Shown here: positions 1 through 64,000 of the stretch, in pieces | Layout: every line of letters begins with the position of its first letter | Numbering within the stretch: the first letter of the stretch is position 1 | NCBI GenBank assembly: GCA_017984435.1 | Contig: JAGNZK010000002.1 | Span: 1-64,000 of the forward strand | Direction: 5' to 3' | Length of the DNA: 64,000 bases | Source of the DNA: Nitrosomonas sp. | Lineage (GTDB): Bacteria; Pseudomonadota; Gammaproteobacteria; Burkholderiales; Nitrosomonadaceae | Notes under the pieces: model-generated | Database searches by the model: none | Told to the model about the DNA's origin: nothing | The model's input: only the letters and a program-made list of their open reading frames with translations | Program-made: the position numbers and the translations under genes

Positions 1-280
1 CCAATAGCAAAGTGTCAATGTATTCGGCAGAATTTACCTCTCTGATGACATGTTCTCATAAAACTATTTTGAACAACACTTTTTCTAAACCCAAAAAACC
101 CCTCTTTTCCATATTGACATCCCACTGTCGCTTTTTTGACTATAAATAATTAAAAAACTGAAAATTAAAAGGGAGCATCCCTCAACTCGCCTCAATATGT
201 TTCATAAATACTTGGTGACGATATTTCGGTATTTACCTTTTGTTTGCTGAAGGGTTTGATTACAGTTCATCAACTAAGTC

Positions 281-309
281 TTATTATAAAAAACTCAATC
301 GAGTATACT
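281..309 (+). promoter_or_regulatory. possible promoter of metK
   Basis: The 342 bases before metK hold no convincing gene. The best sigma-70-like pair is TTATTA at 281-286 and TATACT at 304-309, 17 bases apart and about 33 bases before the metK start. The -10 box matches 5 of 6 consensus bases but the -35 box only 3 of 6. A TTGACA at 114-119 has no well-spaced -10 box. Confidence 0.25.
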
Positions 310-342
310 CAGCGGCTTCTCAAAATTTTAATTGAATAAACT

Positions 343-1506
343 ATGAGTGAATATCTTTTTACTTCTGAGTCTGTTTCCGAAGGCCATCCGGATAAGGTTG
401 CTGATCAAATTTCTGATGCCGTTTTGGATGCGATTCTGAGACAAGATGCCAACGCGCGGGTTGCATGCGAAACACTATGCAGTACTGGTTTGATTGTATT
501 GTCGGGAGAGATCACAACACATGCTTCTGTTGACTACAACATTATTGCACGTGAAACGGTTAAGAATATTGGTTATACCAGTTCGAACATCGGTTTTGAT
601 TCCACTACCTGTGCTGTTTTAACCGCGTTCAATAAACAATCTCCAGATATTGCCCAGGGTGTTGATCGTACAAAAGAAGAAGAAATGGAGCAAGGCGCGG
701 GGGATCAAGGCCTGATGTTTGGATTTGCTTGCGACGAAACCCCACAATTGATGCCGATGCCAATTTTTTATGCGCATCGTTTAGTTGAACGGCAGGCAGA
801 ATTGAGGAAAAAAGGACAATTGGCATGGTTACGTCCGGATGCCAAATCACAAGTTTCGGTGCGCTATCAGAACGGTAAACCACAATGCGTTGAGACTGTT
901 GTAATCTCCACACAGCATGATCCTGATGTTTCACATCAGGTGCTGACTGAAGCGGTTATTGAAGAAATTATTAAACCAGTTCTGCCTTCCGGAATGATCA
1001 GCGATCGTATCCAATATCTGGTCAATCCGACCGGACGTTTTGTAGTGGGTGGTCCGATGGGTGATTGTGGCTTGACCGGTCGTAAAATTATTGTCGATAG
1101 TTATGGTGGTTCAGCGCACCATGGCGGTGGTGCCTTCTCTGGCAAAGATCCTTCCAAAGTTGACCGATCGGCAACCTATGCCGGGCGCTACGTTGCAAAA
1201 AATATTGTAGCTGCTGGAATTGCCAGTAAATGTGAAGTGCAAGTTGCCTATGCGATTGGTGTCGCACGGCCCGTTTCATTGATGGTCAATACCTTCGGTA
1301 CTGGCAAGATTGCTGATGAGAAGATTGTCCAATTAATTGAAAAGCACTTTGATCTACGCCCTCGTGGCATCATTCATGCGCTCAATTTGTTGCGCCCCAT
1401 CTATGCCAAAACTGCTGCCTATGGGCATTTTGGACGAGAAGATCCGGATTTTACCTGGGAAGCTACGGATAAGGCTGCACAACTTCGTATCGATGCTGGC
1501 ATATGA
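343..1506 (+). CDS. metK: S-adenosylmethionine synthetase
   Basis: Makes S-adenosylmethionine from ATP and methionine in the cytoplasm, the entry point of the activated methyl cycle. The 387-residue length is normal for bacterial MetK. Visible signatures are GHPDK near residue 15, [16 protein letters not shown] near residue 115 (the conserved GAGDQG ATP-site hexapeptide), and [16 protein letters not shown] in the C-terminal third. The start is an ATG with a poor Shine-Dalgarno sequence. ahcY follows 145 bases later and metF after that, so precursor synthesis, product recycling and one-carbon supply lie together. The riboswitch in between separates control of ahcY from metK. Confidence 0.97.
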
Positions 1507-1560
1507 TTTTTTGGTAGTATGTATCGACATTAATACGCTTCAATTTGATTTTTCCACTGT

Positions 1561-1629
1561 GTTGAGGAGCGCTGCAGCGGTTTGTTCCGTGAGGCTCAGC
1601 ACAAGTGGGTATTGTGACAACGGCGCTCG
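1561..1629 (+). ncRNA. SAH riboswitch (leader of ahcY)
   Basis: The leader just upstream of ahcY fits the S-adenosylhomocysteine riboswitch. P1 is GAGCGC at 1567-1572 pairing with GCGCTC at 1623-1628. A pseudoknot pairs GTTGAG at 1561-1566 with CTCAGC at 1595-1600 (one G-U). A short inner hairpin is CGG 1578-1580 with CCG 1587-1589. The conserved GAGGAGCGCTGC core is present. The ahcY Shine-Dalgarno AGGAG at 1641-1645 begins 13 bases after P1 and I see no U-tract terminator, so control of translation is the simpler reading. Family knowledge: SAH binding turns expression on, so ahcY rises when SAH accumulates. Confidence 0.88.
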
Positions 1630-1651
1630 TTCATATTTTTAGGAGATAACT

Positions 1652-3076
1652 ATGAACGCTGTGCTCAATCAAAATGGTAGCGACTATAAGGTTGCCGATA
1701 TTTCATTGGCGGAATGGGGACGTAAAGAAATTACGATTGCCGAAACGGAAATGCCGGGTTTGATGGCATTGCGTAAGGAATATGCAAATCAAAAACCATT
1801 AGCAGGTGCACGTATTGCTGGTTCTTTGCATATGACGATTCAAACGGCTGTACTGATCGAAACATTGGTGGCCCTGGGTGCAGAAGTGCGTTGGGCCTCT
1901 TGTAATATTTTTTCCACGCAGGATCATGCAGCCGCAGCTATTGCTGCCAAGAATATCCCAGTATTTGCGTATAAAGGCGAATCACTGGAAGACTACTGGG
2001 AATATGCGCACCAGATCTTTGAGTGGATAGTAAATGGTCAATCTGACGGCGCTAATATGATCCTGGATGATGGTGGTGATGCAACATTACTGCTTATCCT
2101 GGGTACAAAAGCCGAGAAAAATCCTTCTGTAATTGCGAATCCTGCCAACGAAGAAGAAACCGCATTATTTGCTGCAATCAAAAATAAACTGGCTGTTCAA
2201 CCAAATTGGTATTCAACAAATCTTGCCAGGATACGCGGTGTGACAGAGGAAACCACCACAGGAGTCCATCGGTTATATGAAATGCATAAAAATGGAGAAC
2301 TTCCATTCCCAGCTTTTAACGTCAATGATTCTGTCACTAAATCAAAGTTCGATAATCTTTATGGTTGCAGGGAATCATTGGTTGATGGCATCAAACGTGC
2401 AACCGATGTCATGATCGCCGGAAAAATCGCGCTGGTTTGTGGTTATGGCGATGTCGGTAAAGGATGTGCACAATCATTACGCGGTTTGGGCGCGACGGTT
2501 TGGATTACTGAAATTGATCCAATCTGTGCCCTTCAAGCAGCCATGGAAGGGTATCGTGTCGTTACTATGGATGATGCCTGTGATCAAGCGGATATTTTTG
2601 TAACCGCGACAGGTAATTTGCGGGTGATCACGCATGATCACATGCTGAAAATGAAGGATCAGGCGATTGTTTGCAATATTGGGCATTTTGATTCGGAGAT
2701 TGATATTGCATCGGTGCAGAAATATCAGTGGGAGAATATCAAACCCCAAGTGGATCATGTCATATTTCCGACCGGACGCCGCATTATTGTTCTGGCGCAG
2801 GGCAGGCTGGTGAATTTGGGATGCGCAACTGGGCATCCTTCCTTTGTGATGTCGAGTTCGTTTACCAATCAGGTATTGGCGCAGATGGAATTATGGCGGA
2901 GTGGAGAGAATTACCAAAAGAATGTCTATGTGTTGCCAAAACATCTGGATGAAAAAGTAGCGCGCCTGCATATCGGGAAACTGGGCGTGAAACTTACTGA
3001 ATTGACAGATGAGCAGTCAAAATATTTGGGTCTCAACAAGAACGGCCCGTATAAACCAGAAATGTATCGGTATTAA
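1652..3076 (+). CDS. ahcY: adenosylhomocysteinase
   Basis: Hydrolyses S-adenosylhomocysteine to adenosine and homocysteine, relieving product inhibition of methyltransferases. The 474 residues include the NAD-binding motif [14 protein letters not shown] near residues 270-283 and the C-terminal [10 protein letters not shown] ending typical of the family. The length includes the roughly 40-residue insertion usual in proteobacterial enzymes. It starts at an ATG 6 bases after a good AGGAG Shine-Dalgarno sequence and sits directly behind the SAH riboswitch. After the stop a 10-bp hairpin (3096-3105 with 3123-3132) lacks a U tract, so transcription may continue into metF, 133 bases away. Confidence 0.97.
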
Positions 3077-3209
3077 TTATCCATTCTTAGTCTTAAATGG
3101 GGGAAGCATTGTTTAAAAATTATTCTCCCATTAATAAAAAACTGTAATAAAACCAAGATGATTGATATCAACGCCGATTTGATAATTCTGTATTTGTAGA
3201 CTTGTAACG

Positions 3210-4070
3210 ATGGAATCACAAAAAAAATTCTCTCCTGCTTTCAGTTTTGAGCTGTTTCCGCCTCAGACTTCCCAAGGCGTTGAAAAACTACGATTAACAC
3301 GTCAGCAACTGGCTCAATATGACCCTAAGTTTTTTTCTGTGACTTTTGGCGCAGGTGGTTCGACGCGTGAACGGACATTGGAAACCGTATTGGAAATTCA
3401 AGCGGAGGGACATGTCGTTGCACCGCATCTTTCTTGCATTGGTTCGACCCGGCAGAATATTCGAATGATTCTGGAAAAATATCATCAGGCAGGTATTAGC
3501 CATATCGTTGCATTGCGTGGCGATTTGCCATCAGGGATGGCACAGGCGGGAGAATTTCGTTATGCGAGCGAACTGGTGACCTTTATCCGCCAGGAATTTG
3601 GATCTTCGTTTCATATCGATGTTGCGGCTTACCCGGAATATCATCCGCAAGCACGATCTGCGCAAGCGGATTTCGAGAATTTCAAGCATAAAATTGAAAC
3701 CGGTGCCAATTCGGCGATTACGCAATATTTCTATAATGCGGATGCCTATTATCATTTTGTTGAATCCTGTGAGTTGGCTGGTTTGAATATTCCTATTGTC
3801 CCTGGGATTATGCCAATTAATAAATTCTCTCAACTGGTTAGATTTTCAGATACTTGTGGTGCTGAAATCCCTCGCTGGATTCGTAAGAAATTAGAAAGTT
3901 ATAGCGATGATAGTGCGTCCATACAGGCTTTTGGGTTGGATGTCGTCACCGATCTTTGTGAGCAATTATTAAAAGCAGGTGCTCCCGGACTGCATTTTTA
4001 TACGTTGAATTCAGCCAACTTAACATCACTCATATGGCAGCGTCTTAATCTTAAAAGAAATACCGATTAA
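3210..4070 (+). CDS. metF: methylenetetrahydrofolate reductase
   Basis: Reduces 5,10-methylene-THF to 5-methyl-THF with a flavin cofactor, supplying the methyl group for methionine synthesis. The 286-residue protein is the short bacterial TIM-barrel form. It opens with FSFELFPPQT, the family's N-terminal motif containing the catalytic Glu, and has SVTFGAGGSTRERT near residue 45, IVALRGDLP near residue 95, and the PGIMPI strand near residue 197. The order metK-ahcY-metF links this gene to the methyl cycle, and folD, a kilobase on, makes its substrate. Confidence 0.96.
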   Translation: MESQKKFSPAFSFELFPPQTSQGVEKLRLTRQQLAQYDPKFFSVTFGAGGSTRERTLETVLEIQAEGHVVAPHLSCIGSTRQNIRMILEKYHQAGISHIVALRGDLPSGMAQAGEFRYASELVTFIRQEFGSSFHIDVAAYPEYHPQARSAQADFENFKHKIETGANSAITQYFYNADAYYHFVESCELAGLNIPIVPGIMPINKFSQLVRFSDTCGAEIPRWIRKKLESYSDDSASIQAFGLDVVTDLCEQLLKAGAPGLHFYTLNSANLTSLIWQRLNLKRNTD

Positions 4071-4237
4071 TCCATACTTCTTTGTTTTATTTGTGAGCAG
4101 TGTGATCGTCAATCAGGCAACCGCAGGTTTATGCAGAACATGTAATGAAACTGGAACGATCTTTTTCCTGATTTCCTCAGCCGGTATATAATGCGCATCC
4201 ATATTCTGATTAAAATAAAAAAGCATGAGGTCTCGAA

Positions 4238-4918
4238 ATGAAAGAAATAAAAACTGATTCTGATCAATCGACTGCAGAAGCATCAGTCCAGGAAACAATT
4301 GCTTCGGATGTTTCGACGATGGATGCTTGTGTCGCACATGCCAAGGAAGTCAGGGACACCCAGCTGGAACGTATCAAAAGCAGAGATTATGATTTTGCAC
4401 CCGAATTTAAGGGCATGACGATTCAGCTTTATTTACTGGGTGTGATGTGGAGATTCGTTGAGCGTTTGGGAAATGCAGATGATGCGCGTGAATTGGCCTT
4501 CGCAGCTTTAGGAACACTGCTGATGCAAGACGGACTGCATAAAAAGCAAGTAGCTAAGCGTATTGAATTCCTGAAGAAGATGTCCAAAGTTGAAAATAAT
4601 CATGATGCCTTGGCGGTGGCTATCGGCTATGAATCTGAGTCTGGTGATAACAGTCTGGCAGAGGCATTTGATCATTATGTTGATGATGCCCAGGTTTCAG
4701 GTGCGTTTTGGCGACTGTATGACCGTGGCAGAAAAATCATGCTTTACGGTGGCTTATCAATAGCGTTTGTGGTGATCTGGTTTGTCACATTGTTTATGCC
4801 GGGGAATAGTGCGATTGCGATTCTTGCGGCCGGACTCATCGCAGCGGCACTTTTTGTCATACCGGTATTCTTGATTGGTATCTATATGTATCGCACGAGA
4901 ATTAAAAAAGCAAAATAA
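4238..4918 (+). CDS. hypothetical membrane protein, two C-terminal TM helices
   Basis: I do not recognise this 226-residue protein. Residues 1-160 are soluble, charged and probably helical, including an amphipathic stretch near residues 50-110. Two strongly hydrophobic segments follow at about 167-190 and 192-220, ending in the basic MYRTRIKKAK, which suggests a tail-anchored topology with the bulk in the cytoplasm. The ATG at 4238 follows a GAGGT Shine-Dalgarno sequence. It lies between metF and folD on the same strand but has no obvious link to folate metabolism. Confidence 0.75.
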   Translation: MKEIKTDSDQSTAEASVQETIASDVSTMDACVAHAKEVRDTQLERIKSRDYDFAPEFKGMTIQLYLLGVMWRFVERLGNADDARELAFAALGTLLMQDGLHKKQVAKRIEFLKKMSKVENNHDALAVAIGYESESGDNSLAEAFDHYVDDAQVSGAFWRLYDRGRKIMLYGGLSIAFVVIWFVTLFMPGNSAIAILAAGLIAAALFVIPVFLIGIYMYRTRIKKAK

Positions 4919-5004
4919 GTGAGTTAACTCGGATCTCTATATGATCCAGCATATAAACAGCAAGAAATTAAGATTAATTGATCAAACCGGCTGCTAGCGT
5001 AAAA

Positions 5005-5862
5005 ATGAGTGCGCATATTATAGATGGTAAGAAAATAGCCGAATTGGTACGTGCCGAGTGGAAATTACGTGCTGAGAAATTGATTCAGTCAGGCAGAAAA
5101 CCAGGATTGGCAGTGATTATTGTTGGAGATAATGCTGCATCAGGCATTTATGTCAGAAATAAAGTAAAAGCTTGTAATGAAATCGGTATTCACTCGGAAG
5201 TGCATGCTTTTCCGGCGAGTGCTCAACAAAATGAAGTATTGAATTGCATTCAGGCACTCAATGAAAACTCGAATATCCATGGCATTTTGGTTCAATTACC
5301 ACTTCCTTCTCATTTTGAAAACAACCGGGTAATCACTTCCATTGCTGTTGAGAAAGATGTGGATGGTTTTCATCTTTACAATGTGGGGGCGTTAGTGACT
5401 GGAAATACCGTATTCTCACCTTGTACGCCTTATGGTGTGATGGTAATGTTGGAAAGAAACCATATTCCGATGGTAGGTCAACACGCGGTAGTAGTCGGAC
5501 GTAGCAATATTGTCGGTAAGCCCATGGCGTTCATGTTATTGGAGCAAGGTGCTACTGTGACGATTTGTACCTCGAAAACACGTAATTTATCTCAATTCAC
5601 AAAAAATGCTGATATTCTGGTAGTAGCGACAGGGAAACCTCGTATGATTACTGCCGAAATGGTAAAGCCTGGTGCTGTCGTGATCGATGTGGGTATTAAT
5701 CGATTACCCGATGGGAAACTCTGCGGTGATGTCGACTATGAGTCGGTTAGGGAGATTGCCGGATATATTACGCCGGTTCCGGGAGGCGTAGGACCGATGA
5801 CTATCACGATGTTGTTATGCAACACCATTCTGGCTGCTGAACGTACGCAAACCGGTAAATAA
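5005..5862 (+). CDS. folD: bifunctional methylenetetrahydrofolate dehydrogenase / methenyltetrahydrofolate cyclohydrolase
   Basis: Interconverts 5,10-methylene-THF, methenyl-THF and 10-formyl-THF using NADP. Conserved blocks are [14 protein letters not shown] (with the catalytic Lys), [23 protein letters not shown], the nucleotide-binding [14 protein letters not shown] and the C-terminal [15 protein letters not shown]. The frame is open upstream to a TTG at 4978, but the ATG at 5005 gives the usual [12 protein letters not shown] start and a normal length of 285 residues, so it is chosen. aceE starts 40 bases after the stop. Confidence 0.96.
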
Positions 5863-5902
5863 AATAGATAAATCAGTTAAATTTTGATGGGTGTGTTCGA
5901 AC

Positions 5903-8563
5903 ATGGAATTACAACCTGATATAGATCCACAAGAAACACAGGAATGGTTGGATGCGTTGGATTCGGTCATTGTCAGTGCCGGTGGAGAGCGTGCTCATTT
6001 TCTACTGGAAAAACTAATTGAGAAAGCCCGCCGTTCGGGTGCCTACTTACCCTATAGCGCCACAACAGCTTATATCAATACCATCCCAACCGGTAAAGAG
6101 GAACGCTCGCCAGGCAACAATGCGATAGAGCATCGTATTCGCTCGTATGTTCGCTGGAATGCTATGGCGATGGTATTACGTGCCAACAGGGATACCAATG
6201 TAGGCGGACATATTGCCAGCTTTGCATCTGCGGCAACGCTATATGACGTTGGGTATAATCATTTCTGGCATGCGCCGTGTGAAACGCATGGCGGGGATTT
6301 GGTCTATGTGCAGGGACATTCTTCTCCGGGTGCTTATGCGTATGCATTTCTTTCCGGAGAGTTGAGTCAGGAACAACTGGACAGCTTTCGCCAAGAAGCT
6401 GGTGGTAACGGTTTGTCTTCCTATCCACATCCTTGGTTAATGCCTACTTTCTGGCAATTTCCAACAGTTTCAATGGGTCTTGGGCCGCTAATGGCCATTT
6501 ATCAAGCGCGCTTCATGAAGTATCTGGGCAGTCGGGGATTGGTCAATACTCATGGCCGTAAAATCTGGGCTTTTATGGGTGACGGTGAAATGGATGAACC
6601 CGAGTCACTCGGTGCTATTTCACTAGCATCACGCGAGAGTCTGGATAATTTAATTTTTGTGGTCAATTGCAACCTGCAACGATTGGATGGCCCAGTGCGC
6701 GGAAATGGCAAGATCATCCAGGAACTGGAAGGTGCCTTTCGTGGCGCCGGCTGGAACGTGATCAAAGTGATTTGGGGTTCTTATTGGGATCCATTGTTGG
6801 CTAAAGATACCAAAGGGCTATTGCAAAAACGCATGATGGAATGCGTGGATGGGGAATATCAGAACTTTAAAGCCAGAGACGGTGCCTATGTGCGTGAGCA
6901 CTTTTTTGGGAAATATCCTGAGCTATTGGAAATGGTCGCCAATATGTCGGACGATGATATCTGGCGATTAAACCGCGGCGGACATGATCCTTATAAAGTG
7001 TACGCAGCCTATGCGACGGCAGTAAAACATACTGGTCAGCCGACTGTGATATTGGCTAAAACCATTAAAGGTTACGGTATGGGTGAAGCCGGTGAAGCAC
7101 AAAATATCACGCACCAGCAGAAAAAGATGGGCACTACTTCATTAAAGGCTTTTCGCAATCGGTTTGGTCTGGATATCCCGGATGACGAGATTGACGAGAT
7201 ACCTTATCTCACGCTTGCCGCGGATTCACCGGAATTTGCTTATATGCAAGAACGCCGCCAAGCGTTAGGTGGCACTTTTCATCGGCGCAAGACCAGTGCG
7301 CAGGCATTGCAGATACCGCCCCTGTCAGCTTTTGAATCGCTACTGAAAGCCAGTGGGGAAGGGCGCGAGTCATCAACAACCATGGCTTTTGTGCGCATTC
7401 TGAATATCCTGGTTAAGGATAAACAGATCGGTAAACATATTGTTCCAATCGTAGCCGATGAGTCGCGTACCTTTGGTATGGAGGGTATGTTCCGGCAGCT
7501 CGGCATCTGGTCATCCATGGGACAATTGTATACACCGCAGGATGCCGATCAGCTAATGTACTATAAGGAAGACAAACACGGACAGATTCTGCAGGAAGGT
7601 ATCAACGAAGCCGGCGCTATGTCATCCTGGATCGCTGCGGCGACGGCTTACAGCACGCATGGCATCCAGATGATTCCGTTTTTTATATTTTATTCCATGT
7701 TCGGTTTTCAGCGTATCGGCGATTTAGCTTGGGCTGCCGGGGATATGCGCTGCCGTGGTTTTTTGCTGGGTGGAACGGCGGGACGCACGACATTGAATGG
7801 CGAAGGGTTGCAACATGAGGATGGACATAGTCATATCGTGGCTTCAACGATTCCCAATTGCGTATCATATGATCCGGCATTTGCGTACGAGTTGGCTGTC
7901 ATCATCCAGGATGGTTTGCGCCGCATGTACCAGGAACAAGAGGATATCTATTATTACATCACGGTAATGAATGAAAACTACCCACATCCTGAAATGCCGG
8001 TTGGGGTTGAGAAAAATATACTGAAGGGCATGTATTTATTCAGCGAAGGCAGCAAGAATAAGGATAAATTTCATGTGCAGTTACTCGGTGCTGGCACTAT
8101 TCTGCGCGAAGTGATTGCGGCTGCTGCCATACTCAAAAAAGAATATCACGTGAATGCAGATATTTGGAGCGTGACCAGCTTTAATGAATTAAGACGTGAA
8201 GCATTGAGTGTAACGCGCTGGAATATGCTGCATCCGGCTCAAGCGGCGAAAGTGTCTCATGTGGAAGACTGTCTTAAAGGACGCGAGGGGCCTGTGGTAG
8301 CTGCCACTGACTATATGAAGATTTATGCGGATCAGATCCGTGAATTTGTTCCTGGGAGGTATCTTGTTTTGGGAACGGATGGTTTCGGACGTTCCGATAC
8401 GCGGGAGAAATTGCGTCGTTTCTTTGAGGTTGATCGATTTTATATTACGGTTGCAGCACTTAAAGCGCTATCTGAAGAGGGAAAGATCTCGAGTCAACAG
8501 GTTGATCAAGCCATACAGAAATATGGTATCGATCCGGAAAAGCCTAACCCGGCAATCAGTTAA
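5903..8563 (+). CDS. aceE: pyruvate dehydrogenase E1 component, homodimeric type
   Basis: Thiamine-diphosphate-dependent decarboxylase of the pyruvate dehydrogenase complex, passing the acetyl group to the lipoyl arm of E2. From the ATG at 5903 it has 886 residues, as expected for the single-chain proteobacterial E1. The ThDP motif is clear (GDGEMDEPES near residue 224, then NCNLQRLDGPV), and HEDGHSHI and YYYITVMNENY lie in the C-terminal half. A GTG at 5891 is an alternative start, but neither start has a strong Shine-Dalgarno sequence. aceF follows after 24 bases, forming an operon. No lpd gene for E3 lies nearby. Confidence 0.97.
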   Translation: MELQPDIDPQETQEWLDALDSVIVSAGGERAHFLLEKLIEKARRSGAYLPYSATTAYINTIPTGKEERSPGNNAIEHRIRSYVRWNAMAMVLRANRDTNVGGHIASFASAATLYDVGYNHFWHAPCETHGGDLVYVQGHSSPGAYAYAFLSGELSQEQLDSFRQEAGGNGLSSYPHPWLMPTFWQFPTVSMGLGPLMAIYQARFMKYLGSRGLVNTHGRKIWAFMGDGEMDEPESLGAISLASRESLDNLIFVVNCNLQRLDGPVRGNGKIIQELEGAFRGAGWNVIKVIWGSYWDPLLAKDTKGLLQKRMMECVDGEYQNFKARDGAYVREHFFGKYPELLEMVANMSDDDIWRLNRGGHDPYKVYAAYATAVKHTGQPTVILAKTIKGYGMGEAGEAQNITHQQKKMGTTSLKAFRNRFGLDIPDDEIDEIPYLTLAADSPEFAYMQERRQALGGTFHRRKTSAQALQIPPLSAFESLLKASGEGRESSTTMAFVRILNILVKDKQIGKHIVPIVADESRTFGMEGMFRQLGIWSSMGQLYTPQDADQLMYYKEDKHGQILQEGINEAGAMSSWIAAATAYSTHGIQMIPFFIFYSMFGFQRIGDLAWAAGDMRCRGFLLGGTAGRTTLNGEGLQHEDGHSHIVASTIPNCVSYDPAFAYELAVIIQDGLRRMYQEQEDIYYYITVMNENYPHPEMPVGVEKNILKGMYLFSEGSKNKDKFHVQLLGAGTILREVIAAAAILKKEYHVNADIWSVTSFNELRREALSVTRWNMLHPAQAAKVSHVEDCLKGREGPVVAATDYMKIYADQIREFVPGRYLVLGTDGFGRSDTREKLRRFFEVDRFYITVAALKALSEEGKISSQQVDQAIQKYGIDPEKPNPAIS

Positions 8564-8587
8564 GCCGGAGCACTATGAGGAAAGCAC

Positions 8588-9898
8588 GTGGCTGAATTAA
8601 AAAAAGTATTCATCCCCGACATCGGTGATTTCAAAGATATTCCGGTAATCGAGGTATTGATCAAAGCAGGCGATGAAGTTAAAACTGAAGATTCATTGAT
8701 TACACTGGAGTCCGACAAAGCGACTATAGAGATCCCATCTCCATACGCCGGTGTGATCAAAGAGTTGTTTGTCAAAACAGGCGATAAAGTATCAGAAGGT
8801 ACGGCAATATTAGCGATTGAAGTTTCAAATAGTACCGATGTGAAAACTTCTCATCAAACTGCTGAGAAGGCGCCAATTCAGAAACATATCGCTGCTCAAC
8901 CTGAGATAGAAGTCAAGCAAGCTGCTGCAGTCCAACAGATACAGCACTTACCGCAAGATACATCACCTGTAATTAATACCTTCTCTAAAGCGCATGCCAG
9001 TCCGTCTATCCGTCGTTTTGCGCGGGAATTGGGTGTAAATTTGGATTTGATTACGGGTAGCGGACCTAAGCATCGTATTCTCAAAGAAGATGTGCAAGCG
9101 TATGTAAAAACGGAATTGTCAAAGTCTCGCAGCAATGGTGCCGGATCAGCGCTTAATTTACTGCCTTGGCCGCAGGTTAACTTTGCCAAATTTGGTCCGA
9201 TTGAGTTGAAACCACTGACGCGCATCAAACAAATTTCAGGTGCTAATTTGCACCGGAATTGGGTGATGATTCCACATGTGACGCAGTTTGACGAAGCGGA
9301 TATCACAGATTTGGAGACTTTACGCAAGGAATCCAATGAAAGTACCAAAGAAAATAAAGTGAAGTTGACACTACTCGCTTTTCTGATGAAAGCGCTCATT
9401 GCTCCTTTGAAAAAATTCCCAGAATTTAATGCCTCGCTTGATAACGGTGTCGATGGTGAAACTAATCTAATTATCAAACACTTTTATCATGTTGGTTTTG
9501 CCGTGGATACGGTTCATGGACTAGTGGTTCCTGTCATTAGAGATGTTGATCAAAAGGGTGTGATTAGCATTGCTGAAGAATTAACCAGACTTTCCATATT
9601 GGCGCGTGAAGGCAAATTAAAACCCACGGATATGCAAGGCGCAAGTTTTACCATCTCCAGTCTTGGCGGCATTGGCGGCACAGCATTTACACCGATTATC
9701 AACGCACCTGAAGTTGCTATTCTGGGTGTTTCAAAAGCCGGTATCAAACCGGTTTATCGTGATAACCAATTTGTGCCTAGGCTGATGTTGCCTCTGTCGC
9801 TGTCCTATGATCATCGGGTCATTGATGGTGCAACTGCGGCGCGTTTTACGACACATTTATCGGAAGTGCTAACGGATATGCGTCTGGCTTTACTATAA
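8588..9898 (+). CDS. aceF: pyruvate dehydrogenase E2 (dihydrolipoyllysine acetyltransferase)
   Basis: Core subunit of the pyruvate dehydrogenase complex. The 436 residues show one lipoyl domain (about 1-78, lipoyl Lys in LESDKATIEIPSP), an Ala/Gln-rich linker, a peripheral-subunit-binding domain (about 138-174, ASPSIRRFARELGV) and the acetyltransferase domain with the catalytic LSYDHRVIDGA near the C terminus. Many proteobacterial E2 proteins carry two or three lipoyl domains; this one has one. The GTG start follows AGGA at 8578-8581 with good spacing. Confidence 0.96.
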   Translation: MAELKKVFIPDIGDFKDIPVIEVLIKAGDEVKTEDSLITLESDKATIEIPSPYAGVIKELFVKTGDKVSEGTAILAIEVSNSTDVKTSHQTAEKAPIQKHIAAQPEIEVKQAAAVQQIQHLPQDTSPVINTFSKAHASPSIRRFARELGVNLDLITGSGPKHRILKEDVQAYVKTELSKSRSNGAGSALNLLPWPQVNFAKFGPIELKPLTRIKQISGANLHRNWVMIPHVTQFDEADITDLETLRKESNESTKENKVKLTLLAFLMKALIAPLKKFPEFNASLDNGVDGETNLIIKHFYHVGFAVDTVHGLVVPVIRDVDQKGVISIAEELTRLSILAREGKLKPTDMQGASFTISSLGGIGGTAFTPIINAPEVAILGVSKAGIKPVYRDNQFVPRLMLPLSLSYDHRVIDGATAARFTTHLSEVLTDMRLALL

Positions 9899-9951
9899 AG
9901 ACATGGTTGATATTTTACAGAAAACAACATGTGCTTCTTATACTGTCATAG

Positions 9952-10629
9952 GTGAAAACTATCGATAAGTTTTCTCTGGTTGGTATTTATGGTGGCACAT
10001 TTGATCCTATCCATTATGGCCATCTGCGTATTGCTGAAGAACTGCTTGATATCATTGATTTGAGGAATATACTTTTTGTTCCTTCCGGTGCGCCTCGTTT
10101 ACGTACGGTTCCAGCCGCATCAAGAAATCACCGTGCTGCCATGGTACGTTTGGCAATCCAGGGTAACAATATGTTTGCACTGGATGAACGTGAAATCGAT
10201 CGTCCTGGTATAAGTACGACAGTTGAATCCCTGCGTGAATATCAATACGAATTAGGAAAAAATACGGCACTTTGCTTTATATTAGGGATAGATGCATTTG
10301 TAAAAATAAATCAGTGGCATCACTGGCATGAATTGTTCAATCTATGCCATATGATCATTGTGGCGCGTCCGGGCTATACATCCATCGATGATTATCAGAA
10401 TCTGCCTGTAGATATCAGAAAAGAATTGATTGCTCGTCGTGTTCTGAATGCCGGTGATTTGGGGCTTCAGATGAATGGTTTTATTTATACGGCACAAACG
10501 TCACTGTTGGAAATATCAGCTTCGCATATACGATCATTGATAGCTGCCGGAAAAAGTACACGTTATTTGCTTCCGGAAATCGTCTCTGATTACATTCAAT
10601 CCAATTATTTATACGTTGAGAAAATATGA
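9952..10629 (+). CDS. nadD: nicotinate-nucleotide adenylyltransferase
   Basis: Adenylates nicotinate mononucleotide in NAD synthesis. The 225-residue protein carries the nucleotidyltransferase signature GGTFDPIHYGHLRIAEE near residue 15 and, near the C terminus, ISASHIRSLI, a form of the family's (S/I)SxxxIR motif. The start is a GTG. Its stop overlaps the rsfS start by 4 bases (ATGA), so the two are probably translationally coupled. The order nadD-rsfS-rlmH-maf-rng is common in betaproteobacteria. Confidence 0.95.
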   Translation: MKTIDKFSLVGIYGGTFDPIHYGHLRIAEELLDIIDLRNILFVPSGAPRLRTVPAASRNHRAAMVRLAIQGNNMFALDEREIDRPGISTTVESLREYQYELGKNTALCFILGIDAFVKINQWHHWHELFNLCHMIIVARPGYTSIDDYQNLPVDIRKELIARRVLNAGDLGLQMNGFIYTAQTSLLEISASHIRSLIAAGKSTRYLLPEIVSDYIQSNYLYVEKI

Positions 10630-10952
10630 ATCCGGAAAAGCTTGTGAATACTATCGTTGACGCACTTGAAGATATTAAAGCCTATGATATTGATGTGATT
10701 GATGTTTCTAAAATAACTGCTTTATTTGGATACATCATTATTGCCAGTGCAGATTCCACACGTCAGACAAAATCGCTGGCGAATAATGTGCAGGAGAAAG
10801 TCAAAGCTGCCGGAGGAAGGGTTTACAGCGTGGAAGGTGAGCAAACAGGAGAATGGCTTCTCGTCGATTTGGGGGACGTGATTGTACATATCATGTTACC
10901 GGTTGCACGTGAATATTACAATCTGAAGGCATTATGGTCCGGGAAGAATTGA
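10626..10952 (+). CDS. rsfS: ribosomal silencing factor RsfS
   Basis: Binds ribosomal protein L14 and blocks joining of the subunits when nutrients are scarce. The 108 residues match the RsfS/Iojap family: an N-terminal helix, then DVIDVSKITALFGYIIIASADSTRQ, and the C-terminal GEWLLVDLGDVIVHIM and REYYNLKALW. It overlaps nadD by four bases and is followed 56 bases later by rlmH. Confidence 0.95.
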   Translation: MNPEKLVNTIVDALEDIKAYDIDVIDVSKITALFGYIIIASADSTRQTKSLANNVQEKVKAAGGRVYSVEGEQTGEWLLVDLGDVIVHIMLPVAREYYNLKALWSGKN

Positions 10953-11008
10953 TCGCTATTTGCTCAAAAGAACAGAAGAAATATAAGCTATTCTGATCCT
11001 GTTTCATT

Positions 11009-11479
11009 ATGAAATTTTTCATACTTGCAGTTGGTAACAAAATGCCGGATTGGGTTAGAACCGGTTATTCCGAGTATATCAAACGCTTGCCGCGTGAAAT
11101 AACAGTCAACTTAATTGAAATTAAACCTGAGAAACGTGTTAGTGGCAAACCGACCGAGCAACTGTTATTCGCAGAGGGTCAGCGGATTCGTGCGGCATTG
11201 CCATCCGATTGCCAGATCGTAGTGCTTGACGAAAATGGTCAGCAATGGACGACTATAAAATTTGCCGGCGTCATAAAACAATGGGCAATCGATAGTGGTG
11301 CTATCGCGTTTATTATTGGGGGTGCGGATGGATTGCATAGTGATATCAAACATTCCGCAAGTGAAATGATCGCTTTATCGAAATTAACCTTGCCACATGG
11401 TCTTGTTCGTGTGCTTTTAGCAGAACAGCTCTATCGTGCTGTCTCGATTATCAAAGGCCATCCCTATCATCGGGCATGA
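11009..11479 (+). CDS. rlmH: 23S rRNA (pseudouridine1915-N3)-methyltransferase
   Basis: SPOUT-class methyltransferase that methylates pseudouridine 1915 of 23S rRNA using S-adenosylmethionine. At 156 residues it has the standard length. Features are the N-terminal [15 protein letters not shown], the SAM-binding knot [10 protein letters not shown] near residue 97, and the C-terminal [17 protein letters not shown], which is nearly invariant in the family. Part of the nadD-rng gene block. Confidence 0.96.
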
Positions 11480-11572
11480 GCCAGTTTCATTCGTTTGCTT
11501 ATTTAGAATGCTATTGATGAGATATACTGCCGGATCTCACATATTCGATTTTTTAGAGATTTTATTACTACA

Positions 11573-12196
11573 ATGTTTTCCGATAACCAAATATACCTTG
11601 CCTCAAGAAGCCCTAGAAGACGTGAGTTATTGAAGCAAATCGGTGTGAAATTTAATCTTTTATTGATGCGTGAAACACTTGGACGTCCAGTTGACATTGA
11701 TGAACAACCGCTGATTGATGAAACGCCGACGGATTATATTTATCGCATTGTTCAATCTAAAGCAAATGAAGGATGGAAGCGGATACTACAACGTAAGTTC
11801 TCTCTCTTACCGGTATTGGTTGCTGACACCATTGTCACTCTTGACGGATGTATTTTAGGCAAGCCGAAAGATATTGCACAGGCTGAAGAAATGTTAACGA
11901 CATTGTCAGGACGATCCCATCAAGTTTTAACAGCAATTGGTGTTGGCATCAAAGATAAGGTGCAAGTGAGATTATCGACATCCACAGTAAGATTTCGTGA
12001 TATCAATGAACGAGAGATTCGTAAGTATCTGATGCAGAATAATAGCTTGGATAAAGCGGGGGGCTATGCCATTCAAGGTATGGCTGCTGCATTTATCGTC
12101 GAAATGTCAGGTAGCTACAGTGGAATAATGGGATTGCCTCTGTATGAGACAGCGCAATTGTTAGAAGAAAGCGGAATAGAGATTTTTCAACGATAG
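11573..12196 (+). CDS. maf: Maf-family nucleoside triphosphate pyrophosphatase
   Basis: Hydrolyses non-canonical or pyrimidine nucleoside triphosphates to monophosphates. The 207 residues include the N-terminal ASRSPRRRELLKQIG, VADTIVTLDGCILGKPKD near residue 84, and AGGYAIQGMAAAFI near residue 163, all Maf hallmarks. The combination resembles the dTTP/UTP-type (YhdE-like) group, but the exact substrate is inferred. A perfect hairpin sequence lies between its stop and rng. Confidence 0.92.
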   Translation: MFSDNQIYLASRSPRRRELLKQIGVKFNLLLMRETLGRPVDIDEQPLIDETPTDYIYRIVQSKANEGWKRILQRKFSLLPVLVADTIVTLDGCILGKPKDIAQAEEMLTTLSGRSHQVLTAIGVGIKDKVQVRLSTSTVRFRDINEREIRKYLMQNNSLDKAGGYAIQGMAAAFIVEMSGSYSGIMGLPLYETAQLLEESGIEIFQR

Positions 12197-12277
12197 TTAG
12201 TTGTTCCAGCCTATTTCGTTTTTAGCTGATAGGCTTATAAATAGAAACACTTAAATTTATTAAGAATAATTTGTATG

Positions 12278-12314
12278 GCTCTAGACTAGCAGATTGTTTC
12301 TGCTAGTCTAGAGC
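12278..12314 (+). repeat. perfect 16-bp inverted repeat in the rng leader
   Basis: GCTCTAGACTAGCAGA at 12278-12293 and its exact reverse complement at 12299-12314 surround a 5-base TTGTT loop. The right arm ends 17 bases before the rng ATG. The following bases (ATTTGTATATT) are only loosely T-rich, so it is not a convincing intrinsic terminator. If transcribed it would form a strong hairpin right at the ribosome-binding region of rng. Confidence 0.8.
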
Positions 12315-12331
12315 ATTTGTATATTAGTACT

Positions 12332-13786
12332 ATGAACAATGAAATTCTTGTCAATATCACGCCACAAGAAACCAGAGTCGCAATTTTAGAGCAAGGTGTC
12401 ACGCAAGAGCTCCATATTGAGCGAACGAGCGGTCGCGGTATCGTAGGAAATATTTACAATGGGCGTGTCAGCCGGGTTTTACCTGGTATGCAATCTGCTT
12501 TTGTGGATATCGGGCTGGATCGGGCAGCATTTTTACATGTTGCAGATATTTGGAACTCAAATCGGGGCAGCGATACTGCGCAACCTATTGAGAAACTATT
12601 GCACGAAGGCAATAGTATTCTGGTACAGGTAATTAAAGATGCAATTGGCAGCAAAGGAGCCCGGCTATCCACCCAAATAAGTCTGGCAGGACGTCTGCTG
12701 GTTTATCTGCCGCAGGAATCTCATATTGGTATTTCTCAACGCATCGAAGATGATAGTGAACGAGAATTGCTGCGCGAGAAATTGCAGCAAATTCTGCCTA
12801 CAGAAGAGAAGGGGGGGTATATCATCCGGACGATGGCTGAAACAGCCGATGAAAGTGATTTGCGTGCTGATTTCGACTATCTGCATAAATTATGGCATGA
12901 CATTCAACAGAAATCTGTGACTATCGCGACCCCTATGTTGCTCTATCAAGATCTGGATCTTAGTCACCGGGTGTTAAGGGATTTTGTGGATGGAGATACC
13001 GCACGGATTTTAGTGGACTCACGCGAGAACTATCAACGGCTTGTGAAATTTTCACGGGATTATATGATCTGTATTGCCGAGCGAATCACTTTATATACTG
13101 GAGATCGCCCATTATTTGATTTGTATGGCGTTGAGGAAGAAATTGAGAAATCTTTGGCTAAACGTGTGAATCTAAAATCAGGTGGGTATCTGATTATTGA
13201 TCAAACCGAAGCACTGACCACTATGGATGTAAATACCGGTGGATTTATCGGTGTGCGTAATTTCGATGACACTATTTTTAAAACTAACCTGGAGGCAGCG
13301 CAAGTAATTGCAAGGCAACTTCGTTTACGCAATCTTGGCGGAATTATTATCATTGATTTTATTGATATGGATTCCGATGAGCATAAAAATGCGGTATTGA
13401 CAGAGTTTAATAAGGCCTTATTGAAAGACCGTACACGCATAACAATCAATGGATTTAGTGCGCTTGGATTAGTTGAAATGACGCGCAAACGCACTCGCGA
13501 GAGTCTGGCTCATGTACTATGCGAACCCTGTCCAACTTGCCAGGGACGTGGAGAAATAAGAACGGCACAAACAATTTGCTATGAGATTTTACGTGAATTA
13601 CTTCGAGAATCCAGACAATTTGAGGCTAATGAATTTCGTATTCTTGCATCGCAACAGGTGATTGATTTGTTTCTGGATGAGGAATCTCAGAGCCTAGCAC
13701 AGCTGGGTGATTTTATTGCAAAACCAATCAGTTTGCAGGTTGAGGAATCATATACACAGGAGCAATACGATGTAATATTAATGTAG
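12332..13786 (+). CDS. rng: ribonuclease G
   Basis: Endoribonuclease of the RNase E/G family, acting in 16S rRNA 5'-end maturation and mRNA decay. From the ATG at 12332 it has 484 residues, the RNase G length without the long RNase E scaffold. The S1-like domain is at about 35-100 (NGRVSRVLPGMQSAFVDIG). The DNase-I-like catalytic part has DVNTGGFIG and IIIDFIDMD (the two acidic metal ligands), and the Zn-link CEPCPTCQGRGEI is near residue 395. An in-frame TTG at 12317 directly abuts the hairpin and is less likely. The leader hairpin may matter for its expression. Confidence 0.95.
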   Translation: MNNEILVNITPQETRVAILEQGVTQELHIERTSGRGIVGNIYNGRVSRVLPGMQSAFVDIGLDRAAFLHVADIWNSNRGSDTAQPIEKLLHEGNSILVQVIKDAIGSKGARLSTQISLAGRLLVYLPQESHIGISQRIEDDSERELLREKLQQILPTEEKGGYIIRTMAETADESDLRADFDYLHKLWHDIQQKSVTIATPMLLYQDLDLSHRVLRDFVDGDTARILVDSRENYQRLVKFSRDYMICIAERITLYTGDRPLFDLYGVEEEIEKSLAKRVNLKSGGYLIIDQTEALTTMDVNTGGFIGVRNFDDTIFKTNLEAAQVIARQLRLRNLGGIIIIDFIDMDSDEHKNAVLTEFNKALLKDRTRITINGFSALGLVEMTRKRTRESLAHVLCEPCPTCQGRGEIRTAQTICYEILRELLRESRQFEANEFRILASQQVIDLFLDEESQSLAQLGDFIAKPISLQVEESYTQEQYDVILM

Positions 13787-13950
13787 CACAAAAAAATTGA
13801 ACCAGATTCAGTCGATTTCGCAGTTACCTTTAAATAAGGCGATTGTTTAATCAAATGAAATCCGGTTCGGATCAGATGAGCTTTTTTCGTCGTTTCTTTA
13901 TTAGTATAGTTATTTGTTACAGCCTATTTTTACTAAGTTTTAATAGGTTT

Positions 13951-14385
13951 TTAATAGGTGTTATTGGAGCCTGAATTTAGTTTTGCTTTAATTTTGTGAT
14001 TACCTTGCTGATCAGGTGTATCTGCTGAATTGGCATATTCACGTTTCAGCAATTCTGCTGCTATTTTTTGATGGAAAGTGGCTTGTTTTAAGGCTTCTTC
14101 TGCTTCTTTTTCGTAATACCGGATATTGGCTGCCGTGTGTGATTCAAAGTCTTGCCCTTGTCGGCCATAGTAGTGACTGTGGTCGTCATATTCTCCTAAA
14201 GATCCTTTCTTTTCTTCAGCTTTGGCTACCATTTCTTTGGCCAAAGTGTCGTAGTAATTCGCCAGCTTATTATGATCACTATGAGTCTTAGCATTGTGTG
14301 CGTTTTGTGTTTCTAATTGCGCACAGGCAACCAATAGAGAAAGTATAGGTAGAACTAAAAGATATTTTCCTAATTTTGTGCTCAT
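13951..14385 (-). CDS. small helical lipoprotein, function unknown
   Basis: A 144-residue putative lipoprotein. The signal peptide ends in LLVAC with the lipid-modified Cys at residue 21. The rest is hydrophilic and probably helical, rich in Ala, Glu, Lys and His, with HSDHNKLANYYDTLAKEM and an AAEEALKQ-like helix. The pattern of tyrosines and His resembles small periplasmic lipoproteins with a DUF4398-like helical hairpin, but I cannot assign a family. It stands alone upstream of a NarL-type two-component pair on the same strand. Confidence 0.75.
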   Translation of the reverse strand: MSTKLGKYLLVLPILSLLVACAQLETQNAHNAKTHSDHNKLANYYDTLAKEMVAKAEEKKGSLGEYDDHSHYYGRQGQDFESHTAANIRYYEKEAEEALKQATFHQKIAAELLKREYANSADTPDQQGNHKIKAKLNSGSNNTY

Positions 14386-14546
14386 GATAGTAATGACTCC
14401 AAGTGAAATAATATGGTGTGCATCTTATCTTGATCAATACTACGATGTATATTAGGGAAACTCTGGTTTTCTACTAAGGGAAACCATTAGTTAAGAGCTT
14501 GCTGGTAGATATTATTAATAATTACTTGAGCTTATGGTGAGGTTTC

Positions 14547-15203
14547 TTAATGTTCTTCAGCGATCCAGCGTGTGGCATAGCGTATCAAATCTGCGCCATC
14601 TTTCAAATTTAATTTAACTCGAATATTAAAACGATGTGTTTCAATCGTTTTAATGCTGCGGCAAAGTAATTTAGCAATTTCCTGGCTGCTATGTCCTTGC
14701 CCAATCAAGTGTAGTACTTCAAATTCACTTGGAGTAAGCGTATTAATCAATTGCTCAGGTTCAGCGCCCCCTGTTGCGATTCGCTTCAGTAGTTTCTCAT
14801 GCATTTGCTTGCTTAAATAGACGTTACCCTTTAATACCTCGCGGATAGCGGCTAGCAATATTTCACCAGGCTCTTGTTTCATGACATAACCGCGTGCTCC
14901 AGCCCGTAGGGCACGTTCTGCATAAACGGATTCATCATGCATGGAAATAAAAAGTACGGGGAGTGTTGGCATCAATGCATGCATACTTTTTATCACTTCA
15001 AAACCCGATACCGTTTTGAGCGTGACATCCAGTAACACAATATCAACAGGATCGTTTTTCTTGAGTATTGCTAGTGCCTCATTACCGTCACCCGCTTCGG
15101 CAAATACCTCCATATCGGATTCCAGATTAATGAGCATCGCCATACCATGACGCAACATGGCATGATCGTCTATCAGCATTATTTTTGCTTTCACAGTTGA
15201 CAT
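14547..15203 (-). CDS. NarL/FixJ-family response regulator
   Basis: A 218-residue regulator: receiver domain (about 8-125) with the acidic pair DD at 12-13 and phospho-acceptor Asp59 (IVLLDVTL), then a LuxR-type helix-turn-helix (about 150-212; LTPSEFEVLHLIGQG, IAKLLCRSIKTIETHR). It starts 7 bases after the stop of the upstream histidine kinase, so the two form a cognate pair in one operon. The regulated genes are not evident; the downstream lipoprotein at 13951-14385 and the divergent genes are candidates. Confidence 0.93.
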   Translation of the reverse strand: MSTVKAKIMLIDDHAMLRHGMAMLINLESDMEVFAEAGDGNEALAILKKNDPVDIVLLDVTLKTVSGFEVIKSMHALMPTLPVLFISMHDESVYAERALRAGARGYVMKQEPGEILLAAIREVLKGNVYLSKQMHEKLLKRIATGGAEPEQLINTLTPSEFEVLHLIGQGHSSQEIAKLLCRSIKTIETHRFNIRVKLNLKDGADLIRYATRWIAEEH

Positions 15204-15210
15204 ATTCGGT

Positions 15211-18090
15211 TTAGGCCATACGCATTTCTAAGCGAACTTCTGTGCCGCCTTCGCTACGTGATAGAAATTCCAGCTTTGCACCTAATTGCTTTGCACGATA
15301 CTGCATAATTTTGATGCCCATTCCCGATATTGTTTTATGCTGGGTATCAATTCCAATAAAACCGCTGCCATCGTCACAAATTGACAAGCACAGTATTCCC
15401 TCTTCGAAGATCAATGATATGGTTAGTTGCTGCGCTTTACCATGACGTATTGCATTATTGGCAGCTTCTTGGGCAATTCGATATAGATTCAGTGCAAGAT
15501 TATTATCATTGATAACAATGCTATTTTTGCATGAGAAATTACAAAGAATACTGTAAGTTGTTGCTATTCTCGTCGCAAGCGCTTGCAATGCTGATATCAG
15601 ACCATCAGCTTCCAGTTCAAACGGTAGCAATCCTTGAGCGATTTGCTTAATCTGTATAACGGCAATCTGTGCTTGTAAAGCAATAGAAGCAGCTACTGCT
15701 GCCGTACTCTCACTTCCTTCGGCAGAAATTTTCTTTTCCAGCGCTCTGGCTTGATAACCGATCGCGGCTATCTGTTGCCCGAGATTATCATGCAATTCCT
15801 GTCCGATCGTATGTGCTTGTTCTTCTGCTACAAATACCAGCGCTTGTTCTAAACGTTTGCGTTCAAGCCAGCTCTCCAAGTCACTTGCGATGGCGTTAAC
15901 AAGTTTCTGTTCTTCCAGTACCAGGAATGGTTTATCTGCCGGATAAAACACGCGTAACTGACCACAAATCTTACCGTTAACGTTAATTGCGGACCAGCAA
16001 GTACAGGCGGGATCCCGGTCAGCACGTCGTTGATCACGTGCTCTGGCAACGATTTTAGTTTTTGATTGTAGTTGACGAGTAAAACCTGGACTATATTTTC
16101 CAGACTTGAATTGCCAGCCATCCAATTCAATGATCGCGGTGGCGATTTCAGGGAATTGCACAGCAGGTATCAGATGTTCAAAAATATTCTGACAGACATT
16201 GTCAATGGATGATTCCACGCCAATGCCACGACGAATCTCATAGAGACAAGTGATTTCCTTTAAGCGCTCACGCAGTAATTCATCAACCTGCTTGCGCTCG
16301 AGCCATTTTGCCAAATCATCCGCAATGGCATCAATCAGTCTTTGCTCCTCCAACACTAAGAATGGTTTGTCTTCGGGATAGAATACACTCAAATGACCAC
16401 ACACTTTGTCATTTACATTAATTTTTGATTGTAAAACGAACCCGATAGCATTGCCTTTCTTATAGCACTCAAAACATACTTTGTCGTCGATAATAATCGT
16501 TGATTGCAGTTTGTTCGTAACGCTTTGATTCTGATTTCTGGAAGTGAATCGTTTGCCATTGAATTCGATAACGGCGGTGGCAATTTCTGGGAATTGCATG
16601 GCGGGTATCAGATGCTCAAAAATATGCTGGGAAGCATCATCCATTGACAATTCCAATCCCATGCCACGACGAATTTCATAGAGACAAGTGATTTCCTTTA
16701 GACGCACATGCAGTAATTCATCGATTTGCTTACGTTCAAGCCATCTTGCCAGATCGCTCGTGATGGCATCAATCAGTCTCTGTTCCTCTAGCACCAGGAA
16801 TGGCTTGTTTTCAGGATAGAAAACGCTTAATCGGCCACATACCTGACCATTGACACTAATCTCCGACTCCAATTCATGTGCTAAGCTTTGATTTTGATTG
16901 ATGGAAGTGATTCGCTTTCCATCAAGCTCTATCATGGCGGAGGCATGCTCCGGATATTGCATGGCGGGTATCAGGTGTTCAAAAATCTGCTGACAAACGT
17001 TATCTACTGATAACTCCAATCCAATGCTACGGCGAATCTCGTAAAGACAAGTGATTTCCTTCAAACGTTCGTGTAATTCAATTTCTTTATGACTCAGTTC
17101 AATGGAGACTTGCTCAGCTGTTTCCTTGGCATAACGAGCTTCTCTTTCTGATTTAATCAGCTTGCGGACAAACCAGTTCAGTAGCAGGATTTCTGCAATA
17201 ATCAGTCCGGCTAAATAAAGAATAATAATTTTCAGTTCTTCAGTAATCGGCTTGAATAACTCTTCTTCGTTCAATTTCAGAATCATGCCAAGACCGACAG
17301 CACGCAGTGGTGCGTAGGCCTCAATTACTGGTACTTGACGATAGTCTTTTACAGCGATTACGCCACTTTTCCCATCGAGCGCATAGCTGATCGGCAACAC
17401 ACCACCTTCCATGATACGTTTTAAGTATTTGAATTTTACACCGTCAATCTGACTGATCAGACAAGCCATTTCTTGCTTGCCGTGTCCCGGCGGTGCACAC
17501 AATATGAACTCCCCGGTCTCACCGATCGATCTTATTTCACTAAACCTGCGCGTCAGTTTCGGTAGTATGATTTCTGTTGTGATGCTTCCAATACGGCGCA
17601 TATCTTCATCTAGCACATCTTTGCTGGTATGTAGAATAAACTGTCCGTCCCATACTAAAGACGTATTGTTGTATTTATTCAGTGGCAACGATTGAGATTG
17701 ATTTTCAGAGAAATGACCTACTTGCGACAATGCATTACCGTGCATATCGTAAACGACTGCTGCCGAAAATCCTGCTTGTGTTAAGGAGTTGACGTTTCGT
17801 GAAAGATCATGAAGCGCATTGCTGTTGTTTGATTGTACATTGAGTTCTTGCATGGATTGAATCAAGAAAGGACGATGAGCCAATGCATGAGTATTCGCCA
17901 CACCTTTTTCAATTTCACTCTCAATCAATAATGCTTTACCTTGCAAGGCAACATCCAATCCTCTGCCCAGTACAGATTCAATCTGCTGCCGCATCGCACT
18001 ATAAACTGCGATACCCGTTGTTAGCGTTAATCCTAACAACAGTAGGCCACCAACAATGCTAATCTTGCGATCATCGCGTATTAAAAGCAA
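15211..18090 (-). CDS. membrane sensor histidine kinase with three GAF-like repeats
   Basis: A 959-residue NarX/DegS-type kinase. TM1 is at about 11-32, a periplasmic sensor (probably Cache-like) at about 33-284, and TM2 at about 285-305. Then come three tandem copies of one cytoplasmic module starting at residues 342, 463 and 609, each beginning RLKEITCLYEIRR and ending LVLEEQRL(I/V)xAI, which resembles a GAF domain. A HisKA_3 segment with His767 (QELHDNLGQQ) and an HATPase domain (DDGSGFIG) follow. Copies 2 and 3 carry an extra Cys-bearing insertion (CFEC; CTC). The start is TTG behind AAGGAG. Its partner regulator follows after 7 bases. Confidence 0.9.
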   Translation of the reverse strand: MLLIRDDRKISIVGGLLLLGLTLTTGIAVYSAMRQQIESVLGRGLDVALQGKALLIESEIEKGVANTHALAHRPFLIQSMQELNVQSNNSNALHDLSRNVNSLTQAGFSAAVVYDMHGNALSQVGHFSENQSQSLPLNKYNNTSLVWDGQFILHTSKDVLDEDMRRIGSITTEIILPKLTRRFSEIRSIGETGEFILCAPPGHGKQEMACLISQIDGVKFKYLKRIMEGGVLPISYALDGKSGVIAVKDYRQVPVIEAYAPLRAVGLGMILKLNEEELFKPITEELKIIILYLAGLIIAEILLLNWFVRKLIKSEREARYAKETAEQVSIELSHKEIELHERLKEITCLYEIRRSIGLELSVDNVCQQIFEHLIPAMQYPEHASAMIELDGKRITSINQNQSLAHELESEISVNGQVCGRLSVFYPENKPFLVLEEQRLIDAITSDLARWLERKQIDELLHVRLKEITCLYEIRRGMGLELSMDDASQHIFEHLIPAMQFPEIATAVIEFNGKRFTSRNQNQSVTNKLQSTIIIDDKVCFECYKKGNAIGFVLQSKINVNDKVCGHLSVFYPEDKPFLVLEEQRLIDAIADDLAKWLERKQVDELLRERLKEITCLYEIRRGIGVESSIDNVCQNIFEHLIPAVQFPEIATAIIELDGWQFKSGKYSPGFTRQLQSKTKIVARARDQRRADRDPACTCWSAINVNGKICGQLRVFYPADKPFLVLEEQKLVNAIASDLESWLERKRLEQALVFVAEEQAHTIGQELHDNLGQQIAAIGYQARALEKKISAEGSESTAAVAASIALQAQIAVIQIKQIAQGLLPFELEADGLISALQALATRIATTYSILCNFSCKNSIVINDNNLALNLYRIAQEAANNAIRHGKAQQLTISLIFEEGILCLSICDDGSGFIGIDTQHKTISGMGIKIMQYRAKQLGAKLEFLSRSEGGTEVRLEMRMA

Positions 18091-18235
18091 ACCATTCTCC
18101 TTAATTGGGTTCCGAGTTTGTAGTTATGTTGCTCAGATTATAAGCACAACAATCAAACAACTCCAGAGATTGGTGGTTCTCAGTATAATTTCTGATGGTA
18201 AGTAAATTGTAATCACGCAATTTGGAAATAAAAAA

Positions 18236-19348
18236 CTACATCCATTTTTTTCTTTTGAAGAAAATAAGTAGACCTGCACTAGTCATAATAAAAACCGCCC
18301 AGACGGCGGGATAGCCCCAGCGCCATTTCAGTTCTGGCATGTATTCGAAGTTCATACCATAGATACCGGCGATAAAAGTCAACGGTATGAAAATAGACGC
18401 AAAAATAGTCAGAATTTTCATTGTCTCATTCAATTTGTTACTGATACTGGAAAGATAGATATCGTGCATGGCAGAAATTCTTTCCCGATAGGATTCCAGT
18501 GAATCGGTAACGCGCAGTACATGATCATAAACATCGCCATAATAACGCAGTGTTTTTTCCTGTAATAAAGGGGTGTCTGCGCGCTGGATTGTTGCCAATA
18601 GCTCGCGTAAAGGGGAAATATTCCGTTTCATGGAAATTAAGCCGCGCCGGATTTGCTGCACGGTTTGCAGCATTTCTTTATTGGAATTGAACAGTATATT
18701 ATCTTCCAAAGGATCAATGATTTCATCCAGGTTATCTTCTACAACGAAATACTCGTCAACAATGGTGTCGAGAATAACATAAGCCAGATAGTCACTGCCA
18801 AACTGCCGTAATCGGCCATTAGGGTTTTGCAAGTGGCTATAAATGGGATCAAATGTATCATCAGCCTTTTCTTTAAAGGTAACCACATAATTGGCTAACA
18901 ATAAAATACTGATTTGTTCATATTGTAGATTGAAGTTTTTTTCCTGACAAAGACTGATACCTTTGATTACCAAATAAAGAAAATTGTCATATTCCTCCAG
19001 CTTGGGGCGTTGATGCGTACTTAAAATATCTTCCAGTACCAAAGGATGAATATTTAATTCTTGACCGATATTCTCCACGATATGAATATCGCTTAACCCA
19101 TCGACATTTACCCAAGTGATTAACTCGGTATTTCTTAGCTGTTTCAATTCTGAGATAGTATTGATTTCTTGCCGTATCAATGTATCAGCATTGTATTGTG
19201 TCACCGAAATTTTGCATTCTGACGCATGCTGTTCTCCAATATGTATCAGTGTTCCCGGCGGAAGTCCGGATTTGTCGGCTGCACTGCTAAGAACTGTTTT
19301 GCCTGTTTGTTGATGCAAGCGGCGTCCTGGCGGTAAAGTAGAATTCAT
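18236..19348 (-). CDS. corA: CorA-type magnesium/cobalt transporter
   Basis: Pentameric inner-membrane channel for Mg2+ and Co2+. The 370-residue chain has the large N-terminal cytoplasmic domain (WVNVDGLSD, HPLVLEDIL) and two C-terminal transmembrane helices. The defining YGMNFEYMPEL loop sits after the first helix, and a basic KRKKWM ends the chain. It starts at ATG and reads away from the small gene at 19523-19708. No Mg-sensing leader is recognisable in the 174 bases upstream. Confidence 0.94.
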   Translation of the reverse strand: MNSTLPPGRRLHQQTGKTVLSSAADKSGLPPGTLIHIGEQHASECKISVTQYNADTLIRQEINTISELKQLRNTELITWVNVDGLSDIHIVENIGQELNIHPLVLEDILSTHQRPKLEEYDNFLYLVIKGISLCQEKNFNLQYEQISILLLANYVVTFKEKADDTFDPIYSHLQNPNGRLRQFGSDYLAYVILDTIVDEYFVVEDNLDEIIDPLEDNILFNSNKEMLQTVQQIRRGLISMKRNISPLRELLATIQRADTPLLQEKTLRYYGDVYDHVLRVTDSLESYRERISAMHDIYLSSISNKLNETMKILTIFASIFIPLTFIAGIYGMNFEYMPELKWRWGYPAVWAVFIMTSAGLLIFFKRKKWM

Positions 19349-19522
19349 AAAGCTTGCCTGGGATGAATGACCAAGATGCTTATTCTAAGAGCTTTATTGA
19401 CAGTTAGGGAGAGTAACTGCAGGAAATACGAGAAAAGATAATATGGCTGACCATTAATGATCAGGAAGATGGAGGGTGCTGCTAAATCATCCGAAGGCCT
19501 ATCAGAAAATATTCTATTCAGT

Positions 19523-19708
19523 TTATTCAGATAACTCGGGTTTGTGGAAGTAATCGATTTGATTTGCAATTTTGTCATTCTGTAGGGAACACCAATCTTC
19601 CCAGACTTTATGGGCTTCTGCTACATCGCTGAATGTCCAGAGTACCACGCCATCTTCAGTCATCAACGTTGCCATTTTATTCGGCCATTCTTTAATCAAG
19701 CAATACAT
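19523..19708 (-). CDS. small hypothetical protein
   Basis: A 61-residue protein beginning MYCLIKEWPNKMATLMTEDG. It is preceded by a strong AAGGAG Shine-Dalgarno sequence at the right spacing, the main reason to call it real. It has no membrane segment; the aromatic-rich fold (VVLWTFSDVAEAHKVWEDW) suggests a compact domain. I do not recognise a family. A longer overlapping frame (19345-19578) lacks such a ribosome-binding site. Confidence 0.7.
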   Translation of the reverse strand: MYCLIKEWPNKMATLMTEDGVVLWTFSDVAEAHKVWEDWCSLQNDKIANQIDYFHKPELSE

Positions 19709-19909
19709 GTTTTCTCCTTAATCTTAATAGTCGTTATATGAAAAAGTTTAATCACTCAATGTGAAGATCTAATGACAGAAATATGAAGAATTCATGACAA
19801 TGCATGTATGATATGGCATTAAACATCTATTAATGGCATGCTATTAATGACGTATTATTTATATGTATGTGGCGTTTTATCGCTTTCCATTTCTTGCAAG
19901 GAGTTATTT

Positions 19910-20485
19910 ATGAACAAGATCAATTATATTCAATTAAGTGCTGTGATAGCCTTGATATCAATTGCCGGTTGTGCAGCAAACAACACGCCTAACAATCCCT
20001 TGGGCACGGTAAACCAAGGTCTGTCGACGGTCGAAAGTGCTGCGCAAAGTGGCAAACAAGTACTGGATGCCGGTGCGGCGGTTGCTAATAATGCAGCAGG
20101 AATCAACCAAATTGGTTTGGTGGATATTTTGGTTCACCGCTTAGGCGTATCACCACAACAAGCATTGGGTGGCGCTGGGGCTATTTTCCAAGTGGCACAA
20201 GGTGGTATGAATCCGCAAGCGTTTACCACATTATCCAAAGCTATTCCGGGAATGGACACTATGTTGGGTGCAGCGCCTGCCATGTCCGGAGCCGGTTTAT
20301 CATCTATGATGGGAAATTCAAATAACACGTTAGGTAGTGTGGCCGCACTTGCTGCATCATTCCAGCAATTGAATCTCTCTCCTGATATGGTGGGTAAATT
20401 TATTCCCGTAGTAACAAATTATGTGAGTAAAACAAGCGGACAAGAAACGGCTAATCTGTTGCAATCCGCATTGGGTGCACGTTGA
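19910..20485 (+). CDS. DUF2780 (VcgC/VcgE-like) lipoprotein
   Basis: A 191-residue putative lipoprotein: signal peptide with the lipobox ISIAGC (Cys21), then a Gly/Ala/Gln-rich mature part. The pattern LVDILVHRLGVSPQQALGG, followed by VAALAASFQQLNLSPDM and YVSKTSGQETANLLQSAL, matches the DUF2780 family of unknown function. The frame is open to 19838, but the ATG at 19910 follows AAGGAG and begins a proper signal peptide, so it is chosen. It converges with ppsA. Confidence 0.85.
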   Translation: MNKINYIQLSAVIALISIAGCAANNTPNNPLGTVNQGLSTVESAAQSGKQVLDAGAAVANNAAGINQIGLVDILVHRLGVSPQQALGGAGAIFQVAQGGMNPQAFTTLSKAIPGMDTMLGAAPAMSGAGLSSMMGNSNNTLGSVAALAASFQQLNLSPDMVGKFIPVVTNYVSKTSGQETANLLQSALGAR

Positions 20486-20500
20486 GATTGAGAGTTTTGA

Positions 20501-20536
20501 CTAAACGACCGTTGGCTTTAGTCGGTGATCGTTTAG
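20501..20536. terminator. weak convergent hairpin between DUF2780 gene and ppsA
   Basis: CTAAACGA at 20501-20508 pairs exactly with TCGTTTAG at 20529-20536, with an inner CCG/CGG pairing and a 3-base bulge. It lies between two converging genes and its right arm covers the ppsA stop codon. Neither side has a clear T run, so terminator function is uncertain. Confidence 0.4.
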
Positions 20537-22923
20537 CTTCTATATCGCATTTGCTCCGCCAGATATGACCAAGTTCGCACGACACTGTCCGGGTTAAGTG
20601 AAAGGGTTTGAATACCGGTTTCAACCAACCAGTTGGCAAAATCCGGGTAGTCTGAAGGGCCTTGCCCGCAAATGCCAATGTATTTATCAGCTCGTACGCA
20701 GGCATTAATTGCTTGCTGCAATAACGCTTTCACGGCTGGATCGCGTTCGTTAAATGCTTCTGCAACCAGACTGGAGTCACGATCGATGCCTAGCGTAAGT
20801 TGCGTGAGATCATTGGAACCGATCGAGAAGCCGTCAAAATAATGCAAGAATTGATCCGCTAACAGCGCATTGGCAGGAATTTCACACATCATAATCAGGC
20901 GTAAGCCATTGTCGCCGCGTTTGAGGCCATTTTCAGCCAGTAAATCGACGACCTGCCGGGCCTCCGTCAGTGTTCTGACAAAGGGAATCATGATTTCCAC
21001 GGTAGTCAAACCCATTGCATCGCGCACTTTTTTGAGCGCCTGACATTCCAGTTCGAAGCAATCCTGAAAATCTTTGGAAATATAGCGGGATGCGCCACGA
21101 AAACCGAGCATGGGATTTTCTTCTTTTGGTTCGTAGCGCGAACCACCGGTCAGATTAGCGTATTCATTGGATTTGAAATCTGACAGACGCACAATGACCG
21201 GTTTGGGTGCGAATGCAGCAGCAATGGTGGCAATGCCTTCGCTGAGTTTGTCGACGTAGAATTGCACCGGATTACGATATCCGGCACATTTCTGTTCGAT
21301 GACTTGCTTCAGGTCATCCGATAGATTGGGATAATCGAGAATGGTCCTGGGATGTATGCCAATCATGCGGGCAATGATAAATTCCAGTCGTGCCAGACCA
21401 ACGCCGTGGTTGGGTAGTTTTTGCAAATCAAAAGCCAGCTCGGGATTGCCGATGTTCATCGCAATTTTGATAGGAATGGGCGGCATCGATTCGAGAGCCA
21501 GTTCAGTCACTTCAACATCAAGTACACCTTGGAAAACATGTCCCGCGTCGCCATCTGCGCAGGATACCGTGACCATCTGAGCTTCCGTCAATACTTCAGT
21601 GACGTTGCCGCAGCCGACAACGGCGGGAATACCCAATTCACGGGCAATGATGGCGGCATGGCAGGTACGTCCGCCACGGTTGGTGACTATCGCGGCTGCG
21701 CGTTTCATGACCGGTTCCCAATCCGGATCGGTCATGTCGGTTACCAGAATGTCGCCTACCTGCACTTTGGACATTTCCTTTGCATTGAGAATCAAACGAA
21801 CTGGGCCGCTGCCGATTTTTTGTCCGATGGCGCGGCCGGAGGCCAGAATTTCTGATTTGTTCTTCAGTTGATAGCTTTTCAGTAATTTGGTACTAGTTTG
21901 CGATTGCACGGTTTCCGGCCGGGCTTGCAGGATATACAACTTGCCGTTGATGCCGTCTTTCCCCCATTCAATATCCATCGGTTTTTGGTAATGCCGCTCA
22001 ATAATCACTGCCTGACGTGCCAATGCCTCGACTTCATCGTCGCTGATAGCAAAGCGATTTTGCTGGGATAGTGGCACAGGACAGGTTTCTACCGTGTGAT
22101 GTGCAGCAGGCTTTTGCGCATAGCGTATTTGTACCAGCTTGGAACCTAAATCGCGCTTGATGATGGCGGATTTTCCCAGCGCCAATACGGGCTTAAAAAC
22201 ATAAAACTCATCCGGATTAACGACGCCTTGCACGATGGCTTCACCCAATCCGTAAGAAGCTGTGATCAGCACCACCTGATCAAAGCCGGATTCGGTATCC
22301 AATGTGAAGATCACGCCGGAAGCGCCTATGTCACTGCGTATCATATGCTGAATCCCGGCAGACAAAGCCACATCAGCGTGTGCGAAGCCTTTATGTACCC
22401 GGTAAGCGATGGCGCGGTCACTGTATAGTGAGGCAAAAACATGTTTGATGGCAGTCAATAAGTTTTCCAATCCGCAAATATTCAGTAAGGTTTCCTGTTG
22501 CCCGGCAAATGATGCGTCGGCGAGATCTTCCGCCGTGGCGGATGAGCGTACGGCAACGGAAATATCACGTTGTCCGACGTCCAACTGCATCTTTTCGTAA
22601 GCTTGGGTAATTTCGTCTTGCAAACGAATGGGTAGCGCTGTATTTATCATCCAGTTGCGAATTTCACGACCGGTTTGGGCGAGCGCCGACACGTCTTCGA
22701 TATTCAGTGTTGCCAGGATGCTCTCAATACGTTTATTCAATTGATCTTGAGCAAGAAAATCTCGGAATGCACAAGCCGTTGTGGCAAATCCGTCGGGAAC
22801 GCTGACACCTGCTGTGGATAATTGGCTGATCATTTCACCCAAAGAGGCATTCTTGCCACCGACGCGATTGACATCGGTCATGCGTAACTGATCAAACCAG
22901 GAAATATATGTTAGTGAGTTCAT
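20533..22923 (-). CDS. ppsA: phosphoenolpyruvate synthase
   Basis: Converts pyruvate, ATP and water to phosphoenolpyruvate, AMP and phosphate for gluconeogenesis. The 796 residues show the N-terminal ATP-grasp half ([12 protein letters not shown] near residue 22; [19 protein letters not shown]), the phosphohistidine swivel domain ([21 protein letters not shown]) and the C-terminal PEP/pyruvate barrel ([23 protein letters not shown]; Cys in GICGQGPSD). In an autotroph it feeds fixed carbon to sugars. The gene reads toward the DUF2780 gene. Confidence 0.97.
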
Positions 22924-23141
22924 TTTTTACTCGATTTAAGAGCAGAGATTGCTGCTGTATAAGCTGTACAAGTGAGTATGTGTCTCAATAATTCTATAAT
23001 AAATAAGATCGTAGAAACATTTTTCGGGATGAGTGGATTATCTGATTTAAATGCATTAAAGGATAAACCATATGCTTAAGGTTTGTTGACGTTTCGAGAT
23101 AAGTATTTAATAGATAGAAACAAACTCGTAATATTGGGGTT

Positions 23142-23419
23142 CCATGCTACCAACAAAACGAGTTTGCGCTGCCCCGCTGGATGCTCAGTGATGAGTTCTG
23201 GTGGATGCTGGGGAAGACTGCTTCAAGAAGCGATTTATAACAAACGCAGTCTGCGCATGACAGTAGAAGGTATGCTGTATCGAATGTGGATTGGTTGTCC
23301 GTGGCGGGATTTGCCAGAAGCGTTTGGTTGCTGGAATTTGATCTACAAAAGATTTAATGCATGGTCATTAAACAGCAAGTGGTTAAGGATTTTCAAGGCA
23401 TTATCTATTGATCCGGATC
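23142..23419 (+). pseudogene. IS5-family transposase remnant (N-terminal part)
   Basis: Decayed transposase start. One frame gives WMLSDEFWWMLG, the next LLQEAIYNKR, MTVEGMLYRMWIGCPWRDL and WLRIFKALSIDPD; these are consecutive blocks of the DUF4096-type N terminus of IS5-family transposases. A frameshift lies near 23205-23225. The similarity stops at about 23419 and the DDE catalytic region is missing. The left end of the element probably lies near 23075-23085, but no matching right inverted repeat was found. Confidence 0.8.
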
Positions 23420-23892
23420 GTGTTGTAATTCCTCGATGGATTGGTATATTGCGCCGGAATGCCACTTGATAGAACTCCTGCAGGATGGTTTTGTGGAAAC
23501 GCTCGCAGATACCGTTGGTCCGTGGATGATTGGCTTTCGTTCTGGAATGCTCAATGTCATTGAGCAAATCAGCCGCTGTGATGGACGTTTTAGTAGTATA
23601 CAACTTAGGCCCATTTGGAATAAGTATCGACGAAGGTTTGCTGATAAATTCGTTCCATGCACCTTGCGGATGCCGACATAGAAGGTATCTTGGCTGCCGA
23701 GATAGCCGGGATGAGCCGTCCCGATCTCACCATAGGCAACATCATTCTCCTGTTTCCACTGCCGTCTGATAGCGATAGAAAGTATCACGAGAAGAATTCA
23801 TCACCTTGCGGTGTGAGATACATTCCAAGCTCGGTTGACAGATTAAGCAAGCCAATCTTGTGTTTGATGGCATTCTGTTGAATACTACTCAT
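23410..23892 (-). pseudogene. IS481-family transposase remnant
   Basis: Reading leftward from an ATG at 23892: AIKHKIGLLNL, SRDTFYRYQTAVE, IGTAHPGYLGSQDTFYVG, YTTKTSITAADLLND directly joined to DIEHSRTKA, then TNGICERFHKTILQEFYQVAF and YQSIEELQHDPDQ. These are ordered blocks of an IS481-type integrase, but they fall in several frames and at least two internal segments are missing: between the helix-turn-helix and the catalytic core, and inside the core. The element is dead and fuses at GATCCGGATC (23410-23419) with the IS5 remnant. Confidence 0.82.
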
Positions 23893-24139
23893 GGGATTAC
23901 TCCTCTGCGCTTTCGCGCTTGGTTAATAAAGATTCACACCTCTATCAAACTGGGTAATCCTAACCTTTGGCAAGACCTTGTTGTCAAATCAAATCTGAAT
24001 TATTGCACTTAAATCAATGGATTTTATTTTTGACAGCACACATCACTGTTTATTTAACTAGATAGAAAGAAGTGAACTTGCTAACCTTGAAGCCTATATC
24101 AATCAGGCTTGATCAGCAGAAAAAACTTTTTGAATCTGG

Positions 24140-25948
24140 ATGGAGACAGATCATTCGGTATCTATACCAAGGGAGACGGTTACTTTGAATTTTGAATTGC
24201 ATTCGCGCACTACTGAGGTTCTTGATAAATTTTCAGCGCGGCGCTCACTACATACTTTCTCAGCGCTGCTTGTAGTATTTTTCATTGCGCTGTTGTTTCA
24301 CTCGGATCTAGCTCCGCTTGAAGAAACTCATTGGGATGCGCCGATCTATGTACAACTTTCCAAACGAGCTGCAGAGACCAACATGTTGGCGGACTATCAT
24401 CAGTACGCTCATGAAATTCAGCTTGGTCCGGGTGATGATGCGCATTGGTATTTCACCCGTATTGGTCACATTCTTTTGCTTGGTGAAGTAACTCGGCTAT
24501 TCGGTACTACTGAAACTGCACTGGTAGCAATGCAGTGGTTATATCGGATTTTTATGGCATTGGGCGTTACACTGTGCATAGTGCTTGGTTTGCGTTTAGT
24601 TACGCTATTACGATCTGAGAAACCGGATGCTATTTGGAAGATAGGATATCTGCTTGCGGCGGTGACTTATGTCGCCTCAGATAGCTATCGTGGGCTTCAA
24701 GGTCACTTGCTTAGTGAACCTCCGGCATTTGTAACCTTGGTTCTCTTCGCCGTGATATTGCTGAGAGCTGTTGAGTGTAGATCTTTAGTGATCGGGGCTT
24801 GTGCCGGTTGTTTGTTATTCTTGCTATTTTTCATCCGGATTGATGCGGTTTTTCCGGGGATAGTTTTCTTGGCGATAATGTTGTCGGCACTAGTGGTACT
24901 GAGAAAGTTTGATGCCGTCCCGAGTATCATCACTGCTGGTTTAGTCTCATTAGTTTTGTACTTGGCATATGCATGGTGGTTTTCTCCCTTAGTTAATCCG
25001 CAGATCTTGGCGAATTTTTCCTCTGCAGCAAAGGAAATGTTTCCTGGCGTGCTGGTCAAGAGCCTGTTTGCTATTGCAATCGCTGGCGGGCTGCTGTGGG
25101 TAGGGGCCTGTACAGCGGTGACGATACTGTGGCGTGATCCCGTGGTTCGTTTTGCGATGATATGGCTTGGATTAGCATTGTTGCCCATGGTGATTGATAG
25201 CTTGAATGGACGTTCGGTTCAAGCACGTATGGCCTTTTTTATTGTACTGCCGCTTTTGGTTCTTGCCGGTGAGGGCTGGAGTTGGATTCTACGGAGCTTT
25301 ATAAAGCAACAGAAGATTCTTCCTTTGGCAATCGCTTTGGGTTTTACGGCGACACTGGCGCTTACGCCTTACTCACTGATAATGCAAGAATCCCGTAACT
25401 TGGCAATTAATTATCTACCTATTGAAATTCAGAAATACTTATTTATTTCACTGTCGAAAAATGATGCTGTCAGAGCTGCTCCGCAGTATCAGGATTCAAG
25501 ATTAGGTTTGCTCGTTCGTCCGATGTATGAGCGTTGGACTTTGGAATATTCAAAAATGCGAGAGATAGGAGATTATTTGTATATTCCTGAGCGACCTGCC
25601 TATTTATTATGGCCAAGCGCTAAATTAGCGGATCAGCATTCACTTCAAAGCTATATAGGATTGCTCCGGTATTTTGGCAAGAAATATCCAGAGAACGCAG
25701 ACATTTTTCTGACGAAGCTGCCAAATAAAGTTGTTGCTGAATCTTGCACGGCGAGAACGCCAAGTGAAACGGAACCTGTGATATTTTGCTCAACCTTTGT
25801 TTCTTCAGATTTGGAAGTTTTACGAAGGAACAAGATTCCTCTGTATATTCTTGGTGTTGATGGGTATTCTATGCCAGATATGCCACAGTTAGAACTGAGT
25901 GTTTTATTGTCAATCCCGCCATTTGTACTCTATGGAATTGCTGAGTAG
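24140..25948 (+). CDS. polytopic membrane protein, possibly GT-C glycosyltransferase
   Basis: A 602-residue protein with about 11 predicted transmembrane helices between residues 35 and 410 and a soluble C-terminal region. The first extracytoplasmic loop is acidic (LEETHWDAPIY), like the catalytic-loop region of PMT/ArnT-type GT-C enzymes that use lipid-linked sugars. This resemblance is topological and weak; no diagnostic motif was found. It stands alone, directly downstream of the insertion-sequence scar, with a poor Shine-Dalgarno sequence at the chosen ATG. Transfer with the mobile elements is possible. Confidence 0.6.
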   Translation: METDHSVSIPRETVTLNFELHSRTTEVLDKFSARRSLHTFSALLVVFFIALLFHSDLAPLEETHWDAPIYVQLSKRAAETNMLADYHQYAHEIQLGPGDDAHWYFTRIGHILLLGEVTRLFGTTETALVAMQWLYRIFMALGVTLCIVLGLRLVTLLRSEKPDAIWKIGYLLAAVTYVASDSYRGLQGHLLSEPPAFVTLVLFAVILLRAVECRSLVIGACAGCLLFLLFFIRIDAVFPGIVFLAIMLSALVVLRKFDAVPSIITAGLVSLVLYLAYAWWFSPLVNPQILANFSSAAKEMFPGVLVKSLFAIAIAGGLLWVGACTAVTILWRDPVVRFAMIWLGLALLPMVIDSLNGRSVQARMAFFIVLPLLVLAGEGWSWILRSFIKQQKILPLAIALGFTATLALTPYSLIMQESRNLAINYLPIEIQKYLFISLSKNDAVRAAPQYQDSRLGLLVRPMYERWTLEYSKMREIGDYLYIPERPAYLLWPSAKLADQHSLQSYIGLLRYFGKKYPENADIFLTKLPNKVVAESCTARTPSETEPVIFCSTFVSSDLEVLRRNKIPLYILGVDGYSMPDMPQLELSVLLSIPPFVLYGIAE

Positions 25949-26204
25949 CGACTTAATTGTCTAGAGATATCGGCTGAAAAATTTGCAGTGGTTGCGGTAA
26001 CGGCCATCTATACAAAAATATGCGATAAGCTTTAGCTTTCAATTTATTAAAAATCGGCATACACAACAAATACCACATCACAACAGTGCAGTTTATTGAG
26101 GTATGCCGAATAAATCTATTCTAGTCTTCATCTTTATCAATCGACTCCCCATGCCACATACTATGTGATTGGCATGGTTGTCGTCGAAAGATTATTCAGT
26201 TGAT

Positions 26205-26861
26205 CTAGGCATGTGCTTCATGAAAAGTATGCACGGCCTTTGGATCGAGATGGTTAATGGTGGCCATAATCTGTTGCGGATGGGACAACGTCGGCGCCAT
26301 GCTCCAGCGATTAAGCGCATCATTGCCAATACGTACCATGCCAGTGTGATTTTCTTTTACTCTGTCAAGAGCAATTTCGCGATCAAAGAAGCCGAGACGA
26401 AAGCGAACTAATTCAATATCTTCCGGTGCACCGGTCAGAAACTTCCAACCAGGTTTTATGCCATGACGATCAGCATATTGCCTGAGCCCCTTGGGAGAAT
26501 CCAGATCAGGCTGCAAGGTAATTGAATACATGAAGACATCGCGTCCAGCACGTTCGCCCAACATTTCTTGTACCTGTACCAAATTGGCTGTTGCTTTCGG
26601 ACAGATGCCAGCGCATTGGGCGTACATCATATTGATGGCGACAACTTTATCGCGAATCAAGTCATCGTAGAACTTGACGGCTTCCCCTTCATGCGTATAG
26701 AGCGTTACGTTCGGAAACGGTGTGGTGCTCAAATCCCTGTCGTCCCAACTGGCAGTAGTATCCGGTATCTTGTTGTCCAGTGCTTGCCACGCAGCATTCA
26801 GGCCAATCAAACCCAGTGCGGCTGCACCCATACCTGCTAATATTTCTCTACGCGTATTCAT
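26205..26861 (-). CDS. SCO1/SenC-family copper protein
   Basis: A 218-residue thioredoxin-fold protein with the SCO copper ligands: Cys83 and Cys87 in CAGICP and His172 in NHTGMVRIG. The N terminus has the twin-arginine pattern NTRREILAGMGAAALGLIG, so it is probably exported or anchored via Tat. SCO proteins carry copper or redox power to copper enzymes, classically the CuA site of cytochrome oxidase. Here the gene starts 38 bases downstream of a multicopper oxidase on the same strand, so I infer it helps metallate that enzyme. Confidence 0.9.
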   Translation of the reverse strand: MNTRREILAGMGAAALGLIGLNAAWQALDNKIPDTTASWDDRDLSTTPFPNVTLYTHEGEAVKFYDDLIRDKVVAINMMYAQCAGICPKATANLVQVQEMLGERAGRDVFMYSITLQPDLDSPKGLRQYADRHGIKPGWKFLTGAPEDIELVRFRLGFFDREIALDRVKENHTGMVRIGNDALNRWSMAPTLSHPQQIMATINHLDPKAVHTFHEAHA

Positions 26862-26899
26862 AGTAGTTTCCTCTTTGTTTATTCATGTTGGTCTTTCGC

Positions 26900-28759
26900 T
26901 CACTCCACAATGTCCCAGCGCACCATCATGGCGTGGTCTTCATGAATCATATTGTGGCAGTGCATCACATACTTTCCAGGGAAATCCCGAAAGCGCATAA
27001 ACAACCTAATAGCTTCATTTGGCCCCAGCACGTAGACATCCTTACGCCCTTTTTCGTGCGCGGGCACAGGCACTTCAATGCCATTTTTAAATCTCTTTAG
27101 GATATGACCTTCTTCGAAGTGGATATGAACGGGATGGCTCCAACCACCGGATGGATTGTCCAGTTCCCATATTTCCATGCCGCCTGCGGCTATGTGCGCG
27201 TCGGGGGAATTAACATTGACAAATTTATCATTGATGGACCACATGCCATTTTTGCGCGCAAATACCCAAGTCCTAACGGGAGCTGCCGCGATTTCAGCGG
27301 GAGTTGGTCTACGTATCGGGCGTAAAGTGCTCGGTACTCGGCTGACATCCGGTTCACTAGGTTCATGGTCGACAATAAACTTGAGCACGCGTATGCCAGG
27401 GGCTTTGACACCGTTTGGTCCACGTGTACTATTTTGTTCTAGCCGGTTAGCGAGATAAAGTACAGTTCCCTGAGCGTACTTGGAGAAATCCACAACGATA
27501 TCGCCGCGCTCAGCCACACCCAAGTGAACTTTGAATTGATTGAGCAGCGGCTTGGGCAAAAGATTACCGTCATTGGCGATATAGGTGAAACTTTGCACTT
27601 TATCTGCTTCATTAACTAAATGGAACTGATAAAAGCGACTTGGTCCCGCATTCAGCAGGCGGAAGCGATATTTACGGCGGGCGACTCTCAGTACAGGTTC
27701 AATCTTTTCATTTACCGTAATTTTATCGCCGAACGTGCCTTCTGGGCTAAGCTGATCGAATATTTGGATGCCATTCGCGTCGAAGCGCTTATCCTGGAAT
27801 GCCAACGGATAATCGTAGCGACCACTTGGTAACCTTAAAGCGGCCGGATTAGGATCATGCTCGTCGCCTGAATCGATGGCGTCGTAAATTAGATAAAAAC
27901 CTGCTAGGCCACGGCTTGCATTGGGTGCAGTAAAATCCAGACAATGGTCGTGATACCATAGCGTACCGAGTGCTTCACGTTTGTCACCGCCTACAGGATT
28001 ATTGGGACCTTTGGGAAATTCATCAAATCCGGCATAGACATTAGGATAAAACTGATCTTTGAACTTGCCTGGTCCGCTGAGTGTTGGTCCGGATTTTGTT
28101 TCACTGAAATAATCGCCAGGGAAACCGTCACTTTCTGAAGGTGTATGCAAGTTATGCAGATGCATGCTGATTTCCGGTGTGCCGAAGCCCACATGATCCT
28201 CAGGTAATTCGTTATATAAACGAACGATGACCGGACGTCCATATCGCGCGTGGAATGTAGGGTTGGGGTAAGGATGGCCATCTTCGAACTTACCGACATA
28301 GTTCCAAACAAGCTGTGGAGGATAATCCGGATGAAATACATGATCTGTAATCTCTTCAGCTCTTAATTCATACGTATCCGCCTGATCGTACTGAAGTTGC
28401 GGATTGCCGAAGAAATCCGCCCAGCGTTGGTGTTTATTGCGCCCACACTCATCATATGCAGTATTCGTTTCTCCTTGCGGTATCCGATAGGGATCCGTAA
28501 GAAGATCTGTTTGTGCCACCGGCTCAACCGCCTCGGGTAATTCTTCCAGCCAAGGTGTAGTTGGTGGACTAGGTGGCAACGATGAAGCGCCTTGTGCCTC
28601 GCTTTTGCGGGGAGTTAAGATTAACGGTGCTGCCAGAATTGTGGCCCCAGTTGTTTTAAAGAAAGCGCGCCTCGATTCATTATATGGTGAATCGGAAAGG
28701 CTATCTTGCGAGGAACCAGCTGTGCTATCTTGCGTAGAATCATCTTCTGTATGTTTCAT
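26900..28759 (-). CDS. Tat-exported multicopper oxidase
   Basis: A 619-residue three-domain multicopper oxidase. A twin-arginine signal (NESRRAFFKTTGATILAAP) is near residues 28-46 after an unusually long Ser/Asp-rich n-region. Copper-site motifs are MHLHNLHTPSESDG, WYHDHCLDF, HPVHIHFEEGH and the C-terminal HCHNMIHEDHAMM with its type-1 Cys, two His and Met. The architecture matches bilirubin oxidase/CotA/laccase-like enzymes that oxidise metals or phenols and reduce oxygen to water. A SCO gene follows, and a secreted-type heme peroxidase is divergent. Confidence 0.93.
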   Translation of the reverse strand: MKHTEDDSTQDSTAGSSQDSLSDSPYNESRRAFFKTTGATILAAPLILTPRKSEAQGASSLPPSPPTTPWLEELPEAVEPVAQTDLLTDPYRIPQGETNTAYDECGRNKHQRWADFFGNPQLQYDQADTYELRAEEITDHVFHPDYPPQLVWNYVGKFEDGHPYPNPTFHARYGRPVIVRLYNELPEDHVGFGTPEISMHLHNLHTPSESDGFPGDYFSETKSGPTLSGPGKFKDQFYPNVYAGFDEFPKGPNNPVGGDKREALGTLWYHDHCLDFTAPNASRGLAGFYLIYDAIDSGDEHDPNPAALRLPSGRYDYPLAFQDKRFDANGIQIFDQLSPEGTFGDKITVNEKIEPVLRVARRKYRFRLLNAGPSRFYQFHLVNEADKVQSFTYIANDGNLLPKPLLNQFKVHLGVAERGDIVVDFSKYAQGTVLYLANRLEQNSTRGPNGVKAPGIRVLKFIVDHEPSEPDVSRVPSTLRPIRRPTPAEIAAAPVRTWVFARKNGMWSINDKFVNVNSPDAHIAAGGMEIWELDNPSGGWSHPVHIHFEEGHILKRFKNGIEVPVPAHEKGRKDVYVLGPNEAIRLFMRFRDFPGKYVMHCHNMIHEDHAMMVRWDIVE

Positions 28760-28927
28760 GAAATCCTCCTTCTATAAATAATCTGACCGTCTATTTGTGC
28801 CAACATGATCCGATCGCTTGATTGTTATTCTTTCTTCCTACTGATTTTGCTGAATTCAATTAACCAATAATTGCAATTGATATGCTAGGGCTGTAAGTCT
28901 GCAAAGTAAATTAGCAAAATACTTGTT

Positions 28928-28948
28928 TTTATCTAAGCATTTGCTTAG
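28928..28948. promoter_or_regulatory. palindromic element, copy A (oxidase side)
   Basis: The left arm TTTATCTAAG and right core CTTAG surround CATTTG. In 21 positions it differs from copy B (29468-29488) at only two. It lies about 170 bases upstream of the multicopper oxidase start on its promoter side. I infer an operator; the regulator is unknown. Confidence 0.5.
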
Positions 28949-28956
28949 TGATGTAT

Positions 28957-28971
28957 TGATTCTAATTCTCA
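28957..28971. promoter_or_regulatory. candidate Fur box
   Basis: TGATTCT-A-ATTCTCA matches 11 of the 14 specified positions of the 7-1-7 Fur pattern TGATAAT-N-ATTATCA and continues into ATTAAT. It lies immediately beside palindromic copy A, about 200 bases upstream of the multicopper oxidase gene. This is a match by eye only. Confidence 0.35.
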
Positions 28972-29467
28972 TTAATATTGGTGCGTTGGCGCTGTGGAGA
29001 AAGTCGTAATTTATGTTGAAGGATGTGGTTTGTGTGATCAGAGAATGAGATTTTCTCTGGAAAGGCATTGATGAAGCTTTTCGACAGAACGAAGTGAACG
29101 GTAAAGTACTTTGTTTTATTAAGAAATCTCCGAATAGCTGTCATTTCGGAGTACAGATAAAGTATATATTGTTGATTTATTAATATTATTTTTTCGTATC
29201 CAGAATGACAAATGCAAGTAGTTAAGAGACTTCCTGATTACAAAACAGTGATTAGTTGTGCTGTGCTGTAAAGAGATTTGGAATTTTCTAAGTCAGGTGA
29301 TTTAGGGCGCCACTGTTTCGATGATTTTAATCTTGTTTCAAGTAATAAGTGTTTTGTTTAATTATCTTAGTAGATATATCAACTAATTGAATAATAGTAG
29401 TTTTTATGGAAATATTTTAGGCTGATTTTGTCATATAAGCTGAAAGCAATCCAGCTAATTTCTAAAA

Positions 29468-29493
29468 TTTATCTAAGTAATTGCTTAGATAAA
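29468..29493. promoter_or_regulatory. palindromic element, copy B (peroxidase side)
   Basis: A perfect 10-bp inverted repeat: TTTATCTAAG at 29468-29477 and CTTAGATAAA at 29484-29493 with a TAATTG spacer. It lies 234 bases before the heme peroxidase start. Copy A has the same left arm and core. The rest of the 967-base gap between the oxidase and peroxidase genes is A+T-rich and shows no supported gene. Confidence 0.55.
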
Positions 29494-29726
29494 AACAGGC
29501 ATTCTGCCAATTTATTTACCCAATGAATAACCTTAGTATGCGAAGTGGAGATAATGGAAATGAGTGTGGTTCTGAGTGGATTTTGAATAAACCAGCAGAA
29601 CCGGCAAGATAGGGAACTCGTCAGAAGTGTTACTAAACCTATTGATTGCAACGGTTAATGAATGAATTTAACCGATAAAAAACCTAAACACTCATCTTTA
29701 ATAATTAAAATTATGAGATAAATAAA

Positions 29727-32700
29727 ATGGCAAATTTCAGCAGAACTGATCTTAATTTTCTACTGGATCAAATTTTTATTGCAGAGAACGATTCTCTAGC
29801 GCAACAAAGTGGTGTTTTTGATGCACTGCCGTCGCTTATCAGCAGTCCATTGCTGCCGAACGGTTTGCGTAATGTCAACGGAACGTATAATAACTTGCAA
29901 CCGGGCCAATATCTGTTTGGATCGGCTGATCAAATCTTTCCACGTTTGCTGGATCCGGTTTTTCGTACGGGTGATGATGTTCCTGCGGGTTTTGGTACGC
30001 CGGGTCAGTTAGTTGGTAGCGGAACCAGTTATACTCAAACTAAGGGTTTGGTGTTCGATTCGCAGCCCCGCATAATCAGTAATTTGATTGTTGATCAAAC
30101 AGCTGGTAATCCGGCGGCCGTAGCGGCTGCAGACCAAACGGCAGGTTCAGAGTTGGTGGATGGAATTCGCTTCGATGGTACGCCTTTTCAGACCTATTTT
30201 ATTCCCAATGTTGCACCGGATGTGGGTTTTGCAGCACCATACAACTCTTGGTTCACGTTGTTTGGGCAGTTTTTCGATCATGGGCTAGATCTCGTCAATA
30301 AGGGTAAGAGTGGGACAGTATTTGTGCCTCTGCAACCTGACGATCCATTGTATAACTCGACTCCTGGCGCACCAAATTTTATGACGCTGACGCGGGCAAC
30401 CAACGAGCCTGGTGCAGATGGCATTGTTGGCGACGATCCCGCAACGCCATTGGTGGATGAGAGTTTTGATGATATCCACGAACAGCGCAATCAAACGACG
30501 CCTTTCGTCGATCAAAATCAAACGTACACATCACATCCTTCGCATCAGGTTTTCCTGCGCGAATATGAAATCAACGTGACATCTGGCAAACCAGTTGCAA
30601 CCGGTAAATTACTTGAGGGAAGCGCTACGGGTGACGGGCTTGCGACTTGGGCCGACATCAAAGCGCAAGCGCACAGTATGCTGGGGCTTAATCTTACCGA
30701 TATTGATTTGACTAACCTGCCATTGCTTGCGACCGATACCTATGGCAAGTTTATCCCAGGACCCAACGGCTATGCACAACTGGTATTGCCGGGTAATACG
30801 CTGCTCGAAGGCGACCCTGCTGCCAATGGCGGCTTAGGCGTCGATATTCCAGCCAATGTAGTGCGTACCGGGCATGCCTTTTTGGATGACATCGCCCATA
30901 CCGCGGTGCCGAAGTTCAGCAGCCCTGGCGTGCTGAATCCTGATGCCGATACCGACACTGGTAATACACCTGCTCCCGGTACTTACGACAACGAGTTGCT
31001 TGACAGACATTTTATTACCGGCGATGGTCGCGGCAATGAAAACATTGGTTTGACCACGGTACATACCGTATTTCATGCCGAGCATAATCGTAAAGTTGAG
31101 GAAGTCAAAGAGTTGGTCGAAAGTACTGGTGATGCAGCATTCCAAGCCCAATGGCATTTGCCGGATGGATCGTGGAACGGCGAACGCCTGTTTCAGGCGG
31201 CGCGTTTTGCCACCGAGATGCAATACCAGCACTTGGTATTTGAAGAGTTTGCGCGAAAAGTGCAACCGAATGTCGATATCTTTGTTGGCTATGACAGCAC
31301 GATTGATCCAACCATCATGGCTGAGTTTGCGCACGTGGTTTATCGTTTCGGTCACTCCATGTTGACTGAAACGGTGGCTAGAACTAATCCGGATGGTACA
31401 CCTAATGATATTGGTTTGATTCAAGCGTTTTTGAATCCGGTTGAGTTCGGTGCTGGCTACGCTAACAGTACTGAAGCTGCTGGCGCAGTTGTTAATGGCA
31501 TGACCAAACAAATCGGCAACGAACTAGACGAATTTGTTACCGAAGCTTTGCGCAACAATCTCGTTGGACTGCCGCTCGATTTGCCGACGATCAACATGAC
31601 TCGCGCTCGTGATACCGGTATTCCTGGGTTAAATGATGCACGCCGCATGTTCTATGAAGATACCGGACAAAACGCGACATTGCAGCCTTACGATAGTTGG
31701 GCCGATTTTGGGTTGAACATCAGACATCCTGAGTCGCTAACCAACTTTGTTGCAGCCTACGGTACGCATCCTGACATCCTCGCTGAAACAACAATGGCTG
31801 GTAAGCGCGCTGTAGCTGAATCTCTCGTCAATGGCACGCATGTTGACTCCAGCGATTTCATGAATAGCACCGGCGCTTGGGCAAATACAGGAATAGGAGG
31901 GACAACAAGTATTACGGGTCTGGATGCCGTTGATTTCTGGATTGGTGGTCTGGCCGAAAGCCAAGCACCGTTTGGTGGGCTATTAGGAACTACGTTCAAT
32001 TTCGTGTTCGAAACGCAGTTGGAGAATTTGCAAAATGGTGATCGCTTATATTACTTGGCACGGACAGCCGGCCTCGATTTCCTTACCCAACTGGAAGAAA
32101 ATTCATTTGCCGAATTGATTATGCGTAATCTACCGGATGTGAAACATTTACCTGCTGACGCTTTCTCGACGCCAAAATATATTTTTGAGATGAGCGCTCA
32201 GAATCCCAGCGGACCAATTATAGATGATACGAATACGACTTATGATGAAAGAACGCTGCTAAAACGTGATACCTCGCTGGGTGCAAATACAATTCGCTAT
32301 ACTGCCCCAGAAGAACATATCGTGATGGGTGGCACCGAAGGTGTAGACAGGATGCGTTCAGGTTCTGGTGATGACACATTGTGGGGTGACGGAGGGGATG
32401 ATCGCATGGATGGTGGAGCTGGCAATGACGCAATTAATGGCGGTGCCGGCAACGATATCATTAGTGATACCTTTGGCGATGATGTTATCAAGGGAGGCGA
32501 TGGACACGATGTGATTAACGCTGGTCCTGGTATCAATCTGATTCTTGGTGGTACAGGTAGCGACTTTATTATCACGGGTAACGATATTTCAACAGTTTTT
32601 GCCGGTCTGGGTAACGACTTTATCTTTGGTAATACGCCTAACGCAGCTATGACTGGCGGTGAAGGTGATGATTGGATTCAAACAGGTACCGCAGATGGTT

Positions 32701-34631
32701 CTCCGGGCGATAATTTCGATCCGTTCGGACGTGATCAAATTCGTGGCAATGATGTTTTCCTCGGCAATGGCGGTATCGATGGATTCATTGGTGAAGGTGG
32801 CGATGACATTATGAATGGTATGGCCGGCCCAGATAAGAACAATGGCGACAGCGGATTTGACTGGGTATTCACCAAGGGTAGCACGATCGCTGCCGATATC
32901 GACTTGACAAAAGGTATTTTTCCGGGTCCCTTTGTGGAAGTGGTCGATCGCTTTGCATTTGTCGAAGCGGCATCCGGATGGAATCTTAACGACATCGTGC
33001 GCGGTGACAACAACACGAGCGTCGAATTGGAATTGATTAATCCGCTTACAGGGCAGAACAATGCGCTGGATAATGTCAATAACCCCGCCGGTGGCGGACA
33101 CAGTGCTGTCGAGAGGATTGCGCTGATTGATGGATTGAGTGCTTTGTTGGGTAACGGCGTAACTTCGTTCAGTGCCGGTAACATTTTATTGGGCGGTGCC
33201 GGTAGTGACTTGATCGAAGGTCGTGGCGGCAACGATATCATTGATGGCGATGCTTGGCTCAACGTGAGGATTAGTGTCCGGGATAAAGTTAATCCTAATC
33301 TCGAAGTCGCAAGCTTCGACAACATGACTAGCGCGCTGAGGACAGCGATGCAGAATGGAACCTACAGTTCGGATCAACTCAAAATTATTCGTAAGATTGA
33401 GATTGCTCCGGCTGGGACCAATATCGATACGGCTGTATTCCAGGATGTTTTTGCCAATTACATATTGACTTTTAGTTCCGATGGCACAATATTTGTTAAT
33501 CACGCCAATCCTACTGCGGCCGCAATCGACGACGGTGCTGACACGATACGTCACGTCGAACGGCTGCAGTTTACGGATAGAACCGCTGTAATTGGTACAG
33601 CCGGTAATGATAACTTAGTAGGTACGACCGGCAGTGACGTACTTATCGGGTTGGCCGGTAACGATAGACTGGACGGTTTGGTCGGCGTGGATACGCTGAT
33701 TGGCGGCCTAGGCGATGATACCTTTGTGGTTGATATAACTACCGACACGATTACCGAAGCGGCTGGTGCAGGAAGCGGTAACGATACAGTGGAAAGCTCG
33801 GTGACATACACAATTGCTGCTGCTCCTAATCTTGAAAACATTACGCTGACAGACTTAAATGCAATCAATGCGACCGGTAATGCTGCAAATAACATTCTAA
33901 TTGGTAATAACAACAATAATGTGCTAACAGGTGCTGCCGGCAACGATACGCTTACGGGTAATGATGGCAATGATACATTGGCTGGTGGTGTCGGGAATGA
34001 CACCATGATCGGTGGCGCAGGTGATGATATCTATAATGTTGGTAGCGCTGGCGATGTGATTACTGAACTGGCAGGCGGTGGTACTGATACGGTGATAAGC
34101 ACGATAACCTATTCGTTAGTACCCAGCCTTAATCTTGAGAATCTTCAACTTGGGGGCGCAACTGCAATCAACGGAACCGGTAATGCCGCGAATAATGTAC
34201 TCACGGGTAACAGTGCCAATAATATACTTACTGGCAACGGTGGCAACGATACACTCTTTGGTGGCGGTGGCAACGACGACTTGATTGGTGGAGTCGGTGC
34301 CGATTCGCTGACAGGCGATGCCGGCGCGGATGACTTCATTTACACCGCGATCGGGCAGTCCACTGTGCTTGCTACGGGTAGAGATACTATTACTAGTTTC
34401 GTGAGTGGAACTGACAGGATCGATCTGAGTGCAATTGATGCCGATGCAGGTGTTGCCGGTAACCAGGCTTTCGACTTTATCGGTAATGCTGTCTTTTCTG
34501 CGGCGGGGCAAGTGCGCTACGAAGGTGGTGTTTTGCAAGCTAACGTAGGTGGGGCTAATGGCGATGCTGCTGACTTCCGGATTGATTTGACAGGTGCACC
34601 AGTATTTGTCGCAACGGATTTGGTTGCCTAA
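29727..34631 (+). CDS. animal-type heme peroxidase with RTX calcium-binding repeats
   Basis: A 1634-residue protein. Residues ~100-800 are a heme peroxidase of the peroxidase-cyclooxygenase superfamily: distal Gln181, Asp184 and His185 in FGQFFDHG, HAEHNRKVEE, RFATEMQYQHLVFEEF, and proximal His543 in YRFGHSML. RTX nonapeptides (GGxGxD) begin near residue 879 and recur near 1290, 1400 and 1490-1540, with a repeated linker module (NLExxxL...AINxTGNAANN). There is no N-terminal signal and the hydrophobic C terminus ends FVATDLVA, both typical of type I secretion substrates. This architecture matches MopA-type Mn(II)-oxidising peroxidases; Mn activity here is inference. No type I exporter lies in the window. 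Confidence 0.92.
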   Translation: MANFSRTDLNFLLDQIFIAENDSLAQQSGVFDALPSLISSPLLPNGLRNVNGTYNNLQPGQYLFGSADQIFPRLLDPVFRTGDDVPAGFGTPGQLVGSGTSYTQTKGLVFDSQPRIISNLIVDQTAGNPAAVAAADQTAGSELVDGIRFDGTPFQTYFIPNVAPDVGFAAPYNSWFTLFGQFFDHGLDLVNKGKSGTVFVPLQPDDPLYNSTPGAPNFMTLTRATNEPGADGIVGDDPATPLVDESFDDIHEQRNQTTPFVDQNQTYTSHPSHQVFLREYEINVTSGKPVATGKLLEGSATGDGLATWADIKAQAHSMLGLNLTDIDLTNLPLLATDTYGKFIPGPNGYAQLVLPGNTLLEGDPAANGGLGVDIPANVVRTGHAFLDDIAHTAVPKFSSPGVLNPDADTDTGNTPAPGTYDNELLDRHFITGDGRGNENIGLTTVHTVFHAEHNRKVEEVKELVESTGDAAFQAQWHLPDGSWNGERLFQAARFATEMQYQHLVFEEFARKVQPNVDIFVGYDSTIDPTIMAEFAHVVYRFGHSMLTETVARTNPDGTPNDIGLIQAFLNPVEFGAGYANSTEAAGAVVNGMTKQIGNELDEFVTEALRNNLVGLPLDLPTINMTRARDTGIPGLNDARRMFYEDTGQNATLQPYDSWADFGLNIRHPESLTNFVAAYGTHPDILAETTMAGKRAVAESLVNGTHVDSSDFMNSTGAWANTGIGGTTSITGLDAVDFWIGGLAESQAPFGGLLGTTFNFVFETQLENLQNGDRLYYLARTAGLDFLTQLEENSFAELIMRNLPDVKHLPADAFSTPKYIFEMSAQNPSGPIIDDTNTTYDERTLLKRDTSLGANTIRYTAPEEHIVMGGTEGVDRMRSGSGDDTLWGDGGDDRMDGGAGNDAINGGAGNDIISDTFGDDVIKGGDGHDVINAGPGINLILGGTGSDFIITGNDISTVFAGLGNDFIFGNTPNAAMTGGEGDDWIQTGTADGSPGDNFDPFGRDQIRGNDVFLGNGGIDGFIGEGGDDIMNGMAGPDKNNGDSGFDWVFTKGSTIAADIDLTKGIFPGPFVEVVDRFAFVEAASGWNLNDIVRGDNNTSVELELINPLTGQNNALDNVNNPAGGGHSAVERIALIDGLSALLGNGVTSFSAGNILLGGAGSDLIEGRGGNDIIDGDAWLNVRISVRDKVNPNLEVASFDNMTSALRTAMQNGTYSSDQLKIIRKIEIAPAGTNIDTAVFQDVFANYILTFSSDGTIFVNHANPTAAAIDDGADTIRHVERLQFTDRTAVIGTAGNDNLVGTTGSDVLIGLAGNDRLDGLVGVDTLIGGLGDDTFVVDITTDTITEAAGAGSGNDTVESSVTYTIAAAPNLENITLTDLNAINATGNAANNILIGNNNNNVLTGAAGNDTLTGNDGNDTLAGGVGNDTMIGGAGDDIYNVGSAGDVITELAGGGTDTVISTITYSLVPSLNLENLQLGGATAINGTGNAANNVLTGNSANNILTGNGGNDTLFGGGGNDDLIGGVGADSLTGDAGADDFIYTAIGQSTVLATGRDTITSFVSGTDRIDLSAIDADAGVAGNQAFDFIGNAVFSAAGQVRYEGGVLQANVGGANGDAADFRIDLTGAPVFVATDLVA

Positions 34632-34657
34632 TTAATTGAAGTAAGGGGGAAGATTTG

Positions 34658-34687
34658 GGGAACACAGACTTTTAAGTCTGTGTTCCC
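34658..34687 (+). terminator. hairpin after the heme peroxidase gene
   Basis: GGGAACACAGACTT at 34658-34671 and its exact complement at 34674-34687 give a 14-bp arm pair; the two-base gap means the innermost pairs stay open. It begins 27 bases after the stop codon. The sequence beyond is only moderately T-rich, but a second, stronger terminator follows. Confidence 0.6.
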
Positions 34688-34751
34688 TAGGTCTTTAGTT
34701 ATTATTTAGAAATATCGTAACGATAAAGAAGTTTGTCGTTGAATTTTCAAA

Positions 34752-34786
34752 AAAACAAAACCTGCCGATAAGGCAGGTTTTGTTTT
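34752..34786. terminator. bidirectional intrinsic terminator
   Basis: AAAACAAAACCTGCC (34752-34766), loop GATAA, and the exact complement GGCAGGTTTTGTTTT (34772-34786) make a 15-bp stem with a G+C core and A/T flanks giving a U-tract on both strands. It separates the peroxidase gene from the converging response-regulator gene. Confidence 0.9.
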
Positions 34787-34829
34787 AGTGTCATCCAATA
34801 TTCTATTATAGACGTACTTGTTGATCTGA

Positions 34830-35477
34830 TTATTCGCTAATAACATTGTGGTTGATAGCCAAGCGAATAAGTTGCGTTGTATTCTGCAACTTTAGTTTTC
34901 GCATCAAGTTGAGGTAATGAACGCTGACAGTTTTGGGGCTGATAGAAATTTTTTCTGCAATTTCTATATTGGAGCTTCCCTCTACGATCAGTTTCAGTAT
35001 TTGAAACTCCCGTTTGGTGAGTAAATCAAAAGGATTTTCATAATTATCTTTACGTGTCGCATAAATTGCTAGTGCAGTAGCCAGCTCTGATTCAATATAA
35101 GTTTTTCCTGAACTGACCTGCCGTACCGCATGAATCATTTCTCCTATTCCACTTTGTTTGCTGATAAATCCGATTGCTCCCGCTTTTAATGCACGATGCA
35201 CCATAGTGACATTGTTGAGCATACTAAAAACCAGAATACGTACGGTAGGATCGTGGCCTATGATGCGGTGGATTGTTTCAAATCCACAGATACCTGGCAT
35301 ATTAAGATCCAAAATGATGACATCAGGTCGATGTTCTTGCCATAGTCGGTAGCCTATTTCGCCATTCTCAGCTTCGGCGACTACCTGCATACCCGGTGTA
35401 TTCTCTAGCAAACGTCGATAACCGTTGCGCACTACAGGGTGATCATCGATCAGCAGGATGGTAATTGGTTTAGTCAT
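34830..35477 (-). CDS. NarL/FixJ-family response regulator
   Basis: A 215-residue regulator with receiver domain (acidic pair 11-12, phospho-acceptor Asp57 in IILDLNMPG) and a C-terminal LuxR-type helix-turn-helix (LTKREFQILKLIVEG, IAEKISISPKTVSVHY). It begins 3 bases after the stop of its kinase partner. It converges with the heme peroxidase gene and is a candidate regulator of the oxidase/peroxidase locus, on position only. Confidence 0.93.
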   Translation of the reverse strand: MTKPITILLIDDHPVVRNGYRRLLENTPGMQVVAEAENGEIGYRLWQEHRPDVIILDLNMPGICGFETIHRIIGHDPTVRILVFSMLNNVTMVHRALKAGAIGFISKQSGIGEMIHAVRQVSSGKTYIESELATALAIYATRKDNYENPFDLLTKREFQILKLIVEGSSNIEIAEKISISPKTVSVHYLNLMRKLKLQNTTQLIRLAINHNVISE

Positions 35478-35480
35478 TAT

Positions 35481-36620
35481 TTAAGCTTTCATCGGTAATC
35501 GAATGTTAATTTCTGTACCTTCATTGAGTGCGCTACGTACGGTCATTCTGCCATCCATTGCGATTACTCGTTCTCGCATACCTACTAAACCTAATCCCAT
35601 AGATTGTTGATTGGTATCATAGCCTTTGCCATTATCTTCTATTTTAAGCAATAAGAAGTCAGTCGTAGAATTTTCAGCCATTTCACGGCTTAAACTAACC
35701 TGAGCCCAAGAAGCTTTGGAGTGCTTGTAGATATTGGTGAGACCTTCCTGAATAAGGCGAAATATCGTAATGTTAAATTGCTCGTTCAACTTTGTCAGTT
35801 TACCTTCCAGCTTCAATTCCAGAGTGATTTGTGGGTGATATGAACACCACTGTTTCCTCAGTTCGAGTAATGCATCGGGCAATCCCAGTGTATCCAGAAG
35901 TAAAGGGCGCAATCGATGGAGCATGTTCCGGATTACTTGATGCATTTTTTCGGTACATGCTTTAATAGCTTGAACACTGGTTAGGATGGTTGAGTTTTTT
36001 TCAATACAATTGAGAATAACTTCGTTTTCTGCGCGAATAGCGGTAAGCCATTGTCCTAATTCATCATGTAATTCACGAGCAAGTATGCGTCGTTCTTTTT
36101 CCTGAATACGGAATAATTCTTTCATAAGCTGTCTGTTTTCATGCAATAAATCACGATTGAGGTTACTCATTCTTTTTAGCTGACTGATGTCTGACATCAT
36201 CATGCGGCACATGTTCTTATCACTTGCTACCGTACTTTCCAGGCGGATGAAGCTGAGCGGATCATTGTCATCCCCGATTTTTAAATCAATCGTGGTTTTA
36301 CTGGAAGAATCGAAAACGCCTCGTAGATAGTTGAGAAAAGCTTGATGATCGATATCCAGGAAGCAACTGGTAAATGACTTGCCAATGAGAAAAGGGCGAG
36401 CTCTTCTCAGTAATGCTGCTCCGGTCAGATTAATCGATAGAATGTTCCCAATACTGTCGACGGTTAAGTAGCCGACTGGCGCATGATCGTAGAGATCGGC
36501 GTAACGATTGCGAGACTCTTCCAATTCCAACTGTTGTGTTTGAAGCTGATCAGTGAGCAATTCCATTTTATTATGTGCTTCAGCGTCATCCAGTCTTCTA
36601 TGCTTATTACGTTGATTCAT
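35481..36620 (-). CDS. cytoplasmic PAS-domain sensor histidine kinase
   Basis: A 379-residue NarX/DegS-type kinase without transmembrane segments. After an N-terminal coiled-coil (about 8-40) comes a PAS domain (about 40-150; YADLYDHAPVGYLTVD), a HisKA_3 segment with His185 (ARELHDELGQW) and an HATPase domain (IEDNGKGYD, GMRERV). The frame is open further upstream, but the ATG at 36620 follows AGGAG with good spacing. It forms an operon with the regulator at 34830-35477. The lack of membrane helices points to an internal signal. Confidence 0.9.
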   Translation of the reverse strand: MNQRNKHRRLDDAEAHNKMELLTDQLQTQQLELEESRNRYADLYDHAPVGYLTVDSIGNILSINLTGAALLRRARPFLIGKSFTSCFLDIDHQAFLNYLRGVFDSSSKTTIDLKIGDDNDPLSFIRLESTVASDKNMCRMMMSDISQLKRMSNLNRDLLHENRQLMKELFRIQEKERRILARELHDELGQWLTAIRAENEVILNCIEKNSTILTSVQAIKACTEKMHQVIRNMLHRLRPLLLDTLGLPDALLELRKQWCSYHPQITLELKLEGKLTKLNEQFNITIFRLIQEGLTNIYKHSKASWAQVSLSREMAENSTTDFLLLKIEDNGKGYDTNQQSMGLGLVGMRERVIAMDGRMTVRSALNEGTEINIRLPMKA

Positions 36621-36678
36621 ATTGTCTCCTATTCTCTGGTAGCAGTAACGGACAGTATTATTCATATACTTAATGTAC

Positions 36679-36981
36679 CTATGGAGTTGTACCTGCAAGA
36701 ACAGGATCACATGTCTTGAATTGAGGTGTTGTAGTGGGAACGAGGATCATGCCAGCGGGCATGAGCGGTATTTTGAATCGTTGAATAAATGTGTTTAACT
36801 CGTCCGCACAAGTATTGATACTTATGATTGGCGGTACATTTACTTCCGTGTTTTGATCGATATCTGCTTTATCCTGATAAATCCTTGTTTGGAACAGTTT
36901 AGATTTATTTTTCAATTTGAAAGCTCTAAAGAATGTTTTTCCATAGAAATTATATACTATGGTCTCAAGTGTTGGGTGCAC
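36679..36981 (-). CDS. doubtful small hypothetical protein
   Basis: An open frame of 100 codons with a GTG start, no clear Shine-Dalgarno sequence and no recognised domain. It lies between the start of the PAS kinase gene and comEC and overlaps neither, which is the only reason it is listed. The stretch 36621-37090 otherwise holds the divergent promoter region of the kinase operon and comEC. Confidence 0.25.
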   Translation of the reverse strand: MHPTLETIVYNFYGKTFFRAFKLKNKSKLFQTRIYQDKADIDQNTEVNVPPIISINTCADELNTFIQRFKIPLMPAGMILVPTTTPQFKTCDPVLAGTTP

Positions 36982-37090
36982 AGGTATTTCATTCTACGCG
37001 CGAAGTTTGCATAAACAATACACGCTACCTTGTTCAACTATAGTTTCTGGGGTAAATAGCCTGTCTGCTTAATAGAGGAATCGAAGAAGT

Positions 37091-39496
37091 TTGCTATTGC
37101 GATTAAATATTCTTGCTTTTGTTTTGGGTACCGCATTGTTGCAGCAACAAGCTGAATTACCCGGGGTTATATGGACATGGAACGTATTATTGATAGCGAT
37201 TGCAATGGGCGCTCTGTGGTGTTATCCATCGACTGTTCCACTAGCAATAAACAGAATTTTGTTGTGGATTTTTTGTCTGGGGATTGGGTTTTTCTGGGCA
37301 ACTACCTTTGCACATTGGCGTTTGGCGGACTCATTGCCGCAAGCGTGGGAACGTCAGGATATTCAGATTGTTGGTGTAGTAGCCAATTTGCCGCAAACAA
37401 ATGATCGCAGTATGCGTTTTCAGTTTGATGTTGAACAGATACTGACTGAAGGTGCATCGGTGCCTAAACGTATTGCCTTATCCTGGTATGCCAACCGTCC
37501 ATCCGATGCAAATGAAATAGCATTGCCGACAATAAAAGCGGGGGAACGTTGGCAATTAACCGTGCGTCTCAGACAACCACATGGCAATGCAAATCCGCAT
37601 GGTTTCGATTATGAAGCATGGGCGTTGGAACGTAATATCCGCGCTATCGGCTATGTGCGTGCATCAACCGGGAATCAACGGTTATATCCGATGGTGAATC
37701 ATCCTACGTATTGGATTGAGCATATTCGTGAAAGGATTCAGCAACAATTTAGCGATAGCCTAACGGATCAAACCTATGCCGGTGTTTTGAAAGCGCTGGC
37801 GACGGGTGACCAACATGCTATTCCACGCGATCAATGGCAAGTATTCACGCGTACCGGGACGATCCACTTGATGGCGATTTCCGGTTTGCATATCACTTTA
37901 GTTTCGAGTCTGGTATTTGCAGGGGTATTTTGGGTATGGCGCTGGAATACTTACCTGGCATTGCGTTTACCAGCACGCCGAGTTGCGGTGATTGCCGGTT
38001 TATTGGCCGCGTTTGGCTATGCGGTGCTATCGGGCTTTGCAGTTCCGGCGCAGCGAACATGCTATATGTTGATGGTGGTAGCGATTGCATTATGGCATGG
38101 GCGTTTTACCTCAGCAACGACAGTATTGGCCTGGGCTTTGCTTTGGGTAGCAGTGCTCGATCCCTGGGTGACCAATGCTCCCGGATTTTGGTTATCATTT
38201 GGTGCGATTGCCATCATTATGTTGGTGACGGTAGGGCGGATAGGAAAAATACACTGGCTCAGCGGCTGGCTACGGATCCAATGGGCAATTACATTGGGGT
38301 TGATTCCGTTATTATTGGCTTTGTTTCAACAGGTGTCATTGGTTTCACCCATTGCCAATGCCATTGCAATTCCTCTGGTAAGTCTTGTGGTGGTGCCGTT
38401 AACATTGCTGGCAACGATTCCTCTGTTTGATTTTATGTTACCACTGGCCCACGCGGCGCTCAGTGTTGGCATGACATTATTATATGGGCTGAGTGATCTG
38501 CCTTATGCCGTTTGGGCGCAACATGTGCCGCCGGCATGGACGATACCGGTGGCGATGATTGGAATCGTCTGGATGTTGTTACCGGGAAGCCTGGGATTGG
38601 GCTTCTTTTCCGGATTTTCGGCACGTTGGCTGGGGGTGATCGCATTATTGCCGATGTTTCTGGTGCAACCACCCAAACCGGAAATCGGTGAGTTATGGTT
38701 GACAGTGCTGGATGTGGGTCAGGGTTTAGCAGTCGTGGCGCGCACTGCGCATCATATCTTGCTGTTTGATACGGGTCCGAGTTTTGGTGAAACAGACAGT
38801 GGTAGTCGCATTATCCTGCCTTTTTTACGTGGCGAAGGCATCCGGCAGATCGATACCATGATTGTATCGCACGTAGACATGGATCATAGCGGTGGCGCCT
38901 TATCCGTATTGGCGGCGATGCCGGTGAAGATGTTGTTATCTTCGCTGCCTGACTATCATCCAATATCGCAAGCTGCCATGACCAAAGAACAATGTCGCGC
39001 CGGTCAGTCCTGGCAATGGGACGGTGTGTCTTTTGAATTACTGCATCCATTGGCGAATAATTACGCGGAATCGCAGCGTAAGGTCAATGCCAACAGTTGT
39101 GTGCTAAAAATAACATCAAGTCATGGCAGCGTATTATTACCGGCTGATATTGAAAGAAAAGATGAACAGGCCTTACTTGCTCGCGCCCCTGATCAGCTGT
39201 CCGCAACCGTATTGATTGCACCTCATCATGGTAGCCAAACTTCATCGACCGTTGAGTTTATACAAACAGTGAATCCAGCGCTTACGATATTTACCGTGGG
39301 TTATTTGAATCGTTATGATCATCCACGTGAAGCCGTGATGGCACGTTATGACAATCTGGGAAGCCAATTGCTGCGTAGTGACAGGGATGGCGCTATTTTG
39401 CTACGTTTTGCAGATAACGAATGGTCTGCTGATAATTGGAGGAAATTGTATCGTCGCTATTGGCATCACGCGATGACAGAAGCTACGGTAAGGTAA
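37091..39496 (+). CDS. comEC: DNA internalisation protein ComEC/Rec2
   Basis: Inner-membrane channel for single-stranded DNA uptake in natural transformation. The 801 residues comprise N-terminal helices and a DUF4131/OB-like domain (about 20-200), the Competence domain with many helices (about 220-510; HLMAISGLHITLVSSL, AVPAQRTCYMLMVV), and a C-terminal metallo-beta-lactamase-like domain (about 535-780; HVDMDHSGGA metal ligands, LIAPHHGSQTSS). The start is a TTG; no ATG fits better. It suggests competence, though other competence genes are not in view. Confidence 0.93.
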   Translation: MLLRLNILAFVLGTALLQQQAELPGVIWTWNVLLIAIAMGALWCYPSTVPLAINRILLWIFCLGIGFFWATTFAHWRLADSLPQAWERQDIQIVGVVANLPQTNDRSMRFQFDVEQILTEGASVPKRIALSWYANRPSDANEIALPTIKAGERWQLTVRLRQPHGNANPHGFDYEAWALERNIRAIGYVRASTGNQRLYPMVNHPTYWIEHIRERIQQQFSDSLTDQTYAGVLKALATGDQHAIPRDQWQVFTRTGTIHLMAISGLHITLVSSLVFAGVFWVWRWNTYLALRLPARRVAVIAGLLAAFGYAVLSGFAVPAQRTCYMLMVVAIALWHGRFTSATTVLAWALLWVAVLDPWVTNAPGFWLSFGAIAIIMLVTVGRIGKIHWLSGWLRIQWAITLGLIPLLLALFQQVSLVSPIANAIAIPLVSLVVVPLTLLATIPLFDFMLPLAHAALSVGMTLLYGLSDLPYAVWAQHVPPAWTIPVAMIGIVWMLLPGSLGLGFFSGFSARWLGVIALLPMFLVQPPKPEIGELWLTVLDVGQGLAVVARTAHHILLFDTGPSFGETDSGSRIILPFLRGEGIRQIDTMIVSHVDMDHSGGALSVLAAMPVKMLLSSLPDYHPISQAAMTKEQCRAGQSWQWDGVSFELLHPLANNYAESQRKVNANSCVLKITSSHGSVLLPADIERKDEQALLARAPDQLSATVLIAPHHGSQTSSTVEFIQTVNPALTIFTVGYLNRYDHPREAVMARYDNLGSQLLRSDRDGAILLRFADNEWSADNWRKLYRRYWHHAMTEATVR

Positions 39497-39617
39497 TTCA
39501 TACCGCTTTAATTGGCCATTCTTGCGCGCACGTTTTATAATTCGCAACAACCATTAATCTAATCTTCGGGGGCAATCAGTGCGAAAGTTAATGACTGAGT
39601 ACTGCATCAAATAGGAT

Positions 39618-40814
39618 ATGAATCCAGACCTGAATCAACTGCAACCTTATCCGTTCCAAAAATTGCGGCAGCTGTTTGAGGGGGTGACGCGAAATGCGGC
39701 GTTAAGTCCGATCGAATTGCAAATTGGCGAGCCCAAGCATGCAACGCCTGATTTTATTCGCCAGGCGATGATGGATAACTTGATTGGCCTATCTACCTAT
39801 CCGACGACGTTGGGAACACAGCTGCTACGCAATAATATCGCCGCGTGGATAAAACGGCGTTTTAACCTGCCCGGTATTAATCCGGATACAGAAATCATTC
39901 CCGTCAACGGCAGCCGCGAGGCGTTGTTTTCGTTTGCGCAGACGGTGATTGATCGCAGTGCCGCTCAGCCGGTAGTGGTGTGTCCCAATCCGTTTTATCA
40001 GATTTACGAGGGTGCCGCGCTATTGGCGGGGGCGACGCCTTATTTTATTAACACGTTGCCGGATGATCATTTCAAACTGGATTTTTCACAACTGACCGAT
40101 GACACTTGGTCACGTACGCAGTTGATGTATGTGTGTTCGCCCAATAATCCCACAGGTAGCGTGATGAAACTGGCGGAATGGCGTGAATTGTTTGCGTTGT
40201 CGGATCGCTACGGTTTTGTGGTGGCTGCGGATGAATGTTATTCGGAAATTTATTTTGATGAGAAGAATCCGCCTTTGGGAGCGTTGGATGCTGCACAACA
40301 ACTGGGTCGTACGGGATTTCCTCGTTTGGTGGCATTCAATAGTTTATCGAAACGCTCCAATGTGCCGGGGCTGCGTTCCGGCTTTGCAGCTGGCGATGCC
40401 AAGTTATTGGAGAAATTCCTGTTGTACCGGACTTATCATGGCTCGGCGATGAATCCGGCTGCTCAGGCTGCCAGTGCTGCTGCCTGGAATGATGAAACGC
40501 ATGTGGTGGAGAACCGCCGTTTGTATGCACAGAAATTTTCTGACGCCATCGCGTTGCTGTTGCATGCGATGACAGTGCAAATGCCGGATGCAGGTTTTTA
40601 TTTGTGGCTTAAAACACCCATCAGTGATACCGAATTCACCAAACGGCTTTATCAAGATTATAATGTGACGGTGTTGCCGGGCAGTTATCTGGCGCGTGAT
40701 GCGCATGGTATGAATCCGGGAAAAGATTACGTGCGGATTGCATTGGTTGCATCACCGAAGGAGTGCATCGAAGCGATGAATAGAATTAAAAATTTGGTGA
40801 CTCGACTGAGTTGA
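39618..40814 (+). CDS. dapC: succinyldiaminopimelate transaminase
   Basis: PLP-dependent class I aminotransferase of the succinylase route to meso-diaminopimelate and lysine. The 398 residues begin [17 protein letters not shown], characteristic of the proteobacterial DapC group. The PLP lysine lies in [17 protein letters not shown] near residue 239, with SPNNPTGSV and [11 protein letters not shown] upstream. dapD follows after 22 bases, which supports this role over other aspartate aminotransferase-like activities. Confidence 0.93.
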
Positions 40815-40836
40815 ATTTAAATTATCAGGGAAAATT

Positions 40837-41658
40837 ATGAATGAATTGAAAACCATTATTGAAGAAGCGTTTGATCGCCGTGCAGACATTACACCGCGCA
40901 ATGTCGATGCCAGTTTGAAAGAATCGATTGCGCAAGTACTCAATATGCTCGATGGCGGCAAGCTGCGTGTGGCCGAGAAAATCAATGATGAATGGGTGAC
41001 GCATCAATGGATCAAGAAAGCGGTGCTGCTGTCATTTCGTATTGAGGACAATAGCTTTATCAAGGGTGGTTTTTCCAATTATTTCGACAAAGTACCGTCA
41101 AAATTCGCGGATTACAGTTCCAGGGATTTTCGTGATGGTGGTTTTCGTGTCGTGCCACCAGCTGCCGTGCGCAAAGGCTCATTTATCGCCAGCAATGTGG
41201 TATTGATGCCGTCGTATGTCAATATCGGCGCATATGTGGATGAAGGTACCATGGTAGATACCTGGGCAACGGTTGGATCGTGTGCGCAAATCGGCAAGAA
41301 TGTGCATTTATCGGGCGGTGTCGGCATCGGTGGTGTGCTGGAGCCGGTGCAGGCGAATCCGACAATTATTGAGGATAACTGTTTTATCGGTGCGCGCTCA
41401 GAAGTCGTGGAAGGCGTGATTGTCGGTGAGAATTCAGTGATTTCCATGGGTGTGTACATTGGCCAGAGCACGAAAATTTATAACCGTGAAACCGGAGAGG
41501 TCAGTTATGGCCGTATTCCACCGGGATCGGTTGTGGTGTCAGGTAATTTGCCGGCTGAAAATGGAAAATACAGTTTGTATTGTGCTGTGATTGTTAAACA
41601 GGTGGATGCCAAGACTCGTTCAAAAACAGGTATTAATGAATTATTGCGCGGTATCTGA
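40837..41658 (+). CDS. dapD: tetrahydrodipicolinate N-succinyltransferase
   Basis: Transfers succinyl from succinyl-CoA to tetrahydrodipicolinate, the step before DapC. The 273-residue length is standard. The helical N-terminal domain (1-100) is followed by a left-handed beta-helix of hexapeptide repeats ([56 protein letters not shown]). Expressed with dapC and followed by a strong terminator. Confidence 0.97.
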
Positions 41659-41675
41659 TCAGATTGTGTTGCGAT

Positions 41676-41712
41676 AAAACAAAAAATCCCCGGAATGGGG
41701 ATTTTTTGTTTT
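41676..41712. terminator. bidirectional intrinsic terminator after dapD
   Basis: AAAACAAAAAATCCCC (from 41676), loop GGAAT, and the complement GGGGATTTTTTGTTTT make a 16-bp stem with T runs on either strand. It separates dapD from the converging BON lipoprotein gene. Confidence 0.93.
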
Positions 41713-41729
41713 GGGATCATGATTGCTGA

Positions 41730-42065
41730 TTAGTTTTTAACAATCTGATTGTCAACTTTCTTCACCCCGTCCACGATCCATGTGTGCATATTGATGCGGG
41801 TAAGCTGATCCTCATTATTTACCGCGCCACTCAGCACGACATTGCCGTCGGTGACTTTGATATCAATTTTGGCGCCTTGTAACACGGGATCTGATTGCAC
41901 CGCAGCGGTGATGCGCGCAAAAATGGTCGAATCATCGTAGACCGGTGCAGATGGGGGAGGAACCCAGGATTTGTGTGTTCTCTCGGCATAATTCTCGCAG
42001 CCGTTCAGTATGAACACGATCATCAGCAGTGCAGCTAAAGTAAATAATTTATAATAAATTTGCAT
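41730..42065 (-). CDS. BON-domain lipoprotein
   Basis: A 111-residue lipoprotein: signal peptide with the lipobox ILNGC (Cys23), a Pro-rich linker and one BON domain (about 48-111; ITAAVQSDPVLQGAKIDIKV, GNVVLSGAVNNEDQ, VDGVKKVDNQIV). BON domains bind membranes or membrane lipids; OsmY and DolP are known members with two domains. A stress or envelope role is likely but not shown. It converges with dapD. Confidence 0.88.
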   Translation of the reverse strand: MQIYYKLFTLAALLMIVFILNGCENYAERTHKSWVPPPSAPVYDDSTIFARITAAVQSDPVLQGAKIDIKVTDGNVVLSGAVNNEDQLTRINMHTWIVDGVKKVDNQIVKN

Positions 42066-42213
42066 GGTGTTTCTTTCCTATCAATGTTTTTCTAATTGAA
42101 CCAATCATTGCAACATCAATACTTGCTATGTGATTGCATATGTCGGCCCTGGTTGTTGTCTTGTGAGGTGTTTTGAATCATAACCCTACTGATAGGACAT
42201 AGACAAGTCAGAT

Positions 42214-43167
42214 TCAAAACATAGTTTTTTGTAAAAAGCATTGCACTTGAGTGGTTAAGTCGTTGGTCAAGCAATCAAATTCTTGCATGCTGTCAGTTTT
42301 CATACTGCGTAACCAGGTCAGTTGCCGCTTGGCCAATTGACGCGTGGCGGCAATTCCCATGTCGTGTAATTCGGTGAAATTGATTTGATTATCCAGGTAA
42401 AGGCAGGCCTGACGGTAACCGACGCAGCGCATGGACGCTGATTCGGCATTGAGGAGGGGAAATTGCTGACGAATGGTTTGCACTTCAGCGATTAATCCGC
42501 AATTCAGCATGGATTCAAAGCGTTCTGCAATGCGTAGGTGCAATTGACTGCGTTCGCTGGGAATGAGCGCGATGTTTATTTTGCGGAAAGGAAAATCTAT
42601 TTGCCGAGGAGCTTTCAGGATCTCGGACATCGGTTGCTGTGTCAGGTAACACACTTCCAAGGCCCGCTGAATGCGCTGGCTGTCCGTTGGTTTGATGCGT
42701 GTTGCAGCTTCCTGATCCAATGCTGCGAGTTTCTGGTGCATGGCGGGCCAGCCAAGTTCTTTCGCTGTATTTTCAAGCATCAGGCGCAGATCCGGATCCG
42801 CTGAAGGCAGTGGCGATAAACCGTCCTGTAATGCTCGAAAGTAAAGCATGGTGCCACCGACCAATAATGGAATTTTATTGCGCTGAGTAATTTCCTGCAT
42901 AACAGTCAGTGCATCACTGCGAAATTGCGCAGCTGAGTAGTGCTGGTCTGGATCGATAAGATTAATCAGGTGGTGAGGAGTTCGGGATAGCGTTGCCGGA
43001 TCGGGTTTTGCCGTTCCGATATCCATATGGCGGTAAACTTGAGCAGAATCAACACTGATAATTTCAACCGGGAAATTTTCTGCAATATCCAGAGCGACCC
43101 GGCTTTTGCCACTGGCAGTGGGGCCCATGAAGAAAATAGCAGGGGGAGAAGGTGTTAAATGCTGCAT
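42214..43167 (-). CDS. miaA: tRNA dimethylallyltransferase
   Basis: Adds a dimethylallyl group to A37 of tRNAs reading UNN codons. The 317 residues include the P-loop GPTASGKSRVALDIA near residue 15, SVDSAQVYRHMDIGTAKP, the HHLINLIDP motif, LVGGTMLYFRALQDGL and the C-terminal TRQLAKRQLTWLR, all conserved in MiaA. Monocistronic in this window; mutL and hfq, frequent neighbours elsewhere, are absent. Confidence 0.96.
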   Translation of the reverse strand: MQHLTPSPPAIFFMGPTASGKSRVALDIAENFPVEIISVDSAQVYRHMDIGTAKPDPATLSRTPHHLINLIDPDQHYSAAQFRSDALTVMQEITQRNKIPLLVGGTMLYFRALQDGLSPLPSADPDLRLMLENTAKELGWPAMHQKLAALDQEAATRIKPTDSQRIQRALEVCYLTQQPMSEILKAPRQIDFPFRKINIALIPSERSQLHLRIAERFESMLNCGLIAEVQTIRQQFPLLNAESASMRCVGYRQACLYLDNQINFTELHDMGIAATRQLAKRQLTWLRSMKTDSMQEFDCLTNDLTTQVQCFLQKTMF

Positions 43168-43331
43168 GTTGAATAGTGAATGATGAATGAACGTTGTGAA
43201 GCACAGTAGAATACTAATAATAACTCAGTCGGTACGAAGCATTGCACGGGTTTGATAATGAGATAGTCATTGGACAATCAGTAAAACTCGGCTAAAATTC
43301 GACTCATTCAACTTTTTGTGGGAATAAACCA

Positions 43332-43520
43332 TTGAATATCTTTGCAGGCGTATTATTTCTAATCATATTATATAGTTTAGGTTCGGCGCTGTATTACATG
43401 TACAAAGATAAAGGCCAATCGACCCGCATGGTCAGGTCTTTGAGTATCCGTATCGGTTTGTCGCTTTTTCTGTTTATTGTCATGATGATATCATATCGCT
43501 TGGATATGACGTCCAGCTAA
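43332..43520 (+). CDS. DUF2909 twin-transmembrane protein
   Basis: A 62-residue protein with two transmembrane helices (about 3-23 and 42-58) around a basic loop (DKGQSTRMVRSLSIRIG). It matches the DUF2909 pattern, whose members are often found beside cytochrome oxidase genes. No oxidase genes are near here. The start is a TTG with a GGGA ribosome-binding site. Confidence 0.8.
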   Translation: MNIFAGVLFLIILYSLGSALYYMYKDKGQSTRMVRSLSIRIGLSLFLFIVMMISYRLDMTSS

Positions 43521-43571
43521 CCTGTTGATTGTTGTCAAAGCGTGTTGACGTATGCAGTGTAATCAGCGCTT

Positions 43572-44792
43572 TTGAAAAGAATAGCCAAAGATGTCGCCAT
43601 CATTGGGGCCGGTGCTGCGGGGATGATGTGCGCGATTGAAGCCGGTAAACGGGGACGTCGTGTATTGCTGATCGACCATGCTCGTAAGCTGGCGGAGAAG
43701 ATCCGTATCTCCGGCGGCGGTCGCTGTAACTTTACCAATCGTTATGCCAAGGCGGAAAACTTTCTTTCCAGCAATCCTCACTTTTGTCGTTCTGCACTCG
43801 CTCGTTTTACGCCACAGGATTTTATTGCACTGATTGAGAAGCATTGCATTCGCTATCATGAGAAAAAATCGGGGCAATTGTTTTGCGATGACAGTTCACA
43901 ACAAATCATTGATATGTTGCAACAGGAATGTGCAATCGCTGGCGTGGATTGGCAAATACCTTCCCAGATAAAACAAGTTGAATATCCAGCAACAGATCCG
44001 GAAACACAACATGGCGGCGGGAAATTCATTGTGACGACGGAGCGCAATTGCATAACAGCAAGTTCGTTGGTGATTGCCACGGGCGGCTTGTCGATTCCCC
44101 AGATTGGTGCGAGTGCATTGGGTTATCAAATTGCCAATCAGTTTGGTATGCGTGTGACGCCTTTACGTCCGGGGTTGGTGGGTTTAACGTTTGCTGCCGA
44201 GGATTTTACGGGTTTCAAAGATATCTCAGGCATAGCGCTGGATGCCGAGGTCAGTTGTAACGGTATTTCATTCCGTGAAAATATACTATTTACGCACCGT
44301 GGCTTAAGTGGCCCCGCCATTTTACAGATTTCATCTTACTGGCAACCGGGCGAATCGCTTTATATCAATTTGCTGCCACAGCAGGATGCGCAGCAGATTT
44401 TTTTAACGCAGCGGCAAAGTGCGATGATGTTGCCCAATTTACTGACACACTATTTACCTAAGCGTTTTGTACAAGCCTGGTGCTCGGTTATGTTTGCTCA
44501 ACTGTCCATCACCGCAAAACCGATGAGTCTATATCGTGATAGTGAATTACGCCAAATTGCAGATACGCTCCATAATTGGCAAATTGTCCCGAGTGGAACG
44601 GTCGGTTATAAAAAGGCGGAAGTGACGCTGGGTGGGATTGATACGCATGAATTGTCGTCCAAGACAATGGAATCCAAACGCGTGCCGGGATTGTATTTTA
44701 TTGGGGAAGTGGTTGATGTCACCGGTCATTTGGGCGGGTTTAATTTTCAGTGGGCTTGGTCATCGGGGTATGCAGCAGGGCTGGTGGTTTAG
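43572..44792 (+). CDS. HI0933/BaiN-family FAD-dependent oxidoreductase
   Basis: A 406-residue flavoprotein. The FAD-binding Rossmann motif IIGAGAAGMMCAIEAGKRG lies at about 10-28, followed by the family signature KIRISGGGRCNFTN. The C-terminal block has GTVGYKKAEVTLGGID, then YFIGEVVDVTGHLGGFN and the terminal WAWSSGYAAG. Members reduce various substrates and the physiological role is unclear. Start is TTG; no ATG is better placed. It is 51 bases downstream of the DUF2909 gene. Confidence 0.9.
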   Translation: MKRIAKDVAIIGAGAAGMMCAIEAGKRGRRVLLIDHARKLAEKIRISGGGRCNFTNRYAKAENFLSSNPHFCRSALARFTPQDFIALIEKHCIRYHEKKSGQLFCDDSSQQIIDMLQQECAIAGVDWQIPSQIKQVEYPATDPETQHGGGKFIVTTERNCITASSLVIATGGLSIPQIGASALGYQIANQFGMRVTPLRPGLVGLTFAAEDFTGFKDISGIALDAEVSCNGISFRENILFTHRGLSGPAILQISSYWQPGESLYINLLPQQDAQQIFLTQRQSAMMLPNLLTHYLPKRFVQAWCSVMFAQLSITAKPMSLYRDSELRQIADTLHNWQIVPSGTVGYKKAEVTLGGIDTHELSSKTMESKRVPGLYFIGEVVDVTGHLGGFNFQWAWSSGYAAGLVV

Positions 44793-44892
44793 ATGTATAA
44801 AGCGCTTGCAAAACCGGAATAAGTCAATAATTCTGTAGTAATATTAATTTGAATATTGCGTTAAGAACAATAAATTTTCTAATATAACTTGT

Positions 44893-45303
44893 ATGGGCCT
44901 TACGATGCTTTGTCCAAAATGTGGAACGGAAAATACAGATCAGGCGGAATCTTGCAGTCATTGTCACGAGAGTTTGTTAAATAAACGAAAAGCCAATGCT
45001 GATATGAATCAGCACAAAAACAATGAGCAAATCGACCAACGAGAAACTAAAACACCGGATGTTTTGAAAATAACCGAGAAAAAAACAGATCATGCGACTG
45101 CTGATGAGAAGCCGGTGGTTTCGATGGCACTGAATATTGCGATTATTCTTGGTACGATCATTTTTCCTGTCGTAGGCGTAGCAATGGGCTACACCTATCT
45201 TAAGAAAGACCATCCGGATGCGAAAAAAGCTGGGAGGAACTGGTTGATACTCGGATTTGTGATGATTCTGGTGAATATTCTATTAGTAAATTCTATAAAA
45301 TGA
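44893..45303 (+). CDS. zinc-ribbon membrane protein
   Basis: A 136-residue protein with an N-terminal zinc ribbon (CPKCGTENTDQAESCSHC, residues ~6-23), a Lys/Gln/Asp-rich linker, and two hydrophobic segments at about 75-97 and 115-133. The start may be the ATG at 44893 or at 44905. Zinc-ribbon plus DUF4190-like two-helix proteins are common and uncharacterised; no function can be given. Confidence 0.75.
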   Translation: MGLTMLCPKCGTENTDQAESCSHCHESLLNKRKANADMNQHKNNEQIDQRETKTPDVLKITEKKTDHATADEKPVVSMALNIAIILGTIIFPVVGVAMGYTYLKKDHPDAKKAGRNWLILGFVMILVNILLVNSIK

Positions 45304-45386
45304 CCTAGCGTAAGAATGTAACAGAATAGCTCAGGAAGTTATCGAAATTGGTTAGGGGCCAGATTTTACTGAATACTCTGCTCAAT

Positions 45387-45935
45387 CTAAAACATCGGTT
45401 TATTGATCGTTACATTAAAGCGTTGTATACCGGCAATAATTTCTGATTTTGCGGATTCAACCCCGTCCCAGCCTTGAATTTTGACCCATTTTCCTTCTTC
45501 CAGATCTTTATAATGGGCGAAAAAATGGGCAATTTGAGAGCGAATCAGTTGCGGTAGATCTTCGCTGGATTCAATGTCCTGATAAAGATTACATAATTTG
45601 TTAATGGGCACCGCCAGCAATTTCGCATCTTCTCCGGCTTCGTCAGTCATTCTGAGCATACCCAGAGGCCGGCAGCGCACAACAACGCCGGTGATCAACG
45701 GCACTGGCGATATCACCAAAACATCCACAGGATCGCCATCGTCCGATAAGGTATGGGGAATATAGCCATAATTACAGGGATAATGCATACACGTTGACAT
45801 AAAGCGATCCACAAACATCGCGCCTGTTTCTTTATCCACTTCGTATTTGATAGGATCCGCATTCATTGGAATTTCAATGATGACATTAAAGTCATTCGGA
45901 ATATCAGCGCCGGAACCAACACGATCAAGATTCAT
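45387..45935 (-). CDS. ppa: inorganic pyrophosphatase
   Basis: Hydrolyses pyrophosphate, pulling biosynthetic reactions forward. The 182-residue family I enzyme has [37 protein letters not shown] with the metal-binding Asp residues, and EDAKLLAVP. The frame is open to a TTG at 45947, but the ATG at 45935 follows GGAGGAAG and is chosen. Confidence 0.96.
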
Positions 45936-46077
45936 TTCTTCCTCCAACTGAAAATAGAAATGACAGTATAGCGATAAGATCCACTGCTGTAGATTTTTAT
46001 CTTCAGCTATTTTTGATGTTTTATCTGCCTTGACAAAGCTTAGTAAGTGATTTAGCCATTCTGGAAGCGATACTCAA

Positions 46078-49000
46078 TTAAGATGCGGAAAATGCAAAAT
46101 ACTCAAATAAGGAAACGCCTGCAATACTACTAAATGGGATAAGCCAGGATAATACAATGGGGTGATGCGATAGTGGTTGGAATACACCATCTTTGAGATC
46201 TTTTATGTCGTTAATGAGTGATTTTATCTGGACTGATCTTTCTGAATCGTTAGTCCGAATTTGATTTCCAGTTAATGATTGATCCAGTTTGTCCAGAATA
46301 TGTTTTCTTGCATCTTCTGATGATTTTCTTAATCGAATCGCACTACCTAGTGTTATGAGTGCAGTAAAGATAAAAATAAAAAGAAGTAAAGGTGAAATTT
46401 GCCAATTATCAAAGAAATAACTGCGTGACAATATCAATAGAAACAGAATAATGAAGGGGTAATAAATGAAATTATTAATCGCGTTGGCTTGCTGATGGAT
46501 AAAATCCATCAGGATCTTATTTCTAACGGCATCTGTCGGTAATCCATATTTCTTATAAGCATTTATTGTTTTAGGAGGCCAATCGATATTGCAGGATGTC
46601 AGTTCTTTTATAAAGCGACTGGTTAAACGTGTGATCTCTGCAATGACTAGAGTCAATATTAAGTAGGTTGCAACAGCAAGAAAAAGAAAAAAGGTACTCA
46701 TGTAATAGCTGGTTACACCTCGGAATGGCGCTTCCGGAATACTAAAACCGGCTAGGATGAGAGGAATCACAAAAATACTAAAAAGACCGAGCATGCAGCC
46801 TACTTTTTTTCCACAATGGTTAAATCTTCTTAATTCCAGATATTCAGACCATATATCAGTAATTAATCTGTTCTTATTTGAGGTTGTTTTCCATTCATCG
46901 ACTAATAATTGTGAACATAACCCTCTGTTTTCTTCTTGTTCTTTGACAACTTTTCTTAATTTATATTTTCTCGCAATGTCTAGATAATTCTTTCTCAGTT
47001 GTTTTATAACACTGCAAAAAAAGCAGATTGCCAGCGTAATCGCTACAAATCGTATGCCGTTAGCTGGCCAGATACTTGTGCCATTAGTGAATGATAAAGA
47101 TTCTGATCCATGATCATCTAATGCTGGTATAGCTTGATAAAAAAATATCAAACCAATAGCGCCGATACATACACGGACAATAATTGGTCTTAAATTTTTT
47201 GGTAACAGACAGTATAATAAAAGCGTCAGTGTAAGGATAGATAATACAAAGTATATGAATTCTAATATATTTCCTAATATTTCCTCTTCATTAGGGAACT
47301 TGCTTGCTGAAGCATTTTCCGGTTCTGGATGTATTTTATTTCCCAGGGTATGACTCAAATCAACTGCTCCATAATTACCAATTTCAAACAACCTCGGTTT
47401 GTCCAGAGAATGTTTAATGATTGCTTCCAAAGAGTCTTTTGAAGATTGGTTTCCAGGATGAAATTTTTGCAATGCTAATAAAGTGGTCAGATATAAGGCA
47501 GTTTGGTAACTGTCGCGAAAAGGTGGTGTGTTTCTTTGTAATTCGTGATGTAGTTGCAAACCGTACGAAGAAGCTACAATTAAATTACGGGTTGATTTGA
47601 TTTCAGTAGGATGAAATAGCCTGGCATCGAGATCGGTGGTGAAAAATAGCGCGTTTGGAAATTTATCACGTAAGGCCTGTAAGATTAATAACTTGTCATA
47701 AGCATCACTGCCAGTAATGCCGATCGCTTTAATACCGCCTTCTTTGGCTTTAATTCTGTCCAAATGTTTTATTTGTTCTGCCAGACGAAGTAGATAATCC
47801 AGTTGGCTGGTTCCGGTCGGACGTTCTGCTTGTTCTCTTGCTTCCTTGTTATCCAGTTTATTGGTTTGAGATTCTTTGTTCTTATTATCTTGATTGGTTG
47901 AGGTACGCTGACTGGTTATACCGTCCAGTCCTCGCAGATAATGAAATCCATGCACATGGGTTTCAGAAATCTTTGCATTTTCTGAAGAGGAGAATTCATC
48001 AATTTTTTTTAATATGGATTCTGTCAGCATCTGAGAATAGAAAGTATCCAGTTCACCAATCAATACAATATGATGTGGCTGGTTACCTGCTGTCAATTTA
48101 AGCCCCTTGAGACCAGAGCACATTCCCTTAATTGTTTCAACGGATTTAATCTGATAGGGAGTTATGCCACGCAATGCCAGTTCACAAAGCAAGGTATTAG
48201 CTAAGTTACTGTGCGTACCAGTAGTTCTGATTATTTTATTTTGTAGCCATTCGTTCGATTTCGATTCCCGGTCAACCTTGGTATTGTTTAGTTGATCATT
48301 ATCTGCGGTTACAAAGGGAGAAAAAATGTGACTATTTTCAAGGTATTTATCTGATTCCTCTTTCTGGCCATATAATTTTCTTAATGTCTGCGAATTATAT
48401 GGACCAACAATATCGAATTTGATCCCTGATGTATTAATGAATTGAATCTGTTTTCTAAATTGATGGAGCGTTTCCAGAATATTCGCGCTAAGCGCAAATT
48501 TATCATTATTCAACCACAATACTAGAATCTTATTTTCGTCCTTTGGAATAGATACTTGGGTAGTTGGGATTGGTTCAAAGAATTCATACGGAACATATTC
48601 TGGGAAATCACAGAAATAGTTTTTTTCCTTGTTTTCGGCTTCAAGTGTTTTTTTGCAAGTATCCTTAAAGTTAATAAATTTGATATGTTCCGAATCTTCA
48701 GGTACATAATTTCCAGCATATAATCCTGATATCAGCGCATACCGATTGCGCAATCGCCATTCATGATCTTCGGCATAAGGTCCGCCGGGTAGCATAACTG
48801 CAAGAATATGAAGTGACTCATTGATTCTTATCTCTTCCTTGATTCGACAACGCAATTTCTCGATTGAATGAATAATCGGTCTATTACATTCATCCGGAGC
48901 TGATTCTTCCATTTTTTGAGTGACTGTGCCAGAAACTGTAAAAGAAGATTTTTCTCCTTCACTTTGAGATACAGTGCCGGAAACGGATAAAGACGATTTA

Positions 49001-49236
49001 TTACTTTCATTTTCTGAAGGAAATTGCTTGCGGTGTTGTTCTACCGCCTCAAATGGATCCTGCCATAGCCGTGAACGAACATCTTCAGTGCTCATTCTTT
49101 CTGTATTGATCATGAGAGGGCGTGTCGGCTTGAGGATTGTCTCCTGCGCAGCAAAAAGGCTTACCAGCAGTGCAATGATTGCAATCGTAGGTACTGCCGG
49201 GGAAGATTGATTATCCGATTTGTTTTTTTCACTCAT
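46078..49236 (-). CDS. large uncharacterised membrane protein with periplasmic binding-protein-like region
   Basis: 1052 residues from the ATG at 49236; no family name is known to me. A signal-anchor helix (about 13-31) is followed by a large, probably periplasmic region (about 32-640) with a duplicated SVSGTVxQ element near residues 82-107 and alternating strand-helix blocks (ILVLWLNNDKFAL, HIVLIGELDTFYSQM, AIGITGSDAYDKLLIL, NALFFTTDLDARLF) reminiscent of type 1 periplasmic-binding folds. About eight C-terminal helices with two cytoplasmic loops complete it. Two 60-base lines counted by eye are each 35% G+C, well below its neighbours, suggesting transfer. It stands alone between ppa and hslO. 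Confidence 0.8.
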   Translation of the reverse strand: MSEKNKSDNQSSPAVPTIAIIALLVSLFAAQETILKPTRPLMINTERMSTEDVRSRLWQDPFEAVEQHRKQFPSENESNKSSLSVSGTVSQSEGEKSSFTVSGTVTQKMEESAPDECNRPIIHSIEKLRCRIKEEIRINESLHILAVMLPGGPYAEDHEWRLRNRYALISGLYAGNYVPEDSEHIKFINFKDTCKKTLEAENKEKNYFCDFPEYVPYEFFEPIPTTQVSIPKDENKILVLWLNNDKFALSANILETLHQFRKQIQFINTSGIKFDIVGPYNSQTLRKLYGQKEESDKYLENSHIFSPFVTADNDQLNNTKVDRESKSNEWLQNKIIRTTGTHSNLANTLLCELALRGITPYQIKSVETIKGMCSGLKGLKLTAGNQPHHIVLIGELDTFYSQMLTESILKKIDEFSSSENAKISETHVHGFHYLRGLDGITSQRTSTNQDNKNKESQTNKLDNKEAREQAERPTGTSQLDYLLRLAEQIKHLDRIKAKEGGIKAIGITGSDAYDKLLILQALRDKFPNALFFTTDLDARLFHPTEIKSTRNLIVASSYGLQLHHELQRNTPPFRDSYQTALYLTTLLALQKFHPGNQSSKDSLEAIIKHSLDKPRLFEIGNYGAVDLSHTLGNKIHPEPENASASKFPNEEEILGNILEFIYFVLSILTLTLLLYCLLPKNLRPIIVRVCIGAIGLIFFYQAIPALDDHGSESLSFTNGTSIWPANGIRFVAITLAICFFCSVIKQLRKNYLDIARKYKLRKVVKEQEENRGLCSQLLVDEWKTTSNKNRLITDIWSEYLELRRFNHCGKKVGCMLGLFSIFVIPLILAGFSIPEAPFRGVTSYYMSTFFLFLAVATYLILTLVIAEITRLTSRFIKELTSCNIDWPPKTINAYKKYGLPTDAVRNKILMDFIHQQANAINNFIYYPFIILFLLILSRSYFFDNWQISPLLLFIFIFTALITLGSAIRLRKSSEDARKHILDKLDQSLTGNQIRTNDSERSVQIKSLINDIKDLKDGVFQPLSHHPIVLSWLIPFSSIAGVSLFEYFAFSAS

Positions 49237-49432
49237 GGTACGCAATCATAAAATGATTCTTAATCTCTTCCGGGTTTAATTCCTCGCTGCTTGCGGCGGG
49301 GTGCTTTATTTAGATACTACTTCCACTTATGGCCATTCTTACAGATGTTTGGATTGTCATTTGTGATATTACTCACGCAGTCATCAAAATGTTTACAAGC
49401 AGAAGAACCGAACAATCGGGCGGTTCAATCAC

Positions 49433-50287
49433 TCAATGAATGGTTGGATCGGCTTCCCGAAATACCGCATCAATCGCCAGTGCATCGAAGCGATACTCGT
49501 GGTTACACATGTCATCGTTAATGATGACTTCGCCAAATTCTTTCAGGATTGAATTCACTTCCTCACGTCCGAGTGAATGCAACATGGCATAAATCTTTGC
49601 CGGATTATCATGGCAGCCATAATGCACGGTTTGCGGATCAAAGATGCGGATGGTTTCTTCATAAAACAGGCGAGTCAGTATTTCTTCAGCTGCCAAACCC
49701 AATAATGTTTGATCATGAATCGTCGCAGCCAGTGCTTCGGCACGTGCCCAACCGTCAGTGTCGTGTTGATCGGCAGCCGGCAGTTTTTGTAGCAGTAAGC
49801 CAAAGGCGGTTTGATGGGTGGTGATCAGGAAAAGACGTGATGGTAGTTGTTCGGATTGCTTAAAATAATGTTCAAATATCTCAGCGATATTGTGACCATC
49901 AAGCGGTACGATGCTTTGGTAGGATTCGCGCATCGATGGCATATCCAATGTAAATAGCAATTGGCCATGGCCGAGTAATTCTGATATCGGTTGTGGCTCG
50001 ATATGTGGTATACATTTCGCCATCCCCCGTATATGCAGACTTTCATTACAGTCGAGCACCAACATGGAAACCGGACCATTGCCATTCAATTGAATGGTCA
50101 GGCGCCCGGCTTGTTTCAGATTATCACCCAGCAGTAATGTGGTTGCGCTCATTTCACCCAGTAATTGGATCACCGGTTGTGGGTAATTGCGGCCTGCTAA
50201 CATTTGTTGCCATACCGAGTCGAGGTGCACCACGGCACCGCGTATATCCAGATTTTCCAGAAGGAAACGTTGTACGTAGTTATTCAT
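49433..50287 (-). CDS. hslO: Hsp33-family chaperone with incomplete redox switch
   Basis: Hsp33 is a redox-controlled holdase. The 284-residue length and blocks such as LGDNLKQAGRLTIQLNGNGP and LHSLGREEVNSIL place it firmly in the family. The zinc centre normally has four Cys, CxC and CxxC. Here these are Cys225-His-Asp227 and Asp258-Asp-Met-Cys261, so only two Cys remain. Activation by disulfide formation as in E. coli should be impaired or altered. The ATG at 50287 is chosen because GGAGG precedes it; an in-frame upstream start at 50308 is less likely. Confidence 0.92.
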   Translation of the reverse strand: MNNYVQRFLLENLDIRGAVVHLDSVWQQMLAGRNYPQPVIQLLGEMSATTLLLGDNLKQAGRLTIQLNGNGPVSMLVLDCNESLHIRGMAKCIPHIEPQPISELLGHGQLLFTLDMPSMRESYQSIVPLDGHNIAEIFEHYFKQSEQLPSRLFLITTHQTAFGLLLQKLPAADQHDTDGWARAEALAATIHDQTLLGLAAEEILTRLFYEETIRIFDPQTVHYGCHDNPAKIYAMLHSLGREEVNSILKEFGEVIINDDMCNHEYRFDALAIDAVFREADPTIH

Positions 50288-50508
50288 TAATACCTCCGTT
50301 GAATTCATCGACTATCAGGACCGCATTATAGATGATTGTGCGGTTATGCCTAACCAGGTGAGTTAAGTCATAATGTAGCGCGACCTTATAAAACAGGCTG
50401 GCGCGTATTGGATGCCCATTGTGAAATAATGAGTTGAGTGCGGGTAATCCCTTTGTTAGTATGCGGTTATATAGGGTATAAAATCGCTATTTTTAACCTG
50501 AGAACACC

Positions 50509-50709
50509 ATGCAGCAACTACTAATTACGCTCGGTATTTTATTGTTATTACTCGGTATCGTATGGCCTTGGCTTGCGCAATTGCTATTGGGGCGTCTGCC
50601 GGGTGATATCCATATTGAGCGCGAGAATTTCAGCTTTCATTTTCCATTGATAACCGGTTTGCTGATATCTATCGTATTGTCGCTAATACTGTGGTGGATG
50701 CGTAAATAA
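50509..50709 (+). CDS. DUF2905 small membrane protein
   Basis: A 66-residue protein with two transmembrane helices (about 3-26 and 46-64) joined by LLGRLPGDIHIERENFSFHFPL, the conserved DUF2905 signature. The function is unknown. A ruv-locus neighbourhood is common elsewhere but not here. The 221-base gap before it is the divergent promoter region with hslO. Confidence 0.9.
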   Translation: MQQLLITLGILLLLLGIVWPWLAQLLLGRLPGDIHIERENFSFHFPLITGLLISIVLSLILWWMRK

Positions 50710-50864
50710 GTCTGCTGCCTGTTAGTGGTAGTAGATTGTTTTATGTCCAATAAAATTTGTTATTGACAGTGACTACAAGCAATTCTAATTTGGCTATAAT
50801 CATCAGGCTTTAGGTTATTCAAAGTATAAGAATTATCAGTTTTTAATTTTAAAGGGAGAGAAAT

Positions 50865-51257
50865 ATGAGTATGGAAAGTGAAATTAGAACGCGATTCGGG
50901 GGGTTCTGGAATTCTCTCATTTTGCTTTTTGTGATTGTTATTTGCCTGCGTTTCTCGAGTCTGGAGTTAGCTGCAGAAAGCTTAGCAGAAAGAATTCATT
51001 GTGCAATACACTTGTTTATGGGATGTGTGGCAGCCGGTGTGCTACTGGGGATATTAAAAATATTTCTGGCATTTTCCAATCAGACTTATACGCGTGCGCC
51101 GGCATCAGCAAATTTTGCATTGGGCCTTAAATATGGCATCGTGGGTGGCGGCTTATTGATTCTTATGGTCGGCATTCTGCAATTGAATAATTTCCTGGGC
51201 GTGTTCCAGCCTATGGTTAATGGGTTATTAGCAAAACTAACCGCTATTTTTGCATAG
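50865..51257 (+). CDS. hypothetical three-helix membrane protein
   Basis: A 130-residue protein preceded by a good GGGAGAG ribosome-binding site. Hydrophobic segments lie at about 14-33, 45-70 and 87-108; a polar TYTRAPASANF loop joins the second and third. I recognise no family. It converges with the Rh channel gene and shares a terminator with it. Confidence 0.75.
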   Translation: MSMESEIRTRFGGFWNSLILLFVIVICLRFSSLELAAESLAERIHCAIHLFMGCVAAGVLLGILKIFLAFSNQTYTRAPASANFALGLKYGIVGGGLLILMVGILQLNNFLGVFQPMVNGLLAKLTAIFA

Positions 51258-51259
51258 AA

Positions 51260-51296
51260 TCAGATCAGGGTCGGCATACTACCGACCCTGATCTGA
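51260..51296. terminator. convergent terminator hairpin
   Basis: CAGATCAGGGTCGG at 51261-51274 pairs exactly with 51282-51295 around a CATACTA loop, with one more T-A pair outside, giving 15 bp. It sits between the stops of the converging genes at 51257 and 51299. T runs are weak on both sides, but the position and stem strength support termination. Confidence 0.75.
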
Positions 51297-51298
51297 AT

Positions 51299-52675
51299 TT
51301 AATGCTGAGGTTCCGGTTTTTCTTCAGTACTTGACGCTTGTACTGCCGTAATTTTTCCTTCCAAAGTGACAATGCGAGCTTCCAGCCTCGCCACCAGTGC
51401 CTTTGTTTCAGGTGATTCGACCGGAGCTTGTGGTTTTACAGTAGCGGCGCGAGTTTCCAGAACCTCCACGCGCGTTTGTAATTGTTCCGGTAGATCTTCT
51501 TTCTCAGGTCCTGCCAGATGCGTAAATTCAACACTGTCTTCATAAGGCTCGCGCGTAGTGCCGGTCGCTTTGACGACGGCGCCAGCGATCAAACCACCCA
51601 CAATGGCAATGACGAGGGTTATGACGATACCGTTAAATTGAGCGATGGCAATGCCGGGAACGACCAGGAAAGCGCTGAGACCGCCTAATAATCCGGGCAT
51701 TCCGTGCAGATTGTGAACGCCGCAGGTATCAATGATTTTGAATTTTGATTCTAACAGGGGTTGCAGGAAAACATAACCTAGAACAGAGAGTGCGCCAGCC
51801 AATAAGCCGATACCAAATGCACCGGTTGGCGATACAACATCACAGACGGAACCAATAGCGACACCGCCTGCCAACGCCGCATTGGCCATGTCGACCATGG
51901 ATGTTTTGCCATGGTGCAACTTGGAGCTGAGGAAATAAGTGGCGATGGTGGCGCCTGATAACGCAAGTAATGTATTGACCACAGTCTGCGGCATATTTTC
52001 TAGAGGAACTAATGCCGTAGCAAAACTTGGCCAGAATATCCAGAGGACCATTGAACCCAACATGGCGAAGCGATCTGACGTATGATCCGATTCGATCGGC
52101 TTGCTGCGTTGATAGGCCGTGGTCAGAACAATGGACATGCTGAGTCCGAAATACGCACCAAACGCATGAATAACAATGGAGCCGGCTGTATCTTTAAATC
52201 CAGTGGTATATCCGAACGCATCATCAAGCACGATCCATTCATTCAACAGATAGAGTGGAACAACTAAGAGCGCTAGTAATGCATACTGGAAAACGCGAAG
52301 GCGCCCCAATACAGCACCCATGGCAATTAACGCCGTTGCAACGGATAACTCGGCGAATAGTAATGAATCCAGCGTATGCGGCGATAATTGGTGTCCGAAA
52401 ATACCATTTGCGCGCAGCAGAATATAGAGAGGAAGCCCGACGGCGACGACCAGATAGGTTCCGGTTACGGCGCCAAACCCATAACGACGAACAAATACCA
52501 TGAGAAAACCAAAACCGACCAGTAACATGGTCAGGATGTTGATGATGTAATTATACTTAGAGACTATTTGTGCTTCACTTAAAGCCGGTGCAGCTTCGGC
52601 ATTTACCCAACTACTGAAACTTAGGAGAAACAGACTGATTGCTCCTGGCAATATAAAGCTAAAGCTTTTCTTCAT
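51299..52675 (-). CDS. Rh50-type (Rhesus) ammonia channel with coiled-coil tail
   Basis: Trimeric channel for NH3/NH4+ (and possibly CO2) in the inner membrane. A signal peptide (about 1-26) precedes 11 or so helices. Rh-type rather than Amt-type motifs are FWPSF near residue 214, HAFGAYFGL with pore His170, and DTCGVHNLHGMPG with pore His324. Residues ~386-458 form an added hydrophilic tail whose Leu/Ile/Val residues at 427, 431, 435, 438, 442 and 445 suggest a short coiled coil. Rh50 is otherwise known in Nitrosomonas europaea, which supports an ammonia-oxidising host. Confidence 0.92.
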   Translation of the reverse strand: MKKSFSFILPGAISLFLLSFSSWVNAEAAPALSEAQIVSKYNYIINILTMLLVGFGFLMVFVRRYGFGAVTGTYLVVAVGLPLYILLRANGIFGHQLSPHTLDSLLFAELSVATALIAMGAVLGRLRVFQYALLALLVVPLYLLNEWIVLDDAFGYTTGFKDTAGSIVIHAFGAYFGLSMSIVLTTAYQRSKPIESDHTSDRFAMLGSMVLWIFWPSFATALVPLENMPQTVVNTLLALSGATIATYFLSSKLHHGKTSMVDMANAALAGGVAIGSVCDVVSPTGAFGIGLLAGALSVLGYVFLQPLLESKFKIIDTCGVHNLHGMPGLLGGLSAFLVVPGIAIAQFNGIVITLVIAIVGGLIAGAVVKATGTTREPYEDSVEFTHLAGPEKEDLPEQLQTRVEVLETRAATVKPQAPVESPETKALVARLEARIVTLEGKITAVQASSTEEKPEPQH

Positions 52676-52965
52676 GTGATTCTTCCTTATTCTAGTGATT
52701 TCTAGGGTTATTCCTCAACGAGACCCAGAGGAAAGGGACGTGGCTAACAAGCAGATTGCCCCCGGACAGAGTGTGAACTCTAATTACCATAAAAACAATA
52801 GGGGTTATGTAACTAGTGATTATTAAACTTGTGAACCAGAAATAATGCTTGGCTGGTATCTGTGTTAATGGATATATGGATCGAGGATAGTGTGCAGTTA
52901 AGGAATGATTATGTTGTGATGGAAATTGGTCAAGGCGAATGATGGCAAAATCCGGCCTATCGCGG

Positions 52966-53478
52966 CTAACGATATATGCTGCGATGCATGCCTGCTTTTA
53001 AAGCCTGAATGGCTTCTTCAGGACTGCTAACGATTTGCCGGTGTGGACAGAAGATGTTTTTTGAAAGTTCACCTTGGGCATAAAATTGCCGGACAAAGTC
53101 GAGTCTTTGCCATTCGGATACGCGGGGTTGTGCCCAGGTTTTATCATCTCGTCCTAAGGCATATACTTTTCTTTCACGGGTGGCGCAACGGATGCCTTCA
53201 TAGCTGACATTCAGAGCGCCTGTAGACGATTTGATTACCAAACTAAAACGAATAACGCCATCTTCACCGATCTTGATAGAGGTTGTATCAACCAGATATT
53301 GATTGCTAGTGGCAGAACCCGCATCGAATGCCATCAGGTTTTTTGCATCCGGATAAGCAGGGAGTTGTGTTAACTGCTCGACCCATGGCTTATCGCTTTC
53401 AAATTCATCTTTGAACGGTTTGCCAGCACAGGCAAGCAGCAACAATGTGCAGATCAGAGCAAGCGATGCTCGTTTCAT
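52966..53478 (-). CDS. CNP1-like lipoprotein
   Basis: A 170-residue putative lipoprotein with the lipobox LLLLAC (Cys17). The mature part has KPWVEQLTQLPAYPD, VVIKSSTGALNVSYEGIRC-like blocks and the C-terminal FCPHRQIVSSPEEAIQALKAG, matching the CNP1-like family of betaproteobacteria; function unknown. Its ATG overlaps the stop of the upstream Fe-S/DUF3501 gene by 4 bases, so translation is probably coupled. Confidence 0.85.
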   Translation of the reverse strand: MKRASLALICTLLLLACAGKPFKDEFESDKPWVEQLTQLPAYPDAKNLMAFDAGSATSNQYLVDTTSIKIGEDGVIRFSLVIKSSTGALNVSYEGIRCATRERKVYALGRDDKTWAQPRVSEWQRLDFVRQFYAQGELSKNIFCPHRQIVSSPEEAIQALKAGMHRSIYR

Positions 53479-55463
53479 GCTGTGGATAAATCCTTCAATA
53501 AGGATGCACGAATACCGGCATCAACAATATCCATTGATGCCTGATAGGCAGGGTGATCGGCGCCCATACTTAGTGTTGCGCCCTGATGCACTGACTGAAT
53601 CATTTCTGAGGTGAGTTCAAAGCGTAAGAAGTGAACGGATGAAGTTTTTTCGCTGTTTTCCCGTTCCAGATCTTCATCTGCAATCGCGTAGACCGGCGCA
53701 TGTCCGGCTACTCTGACCCATACTTTATCTTCTATGCCGATTAGGGTGGCCAGCTTGGCGGCACGTATCGCCGGATCCGTATATTCGATCATCATCGTGG
53801 CTTTCCAATTGTGGCCATCCGGAATCAAGGGCGTATAGGTTTCAAGTTCGTGAACGATTTCTTCTTCCTGAAAAATACGTTCTACATGCAACATTTCCTG
53901 GATTTGGTAGCGAACTGTCAATGCATCTTCGAAGATCAGTATGATATTTTCTCCCAGGAGGATTTTGCGTGTTTTTTTATGTGCGATGACTTGGGCGCGA
54001 AAATCCTTGCGTATTTTGGCATAGGCTTCCAATGTCAGCAGACTGTCACGGGTTATTGAGGTCATGTATTTTTCACCTGGTTGAGTGGTGCCGATAATTG
54101 GTTGATCGGGATCAATCGCTGTTTGAGGATCGGTGTGTTCACCATACGCCATGTGTAATAAAGTGAGCGGATGTAATTTTTGCGCCTTACTTACACCGAT
54201 ACCTTGTTCGATATGTCGTGCAGCGATCGCGCAATCTGAACTGATATAGTCCGGATCGGATGCGGCCATTTGTTTGAAAACCGGGCGACCGATTTTCATG
54301 GAATCGGCGAAGTGCTCGCTTTTTACTCCCCAGGTACCGTCATGACCTGAGCAGCGCTCTACAGTGGTAATCGTGGTATCCGGGATAAGTTGCAGGATGT
54401 CGCGGGTTTTTTTTCCGATATTTTGCACACGCTGATGACAGGGAATATGATAAGCCACCTTACCCAGCGATTTCTTGAAATTTGTTTTAAGTAAATTATC
54501 CTGTTTTCTTAAGGACAGGTATTCGAACGGATCAAACATGGCGGCAGCGACTGTTTGAACTGCTTCCTCATCGGGAAACATCAGCGGTAATTCCTGCTTG
54601 TACATCAATGTGCAGGAAGGTACTGCAGAGAGAATGGCGTACCCTGCTTGCGCCAGTTTGAGTAAATGAGGGATATTTTCATTTTTAAGTTTTTCCACCG
54701 CTTCCAGGTCACCCAACTCAAGTTTTGGCATGCCGCAGCAGGCTTCCTTTTCCACCAAACAGGCCGGAATTTCATTATGTTCCAGTATCTTTAGTAAGTC
54801 GTGACCGATACCTGGCTCGTTATAATTAATATAGCAGGTGGCATAAATGGCAACTTTTCCGGGCGTGCGAGCACCATTTTTTACTGCAAAAGTATCGTTG
54901 GGTTTGGCGCTTGAGCGAAATTTCTGCGCGGTATATTCAGGCAATTTTCTATCCGCATGAATGCCAAGCATACTATCCATTAACTTGCGTGTGGCCGGTG
55001 CTTTATTAATGGTATTTACTGTTTGCACTACCACTGGAATCGTGGCAAGTTTGCCCATCAAGTCGGTACTGGACAATAACTTATCGCGAAAACCCGCGCC
55101 CTGGTTTTTATATTTGACCGTTTTAGCTCGCAGCATCAAATGCGGAAAATCAATATTCCATTCGTGAGGCGGCACATAGGGACATTTAGTCATAAAACAC
55201 ATGTCGCACAGATAGCAGCGGTCTACTACCTCCCAGAGCTGGTTTTTATTAACACCATCCAATTCTCCGCTAGTGCCTTCATCGATTAGATCAAACAAGC
55301 GCGGAAAAGCGGTGCACAGATTGACGCAGCGACGGCATCCATGACAAATATCGAAAACCCGCTCCATTTCCTGGAATAAGCTGGTTTCATTATGAAAGTC
55401 AGGATTTTTCCAGTCGATGGGATGGCGTTTCGGTGCTTCAAGACTGCCTTCACGAGTAGACAT
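53475..55463 (-). CDS. GlpC-like Fe-S oxidoreductase fused to DUF3501
   Basis: A 662-residue fusion. Residues 1-~460 resemble GlpC/heterodisulfide-reductase-D proteins: two [4Fe-4S] motifs (Cys40, 43, 46, 50 and Cys83, 86, 89, 94) and two Cys-rich CCG-type domains (EKEACCGMPK; VERCSGHDGTWG). Residues 467-662 are a complete DUF3501 domain (MTSITRDSLLTLEAYAK, RYQIQEMLHVERIF, VYAIADEDLERE). These are usually two adjacent genes. The DUF3501 Met467 is kept and preceded by a GGTGAAA-like site, so internal initiation is conceivable. A rubrerythrin gene lies upstream, the usual partner, pointing to peroxide detoxification. Confidence 0.9.
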   Translation of the reverse strand: MSTREGSLEAPKRHPIDWKNPDFHNETSLFQEMERVFDICHGCRRCVNLCTAFPRLFDLIDEGTSGELDGVNKNQLWEVVDRCYLCDMCFMTKCPYVPPHEWNIDFPHLMLRAKTVKYKNQGAGFRDKLLSSTDLMGKLATIPVVVQTVNTINKAPATRKLMDSMLGIHADRKLPEYTAQKFRSSAKPNDTFAVKNGARTPGKVAIYATCYINYNEPGIGHDLLKILEHNEIPACLVEKEACCGMPKLELGDLEAVEKLKNENIPHLLKLAQAGYAILSAVPSCTLMYKQELPLMFPDEEAVQTVAAAMFDPFEYLSLRKQDNLLKTNFKKSLGKVAYHIPCHQRVQNIGKKTRDILQLIPDTTITTVERCSGHDGTWGVKSEHFADSMKIGRPVFKQMAASDPDYISSDCAIAARHIEQGIGVSKAQKLHPLTLLHMAYGEHTDPQTAIDPDQPIIGTTQPGEKYMTSITRDSLLTLEAYAKIRKDFRAQVIAHKKTRKILLGENIILIFEDALTVRYQIQEMLHVERIFQEEEIVHELETYTPLIPDGHNWKATMMIEYTDPAIRAAKLATLIGIEDKVWVRVAGHAPVYAIADEDLERENSEKTSSVHFLRFELTSEMIQSVHQGATLSMGADHPAYQASMDIVDAGIRASLLKDLSTA

Positions 55464-55589
55464 AGATAAGTTTTGGCGCGTAGAAAATTTATTGAATCGA
55501 GAAACAATGGGGTTTAGCCAGAGCTATATCTCTGTAGTAAACCCCAATAGCTTTATGTAAGCGTGATCTTACCTTGTCACTGTAGCCAA

Positions 55590-56009
55590 TTAATCAGCTA
55601 GACTATCCAGTGCACGTTGGAAGCGGTTGGCGTGAGAGCGCTCAGCCTTGGCGAGTGTTTCAAACCAGTCGGCGATTTCATCAAATCCTTCATCGCGCGC
55701 AGTTTTCGCCATACCTGGATACATATCGGTATATTCGTGTGTTTCACCTGCAATGGCGGTTTTCAGATTATCACGGGAAGCACCAAAAGGCATGCCGGTA
55801 GCCGGATCGCCACAGTTTTCCAAATGTTCCAGATGGCCGTGTGCATGACCGGTTTCTCCCTCTGCGGTAGAACGAAATACAGCAGCGACGTCATTTTGTC
55901 CTTCCACGTCGGCTTTAGCTGCAAAATATAAATAACGGCGATTGGCTTGAGATTCACCGGCAAAAGCGGCTTTTAGATTTCCTTCAGTTTTAGATCCTTT
56001 CAGTTCCAT
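55590..56009 (-). CDS. rubrerythrin, short form without rubredoxin domain
   Basis: A 139-residue ferritin-like diiron protein. Iron ligands are seen in [34 protein letters not shown] and AERSHANRF. Classical rubrerythrins add a C-terminal rubredoxin-like FeS4 domain; this one ends at the four-helix bundle, so electrons must come from another protein. The Fe-S/DUF3501 fusion 126 bases downstream is the likely candidate. A strong AAGGAG precedes the ATG. Confidence 0.92.
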
Positions 56010-56413
56010 TGTTTTCTCCTTTTTAACATCACAAGTTTAAATATATTTATTATTAACCATACCAAAGATAACTGAGATTAACCGAGAAACAAGGGCATGC
56101 AGTGATGGTTTTGCATCTTGCCAAAGTTTTCTGCAATTTGATCAAGTATGGCGAGTGCATAAAATACAAAGTTTAATGCGTGCAAGGAGACTATCGAAGG
56201 GTGCAGAGATTGTCAACTATTCGCCACGTTTCGCTCGGATTTGAATGGATGAGTGCATTGAGCATAGTTGTTGATATGAGAGTTATCGGAGGAGCATCGT
56301 AATACTATGTATTTTTCCTGGATATTATTAAAAAGTTTGAGATGTGGCGGCATGGTATGGTGTAATTCGTTATTTTTCTTGAGCCCTCTTAAAATAATCC
56401 ATGGAATATCGCA

Positions 56414-56698
56414 ATGATTCAACCCACTGTCATCATTAATCAACATCGTAATACTGCGATAGTGGTTGCAACGAGCGGTAAGAATTTGTTGGTCATTAAA
56501 TTGGGTAAGGGGAAACTGACAGTGACGCCACTATCGTTGGAAAAAATTAGAGTTCAAGGTTATACAACGAGCGATTATCCACCAAAACTTGCCGCACAAT
56601 CTTACTTGCAACATGGTGCCGGTGTTAGTGATAGAGCGAAGAAATATCTTGAAAAAATTGCTTGTGGTGAGTTTTCTGATAGTTTGATATTCACCTGA
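56414..56698 (+). CDS. small hypothetical protein
   Basis: A 94-residue protein starting MIQPTVIINQHRNTAIVV, with beta-strand-like N-terminal half (NLLVIKLGKGKLTVTPLSLEK would be consecutive strands) and a helical C-terminal part. No family recognised. The gap before it (56010-56413, about 400 bases) contains the rubrerythrin promoter region and no other supported gene. Confidence 0.55.
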   Translation: MIQPTVIINQHRNTAIVVATSGKNLLVIKLGKGKLTVTPLSLEKIRVQGYTTSDYPPKLAAQSYLQHGAGVSDRAKKYLEKIACGEFSDSLIFT

Positions 56699-56789
56699 GG
56701 GGATGAAAAATAAGGTTTTTAACTGTATGGCATATTGCCAGTAGGGCTCGCGCAGTACACAGCCTTATACCAAACAGTTCTAGAAACTA

Positions 56790-57152
56790 TTAACGCATCC
56801 GTGCCTCAACAAAGGTTGTTTCACGGTTAAAATCATCCCAAATATAGTTTGGTTTAACAAAAGGTGTGGTAGGAATAAGGAAGGTTGCGATATCAAAAGC
56901 ACCACTTAATGAACGACCAACAGTATTGGCAATACCTGTCAGAAATCCGACAGTCATTCCGTGAATGACGCCATCTCGATTGCCGACGATTGTGATCGTT
57001 TTAGGTATTTCAACGACACCAGTAACTGCATTCGCAAGACCATTTCCAAGCTTCTCAACGACCTTGTCAGGATATTGATCTGCGAGTACTAAATTGGGGG
57101 TTACCAGAAACACGATGAAGACGGTAAATATCGTTTGAATGGTTTTTCTCAT
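56790..57152 (-). CDS. TIGR04073-type exosortase-system-associated protein
   Basis: A 120-residue exported protein with a signal peptide (about 1-25, ending VLA). The mature part has KLGNGLANAVTGVVEIPK, a Gly-rich VGFLTGIANTVGRSLSGAFD and a terminal proline-containing FLIPTTPF, the pattern of the TIGR04073 family found in genomes with PEP-CTERM/exosortase systems. No exosortase or PEP-CTERM protein is in this window. AAGGA precedes the ATG. Confidence 0.75.
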   Translation of the reverse strand: MRKTIQTIFTVFIVFLVTPNLVLADQYPDKVVEKLGNGLANAVTGVVEIPKTITIVGNRDGVIHGMTVGFLTGIANTVGRSLSGAFDIATFLIPTTPFVKPNYIWDDFNRETTFVEARMR

Positions 57153-57231
57153 TGTAAGTCCTTTAGTTATTAATAAAAAATTGATTGGATTGATACAATA
57201 TCCGACATGTATTTTATTTACTACGCAATTA

Positions 57232-57747
57232 TCATTTATTAGCAGGCTGTTGTTTTAGTAAGTTTGTGATTCTTCCTACTTCGCGTTCGATCTGGTTCTC
57301 TGGGTAATTTTGATTTACCAATTCCGCTCTAACTCGATAGGCCATTTCCAAAATGAGTAGATCCATGGTGTTTTTATCTCCCCTTTGTGATGCTTCCTGG
57401 TATTCCACCTGGAATCGATTGATGGCTGTCATCATGACGTCCTTATCAATGTTCATGCTGGATAGAACGGATTCCAGCTCATACTTCAAATTGCCGGATA
57501 GCAACGATTGCGAAGATTGGGAGTTTGTTTCAGGTTGATAAGGAAAATGTTTCTGTATTAAAACCGACGACATAATCAGTGCCACACCTGAACCCACGGT
57601 AACAACTACGAAATACCAGAGTTTATATTCCTTTCCTCGTAACTTGACGATGTTGATTCGCTGCATTCCAAACCAGGTATAAACAATTACGCCTGCAAGA
57701 AACAGAATGGCACCAAATGCCATGATGACGGGTACAATCGGATGCAC
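57232..57747 (-). CDS. hypothetical membrane protein
   Basis: A 171-residue protein with two N-terminal transmembrane helices (about 6-27 and 44-65) and a soluble helical C-terminal domain (about 85-171). The start is a GTG behind AGGAG. No family recognised. It is followed 79 bases later by the TIGR04073-type gene on the same strand, so the two may be co-transcribed. Confidence 0.7.
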   Translation of the reverse strand: MHPIVPVIMAFGAILFLAGVIVYTWFGMQRINIVKLRGKEYKLWYFVVVTVGSGVALIMSSVLIQKHFPYQPETNSQSSQSLLSGNLKYELESVLSSMNIDKDVMMTAINRFQVEYQEASQRGDKNTMDLLILEMAYRVRAELVNQNYPENQIEREVGRITNLLKQQPANK

Positions 57748-57985
57748 GGTTTACTCCTAATGTCTTATCTTAAATCTGGTTTGTGATTCGTGGAAAAATC
57801 AAATTGCTTGTATCAGATCATTTATGACGATCAATCAATGATCCTATGCAAATGTATATTTTAGCTTAATATGATACCTGAGTTATTGTCTGTTTGATAA
57901 GCGAGTTGATGATTGCAGTTCTGTATCGTTGTTTTAGATCAGCGATAATTTGAATACTGTAAACAGATTGGATTTGAGCATGTCG

Positions 57986-58270
57986 TAATATCCAGAGGCT
58001 TGCTATCAGCGTGTGGATAACGAGCCGCTAGGAAATTCATCGTGGAGGGGGGGGGGAGTACCCGGAGGTGGCGTTGTTTACAGGCAGGTCATTGGCGATT
58101 TACCGGAACCAGGCAACGTCAGTATGTTTGGATCTGTCGGCAAATGAACACATGCTGTCAGTCGTGGATGGTATCAATGGGTGTTTAATTACTTTCATGT
58201 TGTTCTCGCTTTATTGCTGATTATGGTGATCAATGGTTATGTAGAGCTTTTTATACGAACGGAATCCTGA
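57986..58270 (+). pseudogene. broken reading frame with G10 tract and internal TGA
   Basis: One frame is open for about 52 codons, stops at TGA 58145-58147, then continues open for 40 more codons to a TGA at 58268-58270. The second part encodes a plausible transmembrane segment (FHVVLALLLIMVINGYVEL). A run of ten G at 58047-58056 lies in the first part. There is no credible start codon with a ribosome-binding site. Probably the relic of a membrane-protein gene. The rest of the 57748-58566 gap is A+T-rich and shows nothing else but a 17-base palindrome at 58333-58349. Confidence 0.35.
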
Positions 58271-58566
58271 ATGAATCTAATATGCGTACCTTTCTACCGA
58301 CTTTGAAAAATGCTGAAGATAATTTACACGTAGTATTGGTATACAATACCCATACTATTTGAACAATCAACTCTGACATGATTTAAATTTTGTAAGTTCC
58401 AATAAGGTTCCAACATCGTATCGCTTTAAATCTAAACAGTGCTGAGAATTGATCACCGCCGCAAAATCTGAATAGAAAGAAGTACCCTATTAATAAACAG
58501 AGTTGTTGTCGATGAATTTTTGGTAGGCCGGTAAGCTTACTTATTATATTTTAGGAGAAAATTAGA

Positions 58567-59436
58567 ATGTCGCAAAAACACCCGGTTATTGCCGTTACCG
58601 GATCCTCTGGTGCAGGCACCTCAACGGTAAAAAGTAGCTTTGAACATATTTTTCGTCGTGAGCATCTGAAAGCAGCGATTGTAGAAGGTGATAGTTTTCA
58701 TCGTTATGATCGTGAATCAATGAAACAGGCGGTGGTAAAATCAGAAGAAAATGGTGGGCGTACAATCAGCCATTTTGGTCCGGAAGCGAATGAGTTTGAG
58801 AAGCTGGAAGCCCTATTCAAAGAGTATGGCCAAAGCGGTAGCGGTCAGACGCGTCTGTATTTGCATAATGATGAAGAAGCACAGCCCTGGAACCAAAAGG
58901 CGGGAACATTTACGCCGTGGTCACCGATTCCACCGGGTTCTGATTTGCTGTTTTATGAAGGATTACATGGCGGCGCAAAAAGTGATACGGCTGATGCAGC
59001 TAAGTATGTGGATTTGTTGGTTGGTGTAGTACCGATTGTGAATCTGGAATGGATTCAGAAAATATTTCGTGATACCAACGCGCGCGGTTACTCAGCAGAG
59101 GCGGTTACACACACCATTTTGCGCCGTATGCATGATTATGTGCATTACATTACACCGCAGTTCTCACGTACCCACATCAACTTTCAGCGTGTACCCACTG
59201 TTGATACGTCCAATCCGTTTATCGCGCGTGAAATTCCGACATTGGATGAAAGTCTTGTAGTGATTCGATTCAGAAATCCTGAGAAAGTGGATTTTCCTTT
59301 TTTACTGAATATGATTCATGACTCATTCATGTCTCGTCCTAATACTATTGTCGTTCCAGGCGGAAAAATGGGCATGGCGATAGAACTGATACTGACGCCA
59401 TTGATCCTGGAAATCGTTGCTAAAAGTAGGGCGTAG
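58567..59436 (+). CDS. prk: phosphoribulokinase
   Basis: Phosphorylates ribulose 5-phosphate to ribulose 1,5-bisphosphate, the Calvin-cycle step feeding Rubisco. The 289-residue proteobacterial form has the P-loop GSSGAGTSTV near residue 12, EGDSFHRYDRESM near residue 40, and LFYEGLHGG near residue 135. The ATG follows TAGGAG. Rubisco genes are not in the window. This is the clearest evidence of autotrophy. Confidence 0.97.
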   Translation: MSQKHPVIAVTGSSGAGTSTVKSSFEHIFRREHLKAAIVEGDSFHRYDRESMKQAVVKSEENGGRTISHFGPEANEFEKLEALFKEYGQSGSGQTRLYLHNDEEAQPWNQKAGTFTPWSPIPPGSDLLFYEGLHGGAKSDTADAAKYVDLLVGVVPIVNLEWIQKIFRDTNARGYSAEAVTHTILRRMHDYVHYITPQFSRTHINFQRVPTVDTSNPFIAREIPTLDESLVVIRFRNPEKVDFPFLLNMIHDSFMSRPNTIVVPGGKMGMAIELILTPLILEIVAKSRA

Positions 59437-59605
59437 TAATTTCTGACTAGCTTTCGGTTAATTCATGAATCACGATGAATGTTAATTCCATTGATCGGAT
59501 TCAGAATTAATCAGTCAGTTAGTAATTTGTATCAAGATTCTCTGTTTCCCCTGTCAATTTGACGGGTATCGTACTGCTGCACAGTGATCCCATTTTATTG
59601 GTTAC

Positions 59606-61807
59606 ATGACTTCCCCACTATCCGACTTGAATCCGCAGCAACTTGAGGCCATTACATTGCCGCATCAATCCGTATTGGTGTTGGCTGGTGCCGGCAGTGG
59701 AAAAACGCGCGTGTTAACGACACGCATTGTTTATCTGATTCAATCAGGACAAGCAAGTCCGCACGGCATTCTGGCAGTGACCTTTACCAATAAAGCCGCC
59801 AAGGAAATGCTGACACGCATTACTGCCATGTTACCGATTAATACACGTGGTATGTGGATTGGGACATTTCATGGATTGTGTCATCGTATGCTGCGGACGC
59901 ATTATCAGGATGCGGGTTTGCTACAAGCATTTCAGATTCTCGATTCTGCCGATCAACTCGCCTTAATTAAGCGCATTCTGAAGAGCTTGTCGGCGGATGA
60001 GAAAAAGTTTCCGCCGCGCCAGGTACAATGGTTTATCAATAATGCTAAAGAAGCCGGATTACGTGTGGCTTTTGTCACAGTCGACGATGCTTTCTCACGC
60101 CGCATGCTCGAGTTTTATCAAGCGTATGAGCAGCAATGCAACAAGGAAGGTGTAGTGGATTTTGCCGAGTTGCTGCTACGCAGTTATGAGTTGTTGAGTC
60201 GTAATGAAGTCCTGTGCCAACATTACCGGGAACGTTTCAGTCATATTCTGGTGGATGAATTCCAGGATACCAATCAATTGCAATACAAATGGCTGAAATT
60301 GCTGGCAGGTGTGGGAACCAAAGATGCCGCGGCGGTATTTGTAGTTGGTGATGACGATCAGAGTATTTATGCGTTTCGCGGTGCCTATACCGGTAATATG
60401 AAAGACTTTGAACGTGATTTCGGCATCTCCAAGGTCATCAAGTTGGAACAAAACTACCGTTCACACGGTAATATTCTGGATGCCGCCAATGCACTGATTG
60501 AAAATAATTCCCAGCGTTTGGGAAAGAATCTGTGGACGGTGGAAGGGAAGGGAGAACCAATACGTGTTTACAACGCGCCGAATGATTTTGATGAAGCTGC
60601 ATTTATCGTCGAAGAAGTCAAAACATTGCGTGCGGAAGGTACCGCCTTGTCGGAAATCGCATTGCTCTATCGCTCCAATGCGCAATCAAGGGTTCTTGAA
60701 CACAGCTTGTTCAATGCCGCGATACCGTATCGTGTTTATGGCGGTATGCGTTTCTTTGACCGCCAGGAAATCAAACATGCACTAGCGTATTTGCGTTTGA
60801 TCGCTAATCCTGACGATGACAGCGCGCTCTTGCGCGTCATTAATTTTCCGGCACGCGGTATCGGTGCACGCAGTCTGGAGCAATTACAAGATGATGCCCG
60901 ATTGCAAGGTGGCAGCCTATGGACAGCTGCATTGCAGAAATGCGGTGGCGAAGCAGAGATTATGCAAGAACCGTCAAAAGCTTTAAAAGGTATTCCGGGG
61001 TTTGTGCATTTGATCGTGACGATGCGGCAAAACTGTAACACATTGCCGTTACCTCAGATCGTAGAGCATATGCTAACCCATAGTGAATTATTAGCGCATT
61101 ATGCGAAAGAACGCGAAAGTGCAGACAGACTGGAAAATCTGAATGAGCTGATTAATGCCGCAACCAGTTTTGTGCATGAAGCGGAGGATGACAGTCTGGC
61201 GGAATTTCTTGCGCACGCTTCACTGGAGGCCGGTGAGCATCAGGCCGGTAACGGTCAGGATGCGTTGCAGCTAATGACAGTCCATGCCGCCAAAGGACTG
61301 GAGTTTCACAGTGTTTTTCTGAGCGGACTGGAAGAAGGACTTTTTCCGCATGAAAATAGTCTGAATGAAGCCGATGGCATTGCAGAAGAAAGGCGCTTAA
61401 TGTATGTGGCTATGACACGCGCCCGCCGCCGATTATATCTAAGTTTTGCACAAAGCCGGATGTTGCATGGCCAAACGCGTTATAACATTGCATCACGTTT
61501 CTTGAATGAGATTCCGGAGAATTGTTTGAAGTGGTTGCAGTCAATGTCTAGGATTGACCAGAAACCATTCTATTCCGGTTATTCAGGTGCCGGTAATAAG
61601 GCTTCAACAGACATTTCAAGAACTGCGACTTATCATCCTTCCGGCGGTAGATGGAGAATCGGACAAAATGTTTTACATGCCAAGTTTGGCGCAGGTGTCA
61701 TTATCAACTATGAAGGCAATGGCAATGAAGCGCGTGTGCAGGTTAATTTTGATCATGTGGGAATGAAATGGTTGTTGCTGGAGTATGCGAAGTTGACTGC
61801 AGTTTAG
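59606..61807 (+). CDS. uvrD: UvrD-family ATP-dependent DNA helicase
   Basis: A superfamily 1A 3'-5' helicase of 733 residues acting in excision and mismatch repair. Visible motifs are LNPQQLEAI (Q motif), the Walker A LAGAGSGKTR, TFTNKAAKEM, VDEFQDTNQLQ (motif II), VGDDDQSIYAFRGA (motif III), LEQNYRSH (motif IV), LMTVHAAKGLEF (motif V) and VAMTRARRRLYLS (motif VI). The C-terminal GVIINYEGNGNEARVQVNF resembles the UvrD/PcrA tail rather than Rep. Confidence 0.93.
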   Translation: MTSPLSDLNPQQLEAITLPHQSVLVLAGAGSGKTRVLTTRIVYLIQSGQASPHGILAVTFTNKAAKEMLTRITAMLPINTRGMWIGTFHGLCHRMLRTHYQDAGLLQAFQILDSADQLALIKRILKSLSADEKKFPPRQVQWFINNAKEAGLRVAFVTVDDAFSRRMLEFYQAYEQQCNKEGVVDFAELLLRSYELLSRNEVLCQHYRERFSHILVDEFQDTNQLQYKWLKLLAGVGTKDAAAVFVVGDDDQSIYAFRGAYTGNMKDFERDFGISKVIKLEQNYRSHGNILDAANALIENNSQRLGKNLWTVEGKGEPIRVYNAPNDFDEAAFIVEEVKTLRAEGTALSEIALLYRSNAQSRVLEHSLFNAAIPYRVYGGMRFFDRQEIKHALAYLRLIANPDDDSALLRVINFPARGIGARSLEQLQDDARLQGGSLWTAALQKCGGEAEIMQEPSKALKGIPGFVHLIVTMRQNCNTLPLPQIVEHMLTHSELLAHYAKERESADRLENLNELINAATSFVHEAEDDSLAEFLAHASLEAGEHQAGNGQDALQLMTVHAAKGLEFHSVFLSGLEEGLFPHENSLNEADGIAEERRLMYVAMTRARRRLYLSFAQSRMLHGQTRYNIASRFLNEIPENCLKWLQSMSRIDQKPFYSGYSGAGNKASTDISRTATYHPSGGRWRIGQNVLHAKFGAGVIINYEGNGNEARVQVNFDHVGMKWLLLEYAKLTAV

Positions 61808-61862
61808 GCAATTTGCAAAACACATAGCACACACACTCAATGGATATACGCTAATTCTTGGT

Positions 61863-62789
61863 TCATTTCTCTGATTCTTCAGCAGATTGATATTGTTGAC
61901 GATGTTCTTCACTACAGAAAAAGCGCTCTTTATCCGCAATCGCTGCATTTTGTGGAATGGATAAATGACATTGGGCGCACTGAACCATTTCATTTTCTTT
62001 AATTGACGACTTTTCATCAGCATTAACCCAGTTTGCTTTTTGATAATCAGGTTCAGTTGGGTTATGTTTAAATTGCAGCCGCTCGGCCAGAAAAATATCT
62101 TTGTAACTCACATAAATGGAAGCAAAGAGTGTTGGAATCAGGATGACGAGTCCGACGCCATAAGGCATTATGGCCACTATAGTCAGTACAATGAATGTAA
62201 TACCGTATATCTGGAACGGGATGAAGTTTTTCAGACAGGCAAAAAAGCTTCTTTGCAGGGCAACTATCGGTGGCGTATTATGAAACACGACCAACAGGGG
62301 AGAAAACCAGGAAGCCATCATCAATGGAATGGAAAGTGTGAGTGCAATCAATGAAGAGGTGAGCATATTGCTCATGACACCCATGAGTTCACTTTCGTCC
62401 ACTCTTTTTCCGTACAACAGCATGTCTGTCATTTGAGAGCCGCCAATCAGCATGACCAAACCAAGGATTAAAATCTGTCCGATCAGATAGATACCGCCAA
62501 TCGTGATTAATGGCGCGGAATTAGTTTTGAAAGCCATAAATAAATGCGTAATCTCAATTGACTTTCCTTGTTCCATATCTCTGCAACCCAGCATGATTCC
62601 AGCCAGAAATACCGGTGAGATTAAGGTAAAAATAAATTTTCCAAGCAACGGCACTAACGACATCGTGATAGCGATCAGCATCAAGGTAAAGCAAACAAAT
62701 ACCCAAGCCAGTGGCGCTTTAAGAAACAGGTAGAAACCGCTTAAGATCCATTGTAATCCCTGTTTTGCATTGACCTGATGAATTTCCAT
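61863..62789 (-). CDS. BPSS1780-like membrane protein with zinc-binding tail
   Basis: A 308-residue protein. The first 240 residues hold about six transmembrane helices and match the betaproteobacterial BPSS1780 family (NAKQGLQWILSGFYLF, PVFLAGIMLGCRDMEQG). The C-terminal 40 residues add a CxxC...C...H zinc-binding motif (CAQCHLSIP, then FFCSEEHRQQY), like the small PP0621-type zinc proteins, here apparently fused. Function unknown. It is co-oriented with the homoserine kinase gene. Confidence 0.82.
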   Translation of the reverse strand: MEIHQVNAKQGLQWILSGFYLFLKAPLAWVFVCFTLMLIAITMSLVPLLGKFIFTLISPVFLAGIMLGCRDMEQGKSIEITHLFMAFKTNSAPLITIGGIYLIGQILILGLVMLIGGSQMTDMLLYGKRVDESELMGVMSNMLTSSLIALTLSIPLMMASWFSPLLVVFHNTPPIVALQRSFFACLKNFIPFQIYGITFIVLTIVAIMPYGVGLVILIPTLFASIYVSYKDIFLAERLQFKHNPTEPDYQKANWVNADEKSSIKENEMVQCAQCHLSIPQNAAIADKERFFCSEEHRQQYQSAEESEK

Positions 62790-62833
62790 TGGTGTTTCTC
62801 CAGTTAAGTTCGATAACGGTTTTTAGTGATTAT

Positions 62834-63787
62834 TTATATCCAGAGTTGTCGCAGTTTCTTTGAATCATTCGCATGATTTTTTAATATCTCCCTGAAATGC
62901 GTTGGATCCTTGGCATGTGTCAGTTCTCCCGGACGTGGTAAATGATAGTCATATAACCGGGAAATCCAGAAACGTAAGGCGCCCGCACGTAGCATGGTCG
63001 GCCAGACATCGTGTTCAGTAGAAGAGAGCGGTCGGATCGCGTGATAAGCTGTAATCAACGAAAGTGTACATGTTTCATCCAAAGTTTTGTCTGCCTTCAT
63101 GCACCAATCATTCACTGTAATCGCTAAGTCATACAAAAAAACGTCATTGCAGGCAAAATAAAAATCAATGACGCCTCCTACTTTGTCATTGTCAGTAAAC
63201 AGAATATTGTCACGAAATAGATCGGCATGGATAACGCCGTAAGGTAATGTGATGGATTGTTGCGCTGATTGGAAATCCAGTTCTGTGTTGAGTAAAGATT
63301 TTTCATCGGCAGATAAAAATGGTGCGATCTCAGGTGCTCTGGCTTGCCACCAGTTTAGTCCGCGTGGATTATTCATTGTGTCGGAATAGGAACTTCCCGC
63401 TAAATGCATACTTGCCAATACTTTTCCCACTTCCGCGCATTGCTCCGCCGTTGGGTGCAATAATGATTTTCCGGGTAAGCAAGTAACGATCGTTGCCGGT
63501 TTGCCGTTCAATTCACCGAGCAGTTTATGATCCAGCCTGGGAATCGGTGCGGGGCAGGGGATGCTATGCTGCGATAAATGCGCCATCAGATTCAAATAAT
63601 AAGGCAGCTCGCGGTGGGTCAGTTTTTCAAATAAGGTCAATACAAACTGACCGTGCGTGGTGGTGACAAAATAATTGGTATTTTCAATACCGGAGGAAAT
63701 ACCTTGTAAGTCTACAAGCTGACCAAGTGCATAATCTTTCAACCAGATTGTGAGCTGGTTATCAGTAACGGGTGTAAAAACGGACAT
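62834..63787 (-). CDS. thrB: homoserine kinase, ThrB/aminoglycoside-phosphotransferase type
   Basis: Phosphorylates homoserine on the way to threonine. The 317 residues have the APH-like kinase fold rather than the GHMP fold of E. coli Thr[12 protein letters not shown] near residue 26, the catalytic [13 protein letters not shown] near residue 184 and the metal-binding IDFYFACND. This kind of ThrB followed upstream by DUF2782 is usual in betaproteobacteria and pseudomonads. Confidence 0.92.
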
Positions 63788-63840
63788 GAGTTAGCAGAAT
63801 AAAAGAGCGGAAAAGTGGAAACTTGCGCTTTTTATTAACG

Positions 63841-64000
63841 TTAAAATTGAAATAATCGCCACATCGGCGGACTGACATCAATACCCGCTTCGCCAGGATG
63901 ATTGTGATAATCTCTGGCGTTATTTTTTTTCAGATAATAAGGTGGACCGATACGTGGAATAACTTTGATCATAAGAAGTTCACCATTCACACGATGTTCT
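63841..64000 (-). CDS. DUF2782 protein, 3' end only
   Basis: The last 52 codons of a gene entering from beyond the right edge (frame begins at 63999). The translated part has EHRVNGELLMIKVIPRIGPP and PPYYLKK, the core of DUF2782, and ends MWRLFQF. The function is unknown. In related genomes it sits between thrB and polA, so polA is expected just outside the window. Confidence 0.85.
   Translation of the reverse strand, partial: EHRVNGELLMIKVIPRIGPPYYLKKNNARDYHNHPGEAGIDVSPPMWRLFQF

Follow-up and report, generated by a model that had tools for sequence, protein, structure and literature searches.

The Nitrosomonas sp. window analysed here (the whole 64,000-nucleotide stretch of contig JAGNZK010000002.1) encodes a multicopper oxidase (MCO), an SCO copper chaperone and an RTX haem peroxidase next to a two-component pair, and these genes very probably specify a two-component-controlled extracytoplasmic oxidase pair. 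The genes and their catalytic motifs, co-occurrence, recurrent linkage and common promoter element were observed directly. As a conserved pair with one common promoter element, the two oxidases make joint action testable. That manganese is their main substrate is a tentative reading, somewhat more doubtful than probable.

Genes of the locus

Open reading frames for the SCO protein, the MCO and the RTX haem peroxidase were found where the earlier note had placed them, with agreeing Pfam matches (Table 1), and the MCO and peroxidase genes are divergent as it had described, separated by a 967-bp intergenic region (28760-29726). The two-component pair that it had set alongside is present (34830-36710, minus strand) but falls just beyond the end that it had given, 34631. 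The true start of the sensor kinase is probably an ATG near 36620 (MNQRN...), judging from genus-mates.

Table 1. Positions of the genes and palindromes in the window
Feature	Position	Strand	Match or placement
SCO1/SenC copper chaperone, 218 aa	26205..26861	-	Pfam SCO1-SenC 1.5e-14
Multicopper oxidase, CotA / bilirubin-oxidase type, 619 aa	26900..28759	-	Pfam Cu-oxidase_2 3.5e-15, Cu-oxidase_3 3.3e-8
Palindrome CTAAGCATTTGCTTAG	28933..28948	.	189 bp upstream of MCO start
Palindrome CTAAGTAATTGCTTAG, inside TTATCTAAGTAATTGCTTAGATAA	29473..29488	.	254 bp upstream of peroxidase start
RTX animal-haem peroxidase (MopA / long-peroxicin family), 1634 aa	29727..34631	+	Pfam An_peroxidase 1.2e-61, HemolysinCabind 1.5e-43
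LuxR/NarL-type response regulator, 215 aa	34830..35477	-	Pfam Response_reg + GerE
HisKA_3 sensor kinase, 409 aa with GTG taken as start	35481..36710	-	Pfam HisKA_3 + HATPase_c

The copper-ligand motifs of the MCO are complete (H200xH202, H270xH272, H542xxHxH547 and H600CH602, with H606 and M611 read by eye in the last stretch), and the T1, T2 and T3 motifs of an active enzyme are all present. CotA and bilirubin oxidase are its best solved matches by sequence; it differs from them in its Tat-like signal (ESRRAFFK, by eye), in the SCO gene that follows, and in belonging to a separate group, 51-89% identical across the loci examined, that is tied to the peroxidase. The MCO scored below the NCBIfam equivalog cut-offs for CueO (113/525 bits), PhsA (139.4/950) and FtsP (84/581), the o-aminophenol oxidase PhsA being the best partial match. 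The SCO protein has a twin-arginine N-terminus (TRREILAG, by eye) and its CxxxC motif (CAGIC, residues 83-87), and in genus-mates 18 SCO genes, 65-85% identical, adjoin MCO genes.

The MopA-like architecture proposed earlier was borne out by Pfam: the peroxidase has a single animal-haem-peroxidase domain, about residues 1-830, plus RTX Ca-binding repeats. Its active site (Q181, D184, H185, R435, E438 and H543, as distal Gln/Asp/His, Arg, Glu and proximal His) is complete because the invariant R of GDGRxNE supplies the catalytic Arg; the correspondence to lactoperoxidase residues is putative, drawn from a mapping and the usual numbering. A missing catalytic Arg, with HAEHNR in place of REHNR, was rejected on the same ground. 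An AlphaFold2 model of the domain (20 rows) was set aside, with a mean pLDDT of 51 and a pTM of 0.27. No signal was visible by eye at the N-terminus, and export is presumed to proceed via type I secretion; the ABC/HlyD/TolC test found a type I system in the genome (C11:20841, 37% identical), next to HlyD and outer-membrane-efflux genes.

Relatives of the peroxidase and of the gene pair

By sequence, the peroxidase falls in the MopA family, whose haem-pocket motifs it shares unchanged, yet it forms a separate clade. The MopA proteins of Erythrobacter sp. SD-21 and Aurantimonas manganoxydans SI85-9A1 likewise join an animal-haem-peroxidase domain to RTX repeats, and GQFFDHGLDL, TPFVDQNQT, GDGRGNENI and RFGHSM are identical in all three, at an overall identity to the window protein of 45.7% and 49.1%, respectively. 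The window protein is shorter, with 1634 residues against ORFs of 2138 and 3331, and has no strict PERCAL motif, compared with two and three in these MopAs; several of its genus paralogs have one. According to a passage of PMC6247904, MopA keeps three of the five lactoperoxidase Ca ligands, and by motif, with ligands assigned by eye, the window peroxidase likewise keeps three. In trees built without partial peroxidases (<60% of the model), union with the characterised alphaproteobacterial MopA clade was rejected (AU p 0.0082), whereas union with a Pseudomonas Mop-like group was not (p 0.197). The phylogeny suggested by the earlier note sets the peroxidase apart from the two characterised alphaproteobacterial MopAs but does not reject its union with that Pseudomonas group.

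For its reading to be refuted, the earlier note had asked for such clustering together with a lack of co-occurrence in relatives, and the reverse of the latter was clearly found. Among 86 genomes of the genus, 24 carry both the peroxidase and a close MCO, two and two carry one alone, and 58 carry neither (Fisher 8e-17); across the order (399 genomes), the carriers of peroxidase and MCO are the same eight, and two of these belong to other genera (Fisher 6.7e-17), shared ancestry being ignored in both tests. The SCO, MCO, peroxidase and two-component genes are more than chance neighbours. Farther away, MCO and/or SCO genes adjoin peroxidase relatives in Rhodobacterales, Variovorax and one Methylococcaceae MAG (L107/L124, L119, L180, L181, L194 and L259; SCO only at L185). 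The 55-row linkage count was made without L260, L185, the unlinked genus paralogs and the linked row N_L076 (over-wide name filter). Among the matches listed, type I secretion genes neighbour 66 of 97 peroxidase relatives and a kinase and response regulator adjoin 50 of 97; Nramp/MntH stands beside the peroxidase at only two Bosea loci of the 97 and offers no general Mn link. The flanking stretches examined in SD-21 and Aurantimonas hold no MCO or SCO and no adjacent kinase-regulator pair. As to ammonia oxidation, two genus-mates bear on it: locus L195 comes from Nitrosomonas sp. MAG NEU_AOB_4, and AmoC was found in another genus-mate (PF04896, 2.8e-131). PMC3396595 names Nitrosomonas sp. AL212 among the organisms with a peroxidase of the superfamily.

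By published descriptions, P. putida GB-1 and P. resinovorans resemble the present case in combining MCOs (MnxG, McoA) with a peroxidase of MopA type in the same organism. A passage of PMC9765421 places mnxG and mcoA under a two-component pathway, and a two-component pair adjoins the window genes. Locus numbers put the MCO genes of P. resinovorans MOB-513 far from its mop genes (PMC9765421 Table 1), whereas the window genes are adjacent and have a palindrome in common.

A palindrome at both promoters

The palindrome CTAAGTANNTACTTAG lies upstream of both the MCO and the peroxidase in the window, and the MCO-side copy with its flank (about 28898-28960) matches the element ahead of the peroxidase. 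With up to two mismatches, it occurs in the genus at 22/35 peroxidase promoters and at 20/39 MCO promoters (19/30 in a first MCO set and 1/9 in a further one), and at none of 19 SCO, 10 response regulator and two kinase promoters. At most 0.2% of shuffles reached the counts of the first scan, 22/35 and 19/30. Genes whose alignment starts past reference residue 25 or that have <150 bp upstream were left out, e.g. the first peroxidase of L068, and L269 and L271 from the further MCO set. Palindromes between divergent genes at L065, L068 and L217 count twice, and hence the 41 positive promoters of the first scan hold 38 distinct sites. The element is missing from 13/35 peroxidase and 19/39 MCO promoters, including all loci seen with co-directional peroxidase, MCO and SCO genes. 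In genome G086 the peroxidase promoter is off the contig and both MCO promoters are without it.

The signal is one of peroxidase and MCO promoters and not of genome-wide counts: CTAAGN6CTTAG (30/61 genus genomes) was not enriched genome-wide, with a reversed control mostly as common or commoner. Sites at L232-L237 had no evident link to the oxidase system, and further copies of the palindrome lie close to a large RTX/Ig-domain protein and to a protein of 455-457 aa that has no Pfam match. In other genera, among the matches listed, TAAGN6CTTA precedes just 3 of 98 peroxidase genes, one being Nitrosomonas L195, and therefore the element is not general to the family. A different, weak dyad, TCAGA-N6-TCTGA, precedes 5 of the 98 among the matches listed (shuffle maximum 3).

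We infer that the response regulator of the locus acts on the palindrome. Its nearest NCBIfam model is UvrY/SirA/GacA (177.9 bits, under the equivalog cut-off of 280). The 18-bp GacA/UvrY site is also an N6-spaced inverted repeat and has TAAGN6CTTA in common with the window palindrome, with outer bases differing as GTAAG and CTAAG, respectively. BarA is a hybrid-type kinase; the window partner is HisKA_3 and UhpB-like, unlike the BarA-type hybrid of GacA/UvrY systems. A passage of PMC4682653 gives the UvrY site as TGTAAGN6CTTACA. Across 26 genomes, regulator and palindrome (up to two mismatches) occur together in 14, the palindrome alone in one (G040, without a close regulator), the regulator alone in three (G025, G090 and G016) and neither in eight (p 0.0008), with the 60% identical regulator of G113 scored as absent. 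The regulator adjoins the peroxidase gene or lies within a few kb of it in only 10/17 regulator-positive carriers, and it is also found in genomes without the peroxidase.

Candidate substrates and competing readings

In the full proposal, which we consider slightly less likely than not, a co-regulated extracytoplasmic unit combines Mn(II) oxidation to Mn(III) by the peroxidase with an MCO that passes electrons to O2. The kinase would act through the GacA/UvrY-like regulator to switch on two promoters at a CTAAGTANNTACTTAG operator. From the first would come a Tat-exported three-domain MCO, loaded with copper by SCO, and from the second a MopA-family haem peroxidase secreted by a type I system whose genes lie in another part of the genome. 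Outside the cell the peroxidase would most likely carry out the one-electron step from Mn(II) to Mn(III), and the MCO would move electrons from Mn(II)/Mn(III) to O2. Mn(II) oxidation by the peroxidase is a plausible candidate activity. Such a division of labour fits because, in results given in PMC5906577, P. putida MCO-only mutants oxidised Mn(III) in the dark whereas a MopA-only mutant did not. There are two classes of bacterial Mn oxidases, MCO and haem peroxidase, and the same text treats the reason for keeping several in one organism as an open question. Since a passage of PMC3396595 calls the catalytic properties of these bacterial peroxidases not predictable at present, we treat Mn as a candidate substrate. 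A yet more tentative view is that Nitrosomonas has a dedicated two-component-controlled system for stepwise oxidation of Mn(II) to Mn(III) and Mn(IV), that the MCO-SCO-peroxidase unit came together several times among alpha-, beta- and gammaproteobacteria, and that nitrification is linked to Mn cycling. If Mn is the substrate in ammonia oxidisers, nitrification would be tied to Mn cycling; the operator and regulator prediction can be tested directly and cheaply even if it is not.

The same co-regulated pair could instead act on organic substrates, oxidising or cross-linking phenolics, humics or matrix polymers as biofilms or aggregates form. The nearest solved MCOs, bilirubin oxidase and CotA, and the partial PhsA match suit this reading, as do the palindromes near the RTX/Ig-domain and 455-457-aa proteins, which resemble a surface or biofilm regulon, and the control of biofilm formation by the BarA-UvrY family described in part of PMC4682653. 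However, family members reported with a tested physiological substrate oxidise Mn, and the pocket motifs equal theirs; we regard organic substrates as possible, if rather unlikely. A defence unit, with a CueO-like copper-detoxifying MCO and a peroxidase that scavenges reactive oxygen or serves as a PepA-like surface protein, seems improbable. The partial CueO match and the discussion of reactive-oxygen detoxification and root-surface binding for PepA in a section of PMC3396595 point that way, but the CueO score is far below its cut-off and the recurrent neighbours among the relatives listed are type I systems and kinase-regulator pairs.

RzcA (rhizobiocin) is presumably a member of the same peroxidase family, and many peroxidase relatives are rhizobial RTX proteins with type I systems; a rhizobiocin is also cited in the reference list of an RTX review. 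An extracellular antagonism factor of this kind would nevertheless leave the MCO-SCO partner unexplained and does not sit well with intact catalytic residues, so we hold it very unlikely. Chance neighbours, inherited together without joint function, are scarcely credible: the stretch around some peroxidase genes holds no MCO (e.g. L066, L071, L072, L074, L215, L216 and L219), but co-occurrence and repeated linkage in distant groups already disfavour chance, and the palindrome is carried even by the unlinked peroxidase genes at L066, L074 and L219.

Genes of the locus

The earlier note described an SCO1/SenC copper chaperone (SCO), a multicopper oxidase (MCO) and an RTX animal-haem peroxidase of MopA-type architecture (1634 aa), and both the open reading frames and the Pfam domains agreed with it. 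A two-component pair was likewise found alongside, slightly further downstream than the note had placed the end of the locus. In a motif check, the copper-ligand motifs of the MCO, the CxxxC of the SCO and the catalytic motifs of the peroxidase were complete. Twin-arginine signals were read by eye at the N-termini of MCO and SCO, the peroxidase carries RTX repeats, and a type I secretion system (T1SS) with HlyD and an outer-membrane protein is encoded elsewhere in the genome. The MCO would be periplasmic and the peroxidase extracellular.

Features of the peroxidase locus and its upstream flank
Feature	Position	Strand	Basis or remark
IS4/5-family transposase remnant (DUF4096)	23083-23469		Pfam; upstream of locus
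SCO	26205-26861	-	ORF and Pfam
MCO	26900-28759	-	ORF and Pfam
RTX peroxidase	29727-34631	+	ORF and Pfam
LuxR-type response regulator	34830-35477	-	just past locus end of earlier note
HisKA_3 kinase	35481-36710	-	just past locus end of earlier note

The genome holds a second An_peroxidase (504 aa; contig C68, L080:7007-8521, minus strand), which has An_peroxidase as its sole Pfam match and adjoins a Dak1/Dak2 dihydroxyacetone-kinase-like gene.

Co-occurrence and linkage of peroxidase and MCO

Among 86 genus genomes, the peroxidase domain (E<=1e-20) and an MCO of >=68% identity were each present in 26; 24 genomes had both, two the peroxidase only (G007, G113), two the MCO only (G033, G085) and 58 neither (Fisher 8e-17, kinship uncorrected). 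The peroxidase of G113 is divergent, and this genome has four tandem MCO genes (C92:23609-35180; open frames of 803-888 aa) 43-44% identical to the window MCO. Across 399 genomes of the order, with the window's genus making up 11 among the rows listed, the peroxidase (E<=1e-60) occurred in eight, and exactly these eight also carried an MCO of >=53% identity (Fisher 6.7e-17, kinship uncorrected). The co-occurrence in relatives, set beforehand as a check, was thus borne out at both levels. Two of the eight carriers, G153 and G347, belong to other families, and in G153 the peroxidase and MCOs lie on separate contigs. MCOs of only 42-49% identity were found in four more order genomes (G006, G050, G225, G400).

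By contig coordinates, 19 of the 26 genus genomes with the peroxidase have an MCO no more than 10 kb from a peroxidase gene, the distance in G008 being measured to the RTX end of that gene. Two Limimaricola loci (L107, L124) have the layout of the window plus a T1SS, with the kinase and regulator beyond SCO-MCO. MCO and/or SCO adjoin the peroxidase in Fuscovulum (L119) and Rhodobacter amnigenus (L180), its neighbours in Variovorax (L181) are an MCO (53%) and an SCO (48%), and G347 (L259) has the order SCO-MCO-peroxidase with T1SS/HlyD and a further third gene. At the edge of the stretch read, a Rhodobacteraceae MAG (L185) has only an SCO beside the peroxidase and a Methylococcaceae MAG (L194) an MCO (56%) near it. 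An MCO was present in seven of 97 named or plasmid peroxidase loci, two being of one species and one Nitrosomonas; the other 90 had none in the stretches covered, which reach at most about 10-12 kb per side. Kinase and regulator adjoin the peroxidase in 50 of the 97 (distance rule; Nitrosomonas MAG L195 included). Since the Rhodobacterales MCOs are only 32-35% identical to the window MCO and form another subfamily, two kinds of MCO-SCO pair have been joined to this peroxidase. When linkage was scored for 55 rows of the 63-row tree (13 linked), seven changes were required; L260, L185, unlinked genus paralogs and the linked row N_L076 were left out of the scoring.

In two Bosea loci (L106, L188), an Nramp-type divalent metal transporter adjoins kinase/regulator and peroxidase. 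In the genus-mate G025 (L081:1-4568), about 1.2 kb separates the SCO end of an MCO-SCO pair from a gene for AmoC (ammonia monooxygenase subunit C).

An animal-type peroxidase in Nitrosomonas is already in print, because the supporting information of PMC3396595, seen in excerpt, lists a protein of Nitrosomonas sp. AL212. In the literature searched, mostly outside subscription journals, we found no report of a linked, co-regulated MCO-SCO-peroxidase unit, whether under Nitrosomonas with haem peroxidase and RTX or with manganese oxidation and MCO, or under MCO and animal haem peroxidase with SCO1 or with two-component and manganese oxidation.

The promoter palindrome and its candidate regulator

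The palindrome CTAAGN6CTTAG has three copies in the genome, and two lie inside the 967-bp MCO/peroxidase intergenic region (P ~5e-7, with the rate taken from those same three sites). One stands before each gene, and a similar AGATAAAAACARG... stretch then follows both. Of 39 genus loci read, 38 yielded an upstream region; with up to two mismatches, the element preceded 22/35 peroxidase and 19/30 MCO genes, a result matched by at most 0.2% of shuffles, and these 41 promoters represent 38 distinct sites. It was absent upstream of all 19 SCO, 10 regulator and two kinase genes, of 11 MCO genes and of the peroxidases of L007, L008, L069, L070, L076, L208, L209 (two), L210, L211, L220, L222 and L223; promoters without it include those of the loci with peroxidase, MCO and SCO all in one direction. 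Nine added MCO promoters, seven from regulator-less genomes, had the element once (MCO total 20/39). The element also precedes stand-alone peroxidase genes (L066, L074, L219), further MCO-SCO pairs (L224, L225, L231), a 455-aa protein with no Pfam domain (L229, in G040) and a large RTX/Ig-domain protein by lysS, recognised by its N-terminus (L228, L230); it lies near this last protein in the window's genome (contig C35, L079:166-5139).

The best NCBIfam model for the response regulator is UvrY/SirA/GacA, with a score below cut-off, and TGTAAGNNNNNNCTTACA is given as the binding site of UvrY/GacA-type regulators, far upstream of promoters (excerpt of PMC4682653). The regulator would bind the palindrome. 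When it was called at >=67% identity in the 26 peroxidase genomes, 14 had operator and regulator, one the operator only (G040), three the regulator only (G016, G025, G090) and eight neither (Fisher 0.0008; 0.0017 without G086, where the peroxidase promoter is off the contig). The regulator gene adjoins a peroxidase gene or lies a few kb away in 10 of the 17 regulator-positive carriers and on another contig in seven; it also occurs in genomes without the peroxidase. A dyad TCAGA-N6-TCTGA appeared in 5/98 upstream regions of peroxidases from named or plasmid loci (shuffle maximum 3); in some relatives this dyad, also spaced by N6, may be bound by a regulator.

Peroxidase phylogeny and candidate substrate

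The Nitrosomonas domains formed a single clade (support 98 in a quick 117-row tree; 100/100 in a careful 63-row tree), and the characterised Mn(II)-oxidising MopA proteins of Erythrobacter sp. SD-21 and Aurantimonas (ORFs of 2138 and 3331 aa) fell together in a different one (100; 100/99), with the root unsure owing to a very long sole outgroup row (L122). The SD-21 ORF has the MopA length given in PMC6247904 (excerpt). Forcing 10 genus rows together with the nine-row MopA clade cost 106 log units (AU p 0.008), which places the peroxidase, of MopA-type architecture in the earlier note, outside that clade; a union with the P. resinovorans d1/GM48 domains was not rejected (p 0.197). The window domain is 45.7% identical to SD-21 MopA, 49.1% to Aurantimonas and 57-58% to P. 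resinovorans, and its haem-pocket motifs are identical to those of SD-21 MopA. The d1/GM48 proteins share a two-peroxidase-domain architecture with Mop7013/7014 of P. resinovorans MOB-513, which have been linked to Mn oxidation in that strain (excerpt of PMC9765421) and of which L174 would be the orthologue.

The MCO, SCO and RTX peroxidase are complete and tightly coupled in evolution, and the MCO and peroxidase genes share a promoter element; very probably, the genes form a functional unit. Its main substrate is a more tentative matter, and Mn is a possible one that we hold with some doubt. The window MCO is closest to bilirubin oxidase and CotA, which speaks against Mn, as does the statement in the excerpt of PMC3396595 (2012) that activity is not predictable from sequence in this peroxidase family. 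The same source took the homologue in P. putida GB-1 to have no activity on Mn, and PMC5906577 and PMC9765421, as excerpted, later differ. Mn nevertheless remains the preferred substrate on three grounds: the closest peroxidases that have been assayed are Mn(II) oxidisers; in P. resinovorans, Mn(II) elicits a response of the mop genes (PMC9765421); and, in the dark, Mn(III) was oxidised by MCO-only mutants of P. putida and not by a MopA-only mutant (PMC5906577). Mn(II) oxidation by this MopA-only mutant was also slight in darkness, and a light effect was noted by the authors in the excerpted text.
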